From the NCBI GenBank assembly GCA_003599485.1, contig QZKM01000012.1, positions 1 to 39,647 on the forward strand: a DNA stretch of 39,647 nt, given 5' to 3'. The translations under genes and the position numbers were made by a program. The notes below the pieces were generated by a model. It ran no database searches. It worked only from the letters and a program-made list of their open reading frames with translations, and was not told the origin of the DNA. Origin of the DNA: Gammaproteobacteria bacterium (lineage in GTDB: Bacteria > Pseudomonadota > Gammaproteobacteria > SURF-13). Below, one piece after another: positions 1 to 39,647 of this stretch (the first letter of the stretch is position 1; the number at the start of each line of letters is the position of its first letter).

Positions 1-7
1 ATTAATC

Positions 8-97
8 CGTCATTCCGGGCGGAGCGTAGCGGAGACCCGGAATCCAGTGTCTTTATATTCAATGACTTACTGGGTTCCCGCTTGCGCGGGAACGACG
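8..97. repeat. Bilateral palindromic intergenic repeat (REP/BIME-like)
   Basis: Two hairpins lie side by side. The first has an 8-bp stem at 12-19/36-43 (ATTCCGGG/CCCGGAAT). The second has an 8-bp stem at 74-81/86-93 (GTTCCCGC/GCGGGAAC) with a TTGC loop. The outer flanks (CGTCATTCC at 8-16 and GGAACGACG at 89-97) are also inverted copies with one mismatch, as are GGAATCCAG (39-47) and CTGGGTTCC (70-78). This is the layout of the dispersed palindromic repeats common between genes in proteobacteria. Only one copy is in the window, so mobility cannot be judged. Confidence 0.7.
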
Positions 98-164
98 CAC
101 TTTTAGAGTTCATCTGATTTTGTGATAGGTTCTAGTTAGGCAAACTGACTCAAGGAGGCAGGCT

Positions 165-458
165 ATGAAAGTGATTTGTAGTATTACGGCGGCGGCTGGG
201 TTACTTGTGCTTTCGGTAAGTTGTTTTGCTGCCGACCCGGTTCCTCTTCCCTGCGACCCGCGCGACTGTCCTCCCATTGATCCGTGTAAGCTGGCACCAG
301 AACGGTGTGAAGACAAGGGCGGCCCTATAAGCTCTAAGAAGGATACATCAGCCGATAGTCAGAAAAAGAATGAAGAAGAGTCTGATGATCCATGCAAGTG
401 GTGCAAACCATGCAGCCGAACGCCTGGATCACAGTGTTTGGAATGCTGTGCAAAGTAG
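165..458 (+). CDS. Small exported cysteine-rich protein, function unknown
   Basis: The 97-residue product starts with a signal peptide (basic N-terminus, hydrophobic stretch about residues 8-19, probable cleavage after Cys-Phe-Ala at 22), so it is probably sent to the periplasm or outside. The predicted mature part has 10 cysteines in two groups: four in a Pro/Asp-rich N-terminal stretch (CDPRDC and following) and six near the C-terminus (CKWCKPC and CLECC), separated by a Lys/Glu/Ser-rich linker. This suggests disulfides or metal binding, but I recognise no family. The start is supported by AAGGAGG 8 bases upstream of the ATG. No operon partner is evident. Just downstream, an imperfect stem-loop (475-481 with 518-524) could end transcription. 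Confidence 0.75.
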   Translation: MKVICSITAAAGLLVLSVSCFAADPVPLPCDPRDCPPIDPCKLAPERCEDKGGPISSKKDTSADSQKKNEEESDDPCKWCKPCSRTPGSQCLECCAK

Positions 459-474
459 CTGCCTGACATGATTT

Positions 475-524
475 AAGGGATCACCCACCTATAAGTCATC
501 TTTGGATTTAGGGAGTCATCCCTT
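475..524 (+). terminator. Possible stem-loop after the cysteine-rich gene
   Basis: AAGGGAT (475-481) pairs with ATCCCTT (518-524), and CCC (484-486) can pair with GGG (511-513) inside. There is no U-run after the stem, so an intrinsic terminator is only a guess. The remaining DNA up to 673 shows no recognisable feature. Confidence 0.25.
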
Positions 525-673
525 GTCGGCAAGATGGCGAGTGGTAGGGTATGCTCTTAATCGGTCAACCGGGATATCTGGCGGCCAGGATATTTACTTC
601 AGGCAGCTGCTGCCAACAAGCCATAGAAGCTGATACGCGCTCTTGTCTGATCGGGGTAACGGCGGCACACCAT

Positions 674-1147
674 ATGAAATATGCCCTTTCCATCATGCTG
701 TCTTTCATGCTCGCTTCCTGCGGAGACTGGGCCGGGCAGAGCAGAATCAGCAGCGAGATTGAACGTCAAATCTCACAAACCAACGGTCAAACAATCAACC
801 TCTCTGAGGTGGGCGGCCCGGAATGGGAACGTGTCTGTATTTTCGGGCCGTATTCCAACAACGTCATGGCCCGGAAGGCTCTTGGTTTCGCATGGGACTT
901 GGAAGCCAACACCTCGATTGCCCTGTCGGATAGCATCAATGTTTTTGTTTTCGTTAAAGGCGGCAGTGTTGTTGCATACACGGAACATTCGCGGCGCCAC
1001 GGCGACTTCTGGATGTTATCGGGCCGCTGCTTCAATAGAGACCGCGCTATCCTATCCATACGGATTCCCACGACGGCCGTTTTGACGCCGGCAGCAAGTA
1101 GCCCGGAGGAGCTAAGTGTAGCCCGGGGGCTGATAGGGCTTGAATAG
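674..1147 (+). CDS. Putative lipoprotein of unknown function
   Basis: Translation from the ATG at 674 gives 157 residues opening with a typical lipoprotein signal: Met-Lys-Tyr, a hydrophobic stretch, and the lipobox Leu13-Ala14-Ser15-Cys16, so the mature protein would be lipidated on Cys16 and anchored in a membrane. The same frame is open back to 551, but the extra 41 residues would bury the lipobox internally, so the later start is preferred. The mature part has a Cys-containing 'ERVCIFGPY' segment and a second Cys in 'SGRCF', which could form a disulfide. I recognise no family. The ribosome-binding site is weak. The gene stops 2 bases before the end of the opposite-strand DAHP synthase gene. 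Confidence 0.65.
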   Translation: MKYALSIMLSFMLASCGDWAGQSRISSEIERQISQTNGQTINLSEVGGPEWERVCIFGPYSNNVMARKALGFAWDLEANTSIALSDSINVFVFVKGGSVVAYTEHSRRHGDFWMLSGRCFNRDRAILSIRIPTTAVLTPAASSPEELSVARGLIGLE

Positions 1148-1149
1148 CA

Positions 1150-2280
1150 TTAAGCCGCAGTCTTTTTTGAGGCGGCGTCCTGGGCCAGGGCGCGGCGTTT
1201 TTCGTAGGCTGCGCGCGCGATGCGCACGTCTTCCAGGAAGCAGGGCAGTTCTTCCAGCGTGAGCGCCTGCGGGCCGTCCACCAGGGCCTTGTGCGGGGCG
1301 GGGTGGAAGTCCACCAGGATCATGTTGGCGCCGGCGATGACGCCTTGCGCGGTGACGTGCTGCACGTCGAGGATGCCGTCCGGGGCACGGTCGCGCGAGC
1401 CGACGGAGTGCGAGGGGTCTATGCACACCGGCATGCGCGTGAGGCGCTTGATCACCGGCACGTGCGCGAAGTCCACGAAGTTGCGATGCGGGTCGCCGGC
1501 GTTGGTCTTCATGCCGCGCAGGCCGAACACCACGTTGCGGTTGCCTTCGCTCGCCAGGTATTCGGCGGCGTTGAGTGACTCTTCCAGCGTGATGCCGAAG
1601 CCGCGCTTCAACAACACCGGAAATTCGCGCTGGCGGCCCACTGCCTTCAGCAATTCAAAATTCTGTGTGTTGCGTGTGCCGATTTGCAGCATTACGCCGG
1701 TGGGATTGCCGGTTTGTTGCAGCGCGGCGCGGATTTCATCCACGTGCGAGTCGTGGGTGATCTCCATGGCGATGACCTTGATGCCGTATTTCCCGGCCAG
1801 TTCGAATACGTAGGGCAGGCAGTTTTTGCCGTGGCCCTGGAAGGAGTAGGGGTTGGTGCGCGGTTTGTAGGCGCCCATGCGCGTGCACACCTGACCGTTG
1901 TCGCGCAGCGCCTTCATCATGATTTCCACGTGTTCGCGCGTGTCCACCGCGCACAGGCCGGCGAACACGTTAAGCGTATCCTGGCTGAAACGCACGCCGT
2001 TGTAGTCGAAATAGGTAGGACGATTGTCGTCCTTGTGCCGGCCCAGGATGCGGTATTCCTCGGTCACGCGCACTGCGCGTTCCACGCAGGGCAGGTTGTT
2101 CATGTCGTCGAGGCCGAGTGACAACGTGTCGCCGATGAGGTAGAGCTCGGTGAGGGTGCGCTGCGCGCCTACTTCTTCATGCACACGGACCTGAATCTCG
2201 GGAAGATTATTCAGGTGATCCATGAGCCGGTGGTATTCGGCGCTGTTCTTGTCTGTGCCGGGCTTGAGTATCAGTATCAT
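1150..2280 (-). CDS. aroF: 3-deoxy-7-phosphoheptulonate (DAHP) synthase, type I-beta, divergent
   Basis: This enzyme condenses phosphoenolpyruvate and erythrose 4-phosphate to DAHP, the first step of the shikimate pathway. The 376-residue product has the small N-terminal regulatory-type domain of the Thermotoga-like I-beta class (about residues 1-80, opening MILILKPG), followed by the TIM barrel. Barrel motifs are GAYKPRTNPYSFQG (136-149), IGTRNTQNF (200-208), LLKRG (223-227) and DPSH (288-291). Putative metal ligands are Cys110 (GLCAVD where relatives have GPCSVE), His291, Asp324 and Asp335. Position 324 is normally Glu, and the usual 'ERG' is 'LRG' here, so this is a divergent member. It is the last gene of the minus-strand cluster, 42 bp after the methyltransferase gene, with a weak ribosome-binding site. 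Confidence 0.88.
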   Translation of the reverse strand: MILILKPGTDKNSAEYHRLMDHLNNLPEIQVRVHEEVGAQRTLTELYLIGDTLSLGLDDMNNLPCVERAVRVTEEYRILGRHKDDNRPTYFDYNGVRFSQDTLNVFAGLCAVDTREHVEIMMKALRDNGQVCTRMGAYKPRTNPYSFQGHGKNCLPYVFELAGKYGIKVIAMEITHDSHVDEIRAALQQTGNPTGVMLQIGTRNTQNFELLKAVGRQREFPVLLKRGFGITLEESLNAAEYLASEGNRNVVFGLRGMKTNAGDPHRNFVDFAHVPVIKRLTRMPVCIDPSHSVGSRDRAPDGILDVQHVTAQGVIAGANMILVDFHPAPHKALVDGPQALTLEELPCFLEDVRIARAAYEKRRALAQDAASKKTAA

Positions 2281-2322
2281 TGTCAGGTCAGCTTGTTATT
2301 TAAACAAAATATTATGGCACAA

Positions 2323-3591
2323 TCACGCGGCGCTGGCACGTTCCAGAGCGACGGCGTAAAAGGTGTCGGTGTGGTGGCGGTGGGTATAAAGGCGCAGGGC
2401 CTGTTCCTGCGCGGGCAGGGGGAGAGGAACATGTTTGCGCGCCAATATCTCACCGGCTGGAATCACGCGGAATTCCGGGTGTGCGCCCAAAAACCACTCG
2501 ACAACCGCATCGTTCTCCGCGCGTAACGGGCTGCACGTGGCATACACCAGCCGCCCGCCCGGCTTGACCAGCGTGGCGGCAGCCTCCAGGATGCGCTGCT
2601 GCAACGCGGTGATTTGCTCCAGATTGTGCGCGCGCCATTTGATGTCAGGGTTGCGGCGCAGCGTGCCGAGGCCGGTGCAGGGCGCGTCCACCAGCACGCG
2701 ATCCATCTTGCCGCGCAGGCGTTGCACGCGCGGGTCGCGTTCATGCTCGATCACCACGCGCCGCACGGTATCGAGCCCGGCGCGCGCCAGCCTGGGCTTG
2801 AGTTTATTGAGGCGCTTTTCCAGCACGTCGAAGGCGTACAACGTGCCGGTGTTGGCCATGAGTGCGCCCAGCGCCAGGGTCTTGCCACCGCCGCCGGCGC
2901 AAAAATCCGCCACCATTTCGTGACGCCGGGGTTCCACGAGCAGGGCCAGCAGTTGACTGCCTTCATCCTGTATTTCGATCATGCCCTCCTGAAAGGCGCG
3001 CGTTTTGAACAAGGGCGCGCGTTCGTTAAGGCGCAGGCCTAATGGTGAGTAAGGTGTGGGCTCACTGGCGTAACCTTCGGCGGCCAGCGCGGCGGCGGCT
3101 TGTTCACGTTTGGCCTTGAGGGTGTTGACGCGCACGTCCACCGGGGCGGGACGATTGAGCGCCTCGGCGAGCGCAATCGTCTCGCTCTCGCCGAGCTGGG
3201 CCGTCAGGCTATCGTAAATCCAGTCCGGCAGCGACACGCGCACGGCGGGCGGCAGTTGGCGTGAGTCGGTTTGACGGATGCGCGCGGCCAGCGCAGCGGC
3301 ATCGCCGTTGTAACCCGCCTCTTGCAGGGCGCGCGCGCTCCAGCCTTGCTGCGTTATCAGGTGGGCGGCAAGCAGCTCCGCGGGCGGGGCGGGGGTTGCG
3401 CCGAGCCGATGCTCCAGCAGACGCTTGTGGCGCAGACAGGCGTACACCGCTTCGGCGGCAAAGGCGCGATCTTTTGAGCCCATCTCCCGATGCGAGCGGA
3501 AGTAACGTTCGATTTCGCGGTCGGCGGGTTGCGCGCTGTTCAGCACCGCGGCCAGCAATTCCGCAGCGCGCGCGTAGGGGCGTGGCTTCAC
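2323..3591 (-). CDS. rsmB: RsmB/NOP-family RNA (cytosine-5) methyltransferase
   Basis: An S-adenosylmethionine-dependent m5C methyltransferase, most likely acting on 16S rRNA (RsmB modifies C967 in E. coli). The 422-residue protein has an N-terminal NusB-like helical region, the NOP/SUN motif RVNTLK, the SAM-binding DFCAGGGGKT, motif IV DAPCTGLGT and motif VI YATCSP. In this family the motif VI Cys attacks the base and the motif IV Cys helps release the product; both are present. Start is a GTG six bases after the upstream stop, so it is probably translated together with aguB. Neither fmt nor def is next to it, unlike the E. coli rsmB locus, so exact target specificity is inferred only from similarity. 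Confidence 0.85.
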   Translation of the reverse strand: MKPRPYARAAELLAAVLNSAQPADREIERYFRSHREMGSKDRAFAAEAVYACLRHKRLLEHRLGATPAPPAELLAAHLITQQGWSARALQEAGYNGDAAALAARIRQTDSRQLPPAVRVSLPDWIYDSLTAQLGESETIALAEALNRPAPVDVRVNTLKAKREQAAAALAAEGYASEPTPYSPLGLRLNERAPLFKTRAFQEGMIEIQDEGSQLLALLVEPRRHEMVADFCAGGGGKTLALGALMANTGTLYAFDVLEKRLNKLKPRLARAGLDTVRRVVIEHERDPRVQRLRGKMDRVLVDAPCTGLGTLRRNPDIKWRAHNLEQITALQQRILEAAATLVKPGGRLVYATCSPLRAENDAVVEWFLGAHPEFRVIPAGEILARKHVPLPLPAQEQALRLYTHRHHTDTFYAVALERASAA

Positions 3592-3594
3592 CGG

Positions 3595-4485
3595 CTAATC
3601 CGCGTAGCGCTTGAGGATGTCGCCGTAGGCGTCTATGCGCCGGTCGCGCAGGTAAGGCCAGATGCGCCGCACCTGTTCCGAGCGGCGCAAATCTATTTTA
3701 GTTACCACGACTGCGGCGTCGTCTGCTGGCGCCTGCGCCAGCATTTCGCCCTGCGGGCCGCACACAAAACTCGAACCCCAGAACTGTATGCCCTGTGCGG
3801 GATTGTCCGGATGCGCCTCCCAGCCGGTACGGTTGCAGGCGATGAGCGGCAGGCCGTTGGCGATGGCGTGCGCGCGCTGGCTGGTGATCCAGGCCTCGCG
3901 TTGCCGTTGCTGTTCATCCGCACTGTCGCTGCGATCCCAGCCGATGGCGGTGGGGTAGATCAACAGGTCCGCGCCGTGCAGCGCCATCAGGCGCGCCGCC
4001 TCCGGGTACCACTGGTCCCAGCACACCAGCACGCCCAGCTTGCCGGCCGGGGTGGCGATGGGCATGAAGCCGAGATCGCCGGGGGTGAAGTAAAATTTCT
4101 CGTGATAGCCGGGGTCATCCGGGATGTGCATCTTGCGGTATTTGCCCGCCATGCGCCCATCGCTGTCGAGCACAACCGCCGTGTTGTGATACACGCCCGC
4201 CGCGCGGCGCTCAAACAGCGAGGCGACGATGACGACGCGCAGTTCTTTGGCGAGCGCCGCCAGTTGTTCGGTCGCCGGGCCGGGGATGGTTTCGGCCAGA
4301 TCAAAGTTGCGCGCGTCTTCGCTCTGACAAAAATACAGGCTGGCGTGCAACTCCTGCAGCACGACGAGGTGCGCGCCTTGAGCGGCGGCCTCGCGGACGC
4401 CGCGTACGCTGGCGGCAATATTCTGCGCGCGCTCCGCGCCGCACGCGTGCTGCACCAGGGCGGCTTTGAGTTCAGGATTTTTCAT
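3595..4485 (-). CDS. aguB: N-carbamoylputrescine amidase
   Basis: Hydrolyses N-carbamoylputrescine to putrescine, CO2 and ammonia, the second step of the agmatine route. The 296-residue protein is a full nitrilase-superfamily domain with the Glu-Lys-Cys triad: Glu45 (VVLQELH), Lys118 (KYRKMHIPD) and Cys155 (LVCWDQWYPE). The length matches plant and bacterial AguB. It lies 9 bp downstream of aguA and 3 bp upstream of the rRNA methyltransferase, so the three form one transcription unit. Adjacency to an agmatine deiminase makes the substrate assignment strong compared with other nitrilase branches. Confidence 0.94.
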   Translation of the reverse strand: MKNPELKAALVQHACGAERAQNIAASVRGVREAAAQGAHLVVLQELHASLYFCQSEDARNFDLAETIPGPATEQLAALAKELRVVIVASLFERRAAGVYHNTAVVLDSDGRMAGKYRKMHIPDDPGYHEKFYFTPGDLGFMPIATPAGKLGVLVCWDQWYPEAARLMALHGADLLIYPTAIGWDRSDSADEQQRQREAWITSQRAHAIANGLPLIACNRTGWEAHPDNPAQGIQFWGSSFVCGPQGEMLAQAPADDAAVVVTKIDLRRSEQVRRIWPYLRDRRIDAYGDILKRYAD

Positions 4486-4494
4486 CGCGTTATT

Positions 4495-5544
4495 CTACAG
4501 CACCCCGGCGGGCAACTGCATGGTGACGCAGTGCAGACTGCCGTGCTGGAGTATCAAGGGCGAGCAGGGGATGCCGATGATCTCGCGTTCAGGAAAGCAC
4601 TGCCGGACGCGCTCCAGCGCCACGCTGTCGCTGGGGTCGTCATAGGTGGGCACAAGCACCGCGCCGTTGATAATCAAAAAATTGGCGTAAGTCGCGGGCA
4701 GACGCTGGCCGGCCTCATCATATTTCGCCTGTGGCCAGGGCAGGGGAACGAGTTGATAAGGCGTTCCGTCACTTTTGCGCAGTTGTTTCAGTTCCTGTTC
4801 CATGAGCTTGAGTTCGGCATAGTGTTCGTCTTGTGCATTGTCGCACGCGACATAACAGATCGTGTTTGCGCTGCAAAAGCGCGCCAGGGTGTCTATGTGG
4901 CTGTCGGTGTCGTCGCCCGCGAGGTAGCCGTGTTCCAGCCACAGCACGCGCTCTGCGCCAAGCCATGCCTTCAAGCGCGCCTCGACGTTCTGGCGTGACA
5001 GGCCGGGGTTGCGGGTGGGGGCGAGCAGGCAACGCGAGGTGGTGAGCAACGTGCCCGCGCCGTCCACCTCGATGCTGCCGCCTTCCAGAACAAGGGGAAT
5101 AGTCTCCAGCGGCGTTTTTCCGAATGCGCCGAGCGCATGCAGACGCTGCGTGACTTGATCGTCCAGCTCCGCCTCGAATTTTCCGCCCCAGCCGTTAAAG
5201 ACAAAGTCAAGCAGGCGGGGCTTGCCGTTACGCAGCACGGTGATGGGCCCGTGATCGCGCGCCCAGGTGTCATTGCTGGGTGCTTGAAACAGATGTATGC
5301 GCGCCATGTCTGCGCCTGAGGCGCGCAGCACGCCGCTCACATGTTGCAGATGCGCGGCGTCATGGGCGCTGATGATGAGCTGTTCGCGGCGGCTGATGAC
5401 GCAAGCGATCTCCGCGAATACCGGCTCCACCTGATCCAGGTGTTCGCGCCAATCGCCGTGCGTGTGCGGCCAGGTCAGCATGACCGCGCACTGCGGCGAC
5501 CATTCGGGGGGCAGATGGGAAGTCGGGCGGTGTCCGGATGACAT
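4495..5544 (-). CDS. aguA: Agmatine deiminase
   Basis: Converts agmatine to N-carbamoylputrescine and ammonia, feeding AguB. The 349-residue product (ATG at 5544) belongs to the PPAD/agmatine deiminase family of guanidine-modifying enzymes: NDTWARDHGP, EGGSIEVDG, a DSHIDT motif with the catalytic-type His/Asp, and the nucleophile in HGSLHCVTMQ (Cys339). An in-frame TTG two codons earlier (5550) is possible but has no better ribosome site. It is the first gene of the minus-strand cluster, preceded by a very A+T-rich stretch with two TATAAT boxes on this strand. Putrescine supply for polyamine synthesis is the likely role. Confidence 0.94.
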   Translation of the reverse strand: MSSGHRPTSHLPPEWSPQCAVMLTWPHTHGDWREHLDQVEPVFAEIACVISRREQLIISAHDAAHLQHVSGVLRASGADMARIHLFQAPSNDTWARDHGPITVLRNGKPRLLDFVFNGWGGKFEAELDDQVTQRLHALGAFGKTPLETIPLVLEGGSIEVDGAGTLLTTSRCLLAPTRNPGLSRQNVEARLKAWLGAERVLWLEHGYLAGDDTDSHIDTLARFCSANTICYVACDNAQDEHYAELKLMEQELKQLRKSDGTPYQLVPLPWPQAKYDEAGQRLPATYANFLIINGAVLVPTYDDPSDSVALERVRQCFPEREIIGIPCSPLILQHGSLHCVTMQLPAGVL

Positions 5545-5600
5545 ATTCAACTTTAATATGATATTATATGATGCTGTTTTTATTTATTATTATAACAGTT
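5545..5600 (-). promoter_or_regulatory. Putative promoter region of the aguA cluster
   Basis: On the minus strand TATAAT boxes occur at 5594-5589 and 5568-5563 inside a strongly A+T-rich stretch, unlike the surrounding G+C-rich DNA. No good -35 hexamer lies at 16-18 bp from either (a TTGGTA sits 14 bp from the first), so the assignment is tentative. Confidence 0.35.
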
Positions 5601-5657
5601 ACTCGGTTTACCAACTTAATCGTGAAGTCATTGTCTCATTACTTGACGCCACTTACA

Positions 5658-5682
5658 CTGTATCTTGGCCCTGTATCTTGGC
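5658..5682. repeat. 12-bp tandem repeat
   Basis: CTGTATCTTGGC occurs at 5658-5669 and again at 5671-5682, one base apart (13-bp period). It lies between two divergent genes, upstream of the exported charged protein. It could be an operator pair or a chance duplication. Confidence 0.45.
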
Positions 5683-5765
5683 ACGGTGAGTTGCATCTGC
5701 GTGGTGTAGTCGTGAGGCGGATGCTAAACCCTGATGCTGACTCTTAGACAAGGACACTGCTTATT

Positions 5766-6218
5766 ATGATAAAACACCTTTTCGCCATCTCCTTATCCGC
5801 CATGCTGATTGGCGCAGGCGCGGTCAACGCGGCCGACCCCGCTCCCGCGGGCGGCGGCGCCGGTAAAGCCCCGCTCGATCAGGCCATCGAGAGCGTGGAG
5901 AAGAATCTGGATAAAAATCCCGATAACAGCGGCTTGCAGAATGCGCGCGAGAGGCTGGAGGCCAATCAGGAGCGTAAAGAGGCCAAGGACGCCGCCAAGG
6001 ATGCGCGCAAGAAGGCGCATCGGGAAGCTAAAGAAAAGAAACGTATGGAGAAGGAAAAGCGCAAGGCCGCCAGAAAAGAGGAAAAGGATCGCCGCAAGGA
6101 GTCCGGCGACATGGACGCTGATGGCAAGGCCGGTACGACTCCAGCCGCCGGCGCCAGCCAGCCCAGCGCGACCGATCAGGCGATAGACATCCTTAAGGAC
6201 CAAATAAATAAAAAATAA
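5766..6218 (+). CDS. Exported, highly charged low-complexity protein
   Basis: The 150-residue product has a clear signal peptide (hydrophobic residues about 6-20, probable cleavage after Val-Asn-Ala at 22). The mature part has a Gly/Ala/Pro-rich start, a short predicted amphipathic helix (about 37-70), then a Lys/Glu/Arg/Ala-rich segment (about 70-115) resembling a single charged alpha-helix, and a Thr/Ala/Pro tail ending in a helix. Motif 'QAIESVEKNL' near the front and 'QAIDILKDQI' at the end are similar, suggesting two copies of one small helix flanking the charged part. AAGGA precedes the ATG by about 12 bases. Function unknown. It is a single-gene unit followed by a strong hairpin. Confidence 0.75.
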   Translation: MIKHLFAISLSAMLIGAGAVNAADPAPAGGGAGKAPLDQAIESVEKNLDKNPDNSGLQNARERLEANQERKEAKDAAKDARKKAHREAKEKKRMEKEKRKAARKEEKDRRKESGDMDADGKAGTTPAAGASQPSATDQAIDILKDQINKK

Positions 6219-6242
6219 GCGCTGCTGGTATACTTGAATCAA

Positions 6243-6273
6243 GCAAAGGCCAGGCGGAATGCCTGGCCTTTGC
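6243..6273. terminator. Strong inverted repeat, probable (bidirectional) terminator
   Basis: A perfect 13-bp stem pairs 6243-6255 with 6261-6273 around the loop GGAAT, with AAAGGCC/GGCCTTT arms. It sits 25 bp after the charged-protein gene and before lolC. There is no long U-run after the stem, but the AAA/TTT arm ends give a short one on either strand. Confidence 0.75.
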
Positions 6274-6318
6274 GTATCATCCGTTATGACCATGAGACTG
6301 GTAACGATCTAGGCCTGC

Positions 6319-7566
6319 ATGTTCCGCCCCGTCGAACTATTCATCGGGCTGCGCTACACCCGCGCCAAGCGCCGCAACCACTTCATCTCGTTTATCTCCG
6401 TTACCTCCATTGTGGGCATCGCGCTGGGCGTCACGGCGCTGATTACCGTGCTTTCGGTGATGAACGGTTTTCAGCGCGAAGTGCGTACCGGCATCCTGGG
6501 CATGGCCTCGCACGCCACGGTGTCGAGCCTGAACGGCACACTTGCCGATTGGCGGGAGCTGGTGGATGAGATGCAGCGTCAGCCGCGCGTGCTGGGCGCG
6601 GCGCCGTTTATTGAAGCGCAGGGCATGCTCAGTTACGGGCAGGCGGTGAGCGGCGCGCTGATACGCGGCGTGCTGCCGGAACAGGAGCCCCAAGTATCGT
6701 TCATCGGTGAAAAAATGATACGTGGCCGGCTGGAGGATTTACGCGGCGGCGAATTCGGCATTATTTTGGGACGCGACTTGGCGGGTTCCCTGGGCGTGGG
6801 TGTGGGCGACAAGGTGACCCTGGTCACGCCGCAGGCCAGCGTCACACCGCTCGGCACGCTGCCGCGCCTCAAGCGCTTTACCGTGGCGGGCCTGTTTTAT
6901 GTGGGTAACAATGAGTATGACCGCGCGCTGGCGCTGATGCACATGGAGGATGCGGCCAGGCTGTTTCAGACCGGCGGCTCGGCCACCGGCGTACGCCTGA
7001 AGCTGGATGATATCTATGCCGCGCCCCTGGTCGCGCGCGCGCTGAGACAGCAGTTGCCGCGCGATTTGGCCGTCACCGACTGGACGCAGCAGCACGTCAA
7101 TTTCTTCCGCGCGGTGGCGATAGAAAAGCGCATGATGTTCATCATCCTGACGCTGATCGTGGCGGTGGCGGCGTTCAATATCGTGTCCACGCTGGTGATG
7201 GTGGTGCAGGACAAGAAGGCCGACATCGCCATCCTGCGCACCCTGGGCATCACGCCGCGCAGCGTGATGGCGGTGTTCATGGTGCAGGGCTCCATCATCG
7301 GCGTGTTCGGCACCCTGCTCGGCGTCGTGGGCGGCGTGCTGCTCGCGCTCAACGTGGAGACCGTGGTGCCGTTCATCGAACAGGTGTTCGGGATACGTTT
7401 TCTGTCGCCGGACGTGTATCTCATCAGCGAAGTGCCCTCGGAACTGCACTGGGACGACGTGGTGAATATCGGCTCGGTGGCGCTGATACTCGGCCTGTTG
7501 TCCACCCTGTATCCGGCCTGGCGCGCCGCGCGCACTCAACCCGCCGAGGCCCTGCGCTATGAGTAA
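6319..7566 (+). CDS. lolC: Lipoprotein-releasing ABC transporter permease (LolC/LolE type)
   Basis: Inner-membrane subunit that, with LolD, releases mature lipoproteins to LolA for transfer to the outer membrane. The 415-residue protein has the family layout: one N-terminal membrane segment (about 26-48, after '[13 protein letters not shown]'), a large periplasmic domain, and three C-terminal membrane segments (about 271-295, 318-345 and 378-398). The C-terminal cytoplasmic tail ends [10 protein letters not shown], as usual. Only one LolC/E-like gene is present in the locus, so it may work as a homodimer (a LolF-like arrangement) unless a paralogue lies elsewhere. It overlaps lolD by 8 bp. 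Confidence 0.92.
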
Positions 7567-8245
7567 TGCGGCGGTGGTGCAGTGCAAAAAGCTGGCCAAG
7601 ACTTTTGAGGAAGGCGGTCTTTATGTCGAGGTGTTGAAACAAGTGGATTTCGCCGTCGCGCGCGGCGAGCGCGTGGCCATCGTCGGCGCGTCGGGTTCCG
7701 GCAAGAGCACGTTGTTGCATCTGCTGGGCGGCCTGGATACGCCGAGTGCGGGAGAGGTATGGATTACCGGCAAGGACATGGCGCATCTGGAAGACGCCGA
7801 GCGCGGCTGGCTGCGTAACCAGGCTTTGGGGTTCATCTACCAGTTTCATCATCTGTTGCCGGAATTCACCGCCCTGGAAAACGTCGCCATGCCGTTGTTG
7901 ATACGCGGCATGGCGCCGCGTGAGGCGGCAGAACGCGCTACGGCATTGTTAAACAGGGTAGGGCTGGGCGAACGGCTGGCGCACAAACCCGGGGAACTGT
8001 CCGGCGGCGAACGCCAGCGCGCGGCCGTGGCGCGCGCACTGGTGACCCAGCCGCAGTGCGTGCTGGCGGACGAGCCGACCGGCAACCTGGACCGCCATAC
8101 CGCGCAACAGGTGTATCAACTGATGCTGGAGTTGAACGAGGAGCTGGGCACCAGCCTGGTGGTCGTGACCCACGATCTTGAGCTTGCCGCTCGCATGCAG
8201 CGCGTGCTGACCTTAAAGGACGGGACGCTGAGCGACACGGCCTGA
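7559..8245 (+). CDS. lolD: Lipoprotein-releasing ABC transporter ATPase LolD
   Basis: Cytoplasmic ATPase that powers lipoprotein release by LolC/E. The 228-residue protein is a complete ABC domain: Walker [10 protein letters not shown] (43-51), Q-loop region [16 protein letters not shown] typical of the MacB/LolD branch, signature LSGGERQR, Walker [12 protein letters not shown] and the switch His in VVTHD. The start overlaps the lolC stop, indicating translational coupling. The ATG is positionally fixed by this overlap and by the usual N-terminus. The neighbouring lolC-type gene separates it from the closely related MacB and FtsE ATPases. Confidence 0.95.
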
Positions 8246-8304
8246 GCTTTGCTGCCAAGGCGCTATTTGTTACAGTAATGGAATAATTCAGGGGGATAGA
8301 TACG

Positions 8305-8940
8305 GTGCTGGAACTATTCAAGGCGGGCGGCTGGCTGATGTGGCCGATTTTATTCTGCGGCATCGGCGCGGCGGGTATCGTATTGGAACGTTTTTGGTCG
8401 CTGCAGACCAAATATGTCACGCCCAAGGGCCTGCTGTTCCAGATTTGGCAGTGGGCGAAAAGCGGTCAGCTCACGCCCGCCAATATCGCCGCGTTGCGCG
8501 ACAGTTCCCCGCTCGGCCGGGTGCTGGCGGCGGGGCTGGACAATCTGCACCACAACCGCGAGGTGATGAAGGAGAGCATCGAGGAGGTCGGGCGGCACGT
8601 GGTGCACGAACTGGAGCGCTATCTTAACAGCCTGGGCACCATCGCCTCGGTGACTCCGCTGTTGGGGTTGCTCGGCACCGTGTTTGGCATGATCCAGGTG
8701 TTCAGCGCCATCAACGTGCACGGCGTGGGCGATCCCACGGAAATGGCGGGCGGCATCGCCAAGGCGCTGTTCACCACCGCGGCGGGTTTGTCCGTGGCGA
8801 TTCCGAGCCTGATGTTCTACCGCTACTTTCGCGGGCGCGTGGATGCGTTCGTGGTGATGATGGAGCAAGAGGCGATCAAGATGGTCGAGACGCTGCACGG
8901 CGAGCGCGCCGGTGAACCGGGCGCGAAGAAGCCGCGATGA
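8305..8940 (+). CDS. exbB: MotA/TolQ/ExbB proton-channel family protein
   Basis: Subunit of a proton-driven inner-membrane motor that works with the ExbD-like protein encoded next. The 211-residue product has three membrane segments (about 9-28, 110-135 and 152-173) with the conserved Thr/Gly-rich TM2-TM3 region 'SVTPLLGLLGTVFGMI' and 'FTTAAGLSVAIPSLM'. It starts with GTG, preceded by GGGGGA at good spacing. Its stop overlaps the exbD start by 4 bp. It sits between lipoprotein sorting and MsbA genes, a common arrangement in gammaproteobacteria. No TonB or TolA gene is nearby, so the periplasmic partner is not known from this window. Confidence 0.9.
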   Translation: MLELFKAGGWLMWPILFCGIGAAGIVLERFWSLQTKYVTPKGLLFQIWQWAKSGQLTPANIAALRDSSPLGRVLAAGLDNLHHNREVMKESIEEVGRHVVHELERYLNSLGTIASVTPLLGLLGTVFGMIQVFSAINVHGVGDPTEMAGGIAKALFTTAAGLSVAIPSLMFYRYFRGRVDAFVVMMEQEAIKMVETLHGERAGEPGAKKPR

Positions 8941-9359
8941 ATCTGCGCACGCCCCGCAGGGAGGAGCCCGGTCTCGACCTGATACCGCTCATAGACGTGG
9001 TGTTCATGTTGCTCATTTTCTTCATGGTGACCACTACCTTCAACCGCGACTCCGGCCTGCAAATCGAACTGCCCACGGCCGATGTGGAGCAAACGGAACC
9101 CAAGGCGGACACGATAGAGATCACCATAGACGCGGAAGGGCGTTATTACGTCAATCAACAGGCTCTTATCAATACGCAGATGGACACCTTGAAGCGCGCC
9201 ATCGAACAGACCGCCGGTGAGCACCGCGATATGCCGTTCATCATCAGCGCCGACGCCAAAACGCCGCACCAGGCGGTGGTGAGCGCCATGGACGCGGCGG
9301 CTCAACTGGGCTTTGTGCGCATCACCTTCGCCACGCAACAGGCCAAGGCCGGGCCTTAA
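8937..9359 (+). CDS. exbD: ExbD/TolR family biopolymer transport protein
   Basis: Partner of the ExbB-like channel; couples proton flow to energy transfer across the periplasm. The 140-residue protein has a short cytoplasmic N-terminus, a single membrane helix (about 15-33) with the essential-type Asp20 in 'PLIDVVFMLLIFFMV', and a periplasmic domain ending in residues 'TFATQ'. The ATGA overlap with exbB shows coupling. msbA starts directly after the stop codon. Whether the pair serves TonB-type import or an envelope task linked to MsbA/LPS is inference only. Confidence 0.92.
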   Translation: MNLRTPRREEPGLDLIPLIDVVFMLLIFFMVTTTFNRDSGLQIELPTADVEQTEPKADTIEITIDAEGRYYVNQQALINTQMDTLKRAIEQTAGEHRDMPFIISADAKTPHQAVVSAMDAAAQLGFVRITFATQQAKAGP

Positions 9360-11159
9360 GTGTTTCCGGTTCCGTCTCCGGCACACCATCCCGTCTCGGG
9401 CGTCAAGGTCTACAGGCGCCTGTTCGCCTATGTAAAGCCGTATTGGCTGGCGTTCGCCGTATCGGTGCTGGCGATGGCGCTGCTTGCCGCCACCGCCACC
9501 GGTTTTGCCGCCATCATGAAGCCGCTGCTGGACGGCAGCTTCGTCGCCAAGGACCCGGCCGTCATCCGCCTTGTGCCGCTGCTGTTGATCGGCCTGTTTG
9601 TGGCGCGCGGCATCGCGGGGTTTGTTTCCGAGTATTGCATCAACTGGGTCGGGCGCAATGTGGTGGGCGACGTGCGCCGCGCGATGTTTCAAAGCCTGCT
9701 CGGCCTGCCCGCGCGATTCTACGATGCGAACTCATCCGGGCAACTGCTCTCCAAGCTGGTCTACGACGTGGAGCAGGTGGCGCAGGCTTCCACCAGCGCT
9801 GCGACCGTGCTGGTCAGGGATACGCTCACGGTGCTGGGACTCATCATCTGGATGTTTTACTTGAACGCGCTGCTGGCGGCGGTGTTCGTCATCGCCGGGC
9901 CGCTCATCGTGCTGCTGATACGCTACGTGAATCAACGTTTCCGGCGTATCAGCACCCGTTTACAGGACTCCATGGGTGACATCACGCACGTCGCCGAGGA
10001 AGTCATCCAGGCGCAGCGCGTGGTCAAGGTATTCGGCGGACAGCGGCAGGAAATGGGGCAATTCGACAAGGCCAACCAGTCCAACCGCCGCCTCAACATG
10101 AAACTCAGCGCGACCTCGGCATCGAGCAGCGCCATCATCCAGGTCATCAGCGCCTGTGCGCTCGCCGCCATCATCTTTGTCGCCACGCTGGAATCCATGC
10201 TCGCCGCCGTAAGCGTGGGCACCTTCATGTCTATGGTCGCCGCCATGGTGTTGATGATGGGGCCGATGAAGCGCGTTACCAGCGTCAACTCCGTGCTGCA
10301 GCGCGGCATCGCCGCGGCGCAAAGCATTTTTGCCTTGCTCGATACGGACGTGGAACGCGACACCGGCACGCAGCGCATCGTGCGCGCACAGGGCGCTATC
10401 GCCTACCAACAGGTCAACTTCGATTACGGCAAGGGCCCGGTGCTGCGCGATATCAGTTTCAATGTGCACCCCGGACAAACCGTGGCCCTGGTGGGCCGCT
10501 CCGGCAGCGGCAAGTCCACGCTGGTAAACCTGCTGCCGCGCTTCTATGATGTGGTCTCCGGCCGGATTACGCTGGACGGGCAAGACATCCGCGCGCTCAC
10601 CCTGGAAAGCCTGCGTGACCAGATCGCGCTGGTAAGCCAGGAGGTGATTTTGTTCAATGACACCATCGCCAATAATATCGCCTACGGCAAGCTGGCGCAG
10701 GCGGACGAACAGGCGATCATCCAGGCCGCCGAGGCCGCCTATGCGATGGAGTTTATCCGTGACCTGCCGCAGGGACTCAATACGCTGGTGGGAGAGAACG
10801 GCGTGCTGCTCTCCGGCGGCCAGCGTCAGCGCATCGCCATCGCGCGCGCGCTGTTGAAGGACGCGCCGGTGTTGATACTGGATGAAGCCACGTCCTCGTT
10901 GGACAGCGAGTCGGAGCGTTACATTCAGGCCGCGCTGGAGCGTTTGATGCGGCGGCGCACCACGCTGGTGATCGCGCATCGCCTGTCCACCATCGAGCGC
11001 GCCGACCTGATTCTGGTGCTGCATGAAGGCCGTATCGTGGAAAGCGGCGGGCACGCCGGACTGCTGGCGCAAAACGGCCACTACGCGGCCCTGCACCGCA
11101 TGCAGTTTCATGACCCGGCGCAACCGCAGCACCCACAGGCCGCCGAAGCAGATTATTGA
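9360..11159 (+). CDS. msbA: Lipid A export ATP-binding/permease protein MsbA
   Basis: Flips lipid A-core from the inner to the outer leaflet of the inner membrane. The 599-residue half-transporter has an N-terminal six-helix domain (about 28-310) and a C-terminal ABC domain with Walker A GRSGSGKST (379-387), signature LSGGQRQR (484-491), Walker B VLILDEATSSLD (from 504) and the switch His in IAHRLST. The length is close to the usual 580-600. GTG start is immediately after the exbD stop; the next in-frame Met is inside the membrane domain. The lpxK gene follows with a 4-bp overlap, as in many gammaproteobacteria, which supports MsbA over other exporters of the family. Confidence 0.95.
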   Translation: MFPVPSPAHHPVSGVKVYRRLFAYVKPYWLAFAVSVLAMALLAATATGFAAIMKPLLDGSFVAKDPAVIRLVPLLLIGLFVARGIAGFVSEYCINWVGRNVVGDVRRAMFQSLLGLPARFYDANSSGQLLSKLVYDVEQVAQASTSAATVLVRDTLTVLGLIIWMFYLNALLAAVFVIAGPLIVLLIRYVNQRFRRISTRLQDSMGDITHVAEEVIQAQRVVKVFGGQRQEMGQFDKANQSNRRLNMKLSATSASSSAIIQVISACALAAIIFVATLESMLAAVSVGTFMSMVAAMVLMMGPMKRVTSVNSVLQRGIAAAQSIFALLDTDVERDTGTQRIVRAQGAIAYQQVNFDYGKGPVLRDISFNVHPGQTVALVGRSGSGKSTLVNLLPRFYDVVSGRITLDGQDIRALTLESLRDQIALVSQEVILFNDTIANNIAYGKLAQADEQAIIQAAEAAYAMEFIRDLPQGLNTLVGENGVLLSGGQRQRIAIARALLKDAPVLILDEATSSLDSESERYIQAALERLMRRRTTLVIAHRLSTIERADLILVLHEGRIVESGGHAGLLAQNGHYAALHRMQFHDPAQPQHPQAAEADY

Positions 11160-12160
11160 TCCCGCGTTACGTGAAACGGCTGGAACACTATTGGTATAGC
11201 AAAAATCCCGTTGCCCTGGCGCTGCTGCCCTTGTCCTGGCTGTTCCGCTTTGCGGCCGCCTTGCGCCGCCGCGCTTACCGCGCGGGATGGCTCAAGACGC
11301 ATCGTTTATCCGCCCCCGCCATTATCGTGGGCAACATTACCGTGGGCGGCGCGGGCAAGACGCCGCTGGTCATCCGGCTGGTGGAATTTTTACGCGCCCA
11401 GGGCTACCGTCCCGGCGTGGTGAGCCGCGGTTACGGCGGGAGCGCGCGCCTGCCCCGGCTGGTATCACCGGACTGCGATGCGCGCGAAACCGGCGATGAG
11501 GCGGTGTTGCTGGCGCGCTGCTGCGCCTGTCCGGTGATGATCGGAAAAGACCGTGTGGCCGCCGCGCGCGCCTTGACCGGGCAATGCGACGTCATCGTCA
11601 GTGACGACGGTTTGCAGCACTATGCGCTGGGGCGTGACATTGAAATCGCCGTGGTGGACGGCGCGCGCCGTTACGGCAACGGTTTTTGCCTGCCAGCCGG
11701 GCCGTTGCGCGAGCCTGTTGCGCGCCTGAAACACGTGGACATGCGGGTGGTGAATGGCGGCGCCGCCGGGCAGGGCGAGTTCGGCATGCGCCTTGAACCG
11801 CTGAGCCCGCGTAATCTGCAACAGGAAACCGTCACCCGCGAACTGGGCGATTTCAGGGCGGATACCGTCCATGCCGTTGCCGGTATAGGCCATCCACGGC
11901 GTTTTTTCGACATGCTGCGCGGGCATGGGCTCTCGATCATCGAGCATCCCTTCCCCGACCATCATCCCTTTGCGCCGGCCGATCTCGATTTTGCTGATGA
12001 CAGGCCGGTGCTCATGACCGGGAAGGATGCGGTAAAATGTAAGCGCTTCGCCAAACCAAATTACTGGTACCTGCCGGTGCAGGCCAAACTCGATGACGCG
12101 TTTGGCGCGCGGCTGATGCAACTTCTCAAAGAGCGCGTTCATGGACAAAAAGCTGCTTGA
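11156..12160 (+). CDS. lpxK: Tetraacyldisaccharide 4'-kinase LpxK
   Basis: Phosphorylates the 4' position of the tetraacyl disaccharide to make lipid IVA, at the inner membrane. The 334-residue protein has the N-terminal membrane-associated helix ('[13 protein letters not shown]'), the P-loop '[13 protein letters not shown]', the 'SRGYGG' motif and the 'SDDGLQHY' motif of the family. The start chosen is TTG at 11156, which overlaps the msbA stop by 4 bp; a GTG at 11171 is an alternative that loses five residues. The stop lies 20 bp inside the next gene. Confidence 0.94.
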
Positions 12161-12326
12161 AATTCTGGTGTGCCCGGTTTGCAAGGGGCCGCTTATTTAT
12201 CAAAAATCCGCAGATGAATTGATCTGCAAGTGGGACAAACTCGCTTATCCGGTGCGCGATGACATCCCCGTGATGCTGGAAGGCGAGGCGCGCAGACTGA
12301 GCGGCGAAGAACTGGATGCGCTTTAA
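12141..12326 (+). CDS. ycaR: Trm112/YcaR family small protein
   Basis: The 61-residue product matches the short bacterial Trm112-like family: N-terminal '[14 protein letters not shown]' with the CPVC pair, then '[21 protein letters not shown]'. The CPxC pair suggests a small zinc-ribbon-like fold, although only three Cys are present. In gammaproteobacteria it nearly always sits between lpxK and kdsB, as here, overlapping lpxK by 20 bp and kdsB by 11 bp. Its role in bacteria is not settled; the eukaryotic namesake activates methyltransferases. Confidence 0.9.
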
Positions 12327-13080
12327 GGTCATCATCCCGGCGCGTTACGCTTCCACGCGCCTGCCCGGTAAACCGCTGCGCGAACTGGCCGGCAAACCCA
12401 TGCTGCAACACGTGTTCGAGCGCGCGCGCGCAAGCGGCGCGGAGCAGGTCATCATCGCCACCGATGATGAGCGCATCCGCCGCGCCGCGCATGCGTTCAG
12501 CGCCGAGGTGTGCATGACCTCGGATGCGCACGCCTCCGGCGCCGACCGCCTGGCCGAGGCCGCCGGGCAGCTCGGTCTCGCCGATGACGAGATCGTGGTC
12601 AACCTGCAGGGCGACGAGCCGCTCATGCCGCCCGCGCTCATACGTCAGGCGGCGGAGGCGCTGGCCGCCTGCCCCGGCGTCAGCGTGGCGACCGTGTGCA
12701 CGCCCATCAACAGCGCTGAAGAACTATTCGACGCGCATGTGACAAAGGTGGTCGTGGACAGCCAGGGCAACGCGCTCTATTTCAGCCGCGCCCCGATCCC
12801 CTGGCAGCGCGCGGCGTTTTCCCGCGACAAGCGCGAGCTGCCGCCCGATGGCGGACACTACCGGCATATCGGCCTGTACGCCTATCGCGTGGGGTTTTTG
12901 CAGCAGTTCGTGACCTGGCCGGTGTGCGCGCTGGAACAGGCGGAGTCGCTGGAGCAGTTGCGCGTGTTGTGGAACGGGCACAAAATACACGTGGCGCCGG
13001 CTTGCGCCACACCCGGTCCCGGCGTGGATACGGAACAGGATTTAACCAGGGCGCATGAGCTACTGCTCGCCGCGCATTAG
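12316..13080 (+). CDS. kdsB: 3-deoxy-manno-octulosonate cytidylyltransferase KdsB
   Basis: Activates Kdo as CMP-Kdo for LPS inner-core assembly. The 254-residue protein starts with the nucleotidyltransferase motif '[17 protein letters not shown]', has 'IATDDERI', 'NLQGDEPL' and '[12 protein letters not shown]', all typical of KdsB, and the usual length of about 250. It is the last gene of the LPS block. Its 3' end overlaps a small gene on the opposite strand by 21 bp. Confidence 0.96.
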
Positions 13081-13341
13081 CTCCAGGGCCGCGAAGTCGG
13101 CATGCACCGCATCGGCCGCCGTGTCCCACGCCAGGACGGTGTACAGTTCCGCCACCCGGCGATGCGCCTCGCCGTGCTGGTCGGGCTGGATCACATCGCG
13201 AGGCGACAAATCCTGCAACACCAGCGCCGGCCCGTCTTCCAGCACCTCGATGACCCGGCATTCGAGGCCGTGGTGGCGCACGCGCCGGCCGATCAGGCTG
13301 CGCAGCGTGTCCAGGCCGGGTTTTTCATGTGCCGGAATCAT
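13060..13341 (-). CDS. Small conserved-looking protein, function unknown, antisense to the surrounding operon
   Basis: The 93-residue product has no signal peptide. Its N-terminal half reads as a compact beta-rich module ('LIGRRVRHHGLECRVIEVLEDGPALVLQDL'), like a small SH3-like barrel, and the C-terminal half is more polar. I have a vague memory of similar short proteins beside kdsB in other gammaproteobacteria but cannot name the family. It points against its neighbours and its last 21 bp overlap the end of kdsB. The gap of 42 bp to the divergent phosphatase gene must hold any promoter it has. Confidence 0.6.
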   Translation of the reverse strand: MIPAHEKPGLDTLRSLIGRRVRHHGLECRVIEVLEDGPALVLQDLSPRDVIQPDQHGEAHRRVAELYTVLAWDTAADAVHADFAALELMRGEQ

Positions 13342-13383
13342 TTGTCAAGGTTAATCAATCCGATCGTGAATGGAAAGAGCTAG

Positions 13384-13857
13384 ATGATTAAAGTGTTGTT
13401 CGTCTGCATGGGCAATATCTGCCGCTCGCCGCTGGCGGAGGGCGCGTTCTCGAATTTGCTGGAGCAGTATCGGCTCGGCGGATTCATCAGCGCGGACTCC
13501 GCCGGCACGCACGACTATCACGTCGGCGAGCCGCCCGATCCGCGCGCCCAGGCCAGCGCATTGCGGCGCGGCATGGACATCAGCGCCCAGCGCGCGCGTC
13601 TGGTGCAGCGGGAGGATTTTGCGCGCTTTGATTACATCCTGGCCATGGACAGGCAAAATTATGCGCGGCTTGAAAAACTGTCCACGCCGGACGGCAGGCG
13701 CAAGCTCGGGCTGTTTCTCGACTATGCGCCGCATCTGGGCGAGGTTGAAGTGCCCGATCCGTATTACGGCGGCCCCGGCGGGTTCGAGCGCGTGCTGGAT
13801 ATGGTCGAGGAAGCGGCGCAGGGACTGCTGGAGCATATCCGCAAGCAGCATCTTTAA
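13384..13857 (+). CDS. Low-molecular-weight protein-tyrosine-phosphatase family protein
   Basis: The 157-residue protein has the P-loop Cys8-x5-Arg14 (VCMGNICRSP) at the N-terminus and the general-acid Asp125 in 'DPYYGG', the complete LMW-PTP active site. A GGAAAGAG ribosome site precedes the ATG. The fructosamine kinase-like gene starts 6 bp downstream. Human LMW-PTP-A is known to dephosphorylate protein-bound ribulosamine 5-phosphate, so together the two may remove sugar adducts from proteins; that role is inference from gene pairing. A classic role in exopolysaccharide tyrosine-kinase control is less likely because no such kinase is near. Confidence 0.93.
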   Translation: MIKVLFVCMGNICRSPLAEGAFSNLLEQYRLGGFISADSAGTHDYHVGEPPDPRAQASALRRGMDISAQRARLVQREDFARFDYILAMDRQNYARLEKLSTPDGRRKLGLFLDYAPHLGEVEVPDPYYGGPGGFERVLDMVEEAAQGLLEHIRKQHL

Positions 13858-13863
13858 AAGCCC

Positions 13864-14715
13864 GTGCGCCGGGATTTATCCAATGCGATTGCAGCGGCGC
13901 TGGACCGGTCCGCGCGCGCCGTTCAGCCGCTGCACGGCGGCTGCGTCGGCGAGGTGTATCGGATCACGCTGGACGATGACACGCGCATCGTCGCCAAGGT
14001 GGACGATCTGGGACGCCTGTGTTGTGAAGGCGACATGTTGCGCTATCTTGCCGCGCACAGCACGCTGCCCGTGCCCGCCGTGCTGCACAGCTCGCCGCAA
14101 CTGCTGCTCATGGAGTTTGTCGAAGGAGAAAGTCATTTCAATCGCGCGGCGGAGCGGCACGCGGCGGAATTACTCGCCGCATTGCACGGCATCCACGCGC
14201 CCGCTTTCGGTTTCGAGACCAGTACGCTGATAGGCGGCCTGCACCAGCCCAACCCCTGGAATACATCGTGGCTGGAATTCTTCCGTGAGCAGAGGCTGCT
14301 TCATATGGGCGGGGAGGCGCTACGCGCCGGGCGTATGCCGCAACGATTGTACGCGCGCCTGGAAAAATTTGCCGGGAGACTGGACAAGTGGCTGAGTGAG
14401 CCGGAACATCCTTCGCTGATTCACGGCGACGTATGGACCACCAACGTGCTGGCGCATAACGGACGCATCACCGGCTTTATTGATCCGGCGGTCTATTACG
14501 CGCATCCGGAGATCGAACTGGCTTTTACCACGCTGTTCGGCACCTTCGGCAGCGCGTTTTTCGAACGTTATCGGGAACTGCGCCCGTTAAAGCCCGGCTT
14601 TTTCGAGGAACGGCGCGATATCTACAACCTCTATCCGCTGCTGGTGCACGTGCGCCTGTTCGGCGGCGGCTATGCCACTTCAGTGGATCAGACTCTCAAT
14701 CGCTTCGGGTATTAG
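13864..14715 (+). CDS. Fructosamine/ketosamine-3-kinase family protein
   Basis: Members phosphorylate ketoamine (fructosamine or ribulosamine) adducts on amines at C3, which makes them fall off. The 283-residue protein has an N-terminal Gly-rich region ([12 protein letters not shown]), the Lys45/Glu55 pair for ATP, the catalytic loop '[12 protein letters not shown]' with Asp189, and '[16 protein letters not shown]' with the metal-binding Asp207. The family signature Trp/Asn after HGD is present. Starts with GTG, 6 bp after the phosphatase stop. The stop overlaps the convergent rne stop by 4 bp (14712-14715). Bacterial members often prefer ribulosamines; the substrate is not visible in the sequence. 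Confidence 0.92.
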
Positions 14716-16880
14716 TCCGATTTGTCTCCCCCTGCGGGCAAGGCCTCCACGCTGGTCTGAGGCGTCTCGGCGGGGCGGTGCACGTAGTCAGGTAGGCGCG
14801 GAGATTCCTCGATGCGTGTCTCGCGCGGGATGGAAAGCTGCTCCTGGCCTGGATGGGTTTCCACCTGCACGAAACCAGCGGACGGCTCACCGCCGGGCGG
14901 CGCGCTCACGGGCGGCGCGGAAACGCTCGCCCCTTCCTGTTGCTGACGGCGGCGGCGCCCGCCGCGGCGTCCGCGGCGGCGTCCGGGGCCTTCTCCAGCC
15001 TTTGCGGGCGCGGGGCGGGCCGCTTCGGCCGGCGGCCGCGGTTCGGGATGCGGCTGACGTTTGCCATGCTCAGGCGCGCGGTGGGCATGACGCAGGTGAC
15101 CCCGCTCACGTTCCGGTCTGCGCTCAGGGTGAGGCCTGCGCTGCGCCGGTTCTTTACGGTGCACGGCGGCGGGTTCGGGTTTTTTACCACCCAGCAACAC
15201 GCTCCACAGGCGCTTCAGTAAGCCCGGCTGGTATTCCGCCGCCGCTTTGACTGCGGCCGGGGCCGGAGGCGGGGGGGGCGTCACAGGCAGGGTCTTCACC
15301 ACCGGCTCCATGCTCACCGGACGCGCGGGGGTGACAAATTTTTCCACGGGCTTTTCCGGCGGCGTAGCGGCGATCTGGTAGCTGGGCTGCGCTTCTTCCG
15401 CGGCCGGCGCCTCCTCGCCGCGCACGCGCTGAATTTCATACTTGGGCGTCAGCATGGCCGGGTTCGGCACCAGTACGATGCCGATGGTATGACGCTTTTC
15501 GATATTGCTCAGCGCCTGGCGTTTTTCGTTCAGCAAATAGGTGGCGACGTCCACCGGCACCTGCGCCACGACGCGCGCGGTGCTTTCCTTGATCGCCTCT
15601 TCCTCGATGATGCGCAGTATGGACAGCGCGGCCGACTCCACGCTGCGGATCGAACCGTGACCGTTGCAGCGCGGGCAGGACACCTGGCTGGTCTCGCCGA
15701 GCGAGGTATGCAGGCGCTGGCGCGACATCTCCAGCAGGCCGAAGCGTGAGATCTGTTCGATCTGCACCCGCGCCCGGTCCACCTTGAGCGCCTCGCGCAG
15801 GCGGTTCTCCACCTCACGCTTGTTGCGCGAGGGAGTCATGTCTATGAAGTCAATCACGATCAACCCGCCGATGTCGCGCAGACGCAGCTGGCGCGCCACT
15901 TCGTCGGCCGCTTCGAGATTGGTGTTGAGTGCGGTTTCCTCGATGTCGCTGCCCTGCGTGGCGCGTCCGGAGTTGATGTCTATCGAAACCATCGCCTCGG
16001 TGTGATCTATCACCATGGAGCCGCCGGAGGGCAGGCGCACCTCGCGCTGGAACGCGGACTCGATCTGGCTTTCGATCTGATAGCGCGAGAACAGCGGCAC
16101 GTGATCCTGGTACAGTTTGAGCTTGGACAGGTTGTGCGGCATCACGTGCTGCATGAACTCGACCGCCTGTTGATATACGTTGGCGTCGTCTATCATCACC
16201 TCGCTCACGTCCTTGCGCAGGTTGTCGCGCAGCGCGCGGATGATAAAGCTGCTCTCCTGGTAGATCAGGCACGGCGCCGGGCGTTCGGTTGCGGCGGTTA
16301 CAATCGCGCGCCACAGTTGCACCAGGTAATCGGCGTCCCACTGCAATTCCTCGACGCTGCGTCCGACGCCGGCGGTGCGCACGATAATACCCATGTCTTC
16401 CGGGATTTGCAGGGCGTTGAGCGCCTCGCGCATGTCGCTGCGGTCATCGCCCTCGATGCGGCGCGACACGCCGCCCGCGCGCGGGTTGTTCGGCATCAGC
16501 ACCAGGTAACGCCCGGCCAGGCTGATAAAGGTGGTCAGCGCCGCGCCCTTGGTGCCACGCTCCTCCTTTTCCACCTGCACCAGGATTTCCTGGCCTTCGC
16601 GCAGGGCGTCCTTGATGTTCACCCGGCCGGAACCGGCGGCGGGGTTGAAATAGTCGCGGGAAATTTCCCTCAGCGGGAGGAAACCGTGGCGCTCCGCGCC
16701 GTAGTCCACAAACGCCGCCTCCAGGCTGGACTCGACGCGGCCGATGCGGCCCTTATAGATATTGGATTTTTTCTGCTCGCGGGTGGAGGTTTCGATATCC
16801 AGGTCAAACAGGCGCTGGCCATCAACCAGCGCGACACGCAACTCTTCAGGCTGAGTTGCGTTAATCAGCATTCTCTTCAT
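14712..16880 (-). CDS. rne: Ribonuclease E
   Basis: Endoribonuclease for rRNA/tRNA processing and mRNA decay. The 722-residue protein has the N-terminal S1 domain (about 35-120, '[23 protein letters not shown]'), the RNase E/G catalytic domain with Mg-binding Asp residues in 'VSIDINSG' and 'IDFIDM', and the Zn-link 'CPRCNGHG'. After about residue 490 comes a Pro/Ala/Arg-rich unstructured tail with a run of arginines ('[16 protein letters not shown]'), expected to bind RNA and partner proteins. The tail is much shorter than in E. coli (1061 residues) but makes it RNase E rather than RNase G. AAAGGA lies about 9 bases before the ATG. It has a long leader and is divergent from rluC, as in E. coli. 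Confidence 0.95.
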
Positions 16881-17208
16881 GTTGTATAATCCTTTAGCCG
16901 CCGCGGCTCACGTGGGCGCGGCGGGTCAAAATGGTCGTAATCAGCACCCAACGAGGGGAGGGGGCGCTCACGCGGCCCTTCAATAACCTCGGCGCCGGTT
17001 TGGATTTAGTCCAAATTCTACCGGTACCTGCTCAGGCACTACTCAATGCGTCAGCATCACTGACAATAAATCTTTGTCTTACAAAGATTATTTTATAATG
17101 TAGGCAATTCGCGCCATTTCAATAGCCGACTACTTTACTGTGGTATTATGCCTTCTCCGCAGTATATTGCCAAGATTATATTTTAAGTATCTCAAAAATG
17201 AACGAAAT
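16881..17208. promoter_or_regulatory. rne-rluC divergent intergenic region with hairpins, possible rne leader
   Basis: This 328-bp gap has no gene. It holds a perfect 9-bp hairpin (17069-17077/17081-17089, AATCTTTGT/ACAAAGATT, loop CTT), a 5-bp hairpin GTCAG/CTGAC (17050-17054/17060-17064), and a 6-bp one near 17010 (TTTGGA/TCCAAA). The 17040-17210 part is A+T-rich and probably holds the promoters of both genes: TATTAT (17144-17149) faces rluC and TATAAA-like boxes face rne. E. coli rne has a long structured 5' leader that RNase E uses for self-control; the same is possible here by position, but no sequence motif proves it. Confidence 0.45.
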
Positions 17209-18150
17209 ATGCAAAAACAAACCCCTCAAAGCCGCATCGTGACGGCTGAGGAGGGCGCACACGGGCAGCGCCTGGACAATTTTCTGTTCTCGCGCCTGAA
17301 GGGGGTGCCGAAAAGCCATGTCTACCGCATCCTGCGCACCGGCGAGGTGCGGGTCAACGGCCGCCGCATCAAACCCGACTACCGCGTAGAAGCCGGCGAC
17401 GAAATCCGCCTGCCGCCGCTGAGGCAGGGGGAGGAACGCGCAGCGGAGACGCCGGGCAGCCGTCTACAGGCGCTGATCCGGGAAGCGGTGTTGTATGAAG
17501 ACGACAGTCTGCTGGTGCTCAATAAACCGCCCGGTATCGCCGTTCATGCCGGCAGCGGTTTGCGGCACGGGGTGATCGAAATTCTGCGCGCGCTGCGCCC
17601 GCAACAGCCGTTTATCGAGCTCGCACACCGCCTGGACCGGGAAACGTCCGGCTGCCTGCTGGTCGCCAAGACCCGGCCCATGCTCAAGGCTCTGCACGAT
17701 CTGCTGCGCCAGGGGGGGATCAGCAAACGCTATCTGGCGCTGGTCAAGGGACGTTGGCGCGGCGGGGCGCGCAGCGTCACCGCGGCGCTGGAAAAACACG
17801 CGCCGCGCGCCGGGCAACGCAAAGTGCGGGTGAGCGAGGAGGGCAAGTCCGCCGCGACCCGGTTTACCCCGCAGCAGGTTTACCGCGACGCGAGCCTGGT
17901 GCAGGTCGAGCTGGAGACCGGGCGCACCCATCAGATACGCGTGCATGCCGCGCACATCAAACATCCGCTGGCCGGCGACGACAAATACGGCGACTGGGAA
18001 TTCAACCGGCGCATGAAGGCGCAGGGTTTGAAGAGGTTGTTTTTGCATGCGCACCAAATGGCCTTTACCTTGCCCGGCGGACGCAAAATTAAACTGAGCG
18101 CGCCACTTCCCGCTGACTTGCAGCAGGTTTTAGACGGGCTGGAAATGTAA
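17209..18150 (+). CDS. rluC: 23S rRNA pseudouridine synthase RluC
   Basis: Makes pseudouridines in 23S rRNA (955, 2504 and 2580 in E. coli). Translation from the ATG at 17209 gives 313 residues, close to the 319 of E. coli RluC. It has an N-terminal S4 RNA-binding domain ('RLDNFLFSRLKGVPKSHVYRILRTGEVRVNGRR'), then the catalytic RluA-type domain with 'LAHRLDRETSGCLLV', where the Asp after Arg-Leu is the nucleophile, and 'GRTHQIRVHAAH'. An open frame runs back to 17140 but those residues lie in A+T-rich upstream DNA and do not fit the family. Its stop touches the next gene's ATG, indicating an operon with the HAD phosphatase. Confidence 0.93.
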   Translation: MQKQTPQSRIVTAEEGAHGQRLDNFLFSRLKGVPKSHVYRILRTGEVRVNGRRIKPDYRVEAGDEIRLPPLRQGEERAAETPGSRLQALIREAVLYEDDSLLVLNKPPGIAVHAGSGLRHGVIEILRALRPQQPFIELAHRLDRETSGCLLVAKTRPMLKALHDLLRQGGISKRYLALVKGRWRGGARSVTAALEKHAPRAGQRKVRVSEEGKSAATRFTPQQVYRDASLVQVELETGRTHQIRVHAAHIKHPLAGDDKYGDWEFNRRMKAQGLKRLFLHAHQMAFTLPGGRKIKLSAPLPADLQQVLDGLEM

Positions 18151-18829
18151 TGATAGCTGCACGTGAATTTGATCTGCTGGTGTTTGACTGGGACGGCACC
18201 TTGGTGGACTCCGAAGCGCACATCGTGTCCTGCATCGAAGCGGCGCTGCATGACGCCGGCCTGCCGGCGGTGGCGCGCGATGACATACGCAACATCATCG
18301 GCCTCGGCCTGCAGGAAGCGATCCAGACACTGGCGCCCGATGCCGATGAACGCCTGCGTGAGCGCATCACCCGGCGCTATCGCGCGCACTTTTTCTCCAG
18401 CGAACGCGAAGCGCCGGTGTTGTTCGAGGGTGCGCGGGAGATGCTGCATCGCCTGCACGCCCAGGGTTATCTGCTCGCGGTGGCGACCGGAAAAGGGCGG
18501 CAGGGCTTGAACCACGTGCTGGAGCAAAGCGGATTAAAGCACGTGTTTCACAGTACGCGCACGGTGGATGAGGCGCGCTCCAAGCCGCATCCGCAAATGC
18601 TGCACGACATTATGGACGGGCTGGGTGTTGCGCCCAGTGACACCCTGATGATAGGCGATACGAATACGATCTGCTCATGGCGCACAACGCGGGCGCGCAC
18701 GCGCTGGCGGTGAGCGGCGGCGCGCACGAGCGCGAGCGCCTGTTGCAGTGCAGGCCGCTCGCGTGCCTGGAGCGCGTGACTGAATTAACCCGGTGGCTGC
18801 GGCCGTTTGACTATGCAGCACCTCCCTGA
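18150..18829 (+). pseudogene. HAD-superfamily phosphatase (Gph-like), interrupted by a -1 frameshift
   Basis: The first frame reads a HAD hydrolase with motif I DWDGTLVD, the helical cap, motif III region 'EARSKPHPQMLHDIM' and the start of motif IV, 'LMIGDT'. After that the frame turns into an Arg/Thr tail and stops at 18713. Motif IV should continue with acidic residues, and exactly this appears in another frame from 18662: EYDLLMAHNAGAHALAV... for 55 residues to a TGA at 18827. One missing base at about 18659-18662 explains it. The restored protein would be about 226 residues, normal for the family. Either a recent mutation or a base-calling error. It follows rluC with a 1-bp overlap, as in E. 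coli relatives with a HAD gene there. Confidence 0.85.
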
Positions 18830-18873
18830 AGGGGTATTATCTCCCCAACACTATCCCGCTTGAGAGACGCTCC

Positions 18874-19842
18874 ATGACCGACCAAAATCAATCACCTTTG
18901 CCCGAAAGCGCCGGCGTGAGCGCCTGGGAGCGCGGCACGCTGCAAAAACTGATCTTCTCCACGCTCGATGAGCAGCGGCGCGCGCGGCGCTGGGGCATCT
19001 TTTTTAAAATCCTGCTGTTTATCTACCTGTTTTCGCTGCTGTTGATCTACCTTCCCAAGGACATTACGAAAACGGCGGCGGGCAAGCACACCGCGGTGGT
19101 TAAGATTGACGGCGTGATCGCGGAAGACCGCGAAGCCAGCGCCGACAACATCATCGGCGGACTGCGCGCGGCCTTTGGGGATAAACGCACCCAAGGCGTG
19201 ATTCTGCGCATCAACAGCCCGGGCGGCAGCCCGGTGCAGGCGGGCTACATCAACGACGAAATCACACGCCTGCGCGCCAAGCACCCCGGCATTCCCCTGT
19301 ACGCGGTCATCACCGACATCTGCGCCTCGGGCGGTTATTACGTCGCCGCCGCGGCGGACAGGGTATACGCCGACAAGGCCAGCATCGTCGGCTCCATCGG
19401 CGTGCTCATGGACGGCTTCGGCTTCGTCGGCGCGATGGACAAACTCGGCGTCGAACGGCGGTTGCTCACGGCGGGCGAAAGCAAGGGTTTTCTCGATCCG
19501 TTCTCCCCGGCCAAGCCGGAAGACGTGGCGCATGTGAAGACGCTGCTGAAGAACATCCACGACCAGTTCATCGAGGTGGTCAAAAAAGGCCGCGGCGACC
19601 GCCTCAAGGAAGACGCGGATTTGTACAGCGGACTGATCTGGTCCGGCGAGCAAAGCGTGGCACTGGGCTTGGTGGACGAACTCGGCAGCAGCAGCTACGT
19701 CGCGCGCGAAGTCATCGGTGCGGAAAAGCTCGTGGACTACACCCCGCGCCCCGACTACTTCGGTCAATTTGCCGAGCGCATCGGGATGGCCCTGTCCCAT
19801 GCGCTCATTTCAACTACGTCAGGCAGTCTTCAGTTACGTTAA
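18874..19842 (+). CDS. sppA: Signal peptide peptidase SppA (S49 family, short form)
   Basis: Membrane-anchored serine protease that degrades leftover signal peptides. The 322-residue protein has one N-terminal membrane helix (about 42-60), then a single S49 domain: 'LRINSPGGSPVQA', nucleophile Ser152 in 'CASGGYYVAAA', 'ASIVGSIGV' and Lys204 in 'GESKGFLDPF' as the general base. The length fits the short SppA form (one domain, as in Bacillus), not the 618-residue E. coli type. The gene follows the HAD gene by 44 bp and ends shortly before convergent fpr. Confidence 0.93.
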   Translation: MTDQNQSPLPESAGVSAWERGTLQKLIFSTLDEQRRARRWGIFFKILLFIYLFSLLLIYLPKDITKTAAGKHTAVVKIDGVIAEDREASADNIIGGLRAAFGDKRTQGVILRINSPGGSPVQAGYINDEITRLRAKHPGIPLYAVITDICASGGYYVAAAADRVYADKASIVGSIGVLMDGFGFVGAMDKLGVERRLLTAGESKGFLDPFSPAKPEDVAHVKTLLKNIHDQFIEVVKKGRGDRLKEDADLYSGLIWSGEQSVALGLVDELGSSSYVAREVIGAEKLVDYTPRPDYFGQFAERIGMALSHALISTTSGSLQLR

Positions 19843-19948
19843 GGAAGGCGCCGCCCTGGAAAATAAACCCAGGACCTCGCTACGCTTCATCCAGGCTGCG
19901 CGCGCCCTGCAGAGTTCGCATTGCGCGTTGAGGGTAACGTGATACCGG

Positions 19949-20695
19949 TTACTCACTCCGGATCACAAATGCCTTTTCCGTGGTGAAATTGCCAACGCCG
20001 CGATGACTGGTTTGAGTCCAGCCGTGGTGCTCCAGGTAGACGCTCATTTCCTTGTTCATGTCGGGATTGCCGCAAATCATCACCCGGTCATATTCTGGGT
20101 CTGCCTTCGGCAGGCCGAGCCGGGTGAACAGTTCTCCGGTGCGGAACAGGTCGGCGCCACGCTGCGGTGTCGCAAACGGCTCGCGTGTCACGGTCGGGAC
20201 GTAGAACAGGCGTTCACTGGCCAGCGCTTCAATCTCGGTTTTGTAGGCCAGCTCGGGCACGGTGCGCACGGTGTGAACCAGAATGACCCGCTCAAAGGCT
20301 TCGTAAACCGCCGGGTCGCGGATCAGGCACATGAACGGGGCCAGCCCGGTGCCGGTCGCCATCAGATAGAGGTTGCGCCCGGGCTGTATGTACTTCAACG
20401 TGAGGGAGCCGGTGGCCTTGCTGTTGACCCAGACCGTATCGCCCTCGCGCACCTGCGCCAGGCGGCTGGTCAGCGGGCCATCCGGCACGTGGATGCTCAG
20501 GAATTCCAGGTGATCGGCGTCGTTGGGCGATACAATCGAATAGGCGCGTGAAATGAGCTTGCCCTCGGGCCGCAGGCCGATGGTGACGAACTCCCCATTT
20601 TCGAACTGGAAATCGTTCGGCCTGGTCGTGGTCAGGCTGAAGGTTTTATCCGACCATTTGCGGATGGAGGTGACGCGTTGTGCAGTGTACGGCAC
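19949..20695 (-). CDS. fpr: Ferredoxin-NADP reductase
   Basis: FAD enzyme that moves electrons between NADP(H) and ferredoxin or flavodoxin. The 248-residue protein has an FAD domain with 'RAYSIVSP', and an NADP domain with 'MATGTGLAPF' and 'MICGNPDMNKE'. The length and the C-terminal 'TEKAFVIRSE' resemble subclass I bacterial Fpr proteins. Starts with GTG, with GAGGA well placed about 8 bases upstream. It is a single-gene unit facing away from maf's 3' end with a gap of 218 bp (20696-20913) in which I see nothing clear. Confidence 0.93.
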   Translation of the reverse strand: MPYTAQRVTSIRKWSDKTFSLTTTRPNDFQFENGEFVTIGLRPEGKLISRAYSIVSPNDADHLEFLSIHVPDGPLTSRLAQVREGDTVWVNSKATGSLTLKYIQPGRNLYLMATGTGLAPFMCLIRDPAVYEAFERVILVHTVRTVPELAYKTEIEALASERLFYVPTVTREPFATPQRGADLFRTGELFTRLGLPKADPEYDRVMICGNPDMNKEMSVYLEHHGWTQTSHRGVGNFTTEKAFVIRSE

Positions 20696-20913
20696 TACTT
20701 GATCCTCATATAAGTTTGGGTTACCGTGCTGTAGTTGGATTTTAAACGATTTAATAAGTTCGCATCACCTGATTATCAAGGCCTGTTTTCCCCTCACCGC
20801 CCCTGTTCACACCATGAAGTTACGGCCGCGGTGACGGAGAAGAGATAAGTTCCGCGCAACCCAAGGATTGACGCTTGCTTCGGTCTCCTGGAACAGTAGT
20901 CTGCAGCATTTTA

Positions 20914-21492
20914 TTAAACCAAGCGCGCCCCTTCGCGTTCCAGCATACGCGTCAACTTGATTAAGGGCAGGCCAATCAGGGCGGTGGGGTCGTCGCCGGC
21001 GTATTTCTCGCACAGCGCCACACCCAGGCCCTCGGACTTGAAGCTGAGCGCGCACTGGTAGGGCTGCTCGATGCGCAGGTAGTTTTCAATCTGTTCATCG
21101 GTCAGTGTGCGGAATGTCACGCTGAAGGGTACGGTTTCAAGCCGGGTGTTTTTTGTCGCGCTGTTCAGCAAGCATAGCGCGGTGAGAAACGTGACGGTCT
21201 TTCCCGATGCGAGGCGCAATTGGCGCACGGCGTCGGCGTGGCCGGCCGGTTTGCCCAGGATTTCGCCGTTTATTACGCCCGCCTGGTCGGCGCCGATGAT
21301 GAGGGCGCCGGGGTGCGTTTTCGCCACCGCTTCCGCCTTGGCGCGCGCGAGGCGCTCGACCATGGACTGAACCGCCTCGCCAGGCAGAGGGGTTTCATCC
21401 ACATGCGGCGGGGCGACCTGAAATTTCACGCCCAGTCTTTCCAGCAACAGTTTGCGCGCGGGTGAAGTGGAGGCGAGGATGAGCGGCTGCAT
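20914..21492 (-). CDS. maf: Maf/YceF nucleoside triphosphate pyrophosphatase
   Basis: Hydrolyses non-standard nucleotides; the E. coli YceF branch acts on 7-methyl-GTP. The 192-residue protein has the family start 'LILASTSPARKLLLERLGV', 'DETPLPGE', 'IIGADQAGV', and 'SFKSEGLGVALCEK' and 'ALIGLPLIKL' near the end. These match YceF better than YhdE. It is divergent from yceD-rpmF-plsX, the same layout as in E. coli. The shared 69-bp intergenic region holds the promoter for the right-hand operon and a minus-strand TATAAT (21548-21543). Confidence 0.94.
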   Translation of the reverse strand: MQPLILASTSPARKLLLERLGVKFQVAPPHVDETPLPGEAVQSMVERLARAKAEAVAKTHPGALIIGADQAGVINGEILGKPAGHADAVRQLRLASGKTVTFLTALCLLNSATKNTRLETVPFSVTFRTLTDEQIENYLRIEQPYQCALSFKSEGLGVALCEKYAGDDPTALIGLPLIKLTRMLEREGARLV

Positions 21493-21523
21493 GTGACCGG
21501 TAAGAGGGAAATGCGGATGCGTT

Positions 21524-21552
21524 TTGACAATTAATGTATTGAATTATATCAT
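21524..21552 (+). promoter_or_regulatory. Near-consensus sigma-70 promoter of the yceD-rpmF-plsX-fab operon
   Basis: TTGACA (21524-21529) is followed after exactly 17 bp by TATCAT (21547-21552), one mismatch from the consensus -10. Transcription would start about 21558-21560, only 2-4 bases before the yceD ATG at 21562, so the first mRNA may be leaderless. The overlapping minus-strand TATAAT may serve maf. Confidence 0.75.
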
Positions 21553-21561
21553 ATACGGTTA

Positions 21562-22077
21562 ATGTCTGAGCGGCTGCCACTGGTTGTGGATGTGGTGCGT
21601 TATGCCGAAACCGGGCGCAGGCTGACCGGCGAGCTGCCCTTGTCCGGGATGACGCGGCTGCTGCCCCTGTTGCACAACGCCTCCGGCGCCGTGTGGCTGG
21701 ATTTGCAGTTCGGCAAGGACGATTTGAAGGTGGCCAACGTGCGCGGTGAAATCCGCGCACAACTGCGTTTGCAGTGCCAGCGCTGTTTGCAGCCATTTGA
21801 TTATCCCGTGCAGGTGAAGTGTGCGCTGGGAGTAGTGACCAGCGAGGCGGAGGCCGATAAGCTGCCGGGTGACTATGAACCGCTGCTCGTCACCTCGCAA
21901 AACATGCCGCTGGCGGCGATCGTGGAGGATGAGTTGCTGCTGGCGCTGCCCGTGGCGCCGATGCACAAGGAAGGCGAGTGTCCCGCGCCCGTCCAAAGCG
22001 CAGATGCACAAACCTCGAAGCCGAGTCCGTTTGCAGTGCTCGGCCAACTGAAGGCAGCGCGCATTAAAGCAAAGTAA
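21562..22077 (+). CDS. yceD: YceD family (DUF177) 23S rRNA accumulation protein
   Basis: A widespread protein needed for normal 23S rRNA levels in E. coli and plants; exact mechanism unclear. The 171-residue product has the family Cys pair 'QCQRCLQPF', 'YEPLLV', the acidic segment 'AIVEDELLLALPVAPMH' and the C-terminal 'PSPFAVLGQLK'. Aligning the N-terminus 'LPLVVDVVRY' with E. coli YceD ('LPLTLDPVRT') supports this start. There is no Shine-Dalgarno sequence before it, in line with a leaderless transcript. rpmF follows after 41 bp, as in most bacteria. Confidence 0.93.
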   Translation: MSERLPLVVDVVRYAETGRRLTGELPLSGMTRLLPLLHNASGAVWLDLQFGKDDLKVANVRGEIRAQLRLQCQRCLQPFDYPVQVKCALGVVTSEAEADKLPGDYEPLLVTSQNMPLAAIVEDELLLALPVAPMHKEGECPAPVQSADAQTSKPSPFAVLGQLKAARIKAK

Positions 22078-22118
22078 CGATGATGAATCCTATTGAAGCA
22101 CAGCAGGGAGATTAGCCC

Positions 22119-22298
22119 ATGGCCGTACAAAAAAGCCGTAAAACCCCTTCCAGGCGCGGCATGCGCCGCGCGCACGATGCGCTGACCGGACCGGCGCTGT
22201 CGGTGGAGCCCAAAACCGGCGAGACGCATCTGCGTCACCATATCAGCCCTGACGGTTACTACCGGGGCCGCAAGGTTACCGCCGGACGCGGCGAATAA
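22119..22298 (+). CDS. rpmF: Ribosomal protein bL32
   Basis: The 59-residue product is bL32 of the large ribosomal subunit: N-terminal [17 protein letters not shown], then '[26 protein letters not shown]', the standard pattern of the non-zinc type found in gammaproteobacteria. AGGGAG lies 8 bases before the ATG. It stands between yceD and plsX, its near-universal place. A G+C-rich hairpin follows before plsX. Confidence 0.97.
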
Positions 22299-22299
22299 T

Positions 22300-22332
22300 C
22301 CGCCGCCGCGGACGCGGCGGCTTCCCATTTTT
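22300..22332 (+). terminator. G+C-rich hairpin with T-rich tail between rpmF and plsX
   Basis: CCGCCGC (22300-22306) pairs with GCGGCGG (22314-22320), then CTTCCCATTTTT leads into the plsX ATG. It looks like a weak terminator or attenuator that would let ribosomal-protein and lipid genes be expressed at different levels. It may instead be an mRNA stabiliser for rpmF. Confidence 0.55.
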
Positions 22333-23382
22333 ATGTCACAGGCCATCACCATTGCGCTGGACGCCATGGGCGGTGACCACGGCGTGCGCGTGGTCGTGCC
22401 CGCCGCGCTGGCGGCGCTGAAACAGTCACCTGATCTCCATCTCATACTGGCGGGCGACGAGCACGCGGTGCATGCCGAACTGCATCGGCATCACGCCTGC
22501 GCGGGCGAGCGCCTGGTTTTGCAGCACGCCTCGCAGCAGGTCGGCATGGACGAGCCCGCGGCGCAGGCGCTGCGCGGCAAAAAGGATTCCTCCATGCGCG
22601 TGGCGATAGATTTGGTAAAGGAAGGAAAGGCGCAGGCCTGCGTGAGCGCGGGCAACACCGGCGCATTGATGGCGATTGCACGGTTTGTGCTGAGGACCTT
22701 GCCCGGCGTGGATCGCCCGGCGATTATCTCGGCGCTGCCCACCATCCACGGACACACCCACATGCTCGATCTCGGCGCGAGCAGCGAATGCAGCGCGCAA
22801 CACCTGTTTGAGTTCGCGGTGATGGGCTCGGTGCTGGTGAGCGCAATGGAGAACATCGCGCTGCCGCGCGTCGGACTGCTCAACATCGGCAGCGAAGAAA
22901 TCAAGGGCACCGAAACCATCAAGGAGGCCGCCCGGTTGATGGCGGAAAGCGATCTCAACTACATCGGGTTCGTCGAGGGCGACGCCATATACACCGACCC
23001 GCCGGACGTGATCGTGTGCGACGGCTTCAGCGGCAACATCGCGCTCAAGACCAGCGAAGGCGTGGCGCGCATGATCCGCCATTATCTCAAGCAGGAATTC
23101 AAGCGCAACCTGCTGACGCGTCTCGCCGCGCTGTGCGCACTGCCGGTGTTGAAGGCGTTTCAGTCGCGCATAGATCCGCGCCTGTATAACGGCGCGACGC
23201 TGATCGGATTGCAGGGCGTCGTGGTGAAGAGCCACGGCGGCACGGACGCGCTGGGCTATGCCCAGGCGATACGCGTGGCGGAGCGCGAGGCGCGCAAGGA
23301 TGTGCCGCGCACCATAGGCGAACAGCTCGCGCGCCGCTTGCGGCCTGGCGCGGCGGCGGCCAGCGCGGAGCATACGCTGTGA
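22333..23382 (+). CDS. plsX: Phosphate acyltransferase PlsX
   Basis: Makes acyl-phosphate from acyl-ACP, the donor for the first acylation of glycerol 3-phosphate. The 349-residue protein starts '[21 protein letters not shown]' and has '[14 protein letters not shown]', '[19 protein letters not shown]' and '[19 protein letters not shown]', all hallmarks. Length is normal. No clear ribosome site lies in the T-rich leader after the rpmF hairpin. The stop overlaps the fabH GTG by 4 bp. Confidence 0.96.
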
Positions 23383-24335
23383 ACCGGCGTTACACGCGTA
23401 TCGCCGGCACCGGCAGCTATCTGCCGGACAAGGTGCTCACCAATTTCGATCTCGAAAAAATGGTGGACACCTCGGACACCTGGATCGTGGAGCGTACCGG
23501 CATCCGCGAGCGGCGTATCGCCGCAACGGGCGAGACTACGCGCGATCTGGCGGAACACGCCGCGCGCAAGGCCATCGAGGCGGCGGGCATTCAACCTTCC
23601 GCCATTGATCTCATCATCCTTGCCACCACCACGCCGGATAAAATTTTTCCCAGCACCGCCTGCCTGTTGCAGGAGCGGCTCGACATTCACGGTTGCGCCG
23701 CGTTTGACGTGCAGGCGGTGTGCAGCGGCTTTGTTTACGGCCTCGGCATCGCGGACAAGTTCATTCAGGGCGGCGCGGCCAGCACGGCGCTGGTGATCGG
23801 CGCGGAAACCATGTCGCGCATCGTGGACTGGAAGGACCGCAACACCTGCGTGCTGTTCGGCGATGGCGCGGGCGCGGTGATATTGCAGGCAGGCGGCGAG
23901 CCGGGCATTTTATCCACCCACCTGCACGCCGACGGGCATTATCATCATCTGCTCACCACCGAGGATATCGCGGACGCGCCCAACGGCGGCTATGTGACCA
24001 TGCAGGGCAGCGAGGTGTTCAAGATGGCGGTGAACAGCCTGGATCAGATCGTGGATGAGACGCTGGCGGCCAATCATCTGCAAAAATCCGATGTGGACTG
24101 GCTGATTCCGCACCAGGCCAATATCCGCATCATCAGCGCCACGGCCAAAAAGCTCGGCATGCCGATGGAGCGCGTGGTGGTCACCGTGGACAAGCACGGG
24201 AATACTTCCGCCGCCTCCATCCCACTCGCCCTGGACACGGCGGTGCGAGACGGGCGCATCCGGCGCGGCGATACGTTATTGCTCGAAGCGTTCGGCGCCG
24301 GGTTCACCTGGGGCTCGGCGCTGATTAAATACTGA
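23379..24335 (+). CDS. fabH: 3-oxoacyl-ACP synthase III FabH
   Basis: Starts each fatty acid by condensing acetyl-CoA with malonyl-ACP. The 318-residue protein has the catalytic triad Cys115 (QAVCSGF), His245 (IPHQANIRI) and Asn275 (KHGNTSAAS), and the family length of about 317. GTG start overlaps the plsX stop (GTGA). fabD follows after 3 bp. No second fabH-like gene is in the window. Confidence 0.97.
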
Positions 24336-24338
24336 GCC

Positions 24339-25295
24339 ATGAGGAATTCACCCGTCACCATGGATGGCGCGCTCGCCTTTGTCTTCCCCGGCCAGGGTTC
24401 GCAGTCGGTGGGCATGCTGAATGAGCTGGCCGCCGCCTACCCGGAAGTGAAAAAGACTTTCAAGGAAGCTTCCAGGCCGCTCGGTGTGGATATGTGGGAG
24501 CTGGTCAGCCAGGGCCCGGAGCAGGCGCTGAATCTCACCATGAACACGCAACCCGCGCTGCTCAGCGCCGGGGTCGCGGTATGGCGCGTGTGGTGCAAAC
24601 ATTCCTCACGCCGTCCGGCGCTGATGGCGGGGCACAGCCTGGGCGAGTATACCGCGCTGGTGTGCGCCGAGGCGCTGGATTTCGGCGACGCGCTCAAACT
24701 GGTGGCGCTGCGCGGCAAACTGATGCAGGAGGCGGCGCCGGAGGGGCAGGGCGCGATGGCCGCGTTGCTCGGCCTGGAAGACGGCAAGGTACGCGAGATT
24801 TGCGCGCAGGCCGCGGAACATGAGACGGTGTCCGCCGCCAATTTCAACTCACCCGGCCAGGTGGTGATTTCCGGCAACGCGCAGGCGGTGGAGCGCGCCA
24901 TCGCCCTGGCGAAACAGGCCGGCGCCAGGCGCGCCATCCTGCTGCCGGTGAGCGTGCCGTCGCACTGCGCCCTGATGCAGCCTGCCGCGGAAAAGCTCGC
25001 CGCCGCCTTGAGTGCGACGCCGCTGCAGGCGCCAAACATACCCGTGATCCACAATGCCAATGTCGCGTTTCATACCGACCCGGACGCGATACGCGACATC
25101 CTCGCCAAACAACTGTATCAACCGGTACGCTGGACCGAGACCGTGCTCAAGATGGAGCGGGCCGGAATCAAGACCGTGTTAGAATGCGGCCCTGGCAAAG
25201 TGCTGTGTGGCCTCAACAAGCGCATCACCCCGGACATCACCTGCCTGCCGCTGGGTGAGACCGGCAGTCTCACGCAGGCACTGGAACTGACATGA
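24339..25295 (+). CDS. fabD: Malonyl CoA-ACP transacylase FabD
   Basis: Loads malonyl groups onto acyl carrier protein. The 318-residue protein has 'FVFPGQGSQSVGM', the nucleophile Ser100 in 'GHSLGEYTAL', and the His partner in 'VPSHCALMQP'. ATG at 24339 is 3 bp after fabH; an in-frame ATG at 24360 would remove seven residues that are not conserved, so the exact start is uncertain. Its stop overlaps the fabG start (ATGA). Confidence 0.96.
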   Translation: MRNSPVTMDGALAFVFPGQGSQSVGMLNELAAAYPEVKKTFKEASRPLGVDMWELVSQGPEQALNLTMNTQPALLSAGVAVWRVWCKHSSRRPALMAGHSLGEYTALVCAEALDFGDALKLVALRGKLMQEAAPEGQGAMAALLGLEDGKVREICAQAAEHETVSAANFNSPGQVVISGNAQAVERAIALAKQAGARRAILLPVSVPSHCALMQPAAEKLAAALSATPLQAPNIPVIHNANVAFHTDPDAIRDILAKQLYQPVRWTETVLKMERAGIKTVLECGPGKVLCGLNKRITPDITCLPLGETGSLTQALELT

Positions 25296-26035
25296 CACTC
25301 GACAAGGACATCGCCCTGGTGACGGGGGCCAGCCGTGGGCTGGGAGCGGCCATCGCCTTGGAACTGGGCCGGTCAGGCGCGGTGGTCATCGGCACCGCAA
25401 CCTCACAAAATGGTGTAGATAACATAAATAACTTATTGAAAAATAATAATATAAAAGGACAAGGCGCCGTGCTCAATGTGAATGACGGGGCGGCCATTGA
25501 GAACCTGCTTGAGGAAATCGAAAGCGGATACGGCGCCCCCGCGATACTGGTCAACAACGCCGGCATCACGCGCGACAACCTGCTCATGCGCATGAAGGAT
25601 GAGGAATGGGACGAGATCATCGCCACCAATCTCAACTCGGTGTTCCGCATGAGCAAGGCCTGCGTGCGCGGCATGATGAAGGCGCGGCGCGGGCGCATCA
25701 TCAATATCAGCTCGGTGGTGGGCGCGGCGGGCAACGCCGGACAGACCAATTACGCCGCCGCCAAGGCCGGCATGATCGGCTTCACCAAGGCCCTGGCGCG
25801 CGAGGTGGCGGCGCGCGGCATCACGGTCAACGCGGTCGCGCCGGGCTTCATAGACACCGACATGACGCGCGCCCTGCCCGAAGAGCATAAACGGGGCCTG
25901 CTGGAGCAAATTCCCTTGAAGCGCCTGGGTTTGGCGGAAGAGGTGGCGTACGCGGTGGCGTTTCTCGCCTCGCCGCAGGCCGCCTACATCACCGGCCAGA
26001 CCCTGCACGTCAACGGCGGCATGTACATGGCTTAA
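25292..26035 (+). CDS. fabG: 3-oxoacyl-ACP reductase FabG
   Basis: NADPH-dependent reduction of 3-oxoacyl-ACP. The 247-residue short-chain dehydrogenase has the cofactor motif TGASRGLG, NNAG, Asn113, and the catalytic Ser141, Tyr154 and Lys158, plus the C-terminal 'VNGGMYMA'. An oddity is the stretch coding residues 39-56 (25406-25459): it is about 16% G+C in its core in a gene otherwise rich in G+C and reads Asn-rich ('NINNLLKNNNIKG'). The reading frame and the length are normal. Confidence 0.96.
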   Translation: MTLDKDIALVTGASRGLGAAIALELGRSGAVVIGTATSQNGVDNINNLLKNNNIKGQGAVLNVNDGAAIENLLEEIESGYGAPAILVNNAGITRDNLLMRMKDEEWDEIIATNLNSVFRMSKACVRGMMKARRGRIINISSVVGAAGNAGQTNYAAAKAGMIGFTKALAREVAARGITVNAVAPGFIDTDMTRALPEEHKRGLLEQIPLKRLGLAEEVAYAVAFLASPQAAYITGQTLHVNGGMYMA

Positions 26036-26165
26036 GAGGCTCATTTATCTTTTTGTTTTTTAATGACTATTTATATGGAACGGCGGGTCACTGGCAAGCA
26101 CGCCCGGTTTCCCATAAAATACGCGCACCGGTTTTTATTGATTTACCTGGGAGGAAGCATCTGTC
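26036..26165 (+). promoter_or_regulatory. Possible acpP promoter region
   Basis: This gap is A+T-rich compared with the genes around it. A TAAAAT box (26115-26120) could be a -10; the hexamer 17 bp upstream is TGGCAA, a weak -35. Tentative. Confidence 0.3.
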
Positions 26166-26408
26166 ATGAGCACTGTAGAAGAACGCGTCAAGAAAATCGT
26201 GGTGGAACAATTGGGGGTCAAGGAAGACGAAGTGAAGAGCTCATCCTCCTTTGTAGACGATCTTGGCGCCGATTCCCTGGATACCGTGGAACTGGTGATG
26301 GCGCTGGAAGAGGAATTCGAGTGCGAGATCCCGGACGAGTCCGCGGAAAAGATCACCACCGTGCAGCAGGCCGTTGATTACATCAAGGCGCATCTCGATC
26401 AAGGCTGA
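26166..26408 (+). CDS. acpP: Acyl carrier protein
   Basis: Carries growing acyl chains on a phosphopantetheine arm. The 80-residue acidic protein has the attachment site Ser37 in '[19 protein letters not shown]'. GGGAGGAAG lies about 8 bases before the ATG. A 130-bp A+T-rich gap separates it from fabG and may hold its own promoter, in keeping with the high level of ACP needed: a TAAAAT box is at 26115-26120, but the matching -35 is poor. Confidence 0.97.
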
Positions 26409-26577
26409 TTGAAACCGGCGCCAGGCCGCCGCCCGAGGCAGCTCTGGAAACGTCATCCCTGACATTTTTCAGAGCCGGAATAGGACCCTTCACTTCATCT
26501 TTCCCCGTAGCGTGAACATGGGGCGGCCTTTCTTACTGCACCGTTTGGTAACATTTTGAACCCATAATCCTCTCGCA

Positions 26578-27825
26578 ATGAAAGCACATCTGCGCCGTGT
26601 GGTGGTGACCGGTCTTGGCATGGTTTGCCCGGTGGGCCTGAGCGTGCGTGAAGCGTGGGCAAACATCCTGGCCGGGAAGAGCGGCATCACCCCGATCACC
26701 CACTTTGACGCCTCCGCCTTTCCCACGCGCTTCAGCGGCAGCGTGCGCGGTTTCGACCCCGCGCAGTACATCCCGCCCAAGGACGTCAAAAAGATGGACC
26801 CGTTCATCCATTACGGCATCGCCGCCGCGCATCAGGCGCTGGAAGATTCCAGGCTCAGCGTGACCGGACATAATGCCGAACGCATCGGCGTCGCCATCGG
26901 CTCCGGCATCGGCGGATTGGGCGGCATCGAGAAGGGTCACAGCGCCTATCTGGAAGGCGGGCCGCGCAAGATTTCGCCGTTTTTCGTGCCGAGCAACATT
27001 ATCAACATGATCTCCGGCAACGTATCCATCCTGTACGGCCTGAAGGGCCCGAACCTCGCCCTGGTCAGCGCCTGCTCCACCGGCTCGCACAGCATCGGCG
27101 AGGCCGCGCGCATCATCGCCTACGGCGACGCCGACGTGATGCTCGCGGGCGGCGCGGAAATGGCCACCACCCCCACCGGCCTGGGCGGATTCTGCGCGGC
27201 GCGCGCGCTGTCCACGCGCAACGAGGATCCCGCCACCGCCAGCCGGCCGTGGGACAAGGATCGCGACGGCTTTGTGCTGGGCGACGGTGCGGGTGTGCTG
27301 GTGCTGGAGGAATACGAACACGCGAGGCGGCGCGAGGCTTACGTGTACGGCGAGTTGGCGGGTTATGGCATGAGCGGCGACGGTTACCACATGACCCTGC
27401 CTTCGGAAGGCGGGGAGGGCGCCAGGCGCTGCATGGAAAACGCATTACGCGACGCCGGACTCGCCCCGGAGGAGATAGACTATATCAACGCGCACGGCAC
27501 CTCCACCCCGTCGGGCGACAAGGCGGAAACCCTGGCCATCAAGGCCGCATTCGGCGCCTGCGCCCGCGAACTGGCCGTCAGCTCCACCAAATCCATGACC
27601 GGCCACCTGCTCGGCGCGGCGGGCGGCATCGAGGCCATCTTCTCGCTGCTCGCGCTGCGCGATCAGGTCGCGCCGCCCACCATCAACCTGTTCACCCCCG
27701 ACCCGGAGTGCGACCTGGACTACGTGCCGGACAAGGCGCGCCCGATGAAGATCGAAACGGTGTTGTCCAATTCGTTTGGCTTCGGCGGCACCAACTGCAC
27801 ACTGGTATTCCGTAAAGTCCATTAG
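26578..27825 (+). CDS. fabF: 3-oxoacyl-ACP synthase II FabF
   Basis: Elongating condensing enzyme of fatty acid synthesis. The 415-residue protein has the nucleophile Cys166 in 'VSACSTGSH', the two catalytic His in '[11 protein letters not shown]' and '[11 protein letters not shown]', and 'SFGFGGTN' near the end. Most FabF proteins have ACATG where this has ACSTG. Length is normal. It follows acpP after 169 bp, with an imperfect GCTCTG...CAGAGC stem-loop in the gap. Confidence 0.96.
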
Positions 27826-27874
27826 CCGACCTGCGCCGGATACCGCCACCGCTGGGTCTTTTCCCTGGGCCGCC

Positions 27875-29248
27875 ATGATAATAACTCGCGCACTGCGTGA
27901 CGAGTTTGACTTGCTGGCGCTGCACCACGCGCAACCCGGACGTTACCCCTTTTTGCTGCAAAGCGTGGCGCACGGCACGGAACGCGCGCGCTATGACATC
28001 TTGTTCGCCTTCCCCGGCGATAAACTCGAATTGGACCCGGATTACGAATTGCGCGCAACCTCATTGGCGCTGAGCGGCAATGACTTCCTGCAAAACCTCG
28101 ATCACTGGTGGCGCAGCCTGAAGGCCCCTGCCGGGATTGAGACAGGGCTGCCATTTTACGGCGGCTGGTTTGTGTATCTCGGCTATGAGCTCGCCGCCCA
28201 AATCGAACCCGGCCTGCGCTTGATCACGGACGCAGGCGCCTTGCCCGTCGCCTGCGCGGTGCGCGTGCCCGCCGCCGTCGTCCGCGATCACGCGCGCGCG
28301 CGGACACTTCTGGTCGCGGAGGCGGATCAGGCGCCGCTGCTGGATGCAATGGAACAGGATGCAGCGGTCGCGCGGCCGTTCAGCCCGGCTGAACGCATTT
28401 TGCGGCAAGCGCTGGAAGAAGATGCGCCGCAACGGTTTCTCGACGGCGTGCAACGCGTATTAAACTACATTCGCGCAGGGGACGTGTTTCAGGTCAACCT
28501 GTCGCGCGCCTGGCGCGGCGAGTTGCGCGCCGGGGTGGACGCGGCGCAGATTTATGCGCGCCTGTGCAGGCAGAATCCCGCCCCGTTTGCCGGTTTGGCC
28601 TGTTTCGGAGAGCAGGCTATCATCAGTTCCTCACCGGAGCTGCTGGTCAAGGTGCAGGGGGACAGGGTAGAGACGCGCCCCATCGCGGGCACGCGCCCGC
28701 GCAGGCGCAACTCCAGTGTGAGCGATGTCACGGAGAGCGCGGCGCTGCTCGCCCACCCCAAGGAACGCGCCGAACACATCATGCTGATTGATCTGGAACG
28801 CAATGATCTGGGACGGGTGTGCGTGCCGGGCAGCGTGGAAGTGAATGAACTGATGACGGTAGAAAGCTACGCGCACGTGCACCATATCGTGTCAGGCGTG
28901 CGCGGCAAATTGCGCGCCGGCGTCACGCCCGCAGAGGTGCTGCGCGCGGTCTTTCCGGGCGGCACCATCACCGGCTGCCCCAAGGTGCGCTGCATGGAAA
29001 TCATCGCCGAACTGGAACAGTGCGCGCGCGGGCCTTACACCGGCGGCATGGGTTATCTCAACCGCGACGGCGGCATGCAAATGAATATCCTGATCCGCAC
29101 CCTGGTCAAGCAGGGGCGCGCGATTTCACTGCGCGCCGGAAGCGGCATTGTGGCGGACTCCGTCCCGGAAAGGGAGCTTGAGGAAACGCGCGCCAAGGCG
29201 CGCGGCCTGCTCATGGCGCTGGATACGGCGCTGGATAGGGCGCCATGA
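27875..29248 (+). CDS. pabB: Aminodeoxychorismate synthase component I
   Basis: Converts chorismate with glutamine-derived ammonia to 4-amino-4-deoxychorismate, on the path to p-aminobenzoate and folate. Translation from the ATG at 27875 gives 457 residues with an N-terminal domain and the chorismate-binding domain: 'RPIAGTRPRR', 'MLIDLERNDLGRV', 'FPGGTITGCPKVRCMEII' and 'GSGIVADSVPE'. It may alternatively be an anthranilate synthase TrpE, but the following pabC gene (ATGA overlap) decides for PabB. The frame is open back into fabF, but those residues are not family-like. No pabA is in the window. Confidence 0.93.
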   Translation: MIITRALRDEFDLLALHHAQPGRYPFLLQSVAHGTERARYDILFAFPGDKLELDPDYELRATSLALSGNDFLQNLDHWWRSLKAPAGIETGLPFYGGWFVYLGYELAAQIEPGLRLITDAGALPVACAVRVPAAVVRDHARARTLLVAEADQAPLLDAMEQDAAVARPFSPAERILRQALEEDAPQRFLDGVQRVLNYIRAGDVFQVNLSRAWRGELRAGVDAAQIYARLCRQNPAPFAGLACFGEQAIISSSPELLVKVQGDRVETRPIAGTRPRRRNSSVSDVTESAALLAHPKERAEHIMLIDLERNDLGRVCVPGSVEVNELMTVESYAHVHHIVSGVRGKLRAGVTPAEVLRAVFPGGTITGCPKVRCMEIIAELEQCARGPYTGGMGYLNRDGGMQMNILIRTLVKQGRAISLRAGSGIVADSVPERELEETRAKARGLLMALDTALDRAP

Positions 29249-30051
29249 TTTTAATTAACGGCGTAGCGGCGGATAAAGTGGATGCACTGGATCGCGGACT
29301 GCATTACGGCGACGGGTTGTTTGAGACGCTGGCGGTGCGCGCGGGACAACCCTTGCTGTGGCAACGCCACATGCAGCGTTTGACGGCGGGTTGCGCGCGC
29401 CTGGGATTCCCGTCGCCGGACGAGAGCTTGCTGGAACAGGAAGCCGCGCAGGCGTGCTCCGGCGCGGCGCAAGGCGTGCTCAAAATCATCCTCACGCGCG
29501 GTGCGGGTGGACGCGGCTACCGCCCGCCCGCCGCGCCGCAGCCAACGCGTGTGGTGGCGCGCTATCCCTGGCCGGATTATGCCCCCCTGACGGAGGGTAT
29601 CGTATTGCGCGTGTGCGCCACGCGGCTGGCATGCAACCCCGCGCTGGCTGGGATGAAACATCTCAACCGTCTGGAACAGGTGCTGGCGCGCAACGAATGG
29701 AATGATGACGGCATCGCGGAAGGCGTCATGCTGGACGGCGAGGGGCGGGTCGTCGGCGGCACAATGAGCAACCTGTTTCTGGTCAAGGCGGGCGGGTTGT
29801 TGACGCCGGATGTCACGCAGTGCGGCGTCGCGGGCGTGATGCGCGGATTGGTCCTGGACATCGCGCCACGGCTTGATATGACGGCGCGCGTCTGTGAAAT
29901 CACATTAAATGACGTGCTGGAGGCGGATGAAGTATTTATCTGCAACAGCCTGATGGGGATATGGCCGGTGCGCCAGCTCGCCGGGCGGCGTTACACCCCG
30001 GGCCCGCTCAGCATGCGTCTTGCCGCCGAAGTTACAAGGTATACTGGGTAG
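29245..30051 (+). CDS. pabC: Aminodeoxychorismate lyase
   Basis: PLP enzyme that splits 4-amino-4-deoxychorismate to p-aminobenzoate and pyruvate. The 268-residue protein is a fold-type IV PLP enzyme with 'DRGLHYGDGLFETLAV' and the PLP Lys138 in 'GMKHLNRLEQV', and the phosphate-binding 'GTMSNLFLV'. Sequence plus place after pabB and before mltG supports PabC over branched-chain aminotransferase. The ATG overlaps the pabB stop; mltG begins directly after its stop. Confidence 0.95.
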   Translation: MILINGVAADKVDALDRGLHYGDGLFETLAVRAGQPLLWQRHMQRLTAGCARLGFPSPDESLLEQEAAQACSGAAQGVLKIILTRGAGGRGYRPPAAPQPTRVVARYPWPDYAPLTEGIVLRVCATRLACNPALAGMKHLNRLEQVLARNEWNDDGIAEGVMLDGEGRVVGGTMSNLFLVKAGGLLTPDVTQCGVAGVMRGLVLDIAPRLDMTARVCEITLNDVLEADEVFICNSLMGIWPVRQLAGRRYTPGPLSMRLAAEVTRYTG

Positions 30052-31077
30052 ATGCGTAAACTCATTTTATCGTTGACCGCCTTCACCGGCCTGGTTGTGC
30101 TGGCGGGTTTTGCGGGCGTGGTTTTCGTGGACTATCAGCGCTTCCTGCAAACGCCACTCGCCATTCCGGAAACGGGCTTTGAGTACGAGGTCGCGCCCGG
30201 CGCAGGCGTAAAAACCATCGCCCAGGACCTCAAGCGCCGCCACATCCTGCGGCAACCCCATTATCTTGTTTTGCTGGCGCGCATCGAGGGAAACAGCGCC
30301 GCCATCAAGGCGGGGGAGTATCGCTTCACCCCCGGCACGACCCCCCTCCAACTGCTCAATCAACTGGTGGCGGGCAAGGTGCGGGAATACAGTTTTACCA
30401 TCATCGAAGGATGGACGTTTCCGCAGCTTGTCGAAGCGCTGGCGCGCCATGACAAGCTGACGCATACGTTGCAAGGTTTGAGTCCGGAGCAGATCATGGC
30501 GCAGTTGGGTAAACCGGACGAGCATCCAGAGGGGCGTTTTCTGCCCGACACCTACCACTTCCCCAAGGGCGCCAGCGACCTGGCCCTGCTGCGACGCGCC
30601 TATCAGGCGATGGAAACAAGGCTGGACCGGGAATGGCAGGCGCGCAGTGAAGCCACACCGCTGCGCACCCCTTACGAAGCCCTGATACTGGCCTCCATCA
30701 TCGAAAAGGAAACCGGCGCGGCGCATGAACGGGCCGAGATCGCTGGCGTGTTCACGCGGCGGTTAAACATCGGCATGCCGCTGCAAACCGATCCCACCGT
30801 CATCTACGGCATGGGCGCATCCTTCGACGGCAACCTGCGCCGCGGCGATCTCACTCAAGACCAGCCCTACAACACCTACACGCGCACGGGTTTGCCGCCC
30901 ACCCCCATCGCGCTGCCGGGCGCGCAGGCGATTCATGCCGCGCTGCACCCCGCGCCGGGCAACACGCTCTACTTCGTCGCGCGCGGCGACGGGACGCACG
31001 AATTTTCCGCCACGCTGGAACAGCATAACGCCGCGGTAACCCGGTATCAGTTGAAGGGCAGGCGGCCGGGCGCCTGA
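30052..31077 (+). CDS. mltG: Endolytic murein transglycosylase MltG
   Basis: Inner-membrane enzyme that cuts nascent glycan strands and sets their length. The 341-residue protein has an N-terminal membrane helix (about 7-27), a LysM-like region, and the YceG domain with catalytic Glu218 in 'ASIIEKETG', the same number as in E. coli. Also present are 'PLQTDPTVIYG' and 'YNTYTRTGLPPTPI'. It begins with ATG immediately after the pabC stop. Confidence 0.96.
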   Translation: MRKLILSLTAFTGLVVLAGFAGVVFVDYQRFLQTPLAIPETGFEYEVAPGAGVKTIAQDLKRRHILRQPHYLVLLARIEGNSAAIKAGEYRFTPGTTPLQLLNQLVAGKVREYSFTIIEGWTFPQLVEALARHDKLTHTLQGLSPEQIMAQLGKPDEHPEGRFLPDTYHFPKGASDLALLRRAYQAMETRLDREWQARSEATPLRTPYEALILASIIEKETGAAHERAEIAGVFTRRLNIGMPLQTDPTVIYGMGASFDGNLRRGDLTQDQPYNTYTRTGLPPTPIALPGAQAIHAALHPAPGNTLYFVARGDGTHEFSATLEQHNAAVTRYQLKGRRPGA

Positions 31078-31090
31078 TGTAACCCATCCC

Positions 31091-31729
31091 ATGCCTGACA
31101 AGAATACACTCTCCGGGCGCTTCATCACGGTGGAAGGGATAGAAGGCGCGGGCAAATCCACCTGCGTGGGCTTTATCCGCGAGCGTTTAATCAGCGCCGG
31201 AAAATCCGTGGTGGTCACGCGCGAACCGGGCGGCACCGCGCTCGGTGAAAAGCTACGCCATCTGCTGCTCGATCACCATCAGGAAGCGATCAGCCCCGAT
31301 GCGGAGCTGCTGCTCATGTTCGCGGCGCGCGCGGAGCATCTTGCGCGGGTGATTCTGCCCGCGCTGCGCGCCGGGCAATGGGTGTTGTGCGACCGCTTCA
31401 CCGCGGCGAGCTACGCCTATCAAGGCGGCGGACGCGGCGTGGCCGGGGAACGCATCGCCGCGCTGGAAAACTGGACGCAAGGCGCGCTGCGCCCCGATCT
31501 CACCCTGCTGCTCGATTTGCCCGTGTCCGCGGGCCTGGAGCGCGCAGGCAAGCGCAGCGAGCCTGATCGTTTTGAGCGCGAGGCGGGCGGATTTTTCGAG
31601 CGCGTGCGCGAATCGTATCTGCAACAGGCGCGCCGGCACCCGCAGCGTTACCGCGTCATCAACGCCGCGCTGCCGCTGACCGGAGTGCAGGCGCAAATTG
31701 TTCAGGCGCTGGCGGAATTACTCGCATGA
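31091..31729 (+). CDS. tmk: Thymidylate kinase
   Basis: Phosphorylates dTMP to dTDP. The 212-residue protein has the P-loop 'EGIEGAGKST' (15-24), 'TREPGGT', the 'CDRFTAASYAYQGGGR' region and a lid with 'SEPDRFE'. Length is normal. The stop overlaps the holB start by 4 bp (ATGA), the usual arrangement in gammaproteobacteria. Confidence 0.96.
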   Translation: MPDKNTLSGRFITVEGIEGAGKSTCVGFIRERLISAGKSVVVTREPGGTALGEKLRHLLLDHHQEAISPDAELLLMFAARAEHLARVILPALRAGQWVLCDRFTAASYAYQGGGRGVAGERIAALENWTQGALRPDLTLLLDLPVSAGLERAGKRSEPDRFEREAGGFFERVRESYLQQARRHPQRYRVINAALPLTGVQAQIVQALAELLA

Positions 31730-32715
31730 GCGAAGGGCTGTCCGGCCTGCTTCCCTGGCACAGCGCGCAATGGGACGCGCTCGTGGCGCGCCGGCACGCC
31801 GCCGCGCTGCCGCATGCCCTGCTGCTGAGCGGGCCGGAAGGACTGGGCAAGAAGCAGTTCGCGCGTGCTTTCAGCCAGGCCTTGCTGTGCGCCGCGCCGG
31901 GCGCGGATGGGCAGGCTTGTCAGCGCTGTCCCGCTTGCGTGATGTTCAATGCGGACACCCATCCTGATTATCAGCGCATCGCGCCGAAAGAGGAGGGCAA
32001 GGCCATCGGCATAGACCAGGTGCGCGAGCTGATCGCATGGATCGTTCTCAAGAGTCATGCAGCCGGCTACAAGATTGCGCTCGTCGCGCCCGCCGGGCGC
32101 ATGACCATGGAGGCGGCCAACGCCCTGCTCAAGACCCTGGAAGAACCGCCCGACCATTCGCTGCTGATGCTGATTACAGACCGGCCTGCGCTGCTGCCCG
32201 CCACCGTGCGCAGCCGTTGCCAGAAGATGACTTTCACCGCGCCCGGACATGACATGGCGGCGGCATGGTTGAGACGGCAATTGGGCGATGACGCGCAGTC
32301 AGCCGGACCGTTGCTGGCGCTTGCCGGCGGGGCGCCGCTGCGCGCCCTGCGCTATGCACGGGAAGGCGTGCTCGATCAGCGCGCGCGTCTGTTCAATGAT
32401 ATGCTCCGGCTTGCGCGCGGCGAGGCCGATCCAGTGGCGCTTGCCGCCGTCTGGGATGACTTTGATCTCAGGCAGATTGTTCACATGCTGTCGAACTGGG
32501 TTGCCGATATGGTGCGGCTTCAGACCGCGGCGCAGGCCCCGCTCACTAATCCCGATTTACGCACAGGGCTCGCTGCGCTTGCCGGCGCTTGTCCGGGGAA
32601 ACGTCTTTACGCCTATCTCGATCAGCTGTCCGAAACCGCGCGCTTGCTGGACAAGCCGCTCAACGCCCGGTTGCTGCTCGAGGACCTGCTGATCGCCTGG
32701 CCGGCCGCGAGATAG
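31726..32715 (+). CDS. holB: DNA polymerase III subunit delta-prime
   Basis: Part of the clamp loader. The 329-residue protein has a P-loop-like 'SGPEGLGKKQFA' (from 35), four zinc-binding Cys (55, 65, 68 and 71, the last three as CQRCPAC), 'AANALLKTLEEPP' and the 'TDRPALLPATVRSRCQ' sensor region. The second half is the helical collar domain. It is followed after 34 bp by pilZ, a conserved pairing. Confidence 0.94.
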   Translation: MSEGLSGLLPWHSAQWDALVARRHAAALPHALLLSGPEGLGKKQFARAFSQALLCAAPGADGQACQRCPACVMFNADTHPDYQRIAPKEEGKAIGIDQVRELIAWIVLKSHAAGYKIALVAPAGRMTMEAANALLKTLEEPPDHSLLMLITDRPALLPATVRSRCQKMTFTAPGHDMAAAWLRRQLGDDAQSAGPLLALAGGAPLRALRYAREGVLDQRARLFNDMLRLARGEADPVALAAVWDDFDLRQIVHMLSNWVADMVRLQTAAQAPLTNPDLRTGLAALAGACPGKRLYAYLDQLSETARLLDKPLNARLLLEDLLIAWPAAR

Positions 32716-32749
32716 ACGCGGCGGGGGATAATGGCGTACCATTCAACGC

Positions 32750-33115
32750 ATGGCCGATATTGAAAAGTCCGCTATGCCCATGCGTCAGGGCATCATTTCG
32801 GTGGCGCTCAAGGACAAGAGCGCGCTATATGTCTCCTATATGCCGTTTGTCAAAAACGGCGGTCTGTTCATCCCCACCAGCAAGTCCTATAGGCTGGGAG
32901 ACGAAGTATTCATTCTGCTGACCTTGCCCAACGAGACCGAAAAGATGCCGGTCGCCGGGCGCGTGGTGTGGATCACCCCCAAGGGCGCGCAGGGCAGCCG
33001 GGCGGCGGGAATCGGCGTGCAATTCAGCGATTTGGATCAGGGGACGGCGCGCAACAAGATCGAGACGCTGCTTGCCGGACTGCTCACCGCGGAACGCGAC
33101 ACGCACACCTTATAA
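32750..33115 (+). CDS. pilZ: PilZ-domain type IV pilus protein
   Basis: The 121-residue protein resembles the founding PilZ of type IV pilus assembly: 'GIISVALKDKSALYVSYMPFVKNGGLFIPT', 'LGDEVFILLTLP', 'AGRVVWITPKGA' and 'GIGVQFSD'. It lacks the RxxxR and D/NxSxxG residues needed to bind cyclic di-GMP, as known for this subfamily. The holB-pilZ-tatD order is common in gammaproteobacteria. No other pilus gene is in the window. The ribosome-binding site is poor. Confidence 0.9.
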   Translation: MADIEKSAMPMRQGIISVALKDKSALYVSYMPFVKNGGLFIPTSKSYRLGDEVFILLTLPNETEKMPVAGRVVWITPKGAQGSRAAGIGVQFSDLDQGTARNKIETLLAGLLTAERDTHTL

Positions 33116-33130
33116 CCGGCCGGGCCGCTC

Positions 33131-34009
33131 ATGCTCGCCGATTCGCATTGTCATCTTGATCGTCTCGATTTTGCCGCCTTGGGAGGTGATCTCGATACGG
33201 CCATCGCAACCGCGCACGCCGCGGGAGTGGACTACCTGCTCAGCATATCGGTTGATCTGGACAGCCTGCCCGGCGTGCTCGCTATTGCGGAGCGCTATCC
33301 GCACGTGTACGCCTCGGTTGGCGTACACCCCGCGGAACTGGTCGCGCATGAACCCGGCGTAGAACAACTGGCGGCGCTCTCGCGTCATCCCAAGGCCGTC
33401 GCCATCGGCGAAACCGGCCTCGATTATTTCCACTGCAAGAGTGACACGGAATGGCAGCGTGAGCGCTTCCGCACCCATATCCGCGCCGCCAGGCTCGCCG
33501 GCAAACCGCTCATCGTCCACAGCCGCGACGCCAGGGAAGACACCCTGCGCATCCTGGCCGAAGAGGGCGCGGCCGGGGTGGGTGGGGTGATGCATTGCTT
33601 CACCGAAGACTGGGACACCGCCCGGCGCGCCCTTGAGCTCAATTTCTACATCTCCTTCTCCGGCATCGTAACCTTCCACAACGCCAAGGCACTGCGCGAG
33701 GTCGCCGCCAGGGTGCCTCTCGACCGGACGTTGATCGAAACCGACTCGCCTTACCTCGCGCCAACGCCGCACCGCGGACTTCGGTCCGCGCGGATGCGAT
33801 TCCGCGCGTTGCCGGGCTACGCCCAAACGTCCGCGCGGTCCCGGATCACGAACTTGGCTTCGTCCTGCCGCGTGAGACGGTCCAGGTTCTCCCAGTGCAT
33901 GCGCTCGGCCATCCCGCTGCCGGGGCACTTCACGTCCAGGATCACGTGCGCCCGCCGGTCGAGGGGAGCCGTGTCGATCGCCCCGCTGGTCTCGACGAGG
34001 ACCTCGTAG
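33131..34009 (+). CDS. tatD: TatD-family DNase/hydrolase, 3' end lost at the junction
   Basis: Metal-dependent hydrolase of the TatD family (3'-5' exonuclease-type activity in E. coli). Residues 1-216 are typical: metal ligands His6/His8 (SHCHLD), Glu in 'GETGLDYF', His in 'VHSRDA' and 'HCFTE', and Asp205 in 'TDSPYLAPTPHRG'. After Gly216 (33,778) the frame stays open to 34009 but loses all similarity to TatD, running through the junction and then antisense to queE. A normal protein would have about 40 more residues. So this is a truncated gene with a false tail. It starts 15 bp after pilZ. Confidence 0.9.
   Translation: MLADSHCHLDRLDFAALGGDLDTAIATAHAAGVDYLLSISVDLDSLPGVLAIAERYPHVYASVGVHPAELVAHEPGVEQLAALSRHPKAVAIGETGLDYFHCKSDTEWQRERFRTHIRAARLAGKPLIVHSRDAREDTLRILAEEGAAGVGGVMHCFTEDWDTARRALELNFYISFSGIVTFHNAKALREVAARVPLDRTLIETDSPYLAPTPHRGLRSARMRFRALPGYAQTSARSRITNLASSCRVRRSRFSQCMRSAIPLPGHFTSRITCARRSRGAVSIAPLVSTRTS
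33779..33828. other. Junction between two unrelated genomic segments
   Basis: TatD similarity ends at 33,778 from the left and QueE similarity ends at 33,829 from the right, leaving 50 bp that code for neither. The zone holds a 7-bp CGCGGAC/GTCCGCG hairpin with a TTCG loop (33773-33790), an 8-bp hairpin (33787-33794/33801-33808) and one copy of the 10-mer GTCCGCGCGG (33784-33793) whose second copy (33829-33838) is the first part of queE. Confidence 0.85.
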
Positions 34010-34275
34010 CCCGCGTCACAGAGGCGTGCGACCAGCGCGAAGGTCTCAGGCTGATGGAGGGGTTCGCCGCCCGTGACCTCGACGAGCGGGCAGCCATAGG
34101 CGCGGACTTTGTCGAGCACCTCGTCGATGGTGAGGTCCGCGCCGCCGGAAAAGGTGTAGGCGCTGTCGCACCAGGTGCAGCGCAACGGGCAGCCGGTCAG
34201 CCGGACGAAGACGCAAGGCTGTCCGGCGTAGCTGGATTCGCCCTGGATGCTATGAAAGATCTCGGTGACTCGCAT
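33817..34275 (-). CDS. queE: 7-carboxy-7-deazaguanine synthase QueE, 3' end lost at the junction
   Basis: Radical SAM enzyme that makes 7-carboxy-7-deazaguanine for queuosine. The remaining 152 residues include 'EIFHSIQGESSYAG', the cluster-binding Cys29-x3-Cys33-x2-Cys36 (CPLRCTWC) and 'VTGGEPLHQ'. Similarity ends at 'KFVIRDRAD', and the frame then reads VWA and stops; complete proteins have roughly 200 residues or more. ATG at 34275 is chosen over an in-frame TTG at 34281. The gene faces tatD across the join. Confidence 0.92.
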   Translation of the reverse strand: MRVTEIFHSIQGESSYAGQPCVFVRLTGCPLRCTWCDSAYTFSGGADLTIDEVLDKVRAYGCPLVEVTGGEPLHQPETFALVARLCDAGYEVLVETSGAIDTAPLDRRAHVILDVKCPGSGMAERMHWENLDRLTRQDEAKFVIRDRADVWA

Positions 34276-34281
34276 CGTCAA

Positions 34282-34345
34282 AGTATGAAGTAGGAAGACA
34301 AAAGTATGAAGGTCAGACCGAAGCCTTCACACGTCATCCTTCTGA
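34282..34345. repeat. Short direct and inverted repeats between queE and the next gene
   Basis: AAAGTATGAAG occurs twice (34280-34290 and 34302-34312), and GAAGGTCAGA near 34311 is an imperfect inverted partner of TCTGACTTC near 34341. This A-rich spacer looks unlike the G+C-rich spacers of the left part of the window. It could be a terminator or a dispersed repeat of the second organism. Confidence 0.4.
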
Positions 34346-34347
34346 CT

Positions 34348-34719
34348 TCAGCCCTGTTGTTCAAGCAGCCACCGCTGCGCCTGGTCGCCGTCCAGGAACC
34401 ACCGGTAGTGGACGCCGCGGTTCTGCAGCACGTTTTCGAAAAAGCGGTCGGGGTTCGTCGCCTGATGCTGCACCACGCAGGCCACCTTGACGTAACGGCG
34501 CCGCAGGTCGGCGCACCGCACCCCCGCCTCGTAATACGAGATCACCGGCATCGTCTCCATGAGGGCCAGGGCGTCGATCAGCACCTTCGACAGGCCCCGG
34601 GTCTCGCATTCCTCCAGAATGCGCTCCGCCACGGCGCACATCTGGTCCACCGATTCGCAGGTGAGAATCCGGACGCTCAGATAGCCGTCGCACTCCTCGA
34701 ACTCTGCATCAGCCGGCAT
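34348..34719 (-). CDS. Small protein, possibly with a SpoIIAA/STAS-like fold
   Basis: From the ATG at 34719 (good GGGAGAGG ribosome site) the product has 123 residues. It alternates predicted strands and helices: 'GYLSVRILTC', a helix 'SVDQMCAVAERILEEC', 'KVLIDALALM', 'VACVVQHQ', and a C-terminal helix 'DQAQRWLLEQQ', which is reminiscent of STAS or SpoIIAA-like proteins, but I see no named family motif. A GTG at 34755 overlaps the upstream HAD stop (GTGA) and would add 12 residues. Downstream of and co-directional with the HAD gene. Confidence 0.65.
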   Translation of the reverse strand: MPADAEFEECDGYLSVRILTCESVDQMCAVAERILEECETRGLSKVLIDALALMETMPVISYYEAGVRCADLRRRYVKVACVVQHQATNPDRFFENVLQNRGVHYRWFLDGDQAQRWLLEQQG

Positions 34720-34751
34720 CGCGCCTCTCCCGCCCCTGCTGTGGCAGGGGC

Positions 34752-35444
34752 TCACCCCCAGCGCGCGATCGGCCAGCCGTGCCGGCGGGCGATCCGCGTC
34801 ATGCCGCGTATGGGGTTGACGACCTGGGGGTGGCCGACCGACCGCAGCAGGTCGAAATCCCCCGGGCTGTCCCCATAGGCGTAGCTCTTCTCCAGCGCGA
34901 GGCCGCGGGTCCCGGCGAAGGCGGCGATCAAGTCGTACTTGCCCCTGCCGTAAGGAAGGGGGGGCAGGAGCCGTCCGGTGAAGCGTCCGTCGGACTCCTC
35001 CGGCCTCGCCGCCAGCACGGTCTCCACGCTCAACTGCCTGGCCAGCGGCGCGGCGAGAAAATCCAGCGAGGCGGTCACCAGGACGACCGCGTGCCCCGCC
35101 CGGCGATGCGCGTCCAGCTTCCGCCGCCCCTCCCCGGACAGGCGGGGCAGGACCTGGATCTGGACGAATTCCAGGGCTTGGCCCGTGACCAGCGCGACCG
35201 CTTTCCCTTCCAGGTAGACTTTCCGCTCGCGCAGGGGATGGAAGGAGAGCGGGGGAGCGCCTTGGAGCAGCCAGGCGAGGCTGCGCAGGGCTTCCTTGCC
35301 GCCCACCAGTCCCCGCTTCCAGAGGAAGCGAAAGAAGCGCAGCTCGATCGCCGCGCCGGGGATCAGGGTGTTGTCCAGATCGAAAAAGGCGGCCACGTCA
35401 CCGGATTCAGAGGGGATCGTTGAGCTGCGCGCGGGGAATGCCAT
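34752..35444 (-). CDS. HAD-IB family phosphatase
   Basis: The 230-residue product (ATG at 35444) has motif I 'FFDLDNTLIPG', motif II 'VLVTASLDFLAAPLARQL', a Lys in 'GRGKYDLI', and motif IV 'YGDSPGDFDLL'. The HAD-IB group includes phosphoserine phosphatase and other small-molecule phosphatases; the 'DFLAAPLA' layout is like the SerB-like and PlsC-linked HAD proteins. The substrate is not clear. The frame is open further upstream into the tRNA gene, so that extended start is rejected. It probably forms an operon with the following small gene. Confidence 0.85.
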   Translation of the reverse strand: MAFPARSSTIPSESGDVAAFFDLDNTLIPGAAIELRFFRFLWKRGLVGGKEALRSLAWLLQGAPPLSFHPLRERKVYLEGKAVALVTGQALEFVQIQVLPRLSGEGRRKLDAHRRAGHAVVLVTASLDFLAAPLARQLSVETVLAARPEESDGRFTGRLLPPLPYGRGKYDLIAAFAGTRGLALEKSYAYGDSPGDFDLLRSVGHPQVVNPIRGMTRIARRHGWPIARWG

Positions 35445-35563
35445 GTGGGTAGGGTTAGAGAAAATAATTCGCCACGTTACGGGCGATTCTACCCAACGGG
35501 TCGCGCCTTGACAAGGGATTTGGCGGGCAGGTGCGGAGGGTGGAGATTGGCGGAGACAATCGG

Positions 35564-35569
35564 TATAAT
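35564..35569 (+). promoter_or_regulatory. -10 box of the tRNA-Leu gene
   Basis: A perfect TATAAT lies 10 bases before the tRNA 5' end. No convincing -35 hexamer is at 16-18 bp (TGGAGA at 17 bp). A TTGACA at 35508-35513 is too far away. Confidence 0.5.
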
Positions 35570-35579
35570 GCGCCGCAGT

Positions 35580-35663
35580 GCCGAAGTGGCGAAATGGCAG
35601 ACGCGCACGTTTGAGGGGCGTGTGGGGAAACCCGTGCGGGTTCAAGTCCCGCCTTCGGCACCA
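35580..35663 (+). tRNA. tRNA-Leu (anticodon GAG)
   Basis: The acceptor stem GCCGAAG pairs with CTTCGGC, followed by A and an encoded CCA (35661-35663). The anticodon stem CACGT/GCGTG holds the loop TTGAGGG, giving GAG, which reads CUC and CUU. The long variable arm (GGGGAAACCC region) marks a class II tRNA, and the T arm is GCGGG-TTCAAGT-CCCGC. The length of 84 with CCA fits leucine. No integrated element is seen at its 3' end. Confidence 0.95.
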
Positions 35664-35922
35664 TGTTCACGCTCCCGTCCAGTTGCGACACCAGCGCCCT
35701 TGCTTTCCTTCCTTCGCTCTCCTACGGTCCTTCTCATGAGCCCCGAAAGGACCCGTTTGCGCCAGCGAGAGAGGCCGGTCTCCTTTCTCAATCCAGTCTG
35801 AACCGTAGGGGACGCCGCCCGGCGTCACCTGGGCGGAGAACCGGGCGGACCGCTGTTCGGAACGGGGGCTGGGACGGCCAGAGGGTCGGGCCGGAAAACT
35901 TCCGCCTTCCTATCCGATCGGT

Positions 35923-37086
35923 TCAGGCCCGCAGCCGGGCGTAGCGCCACTTGAGCAGGATGGGGGAAAGGAAGGTCGTCCCTGCCACGACCAGCAGAAT
36001 GGCGCTGTACTCGCCTTCCTTGATGATTCCCTGGGACAGCCCGACGCCGGCAAAGATCAGCCCCACTTCGCCGCGCGGCAGCATGCCGATGCCCACCGCC
36101 AGCGGATCCGCCTTGCTGCCGAGCGCGCCGAGTCCGGCCACCAGCTTGCCGAGCACGGCGGCGACGCCCAGCGCCGCGGCCAGCAGCAGATAGGGCCGGT
36201 TCGCGGCCTCAAAGGGATTCAAGAGGCTCAGGTTGACGGCCGCGCCGACGAGCACGAAGAAAATCGGGACGAAGACGTCGGCGACGGGCTTGATCGCCTT
36301 CTCGATGTGCGCGAGCTGCTCCGTCCTGGCCAGGACCAGCCCCGCGGCGAAGGCGCCGACCAGGGGCGCGATGTGCAGAAGCCCGGACAGGTAGCCCAGC
36401 AGGAGCGCAAAGGTCACGGAGGCGACGATGAGGCTGCCGCGGGTGTTGAGCAACTTGAGGAAGTCGCCCAGCCGGTGCCCGTAAAAGATGCCGATCAGGA
36501 TCGCGGTGGCCAGCATCAGCGTCGCCAGCCCGGCGCTGCGCCCGACCTCCAGCCAGGAGACCGCGCCGGTCGTGGCCAGCCCGATCAGCACCGAGAGGAT
36601 GATGAGCCCCAGGAGGTCGTCGATGACCGCGGCGCCGAGGATCACGTGGCCGTCCGGGGTCTTGAGCTGTCCCAGCTCGGCGAGCGCGCGCGCGGAAATC
36701 GCGATGCTCGTCGCGGTGAGGGTGGCGCCCAGGAAGATCGCCTGCAACTGGCTGAGGCCCAGCGTCAGGCCCAGCAGGTCGCCGAGCAGGAAAGGGACGG
36801 CCACCCCGACGACGGCGACCAACGTCGCGGCCCGGCCCACCTTGAGGAAGGCGTGCAGGTCCGATTCGAGGCCGATCTCGAAGAGCAGGAGCATGACCCC
36901 CACCTCGCCCATCAGCTTGAGCGTGGGTGTCTCCTCGATCCATCCGAAGAGGCTGCCGCCGATCAGCACGCCGGCCAGGAGCTCGCCGAGGACCGACGGC
37001 TGGCCGAGGCGCAGGGCGATTTCGCCCATGACCCGCGCCGCGCTGTAGATGATGATCAGGTTGAGGAGAAACTCCTGCAGATCCAT
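35923..37086 (-). CDS. CPA2-family cation:proton antiporter
   Basis: Integral membrane protein with about 11-12 hydrophobic segments across 387 residues, exchanging Na+ or K+ for protons. Typical CPA2 motifs: 'RLGQPSVLGELLAGVLIGG' near the start, the two-Asp motif in 'GAAVIDDLLGLIIL' (ion binding), and 'GMLPRGEVGLIFAGVGLSQGII' in the later part. There is no C-terminal RCK/TrkA-N domain, unlike KefB/KefC, so it is the short NapA-like form. CAGGAGAC precedes the ATG. The 259 bp between tRNA-Leu and its stop codon show only a small hairpin (35811-35816/35821-35826). Confidence 0.93.
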   Translation of the reverse strand: MDLQEFLLNLIIIYSAARVMGEIALRLGQPSVLGELLAGVLIGGSLFGWIEETPTLKLMGEVGVMLLLFEIGLESDLHAFLKVGRAATLVAVVGVAVPFLLGDLLGLTLGLSQLQAIFLGATLTATSIAISARALAELGQLKTPDGHVILGAAVIDDLLGLIILSVLIGLATTGAVSWLEVGRSAGLATLMLATAILIGIFYGHRLGDFLKLLNTRGSLIVASVTFALLLGYLSGLLHIAPLVGAFAAGLVLARTEQLAHIEKAIKPVADVFVPIFFVLVGAAVNLSLLNPFEAANRPYLLLAAALGVAAVLGKLVAGLGALGSKADPLAVGIGMLPRGEVGLIFAGVGLSQGIIKEGEYSAILLVVAGTTFLSPILLKWRYARLRA

Positions 37087-37218
37087 GTCTCCTGCACCTT
37101 AACGGGAGCCGGGCGGCCAAAGCAATCGAAACCCGGCGGCGGACGCGCCGAGGGACGCATTGACTTCGCCCGCGGGAGGATTCAGACTGGGCCGCGCTTT
37201 CTTACGACGGAGCCTCTC

Positions 37219-37605
37219 ATGTCGGCGCTCAAACTCAACGCCCTGCTCGGCGCAGCGGTCGTGACCATCGGGTTGTGGCTGGTCTGGAGCGACCTCCCTT
37301 CCGCGGTCTACCTGCTGGCCGGTGGCGGGGTGGCGGCCTTGCTCCTCTGGCAAAGCGCGACGATCCCGGCGGTCTGGGGGTGGGCCACGGCGCTGCTGGG
37401 GCTGGAAAGCCTGGCCTGGCCGATCTGGACGATGGTGCAGGTGAGGCTGTCGACGGTCGAGGGGGCGCAACCGACGGATCAGCAGATGGGCCTCATCCTC
37501 ACGGCCATCCTCTTCGGGCTCTTTTCCTCCATTTTCTGGCTCACCTTCTCCTACGGCATCTTCAAGCGGATGGTCTGGAAGAGGGACGAGCCAGGCGGCT
37601 CGTGA
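37219..37605 (+). CDS. Small membrane protein, function unknown
   Basis: The 128-residue product (ATG at 37219) has four probable membrane segments: about 7-25, 28-45, 49-70 and 92-115, with a basic C-terminus 'FKRMVWKRDEPGGS'. I recognise no family. It is divergent from the antiporter with 132 bp between them. The same frame is open far upstream, but that part is antisense to the antiporter and not protein-like. The 202 bp that follow contain no gene and a short GTAGGGTGGGCACC-like stretch. Confidence 0.6.
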   Translation: MSALKLNALLGAAVVTIGLWLVWSDLPSAVYLLAGGGVAALLLWQSATIPAVWGWATALLGLESLAWPIWTMVQVRLSTVEGAQPTDQQMGLILTAILFGLFSSIFWLTFSYGIFKRMVWKRDEPGGS

Positions 37606-37807
37606 TCGCGGCCGGGTCGCGCGCCTCACGGGCCTCCTTCAACTTGCCAGCCCTGCCCGCTTCCTCCTAGGACTACTTCCGTAGGGTGGGCACCAACCCA
37701 TCGTGGCATCCCCCCCTGCCACTATCTAAGTAAAGTTAACCAGGGCCGAGAGACCTTAATACGTTTTAGTACTGGCGCTTCTTGTATGCGATCAATATGA
37801 TGGCAAG

Positions 37808-38005
37808 ATGGGCGGGAAGAAATCGCGCGTGCGCTCGTTCAAGTGCGACGAGGTCTTGTGGCAGGCCTTGCAGGACGCGGCTGATCGGGGCGGGAGGACC
37901 GTGTCCGATCAAATCCGCTTCCTCCTGGAGATCGGACTGTGTCTGAGAGAGCCGGATCCCACCGTGGGAGCCGCGAAAGCAAGGGAAGCCGGCCGACGAA
38001 AATAG
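37808..38005 (+). CDS. Small ribbon-helix-helix-like DNA-binding protein
   Basis: The 65-residue protein fits the ribbon-helix-helix (Arc/CopG) layout: a basic strand 'SRVRSFKCDE', helix 1 'VLWQALQDAADRGG', the turn 'RTVSDQ' and helix 2 'IRFLLEIGL', with a basic tail. Such proteins bind DNA as dimers and often control their own operon. The next gene (57 residues) begins 12 bp downstream. An antitoxin role is possible, but the partner does not look like a known toxin. The ribosome-binding site is weak. Confidence 0.7.
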   Translation: MGGKKSRVRSFKCDEVLWQALQDAADRGGRTVSDQIRFLLEIGLCLREPDPTVGAAKAREAGRRK

Positions 38006-38017
38006 GCGAAGGAGAGC

Positions 38018-38191
38018 ATGGAACTACACAAGCGGGTCACGGCCTTCCTCAGTGAAATTCTGCGCATGCGCCAGATGTTGCAGGAGGAGCGGCGGCTGAC
38101 GGACTCCGAGCATCAAATCTTGAAAGCGTCCCTCGAAGCGCTGCTGCTCGATGTGGAGGCCAACGCCAAGCACAAGTCCGAGCCGCATTGA
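38018..38191 (+). CDS. 57-residue helical protein, function unknown
   Basis: ATG at 38018 preceded by an excellent GAAGGAG site. The product is almost wholly helical with heptad-like leucines (LHKRVTAFLSEILRMRQML ... LKASLEALLLDVEANAK), suggesting a two-helix hairpin that forms oligomers or binds another protein. It follows the ribbon-helix-helix gene by 12 bp, so the two are likely co-transcribed. It ends 19 bp before the convergent priA stop. No known family recognised. Confidence 0.65.
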   Translation: MELHKRVTAFLSEILRMRQMLQEERRLTDSEHQILKASLEALLLDVEANAKHKSEPH

Positions 38192-38210
38192 GCATCCGCC
38201 CTTCTGCCCC

Positions 38211-39647
38211 CTACAGCATCTCCACCGGATCCACATCCACCTCGAACTTGAGCCCGCCCTTCCGATCCGTCCTTTCCAGTTTCTCCAGCGTCGTCTTGAC
38301 CGCCTCCCGGCCGGCGTCCGCCTGTCCGGCCTTGACCAGCAACTGCCAGCGGTGACGGCCGCGCAACTGGGCATGGCTGGCCGGAACGGGACCCAGCACC
38401 GTCGTCTGGGCGTGACGGCCCGGGACGCCGGCCGCGATCGCCGCCAGCAGCAGCCTGGCCCAGCGCTTCGCCGCCTGCTGCACCCGTTCCGCCTCCTGCC
38501 CCGACACGCGGAGGCTGATCAGGTGCGCCGACGGCGGATAGCCGAGCGCCTGGCGGAAGATCATTTCCTGCTCATAGAAGAGCGCGGGCAGGCCGCCCGC
38601 CACCGCGGCGATCGCATGGTGATCCGGCATGTGCGATTGCACGACGACCCGGCCGCCGGATGCGGCGGGAAGGGCCAGGTCTGCGGCATCGCGGAGCGCA
38701 TGGTAGGTCCGCTCGGCGGCGCGGAAATCGGCCACGTGCAGACCGTCGTCGGCCTGGGGAACGCCCACGAATCCGACCGGCGGGAGCGGGCTGCCCTGAA
38801 ACAGCATCTGGGTGCCGATGAGGATGTCCCACCGTCCGGCGGCCGCCTCCTGCCGCAGCGCTTCGGCCTTGGCCGGGGTGCGGGCGCGCTCCCGGTCCAG
38901 CCTGGTGAGGACGGCCCCGGGGAACTGGCGCCGGAGCATCTCCTCCAGCCGTTCCGTGCCCGACCCGACCGGCTCGAGCCGCGCCGCCTGGCAGGCGGGG
39001 CAGACGTCCGGCAGCGCCCGGGACAGCCCGCAATAGCGGCAAGCCAGGGTTGCCGCCTTGCGGAAATAGGTGAAGGCGACCGTGCAATCCGGACAGCGCA
39101 GGGCCTGGCCGCAATCCCGGCAGAGCAAGGCCGTCGAGAAGCCCTTCCGGTTGAGGAAGAGCACCGCGCGGCTCCCCGCGTCGAGGGCGGCGCGGATGCC
39201 GTCGACCAGGCCCGTGGAGAGCAGCGTGCCGTAGGGCTGCCGCCGCATGTCCACCACTTCGATGTGCGGGGCGGGCGGTTGCCAGGTCAGGGCGCGGCTT
39301 TCGCCGCAGTCCTGCCAGGTCTCCAGTGACGGATGGGAGGAGCCCAGGATCAGGCGCGCCCGGTGCTGCGCGGCCCGCATCCGCGCCACATCACGGGCGT
39401 GGTAGCGCGGCTCCTGCTCTTCCTTGAGCGAGGCATCGTCCTCCTGGTCCACGCAGACCAGACCCAGGGAGGGCAGGGGCGCAAAAATGGCCGAGCGGGT
39501 CCCGACCACGATCCGCAAGCGGCCGGATTGCATCTCGCGCCAGACCTCGGTGCGAACGGCCGGGGAGAGCCCGCTGTGGAAGAGGGCCACCTGGTCCGGC
39601 CACCGCTGCCTGGCCTGGCGCGCCATCAGCGTGGCCCGCGCGATGTC
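38211..39647 (-). CDS. priA: PriA-like primosomal protein N' with atypical helicase motifs (5' end outside window)
   Basis: The C-terminal 478 residues of a PriA homologue; the frame runs off the right edge. PriA restarts stalled replication forks. The eight zinc-binding Cys are present (CRDC, CPDC, CRYC and CPAC), together with 'HSGLS', 'GTRSAIFAPL', 'GTERLEEML', 'GTQMLFQG' and 'DFRAAERTYHAL'. Three helicase motifs are changed. Motif II reads VDQEDD instead of DEEH, so the catalytic Glu is Gln (codon 39444-39446). Motif III is GSSHPSLET instead of GSATPSLES. The QVAGRAGR motif VI (arginine finger) is absent, replaced by 'RDAADLALPAASGG'. The N-terminus with Walker A is not in the window. So this may be a PriA that no longer unwinds DNA but still assembles the primosome. 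Confidence 0.9.
   Translation of the reverse strand, partial: DIARATLMARQARQRWPDQVALFHSGLSPAVRTEVWREMQSGRLRIVVGTRSAIFAPLPSLGLVCVDQEDDASLKEEQEPRYHARDVARMRAAQHRARLILGSSHPSLETWQDCGESRALTWQPPAPHIEVVDMRRQPYGTLLSTGLVDGIRAALDAGSRAVLFLNRKGFSTALLCRDCGQALRCPDCTVAFTYFRKAATLACRYCGLSRALPDVCPACQAARLEPVGSGTERLEEMLRRQFPGAVLTRLDRERARTPAKAEALRQEAAAGRWDILIGTQMLFQGSPLPPVGFVGVPQADDGLHVADFRAAERTYHALRDAADLALPAASGGRVVVQSHMPDHHAIAAVAGGLPALFYEQEMIFRQALGYPPSAHLISLRVSGQEAERVQQAAKRWARLLLAAIAAGVPGRHAQTTVLGPVPASHAQLRGRHRWQLLVKAGQADAGREAVKTTLEKLERTDRKGGLKFEVDVDPVEML

Follow-up and report, generated by a model that had tools for sequence, protein, structure and literature searches.

The priA fragment at the right-hand end of the stretch of DNA analysed here (39,647 nucleotides in full, hereafter the window) very probably derives from a Nitrospirota bacterium rather than from the organism that supplied the rest of its bin, and it is predicted, with the same good confidence, to encode a PriA pseudohelicase that is ATPase-dead, recognises forks and recruits DnaB. 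PriA normally spends ATP on DNA unwinding in replication restart. The original prediction, that ATP-driven unwinding has been lost while a scaffold for DNA binding and loading has been kept, is well supported by sequence, and what it described in one gene is a trait of a whole lineage.

Identity of the PriA fragment

The fragment covers the last 478 codons of a gene on the minus strand, in which the following features were located:

38211 to 39647, minus strand: degenerate priA, last 478 codons, open at the contig end with the 5' part missing
38214 to 38582, minus strand: PriA C-terminal domain, kept, ending in FEVDVDPVEML
38658 to 38696, minus strand: place of motif VI, LRDAADLALPAAS in place of xTQVAGRAGRxx, both arginines gone
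38694 to 38729, minus strand: DFRAAERTYHAL block of the second RecA-like domain, kept
38781 to 38825, minus strand: motif V, ILIGTQMLFQGSPLP, the AKGHD half lost
38991 to 39122, minus strand: cysteine-rich region, all eight zinc cysteines kept in four CxxC pairs
39138 to 39161, minus strand: motif IV, LFLNRKGF, largely kept
39318 to 39350, minus strand: motif III, ILGSSHPSLET in place of LGSATPSLES (T to H)
39420 to 39455, minus strand: motif II (Walker B), CVDQEDDASLKE in place of DEEHDxSYKQ

In profile searches, the PriA (primosomal protein N') equivalog model TIGR00595 scored 409.6 bits on the window ORF against a cut-off of 230.35; among Pfam models, PriA_C (PF18074) scored 66.7 bits against a cut-off of 26.9 and Zn_ribbon_PriA also exceeded its cut-off, and no helicase domain model matched the window protein at an E value of 0.001. 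The protein reached at best 436 bits on PRK05580 models versus at best 139 bits on PRK14873 models, which we take to represent the actinobacterial PriA type, and its top matches among solved structures were PriA chains (e.g., 4nl4 and 8fak). Its eight-cysteine zinc region is placed between the RecA-like domains; in the window copy the N-terminal 3'-DNA-binding domain (3'BD) would lie beyond the end of the contig, and it was present in all 11 relatives scanned. With regard to annotation, proteins of this kind score as "replication restart helicase PriA" (TIGR00595), yet they are very probably not helicases.

Helicase motifs and selection

The original prediction had read motif II of the window copy as VDQEDD, with Gln at the position of the catalytic Glu, and motif III as GSSHPSLET, had found QVAGRAGR missing, and had described the eight zinc cysteines and the C-terminal region as kept; all of these readings agree with the features listed above, the kept C-terminal region being the one that matches PriA_C. 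A loss in motif V had gone unmentioned: the window copy reads GTQMLFQGSP, not AKGHD, and both the Lys and the His are gone. In motif IV, the window's clade carries K at the second R of NRRG. The claim of a missing N-terminal Walker A held for one set of proteins only, as the contig of the window copy ends before this motif would be reached, and the motif is truly absent in full-length relatives.

Per-site counts compared 85 canonical sequences with the 46 sequences of the window's clade (the window's included). The Walker A Lys is found in 85 of 85 canonical sequences versus 1 of 45 in the clade and the second Arg of motif VI in 85 of 85 versus none of 46, while each of the eight cysteines is found in every sequence of both sets (85/85 and 46/46); the catalytic Glu of Walker B persists in 4 of the 46. 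Among positions near-universal in canonical PriA (i.e., at least 95% conserved), those nearly gone from the clade chiefly comprise the Q-motif Gln, the Walker A residues, the second (acidic) residue of Walker B, the motif III Thr, the motif V Lys and His, and the Q, G, R, G and R of motif VI; Y182, R328, Q368 and R376 (L002 numbering) are lost as well. The clade still keeps 8 of 9 such positions in the cysteine-rich region (CRR) and 8 of 9 in the C-terminal domain (CTD). Because the same positions are lost across the 46-sequence clade and kept in all 85 canonical sequences, the broken motifs of the window PriA can be put down neither to chance nor to sequencing error.

Open frames of about 600 to 870 codons are found across the degenerate sequences. 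The Pfam 3'BD, CRR and PriA_C domains were each detected in 11 of 12 aligned members, with 3'BD missing only in the truncated window protein. For close pairs in the window's clade dN/dS was 0.18 to 0.35, compared with 0.07 to 0.14 for canonical pairs, and the lowest values usually fell in the zinc and second RecA regions. These comparisons show purifying selection to be keeping the 3'BD, the RecA-like cores, the eight-cysteine region and the C-terminal domain; as dN/dS lies above that of canonical PriA, constraint on the degenerate protein is partly relaxed.

Origin of the contig and PriA copy number

The simplest reading of the window contig is that it is an assembly chimera, in which proteobacterial DNA is followed by Nitrospirota DNA. 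The features that bear on this reading are:

33775 to 33829, no strand: putative chimera junction at which tatD and queE both end, with Nitrospirota DNA to the right and proteobacterial DNA to the left
33817 to 34281, minus strand: queE, truncated at the 3' end, sharing 85% identity with the gene of Nitrospirota genome G107
35923 to 37086, minus strand: CPA2-type cation:proton antiporter, 72% identical to its G107 counterpart, with an order relative to priA that G107 shares

Left of about 33.78 kb lie the proteobacterial genes lol, msbA, rne, plsX, pabB, mltG and tatD; rne scores 896 bits on the E. coli-type RNase E model, and the first 216 residues of tatD, after which the gene breaks off, are 66-72% identical to same-family genomes versus 48-51% to Nitrospirota. 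The window queE is at best 54% identical to sequences from the family of the bin (G000), which has its own queE on contig C8. From the junction to the end of the window, gene order is collinear with G107 (i.e., queE, two further genes, the antiporter, a small gene and priA). A hairpin-like GC-rich sequence (CGCGGACTTCGGTCCGCG) lies at the break. Mis-binning of the whole contig was also considered and was dropped in favour of a chimera, since the left 33.8 kb are proteobacterial and both tatD and queE stop at a single point.

A canonical second priA in the same genome had been named as a finding that would overturn the original prediction, and taken literally the bin does hold one: contig C41 encodes a PriA with 40% identity to the window protein and with the motifs GVTGSGKT, DEEH, GSATPSLES and QVAGRAGR, a canonical type also seen in those relatives of G000 whose PriA sequences were read. 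We rejected this copy as a refutation, since gene-by-gene kinship puts the right arm of the window in Nitrospirota; as the window contig appears to join two organisms and Nitrospirota carriers are single-copy, the C41 gene is assigned to another organism and carries no weight against the prediction. A low-threshold scan found one place above the TIGR00595 cut-off per genome in 11 of 11 genomes with a related PriA. In near-complete genomes such as G186, G190 and G192, where the contig with priA is approximately of whole genome size, the single PriA is the degenerate one, and no helicase-competent PriA was found beside a degenerate one in the Nitrospirota genomes that carry this type, each of which had one PriA.

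Distribution and phylogeny in Nitrospirota

When Nitrospirota were searched for the same motif pattern, as had been proposed together with the prediction, the pattern emerged as a lineage-wide trait of the 46-sequence clade that includes the window's protein. Walker A and motif VI are absent at all 11 Nitrospirae/Nitrospira loci with 46-60% identity to the query, of which ten reach the gene end, whereas L014 is truncated at a contig edge. Across 148 Nitrospirota genomes and two class-level searches, both canonical and degenerate PriA types occur, and canonical PriA is present in both classes that hold degenerate groups. Gene trees place the window protein inside a supported degenerate clade (44 rows; 51 with the sister group in another tree); another 36 rows, from a different class of the phylum, form a second degenerate clade, and we can only guess that this class is Thermodesulfovibrionia. 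Twelve of the 148 genomes, these twelve being 1.4 to 2.0 Mb in size, gave no PriA match at E < 1e-40, which may reflect absence, incompleteness or further decay.

Several individual sequences deserve mention. A degenerate sister group beside the window's clade (L177, L178, L180, L181 and L182) has motifs such as VVEEEQDPAYKQ and LLTSASPSVET. A very degenerate subgroup of the second class (L136 and L138 to L142; MVSQESHWLYKE, VLTDFMPSTTS) has also lost GTQ of motif V and retains all eight cysteines. L184 (G196), from the same class as the window's PriA, has DEED, is without Walker A and motif VI and does not fall clearly in either degenerate clade; it is possibly a further independent loss. The canonical PriA L173 (G225) has its Walker A region out of frame (WGDRERQDRGL), probably through a frameshift or sequencing error.

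An argument from the gene tree alone for two or more independent losses was dropped, as a single degenerate clade was not rejected by the AU test (p 0.67; long branches are in play in this tree). What speaks for multiple losses is instead that each of the two classes contains canonical as well as degenerate PriA; if there was one loss, transfer or hidden paralogy would have to be assumed. We tentatively entertain the idea, to which we give somewhat less than even chances, that two or three lineages of one phylum independently made their sole PriA an ATP-independent platform for fork recognition and DnaB/DciA loading while the helicase was retained in sisters of the same class; the ATP-driven remodelling of forks would then have passed to another helicase.

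Proposed mechanism and alternative explanations

DciA is a widespread DnaB loader; of 78 genomes from the class to which the window PriA belongs, 77 contain it. With an AlphaFold model of the relative L006, which is of modest quality (pLDDT 70, pTM 0.60), PriA structures ranked first among structural matches, 8fak being the best (E 5e-46). In fork-bound E. coli PriA, the CRR, HD2 and CTD form a pore round the lagging-strand ssDNA, and PriA-PriB restart in vivo in E. coli does not require the PriA ATPase (PMC10175261); the parts that form this pore are among the best kept in the window's clade. We propose that Nitrospirota PriA of this type would be unable to hydrolyse ATP or to unwind DNA and would still recognise branched forks via the 3'BD, the RecA-like cores and the cysteine-rich region. 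Lagging-strand ssDNA would probably be enclosed in a CRR/HD2/CTD pore, as seen in the E. coli protein, and DnaB may be recruited by the degenerate PriA directly or with the DciA loader; clearing of the lagging-strand duplex, if any, would be left to another helicase.

Four other explanations were weighed. The canonical gene on C41 suggests that the degenerate gene could be a spare, with a working canonical PriA elsewhere in the same genome; we judge this highly improbable, given the opposite affinities of tatD and queE on a chimeric contig, the bin's own queE on C8, the collinearity of the window's right arm with G107 and the single PriA copy of Nitrospirota genomes with the degenerate type. 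A pseudogene on its way to being lost would account for dN/dS values about two- to fourfold above those of canonical PriA, and is set against long open frames, invariant cysteines and clear purifying selection, which leave it a very slim chance.

A rebuilt site might still bind or slowly hydrolyse ATP, as one acidic residue of motif II persists in 45 of the 46 sequences of the window's clade together with parts of motifs III to V; with the Walker A Gly and Lys, the motif VI arginines and the motif III Thr gone, and with no shared replacement GKT, this too appears improbable, if less strikingly so. The protein could also have left replication restart and serve some other purpose as a structural DNA-binding protein, in line with the finding that even 3'BD residues differ in the second degenerate group. 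Such a role seems very improbable, however, as binding to forks and DnaB persists in the pseudohelicase of Deinococcus radiodurans (PMC4504706) and the window's clade keeps all PriA-specific domains in the only PriA found. An ATP-independent PriA that acts at forks remains our preferred reading.

Comparison with known PriA proteins

To our knowledge, the HAMAP annotation of actinobacterial PriA (mycobacterial Rv1402 and kin) records no detectable helicase domains. The smaller size and strong divergence of actinobacterial PriA were noted in 2005 (PMC1193525). The mycobacterial protein is listed as essential (PMC5694481), and DnaB is bound by mycobacterial DciA (PMC5720831). The window protein differs from this type, as it scores far lower on PRK14873 (139 bits) than on PRK05580 (436 bits). 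For PriA of D. radiodurans, ATPase activity was not measurable and unwinding was negligible, and the protein binds ssDNA, forks and its DnaB; the report on it stresses motifs I and II, with GKT changed to GRT in that phylum (PMC4504706). Degraded helicase motifs, DNA binding that is kept (as predicted here) and a proposed restart role without ATPase are common to this protein and the Nitrospirota type, whereas the latter, which belongs to another phylum and is known from sequence, loses the Q-motif and motifs I, II, III, V and VI. In domain order and fold the degenerate PriA resembles the E. coli and Klebsiella proteins (PDB 8fak, 4nl4 and 6dgd), which gave the best sequence and fold matches and in which, by contrast, Walker A, Walker B and motifs III, V and VI are intact.

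The degenerate PriA had also been proposed to be a separate solution; this does not hold as to kind, given the biochemically demonstrated D. radiodurans pseudohelicase (PMC4504706) and the divergent actinobacterial PriA (PMC1193525). A search of open-licence papers for Nitrospira together with PriA returned nothing relevant, and the loss in Nitrospirota PriA appears to be unreported in the literature searched and more extreme than that in Deinococcus. New are the extent to which the motifs have been erased and the finding that canonical sisters occur within the same classes. Although helicase motifs are conserved widely among PriA proteins, E. coli can do without the activity in PriA-PriB restart. 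Nitrospirota, where large groups have lost the ATP site and the same classes include helicase-competent sisters, offer a natural experiment on the purpose of this activity and on which other helicase covers for it.
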